Below are positions 1 through 5,322 of a stretch of DNA of 5,322 nucleotides, piece by piece. Made by a program: the position numbers and the translations under genes. The notes under the pieces are model-generated. The model was given only the letters and a program-made list of their open reading frames with translations, ran no database searches and was not told the DNA's origin. This DNA comes from Verrucomicrobiota bacterium. GTDB lineage: Bacteria > Verrucomicrobiota > Verrucomicrobiae > Opitutales > CG1-02-43-26. Positions within the stretch are counted from its first letter, which is position 1. Each line of letters begins with the position of its first letter. The stretch lies in assembly GCA_013289195.1 (NCBI GenBank), contig JABDAI010000067.1, forward strand, positions 1 through 5,322, in the 5' to 3' direction.

Positions 1-2
1 CT

Positions 3-56
3 TTTTATAGTGATAGGGCAAGAAAACTCTTTGAAAAAGCAGGTTTTTCTTCTTAA
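3..56 (+). CDS. possible C-terminal end of an upstream gene (partial)
   Basis: From the left edge, frame 3 reads FYSDRARKLFEKAGFSS and then a TAA stop. The amphipathic pattern A-R-K-L-F-E-K-A-G-F resembles the last helix and strand of some GNAT acetyltransferases (family knowledge). Seventeen residues are too few for a family call, and a chance open stretch of this length is quite possible. It is listed because it would explain why the next 200 bases carry no coding signal and contain inverted repeats. Sequence to the left of the window would settle it. Confidence 0.35.
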   Translation, partial: FYSDRARKLFEKAGFSS

Positions 57-93
57 TTCAAACATCCTTCTGTTCATTTTAGAAAGAGAATTA

Positions 94-148
94 ATACCAT
101 TTTCCAAATTCAAGTGACCTTTAGCCATTTTAATTTGGGAAATGGTAT
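94..148. repeat. inverted repeat, 17-base arms with one mismatch
   Basis: The left arm (94-110) and right arm (132-148) pair at 16 of 17 positions around a 21-base loop. No T-tract follows, so it is not a standard intrinsic terminator, though it lies about 40 bases after the possible upstream stop codon. It lacks the GRAGTC apex of the downstream hairpins and has a much longer loop, so it may be unrelated to them or a decayed relative. Function unknown. Confidence 0.7.
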
Positions 149-174
149 AAGTTTTCGAAAGATGAAATCTCTGT

Positions 175-201
175 AAATTTCGGAGTCTGCCTCCGAAATT
201 T
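175..201. repeat. perfect hairpin, distal member of the pair before ATPase 1
   Basis: Eleven-base arms (175-185 and 191-201) pair perfectly around the 5-base loop TCTGC. The apex GGAGTCTGCCTCC (182-194) matches the apex of the two hairpins before the second ATPase, although the stems differ. The element TTTCGGAGT, six bases, CCGAAA (178-198) recurs with identical spacing at 231-251. The stem is followed by only a few T residues, so a role as terminator for an upstream gene is possible but weakly supported. A role tied to the following ATPase is inferred from the shared apex. Confidence 0.85.
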
Positions 202-227
202 TATGAAAATTTGATATTTTTATATTG

Positions 228-254
228 AATTTTCGGAGTTAATACCCGAAAATT
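228..254. repeat. hairpin abutting the ATPase 1 start codon
   Basis: Nine-base arms (228-236 and 246-254) pair perfectly around a 9-base loop. The right arm ends six bases before the ATG at 261, so in the mRNA the structure would sit where a ribosome binds. It looks like a diverged copy of the 175-201 hairpin: TTTCGGAGT and CCGAAA are kept at the same 21-base span, 15 of 21 positions are identical, and the apex has drifted. The same placement, five bases before the ATG, is seen at the second ATPase. Confidence 0.8.
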
Positions 255-260
255 GCAAAA

Positions 261-1448
261 ATGGAGCTATTAGAAAGAAAAATTTATCTAGAAGATATAA
301 GGAAGCGATTGAAAAATTATCCAGTTACAATGCTCTTAGGAGCGAGACAGACTGGAAAAACAACTTTGGCACGGGAAATTATGGCGGAATTTAAGGAGCG
401 GGGGGAAACAGTACATTATTTTGATTTAGAATTGCCGAGCGATTTGCAGAGTTTAAAAGAACCACAGCATACATTAGAGGGATTAAAGGGATTGATCATC
501 ATCGATGAAATTCAAAGAAAAGAAGATTTATTTCCATTATTAAGAGTGCTTTCGGACCGTAGACCATTACCAGCTAGATTTTTGTTATTGGGGAGCGCAT
601 CAGGAAAGTTGATGAGGCAGACATCGGAATCTTTGGCTGGGAGGATTGCATATTTGGAATTGCCGGGATTTAATATTTTAGAAGTCGACAAGAATGAAAG
701 TGAAAAATTATGGTTGAGGGGAGGATTTCCAGAGTCATTCCTAGCTGAGAGTAATGAGGATAGCCTCATTTGGAGAGAAAATTTCATGAGAACTTTTTTG
801 GAACGGGATATTCCATCGTTTGGAGTGAAGGTATTGCCGGCAGATTTATGGCGATTTCTGCAAATGGCAGCACATTATCATGGACAGACTTGGAATAGTA
901 GCGAAATTGCAAAATCGCTTCAAATTTCGGATAAAACAGTGAAAAACTATTTGGATATATTTACAGAGACATTTATAGTGAGACAGTTGGCTCCCTGGTA
1001 TGGGAATCTAAGCAAGCGTGTAGTAAAATCACATAAATTTTATATTAGGGATTCGGGAATTTTGCATGCACTATTAAGAATTAATTCCCGCGATGAAATA
1101 CTAAGGCATCCCAAGCTAGGTGCGTCATGGGAGGGATTTGCATTGGAACAATTAATAGAATTGGGCAGAGGAGGTTATGATGCTTATTTTTGGAATATCT
1201 ATAATGGAGCAGAAATGGACCTTATTATGCACTTAAAAGGAAAGCGATGGGGATTTGAAGTCAAATATGCAGATGCACCAAGTATCACTAAGTCTATGCA
1301 TGTGGCAAAGGATACATTGGAATTGGAGCACATATTTGTTGTTTATCCTGGAAGCAGAAGGTATTACTTAGGCGAGAGAATAGAAGCAATTCCTTTGAAC
1401 GAAGCTTGTACAGTTTTGGCAAATCTTACTAACCTCAGTTCAGGATAA
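261..1448 (+). CDS. AAA-type ATPase with DUF4143 (PD-(D/E)XK-like) C-terminal domain, copy 1
   Basis: This 395-residue protein has the full layout of the COG1373-type ATPase family. Walker A is GARQTGKTT (27-35), Walker B is LIIIDE (78-83), the sensor-like strand is LLLGSAS (108-114) and a conserved ESLAGR follows (123-128). Next come W-L-R-G-G-F-P (151-157), FLERDI (179-184), a helix-turn-helix-like segment (about 212-231) and KFYIRDSGI (259-267). The C-terminal part carries a PD-(D/E)XK-like set: E291, D320 and E333-V-K335. The family has no settled biochemical role; ATP binding is secure, while nuclease activity is inference. It is cytoplasmic, with no signal peptide or membrane segment. 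ATG 261 is the first possible start because an in-frame TAA lies at 240-242. There is no linear Shine-Dalgarno; a hairpin ends six bases upstream and another overlaps the stop codon. Its codon use (Arg AGA/AGG, Gly GGA/GGG) and G-rich coding strand differ from every neighbour, including its paralogue at 4388. Confidence 0.95.
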   Translation: MELLERKIYLEDIRKRLKNYPVTMLLGARQTGKTTLAREIMAEFKERGETVHYFDLELPSDLQSLKEPQHTLEGLKGLIIIDEIQRKEDLFPLLRVLSDRRPLPARFLLLGSASGKLMRQTSESLAGRIAYLELPGFNILEVDKNESEKLWLRGGFPESFLAESNEDSLIWRENFMRTFLERDIPSFGVKVLPADLWRFLQMAAHYHGQTWNSSEIAKSLQISDKTVKNYLDIFTETFIVRQLAPWYGNLSKRVVKSHKFYIRDSGILHALLRINSRDEILRHPKLGASWEGFALEQLIELGRGGYDAYFWNIYNGAEMDLIMHLKGKRWGFEVKYADAPSITKSMHVAKDTLELEHIFVVYPGSRRYYLGERIEAIPLNEACTVLANLTNLSSG

Positions 1449-1486
1449 GCTTATCCAACAAAAAATGTTGGATAAGCTTCTTGTTT
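1447..1486 (+). terminator. stem-loop terminator overlapping the ATPase 1 stop codon
   Basis: Perfect 14-base arms (1447-1460 and 1466-1479) flank an AAAAA loop and are followed by the T-rich CTTGTTTT (1480-1487). The stem begins inside the TAA stop codon at 1446-1448. This supports Rho-independent termination of the plus-strand ATPase transcript. The same stem lies downstream of the convergent SGNH gene, but the minus-strand sequence past it is not T-rich, so termination in that direction is less certain. The left part contains the 14-base palindrome GGATAAGCTTATCC (1443-1456). Confidence 0.75.
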
Positions 1487-1514
1487 TGAATAGTATGCAC
1501 CTGACCAGGGATAT

Positions 1515-2459
1515 CTAGTTCTCGCCTTTTCGCTTTTTCTGATTTTGAACAGGACTTTTCCTAAAAACCTTAGGTTCATTTAAAAACTTATAGGCTTCTT
1601 GACCCAATATTCTGTGGACTACTCTGCTTGGATGGAATCCATCATAAAGAAATAAATGATCATTTTCACTTAAGCCAAATGCATGGAGATTATTGGTGAC
1701 TTCATGAAAAAGAGTATAGGCATCAAAATGGTAAATCGTTATTTGTAAAGACTGCTCCAGTTCCAATAACATATGCTTAAGCTGCCGATTCAAAGTTTGT
1801 ATCCCAAAATCCGCTGCCTGATCTGCATACATAGAAAAGCTCTGACGGATAGTCGCCGTTCCTTCAAATTGAAAATAATCCCCAATCGCCGCCAATCCCC
1901 AACCTAAAACTCCGGCTGCACCTGATATAAGAGGTGTTTTCGCCAATGGTGGATAATTGGGAATCAAGAAAGTTTTAGCACCCGCTCGCGCAAGCTCTGT
2001 AATATGTTTCTTCAAATTAGGTATCAATGATTTCGGAATTATCTTATTTTTTATATCATTTCCTCCTACCCATAGAACATATAGACTTCTTGGATCTGCT
2101 TGTCCACCTACCCGTTGCAGATAAGCTTCAACTTGATGTCCAACATTTAAAAGATTGGTAGAAATGTCCCATCCTGTCGTTGCTCCCCCATAAGCAAAAT
2201 TGTATCCCCCTGCAAGACTCGGTCTAGGCCTTGGCAGATCCAATTCATCAGCCAAAACTTCTAACCAAACATCCCCATCTGTAAATCGTCCTTGAGGATA
2301 AATTATACAAATATCTGCAGGTTCTAATGCATATATACAGGCATTTCCATTACAACTAAGACTATCTCCAAATGCAACTATCCCATTGACGCCTAAACCA
2401 TAGAGCTTAGATAGTAACAAGCAAATAAAAAATAAAGATGATAAAAATAATGATTTCAT
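1515..2459 (-). CDS. secreted SGNH/GDSL-family esterase or lipase
   Basis: This 314-residue protein starts with a probable Sec signal peptide: Met-Lys, then a hydrophobic core through about residue 20. The mature part begins almost directly with the GDSL block FGDSLS (30-35; nucleophile Ser33). The second block is GRFTDGDVW (57-65) with NFAYGGATTG (87-96; oxyanion Gly), the third is WVGGND (130-135; Asn134), and the last is DGFHPS with Asp273 and His276. All four SGNH signature residues are present, so it should be active. The spacing resembles the phospholipase/lecithinase/hemolysin group (COG3240), which hydrolyses lipid esters; the substrate here is unknown. Cysteines at 36, 41 and 51 beside the active site could form a disulfide outside the cytoplasm. 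The C-terminal tail (about 296-314) is rich in Lys, Arg and Gln. It is convergent with ATPase 1 and divergent from the metallo-hydrolase. The start is chosen because it gives a proper signal peptide; no Shine-Dalgarno is visible. Confidence 0.92.
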   Translation of the reverse strand: MKSLFLSSLFFICLLLSKLYGLGVNGIVAFGDSLSCNGNACIYALEPADICIIYPQGRFTDGDVWLEVLADELDLPRPRPSLAGGYNFAYGGATTGWDISTNLLNVGHQVEAYLQRVGGQADPRSLYVLWVGGNDIKNKIIPKSLIPNLKKHITELARAGAKTFLIPNYPPLAKTPLISGAAGVLGWGLAAIGDYFQFEGTATIRQSFSMYADQAADFGIQTLNRQLKHMLLELEQSLQITIYHFDAYTLFHEVTNNLHAFGLSENDHLFLYDGFHPSRVVHRILGQEAYKFLNEPKVFRKSPVQNQKKRKGEN

Positions 2460-2481
2460 AATTTAAAATATTTAATTAAGA

Positions 2482-2509
2482 ATTTTAAACTTATTATGTG
2501 GTAAGTCAA
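2482..2509 (-). promoter_or_regulatory. predicted sigma-70-type promoter for the SGNH gene
   Basis: Read on the minus strand, TTGACT (2509-2504) is followed after 16 bases by TAAAAT (2487-2482). Each box differs from the consensus by one base. Transcription would begin near 2475, giving a very short AT-rich leader of roughly 15 bases before the ATG at 2459. This is the best-looking promoter in the window, but it is a sequence match only. Confidence 0.55.
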
Positions 2510-2547
2510 TACTTAAATAGCAAAATATCATTAAATCATTAATTGTA

Positions 2548-2553
2548 TATAAT
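2548..2553 (+). promoter_or_regulatory. possible -10 box for the metallo-hydrolase gene
   Basis: A perfect TATAAT sits 65 bases before the ATG at 2618. No convincing -35 box is found 15-19 bases upstream, so this is a weak call. If it is used, transcription would start near 2560, downstream of the TTG at 2543, which would exclude the longer N-terminus. Confidence 0.35.
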
Positions 2554-2602
2554 AGCATTATTTTTCACCACCAATTTTGCATTGAATTTTTTTTCAAAAT
2601 AT

Positions 2603-2606
2603 AGGA
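2603..2606 (+). promoter_or_regulatory. ribosome-binding site supporting the ATG at 2618
   Basis: AGGA (within TAGGAAAT) lies 11 bases before the ATG at 2618, slightly far but usable. No comparable site precedes the alternative TTG at 2543. It is one reason to choose the shorter protein. Confidence 0.5.
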
Positions 2607-2617
2607 AATTAACTTTA

Positions 2618-3601
2618 ATGTTACGCCATTTTCTCTTCCACCGAAAAAATAACTATCCCTTATCCAATCACTTTGATGGGAAAAAATTCTTTAATCCTCA
2701 TGCAAAGGAAAAATTTCCCTATTTTCGATTATTAAAATGGTTAATTAAGCGAAAGGAAGCCAAATGGCCTAAGTGGGTTCAAAACCATTATCCATGCCAA
2801 TTGCCAACTCATTTAAAAGAAAAGGAAATTGCCGTGACCTTCATTAATCACGCCTCTTTTTTAATTCAAACGGCAAATTTAAATATTCTCATCGACCCCA
2901 TTTATTCAAAACGAATCAGTCCAAGCGCCCTCATTGGCCCCAAACGAGTCCGTCTGCCCGGTATACCTTTCAAATTATTGCCCCCCGTAGATTTGATCCT
3001 TATTACTCATAATCATTATGATCATTTAGATATTCCTACTTTAAAACGCCTTAAAAAAACTCATAATCCCCTATTTATCAGCGGGTTAGGAAACAAAAAG
3101 ATTTTAAAGTCCCATGGTTTTAGGCAAGTTATTGAACTTGATTGGTGGGAAAAATATCACTATCGCAGTAGCGAAATCACTTTCGTACCCGCGCAACATT
3201 TCTCATCGCGTTCGCCCTTTGATCGCAATCAAACACTTTGGGGTGGCTTCATGGTTGAAATTCTGGGCAAAAAAATTTACCATATGGGTGATAGCGGCTA
3301 CGGCCCACATTTCCAGGAAATCCAAAAAACATTGGGTTCACCTGACGTTTCCTTGCTTTCTATAGGCTCTTATAAGCCCCGCTGGTTTATGAAAAAGATG
3401 CATATTAATCCTGAAGAAGCTGTTCAAGCACATTTGGAACTCGACTCTCAACTGACCATTCCAATGCATTTCGGCACTTTCCCCTTGAGCGATGAGCCCT
3501 TTGAACAGCCATTAGTTAATTTAGAAGCTTCTATAAAAAAACATCGTATCACAAAAATTAAAGTTCTAGACTTTGGTGAAACAGTTCTTATCCCAAACTG
3601 A
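2618..3601 (+). CDS. metallo-beta-lactamase-fold hydrolase, NAPE-PLD/RomA-like (COG2220)
   Basis: From ATG 2618 this is a 327-residue protein with all metal-binding residues of the NAPE-PLD-like branch. These are THNHYDHLD (130-138, giving His131, His133, Asp135 and His136), PAQHFSSR (191-198, His194), GDSGYG (224-229, Asp225) and PMHFG (282-286, His284). The N-terminal HFDGKKFFNP and the basic, Trp-containing stretch after it are also typical of this group, as are NHASFLIQT (77-85) and MHINPEEAV (261-269). Two zinc ions are expected. Relatives include a mammalian phospholipase D for N-acyl-phosphatidylethanolamine, but bacterial members are mostly uncharacterised, so the substrate is open. 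The frame stays open upstream to a TTG at 2543, which would add 25 hydrophobic residues. ATG 2618 is preferred because an AGGA precedes it, family-like sequence starts just after it, and a TATAAT lies between the two starts. It is divergent from the SGNH gene and 65 bases upstream of the DJ-1 gene, with no clear terminator between. Confidence 0.93.
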   Translation: MLRHFLFHRKNNYPLSNHFDGKKFFNPHAKEKFPYFRLLKWLIKRKEAKWPKWVQNHYPCQLPTHLKEKEIAVTFINHASFLIQTANLNILIDPIYSKRISPSALIGPKRVRLPGIPFKLLPPVDLILITHNHYDHLDIPTLKRLKKTHNPLFISGLGNKKILKSHGFRQVIELDWWEKYHYRSSEITFVPAQHFSSRSPFDRNQTLWGGFMVEILGKKIYHMGDSGYGPHFQEIQKTLGSPDVSLLSIGSYKPRWFMKKMHINPEEAVQAHLELDSQLTIPMHFGTFPLSDEPFEQPLVNLEASIKKHRITKIKVLDFGETVLIPN

Positions 3602-3666
3602 AGTTTTTGATCTATTAACTTTAGTTTTCGGCTAATCTTAATTCACCACACACTTAAAAAAATACT

Positions 3667-4209
3667 ATGAAAAAGAAAATCTTAACGATCCTAGCTCCAG
3701 GTTTTGAAGAAATTGAGGCCCTTACTCCCATTGATATCCTAAGGCGTGCTAATATGGAAGTCACCATCGCTGCTCTCGAAAATAACAAGCTTGTCTGCGG
3801 ACGTAATGCGATCTGTGTTCAAGCCGATGTTAAATTAAGTGAGCTTAAAGACTTGGACTTTGATGGCATCCTCATTCCCGGAGGTCCTGGGGCAAAAAAA
3901 TTGAGGGAAAGTGATGAAACTCTAAAGCTCGTCAAAGACCTTTTTGACAAAGACCGTCTCATTGCTGCGATTTGCGCTGGCCCAACAGTGCTTTTAGATG
4001 CTGGCATTTTAGTAAACAAAAAATATACTGCTCATTTTTCTCATAAAGATGAACTCCCTGATATGGAAGAAGAAAAAGTCGTCAAAGACAAAAATATCAT
4101 CACCTCCCAAGGCCCAGGAACAGCTCTTCATTTTGCCCTAGCTATTGTAGAAGCCCTTGAAGGAAAGGATGTTGTGAAAAAGATTAAAAAACATATTTGT
4201 TTCAAATAG
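3667..4209 (+). CDS. DJ-1/PfpI (ThiJ/YajL) family protein
   Basis: At 180 residues it has the usual length of the DJ-1/YajL branch. Key features are GFEEIEALTPID (12-23) with Glu17 at the position of the DJ-1 catalytic glutamate, ILIPGGPGA (68-76), and AAICAGPTVLL (100-110), the nucleophile elbow with Cys103. His123 in YTAHF corresponds to the DJ-1 histidine after the elbow. The C-terminal SQGPGTALHFALAIVEAL (147-164) closely follows the human DJ-1 equivalent. Family members are cytoplasmic and reported as glyoxalase III or deglycase-type carbonyl detoxifiers, oxidative-stress sensors or chaperones; which applies here cannot be read from sequence. The start ATG gives the canonical MKKKILTILAPGFEE opening; no Shine-Dalgarno is evident. 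It may be co-transcribed with the metallo-hydrolase upstream. A long hairpin starts 13 bases after its stop but lacks a following T-tract. Confidence 0.95.
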   Translation: MKKKILTILAPGFEEIEALTPIDILRRANMEVTIAALENNKLVCGRNAICVQADVKLSELKDLDFDGILIPGGPGAKKLRESDETLKLVKDLFDKDRLIAAICAGPTVLLDAGILVNKKYTAHFSHKDELPDMEEEKVVKDKNIITSQGPGTALHFALAIVEALEGKDVVKKIKKHICFK

Positions 4210-4221
4210 ATTTGAATTTTA

Positions 4222-4268
4222 TATCACCTTGAAAAATAGAAGTCAGTCTTCTATTTTTCAAGGTGATA
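4222..4268. repeat. perfect 21-bp hairpin A (distal, before ATPase 2)
   Basis: Arms 4222-4242 and 4248-4268 pair at all 21 positions around the loop TCAGT. The apex GAAGTCAGTCTTC (4239-4251) matches the shared motif. Together with flanking TTGAATT (4212-4218) it forms a direct repeat with hairpin B, offset by exactly 113 bases. It lies 13 bases after the DJ-1 stop codon and could end that transcript, but the sequence after it (AATATAAAT) is not a terminator T-tract. A role linked to the ATPase locus is inferred from hairpin B and from the hairpin at 175-201. Confidence 0.9.
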
Positions 4269-4280
4269 ATATAAATACCT

Positions 4281-4310
4281 ATGTTTCAAGAACTTAGAAT
4301 TCAAATTTAA
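4281..4310 (+). other. nine-codon mini-ORF between hairpins A and B
   Basis: An ATG at 4281, 12 bases after hairpin A, opens MFQELRIQI and then TAA. The context (CTATGT) equals the context of the real ATPase start at 4388 (CTATGT), and both peptides have Gln as third residue. It could be a leader peptide or the stump of a decayed earlier copy of the ATPase start. It could equally be chance, and there is no independent evidence of translation. Confidence 0.2.
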
Positions 4311-4333
4311 TCGTTGAATTTCAATTGAATTAT

Positions 4334-4382
4334 TTATATGCTTGAAAAATAGAAGTCTATCTTCTATTTTTCAAGCATATAA
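4334..4382. repeat. perfect 22-bp hairpin B abutting the ATPase 2 start codon
   Basis: Arms 4334-4355 and 4361-4382 pair at all 22 positions around the loop TCTAT. The right arm ends five bases before ATG 4388. Its upper 15 base pairs are identical to hairpin A. Three adjacent pairs in the lower stem differ from A in both arms so that pairing is kept, and only two loop bases differ. If formed in mRNA it would occlude the initiation region; if extruded in DNA it would be a cruciform target. A weak promoter-like pair, TTGAAT (4314-4319) and TATGCT (4337-4342) at 17-base spacing, would place a transcript start inside the left arm. Confidence 0.92.
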
Positions 4383-4387
4383 CATCT

Positions 4388-5322
4388 ATGTGGCAACGAA
4401 TAATTAAAACACGCTTCTTAGAACTCTCAAAGCAATTCCCTGCAATTTTCATCTTGGGTCCTAGACAGGTTGGCAAAACCACTTTGGCTCAAATGACTTT
4501 TCCTGAGGCTATTTATTATGATTTGGAAGATCCTTTGACTCAAAGTTTGTTCAAGAATGATTTTGTTTATCATTTAACAAAGGATAATGATCAAACACTT
4601 ATTTTAGATGAGGCACAAGTAGTTCCCGAAATTTTTCCAGTTTTACGCTCGGTTATCGATAAAAAAAGAAAAGTTAATGCTCAATACATTATTTTAGGTT
4701 CTGCACAACCCACACTCATACGTTCTATTTCCGAATCTCTTGCAGGTCGCGTAGGAATGATTGAACTTTCGCCTCTTATGATGCAAGAAATTCATAATGG
4801 AACACCCCAATATAACTATAAAACTGCCTGGCTTAAGGGTGGATTTCCCGATGCTATTCAAGGTGATTTTAGAACCTGGTGGGAAAATTATTTAAGAACT
4901 TTTATAGAACGCGATCTTAGCATGTGGGGAATTAATACAGATCCCATTCTGATGAGGCGATTTTTAACAATGTTAGCTCATCAGCAAGGAGGCATTTTCA
5001 ATGCAAGTGAATTTGGACGCGCATTAGGCGTTACCTATCATACTGTTAACAGATATCTTGCCATTTTAGAACAGACTTTTCTGATTAGACAATTACAGCC
5101 TTACTACATCAATATTAAAAAACGCTTGGTCAAATCTCCTAAAGTCTATATCCGCGATTCAGGACTCCTTCATCATTTGCTCAATATCAGTACTTTTCAA
5201 GAACTCGAATCCAATTCCATTATTGGACAAAGTTGGAAAAGCTTTGTTCTAGAGGATATTCTTCGTAGAGAACAAGCAAGCAATCCATTTACACAGTTCT
5301 TTTTCTGGCGCACACAAGCCGG
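4388..5322 (+). CDS. AAA-type ATPase with DUF4143 domain, copy 2 (cut by window end)
   Basis: The frame is open from ATG 4388 to the right edge: 311 complete codons, no stop. It is a clear paralogue of the ATPase at 261. Walker A is GPRQVGKTT (24-32), Walker B is LILDE (71-75), the sensor-like strand is ILGSA (102-106), and ESLAGR (116-121) is identical in both copies. W-L-K-G-G-F-P (148-154), FIERDL (172-177), a helix-turn-helix-like segment (about 205-224) and KVYIRDSGL (252-260) follow in the same order. The cut falls near residue 311 in FFFWRTQA, so the later nuclease-like residues (the Asp and E-x-K) lie outside the window. Where copy 1 has G-x-S-W-E (Glu291), this copy has G-Q-S-W-K (Lys284), losing the first acidic residue of the PD-(D/E)XK-like set. 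Codon use (CGC/CGT for Arg, mixed Gly codons) resembles the neighbours rather than copy 1. A hairpin ends five bases before the start and there is no linear Shine-Dalgarno. Confidence 0.93.
   Translation, partial: MWQRIIKTRFLELSKQFPAIFILGPRQVGKTTLAQMTFPEAIYYDLEDPLTQSLFKNDFVYHLTKDNDQTLILDEAQVVPEIFPVLRSVIDKKRKVNAQYIILGSAQPTLIRSISESLAGRVGMIELSPLMMQEIHNGTPQYNYKTAWLKGGFPDAIQGDFRTWWENYLRTFIERDLSMWGINTDPILMRRFLTMLAHQQGGIFNASEFGRALGVTYHTVNRYLAILEQTFLIRQLQPYYINIKKRLVKSPKVYIRDSGLLHHLLNISTFQELESNSIIGQSWKSFVLEDILRREQASNPFTQFFFWRTQA

What the first reader, a model, noticed from the sequence alone, without database searches (positions are those of the whole stretch)
175..4390. Both DUF4143 ATPases sit behind a pair of related hairpins, the nearer one ending 5-6 bases before the ATG
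Upstream of ATPase 1 are hairpins at 175-201 and 228-254, with ATG at 261. Upstream of ATPase 2 are hairpins at 4222-4268 and 4334-4382, with ATG at 4388. Within each locus the two hairpins are copies of each other; between loci the stems are unrelated. The same layout recurring at two diverged paralogues suggests the palindromes belong to the ATPase gene unit. Possible roles (inference): RNA control of translation, a DNA or cruciform target of the encoded ATPase, or a mark for spread of the unit, comparable in logic to REP palindromes and their associated transposase genes.
Basis: partly seen in the sequence, partly recalled or inferred. Interest (0 to 1): 0.78.

Follow-up and report, generated by a model that had tools for sequence, protein, structure and literature searches.

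The report
ATPase genes carrying their own operators
Genes of a widespread, uncharacterised bacterial ATPase family often start right behind a palindrome that overlaps the promoter and changes in step with the DNA-reading helix of that same ATPase, so the protein very probably binds and switches its own gene.

The parts
261..1448 (+). ATPase 1: AAA_14 + HTH + DUF4143 (PD-(D/E)XK-like), 395 aa
228..254 (.). Palindrome nearest ATPase 1 (half-sites TTGAATTTTCGGAG and, read on the other strand, TTGCAATTTTCGGG, which reach a few bases beyond the hairpin), axis at -20 from the ATG; proposed main operator
225..253 (+). Promoter-like TTGAAT-17-GAAAAT, 7 bases before the ATG, overlapped by the palindrome
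175..201 (.). Second palindrome upstream of ATPase 1, same inner half-site TTTCGGAG, axis 53 bp further up; proposed auxiliary operator
930..968 (+). Recognition helix of the ATPase 1 HTH (residues 224-236, begins DKTVKNYL)
   Evidence: helix from the AF2 model; covariation at residues 224-226
4388..5320 (+). ATPase 2: AAA_14 + HTH + DUF4143, cut by the window end
4334..4382 (.). Perfect 22-bp palindrome nearest ATPase 2 (half-site CTTGAAAAATAGAAG), axis at -30; proposed main operator; contains TTGAAA-17-TATTTT promoter-like sites on both strands
4222..4268 (.). Perfect 21-bp palindrome, second copy of the same half-sites, axis 113 bp further up; proposed auxiliary operator
5036..5074 (+). Recognition helix of the ATPase 2 HTH (begins YHTVNRYL), placed by alignment to ATPase 1

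Best explanation
The palindromes are operators. Each DUF4143 ATPase binds, through the helix-turn-helix between its AAA and nuclease-like parts and probably as a symmetric dimer, the palindrome on its own promoter and shuts its own transcription (negative autoregulation). Shown here by computation: enrichment before these genes, overlap with a promoter whose -10 box lies just before the start codon, fixed axis parity, few copies per searched genome, and covariation of the inner half-site with the first residues of the recognition helix in Nitrospirota, and descriptively in other phyla and the window. Inferred: actual binding, dimerisation, the sign (repression, from overlap with -35/-10), and the auxiliary role of the second palindrome in this window. 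Unknown: the signal that releases the gene and what the ATPase-nuclease acts on.
Confidence: 0.8

Rival explanations
1. RNA hairpin in the 5' leader that hides or exposes the start codon.
For: The window's ATPase 2 hairpins are long, perfect, and the nearer ends 5 bases before the ATG; ATPase 2 has only a poor promoter directly before the ATG.
Against: Across the family the palindrome overlaps -35/-10, with the -10 box 5-9 bases from the start in 124 of 128 genes with a pair scoring >=8, and few SD-like sequences, so most of it should not be transcribed; odd axis and HTH covariation have no reason under an RNA model; no Rfam match over gathering scores in the window.
Confidence: 0.06
2. Operators read by a host regulator other than the ATPase.
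For: Position over the promoter fits any repressor; the outer half-site (CTTGCAAA) is shared by several helix classes and is not tied to the HTH.
Against: Different paralogues in one genome have different inner half-sites that follow the ATPase's own helix; similar operators recur with similar helices across genomes and phyla.
Confidence: 0.07
3. REP-like or mobile mark: the palindromes serve spread of the unit, the ATPase acting on them as a recombination or cleavage site.
For: The DUF4143 part keeps E318, D320, E333 and K335 in 149-150 of 151 proteins, a PD-(D/E)XK-type pattern; in 6 of 18 plasmid loci an integrase or recombinase gene is nearby; two orphan operator sites without a recognised ATPase.
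Against: 0-2 pattern matches per genome in 16 genomes, 11 of 13 places at ATPase starts (patterns allow only 2-3 mismatches and the genomes were chosen because they hold such ATPases); the promoter overlap is left unexplained. A conserved second end was not looked for.
Confidence: 0.05
4. Chance, or a general trait of upstream regions (terminators, AT-richness).
For: ATPase 1's hairpins are weak taken singly (73 of 1000 shuffles reach score 9).
Against: Neighbouring genes 8 of 239 and dinucleotide shuffles about 1% at the same threshold.
Confidence: 0.02

Closest known systems
COG1373 / AAA_14 (PF13173) + DUF4143 (PF13635) ATPases
   Same: Both window proteins are members by Pfam gathering scores.
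   Different: No regulatory site for the family was seen in the papers found here: one paper holds 'DUF4143', seven 'COG1373' (listings; one passage read in each of two papers).
Autoregulated units such as restriction-modification C proteins, antitoxins and phage-type repressors (recalled, not tested)
   Same: Works like them: a DNA-binding protein binds dyads over its own promoter; specificity diverges with the protein.
   Different: Here the proposed binder is itself a AAA+ ATPase with a PD-(D/E)XK-like domain, and the promoter is apparently leaderless.
Archaeal ATPases PABY2304 (2qen) and SSO1545 (2fna); STAND proteins such as Avs5, CED-4 and plant NLRs
   Different: The DUF4143 part (about 300-395) is barely covered by these matches; I know of no autoregulation for 2qen or 2fna (recalled).
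REP palindromes with RAYT transposases (recalled)
   Same: A palindrome tied to a gene whose product probably binds it.
   Different: Not dispersed in the genomes searched, overlaps the promoter, and no transposase domain.

Membership tests
COG1373 / DUF4143 ATPases | AAA_14 and DUF4143 domains over curated cut-offs | tested here: met
   84.2 and 143 bits (ATPase 1), 88.1 and 123.1 bits (ATPase 2)
COG1373 / DUF4143 ATPases | Walker A GxxxxGK[ST] and conserved DE of Walker B | tested here: met
   positions 27, 32, 33, 82, 83 invariant in 151 of 151, position 34 T or S (Walker A was required for entry)
PD-(D/E)XK nuclease superfamily | D...ExK motif in the C-terminal domain | tested here: met
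   D320, E333 and K335 each in 150 of 151; the superfamily assignment itself is recalled, activity untested
Autorepressor with its own operator | Dyad over the gene's own promoter | tested here: met
   (family); for the window's ATPase 2 the promoter is less clear
Autorepressor with its own operator | DNA-reading residues covary with the operator | tested here: met
   scans; rules, descriptive
Autorepressor with its own operator | Protein binds the dyad and represses | not testable with these tools
   -
REP / RAYT | Many dispersed copies of the palindrome in the genome | tested here: not met
   13 places in 16 relatives' genomes, 11 of them at ATPase starts; the window's own genome is not held
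REP / RAYT | Y1/HUH transposase | tested here: not met
   no such domain among the five window proteins scanned
cis-regulatory RNA | Structure lies in the transcript | tested here: inconclusive
   searches place the promoter over the palindrome (less clearly for ATPase 2); no transcript data; no Rfam match

The most novel reading that the evidence does not exclude
Thousands of DUF4143 ATPases are one-gene, self-addressed DNA switches: one protein carries a STAND-like ATPase, a DNA reader with a legible residue-to-base code, and an intact nuclease motif, and keeps itself off through a palindrome that is rewritten together with its reader. The palindrome may also be the template for recognising or cutting incoming DNA, making these stand-alone defence or selfish units.
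Probability: 0.2. Interest if true: 0.85.

Novelty: new variant of a known kind. Interest (0 to 1): 0.64.

Why it matters
DUF4143 ATPases are very common (one search scored only the 8000 candidates sharing most words, and 7999 were relatives) and carry a domain of unknown function. An operator before many members gives a first handle: it suggests what each protein binds from a few residues, and tells experimenters where to look for the inducing signal. It also suggests that gene and palindrome evolve as one regulatory unit across phyla.

Tried and rejected
RNA element: no Rfam match; promoter position argues against it. REP-like dispersal: 13 places in 16 genomes. Pairing as a family trait: only 1 of 108 genes. 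Search for the ATPase 2 stem in IMG/VR: 0 matches. Whole-upstream similarity against protein segments did not separate the HTH from other parts; I then aligned operators on their axis. In that alignment ATPase 1 of the window was entered with a different axis of equal score (-41.5) and ATPase 2 was left out (protein under 330 aa), so the window's main operators did not properly feed the scans. Downstream hairpin at 1447-1479: terminator-like. VIA rows cover mainly residues 1-305, so nothing is said about the fold of the rest. tblastn of the ATPase set on the two orphan operator loci gave no match at E <= 1e-3. Taxonomy of the window: neighbours' best named relatives (Verrucomicrobia and others) do not settle it. 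Paper searches; 52 was mostly noise because of the term AAA_14, 70 and 94 returned nothing.

Numbers dropped: 184 ATPase frames, 177 with Walker A, 156 with a usable start and 150 bp upstream, 154 after removing near-identical ones, 151 aligned, 112 with dyad >=8 in the covariation scan. The 154 come from the best-scoring matches that were given as loci, plus 100 regions that I picked from the lists of 17 and 26, not from all matches. The 18 plasmid loci were picked by me from listings of 372 and 386 records; the 12 IMG/VR loci are all that one search returned. Controls use the first ATG of each frame; the same first-ATG rule on both sets gave 61 of 154 against 11 of 239. The regex rules were phrased after I had seen both sets, so their p-values are descriptive.

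Full report
OBSERVATION. The window is a 5322-base contig for which no whole genome is held. It encodes two AAA_14 + DUF4143 ATPases (261-1448; 4388 to the window's end), a GDSL esterase (1515-2459, minus), a metallo-beta-lactamase-fold protein (about 2618-3601) and a DJ-1/PfpI protein (3667-4209). The four hairpins are at the stated places. ATPase 2's are far beyond chance; ATPase 1's are weak taken singly.

FAMILY SURVEY. A scan of genome contigs with ATPase 2 gave one relative, in a Nitrospirae MAG (L001). Its genome served as a centre: 88 of 148 genomes drawn from its phylum have DUF4143 and 173 of 395 have a relative of ATPase 2 at E <= 1e-20. From the loci of these searches and 100 fetched regions I derived 154 non-redundant genes, the window's two included. 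The first ATG before Walker A lies 23-25 codons away in 150 of 177, so starts are well placed. Control: 239 neighbouring frames of at least 200 aa in the same loci.

ENRICHMENT. Hairpin score >=9 within 150 bp upstream: 61 of 154 against 8 of 239; >=12: 35 of 154 against 0 of 239; dinucleotide shuffles about 1% at >=9. With the same first-ATG rule for both sets and a wider region: 61 of 154 against 11 of 239. Allowing imperfect dyads with axis between -48 and -8 and leaving out the window's genes: >=8 in 113 of 152, >=10 in 71 of 152; controls 22 and 4 of 239.

PROMOTER. Aligned on the start codon the genes show a -35 box (TTGCAA, TTGACA) at -35 to -30 and a -10 box (TATAAT-like) at -12 to -7. 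A -35/-10 pair just before the start scores >=8 in 83% of ATPase genes and 10% of controls; of these 128 genes the gap to the start is 6 in 64 and the spacer 17 in 97; SD-like 4-mers are in 4% against 30%. The genes look leaderless, and the palindromes sit on the promoter: dyads gather in three axis classes, -22 to -17 (45 genes), -36 to -29 (27) and -43 to -37 (18). The window's two main palindromes have axes at -20 and -30. ATPase 1 has TTGAAT-17-GAAAAT 7 bases before the ATG. ATPase 2 has no good pair directly before the ATG, but each of its palindromes contains TTGAAA-17-TATTTT on both strands.

GEOMETRY. The axis falls on a base in 101 of 115 dyads >=8 and 85 of 93 at >=9, against 134:132 in shuffles; the 22 control genes that reach 8 give 14:8. 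Symmetry extends about 18-20 bp from the axis and then falls to background. This points to a protein that holds two half-sites at fixed spacing; a hairpin would not mind the parity.

THE CODE. APTV: TTGAAA or TTAAAA. [YF]HT[VI]N: TAGAA (8 of 9, against 0 of 141 other Nitrospirota genes). THNTA: TTGTCAATT. AQSV: TATCCAT. DxKT: (C/T)GGA, weak inside Nitrospirota (2 of 9 K225 genes by the strict rule) but in 5 of 6 K225 proteins among other phyla, viral contigs and the window. ATPase 2 has YHTVN and AAATAGAA in both palindromes; its 15-base half-site matches best (13 of 15) with two genes among 152, both YHTVN, and at similar overall identity to ATPase 2 (>=40%; means 43.4 and 42.0) YHTVN-type genes match it better than others (8 against 58 genes, p 0.0005). 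ATPase 1 has DKTV and TTTCGG in both palindromes; the best match to its left half-site is L097, the only other DKTV gene among the 152, which ranks 23rd of 151 by overall similarity. Not all probes were so clean: ATPase 1's right arm matched other helices best, its upstream copy tied six genes including L097, and a 10-base ATPase 2 probe tied 12 genes of which four are YHT[VI]N. Taken together, the unrelated stems of the two loci each fit their own protein.

OTHER PHYLA. Of 30 further genes, 18 from plasmids and 12 from IMG/VR contigs (three of these identical), 21 have a dyad >=8 and 17 >=10; counting the identical ones once, 19 and 15 of 28. They include Octadecabacter, Sphingobium yanoikuyae, Bosea, Aminobacter, Cereibacter, Roseovarius, Rhizobium, Thiothrix, Runella (three genes), Phocaeicola and Meiothermus. 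Several read CCTTGCA...TGCAAGG directly against the start codon. Below 8 are Lactobacillus, Salipiger, Bandiella, Thermus, Sphingobium RAC03 and four IMG/VR genes.

NOT DISPERSED. Two operator patterns searched in 16 genomes (10 and 6, chosen because they hold such ATPases) gave 13 places; 11 lie at ATPase starts, two are orphans without a recognisable ATPase.

LITERATURE. One paper of the library holds 'DUF4143' (one passage read): a T. thermophilus gene with AAA 14 and DUF4143 is listed with a fold change of 6.6 in cells with a plasmid. Seven hold 'COG1373' (listing; one passage of one paper read). Searches for regulation of such ATPases (of which only the 20 and 12 listed papers were seen, no papers) showed nothing on it in titles or abstracts. 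Subscription papers are mostly not held, so absence from print is not shown.

Noticed in passing
window 1447-1479: Perfect 14-bp hairpin starting at the ATPase 1 stop codon with a T-rich tail; terminator-like, between ATPase 1 and the convergent GDSL esterase gene.
   Followed up: partly
window 94-148: Imperfect 55-nt palindrome (ATACCATTTTCCAAATT...AATTTGGGAAATGGTAT) between the window's first bases and the ATPase 1 operators; its stem resembles neither ATPase operator. Unexplained.
   Followed up: no
window 4222-4268 and 4334-4382: The two ATPase 2 palindromes share their inner 15-bp arms exactly, but the outer 6-7 bp differ between copies while staying perfectly palindromic in each; slightly more symmetry than the operator model needs (family symmetry fades 18-20 bp from the axis).
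   Followed up: partly
L183 1501-1535; L191 1501-1535: Operator-like sites with no ATPase gene behind them in two Nitrospirota genomes; perhaps relics of lost ATPase genes or trans targets.
   Followed up: partly
L179 and L203, upstream of the ATPase start: Direct repeats (TTTCAATTGGTCG-like, about 22 bp apart) instead of a dyad; L013, L020, L024, L030 and L034 may be similar.
   Followed up: no
L001 2870-2898: A perfect 13-bp palindrome (TGACATAGTGGCAT...) 72-100 bases upstream of the ATPase start, unlike that gene's own start-abutting dyad.
   Followed up: no
L164, L166, L197, L198, L201, L204, L205: On plasmids these ATPase genes have integrase or recombinase genes or repC nearby: seven of the 18 plasmid loci fetched.
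   Followed up: no
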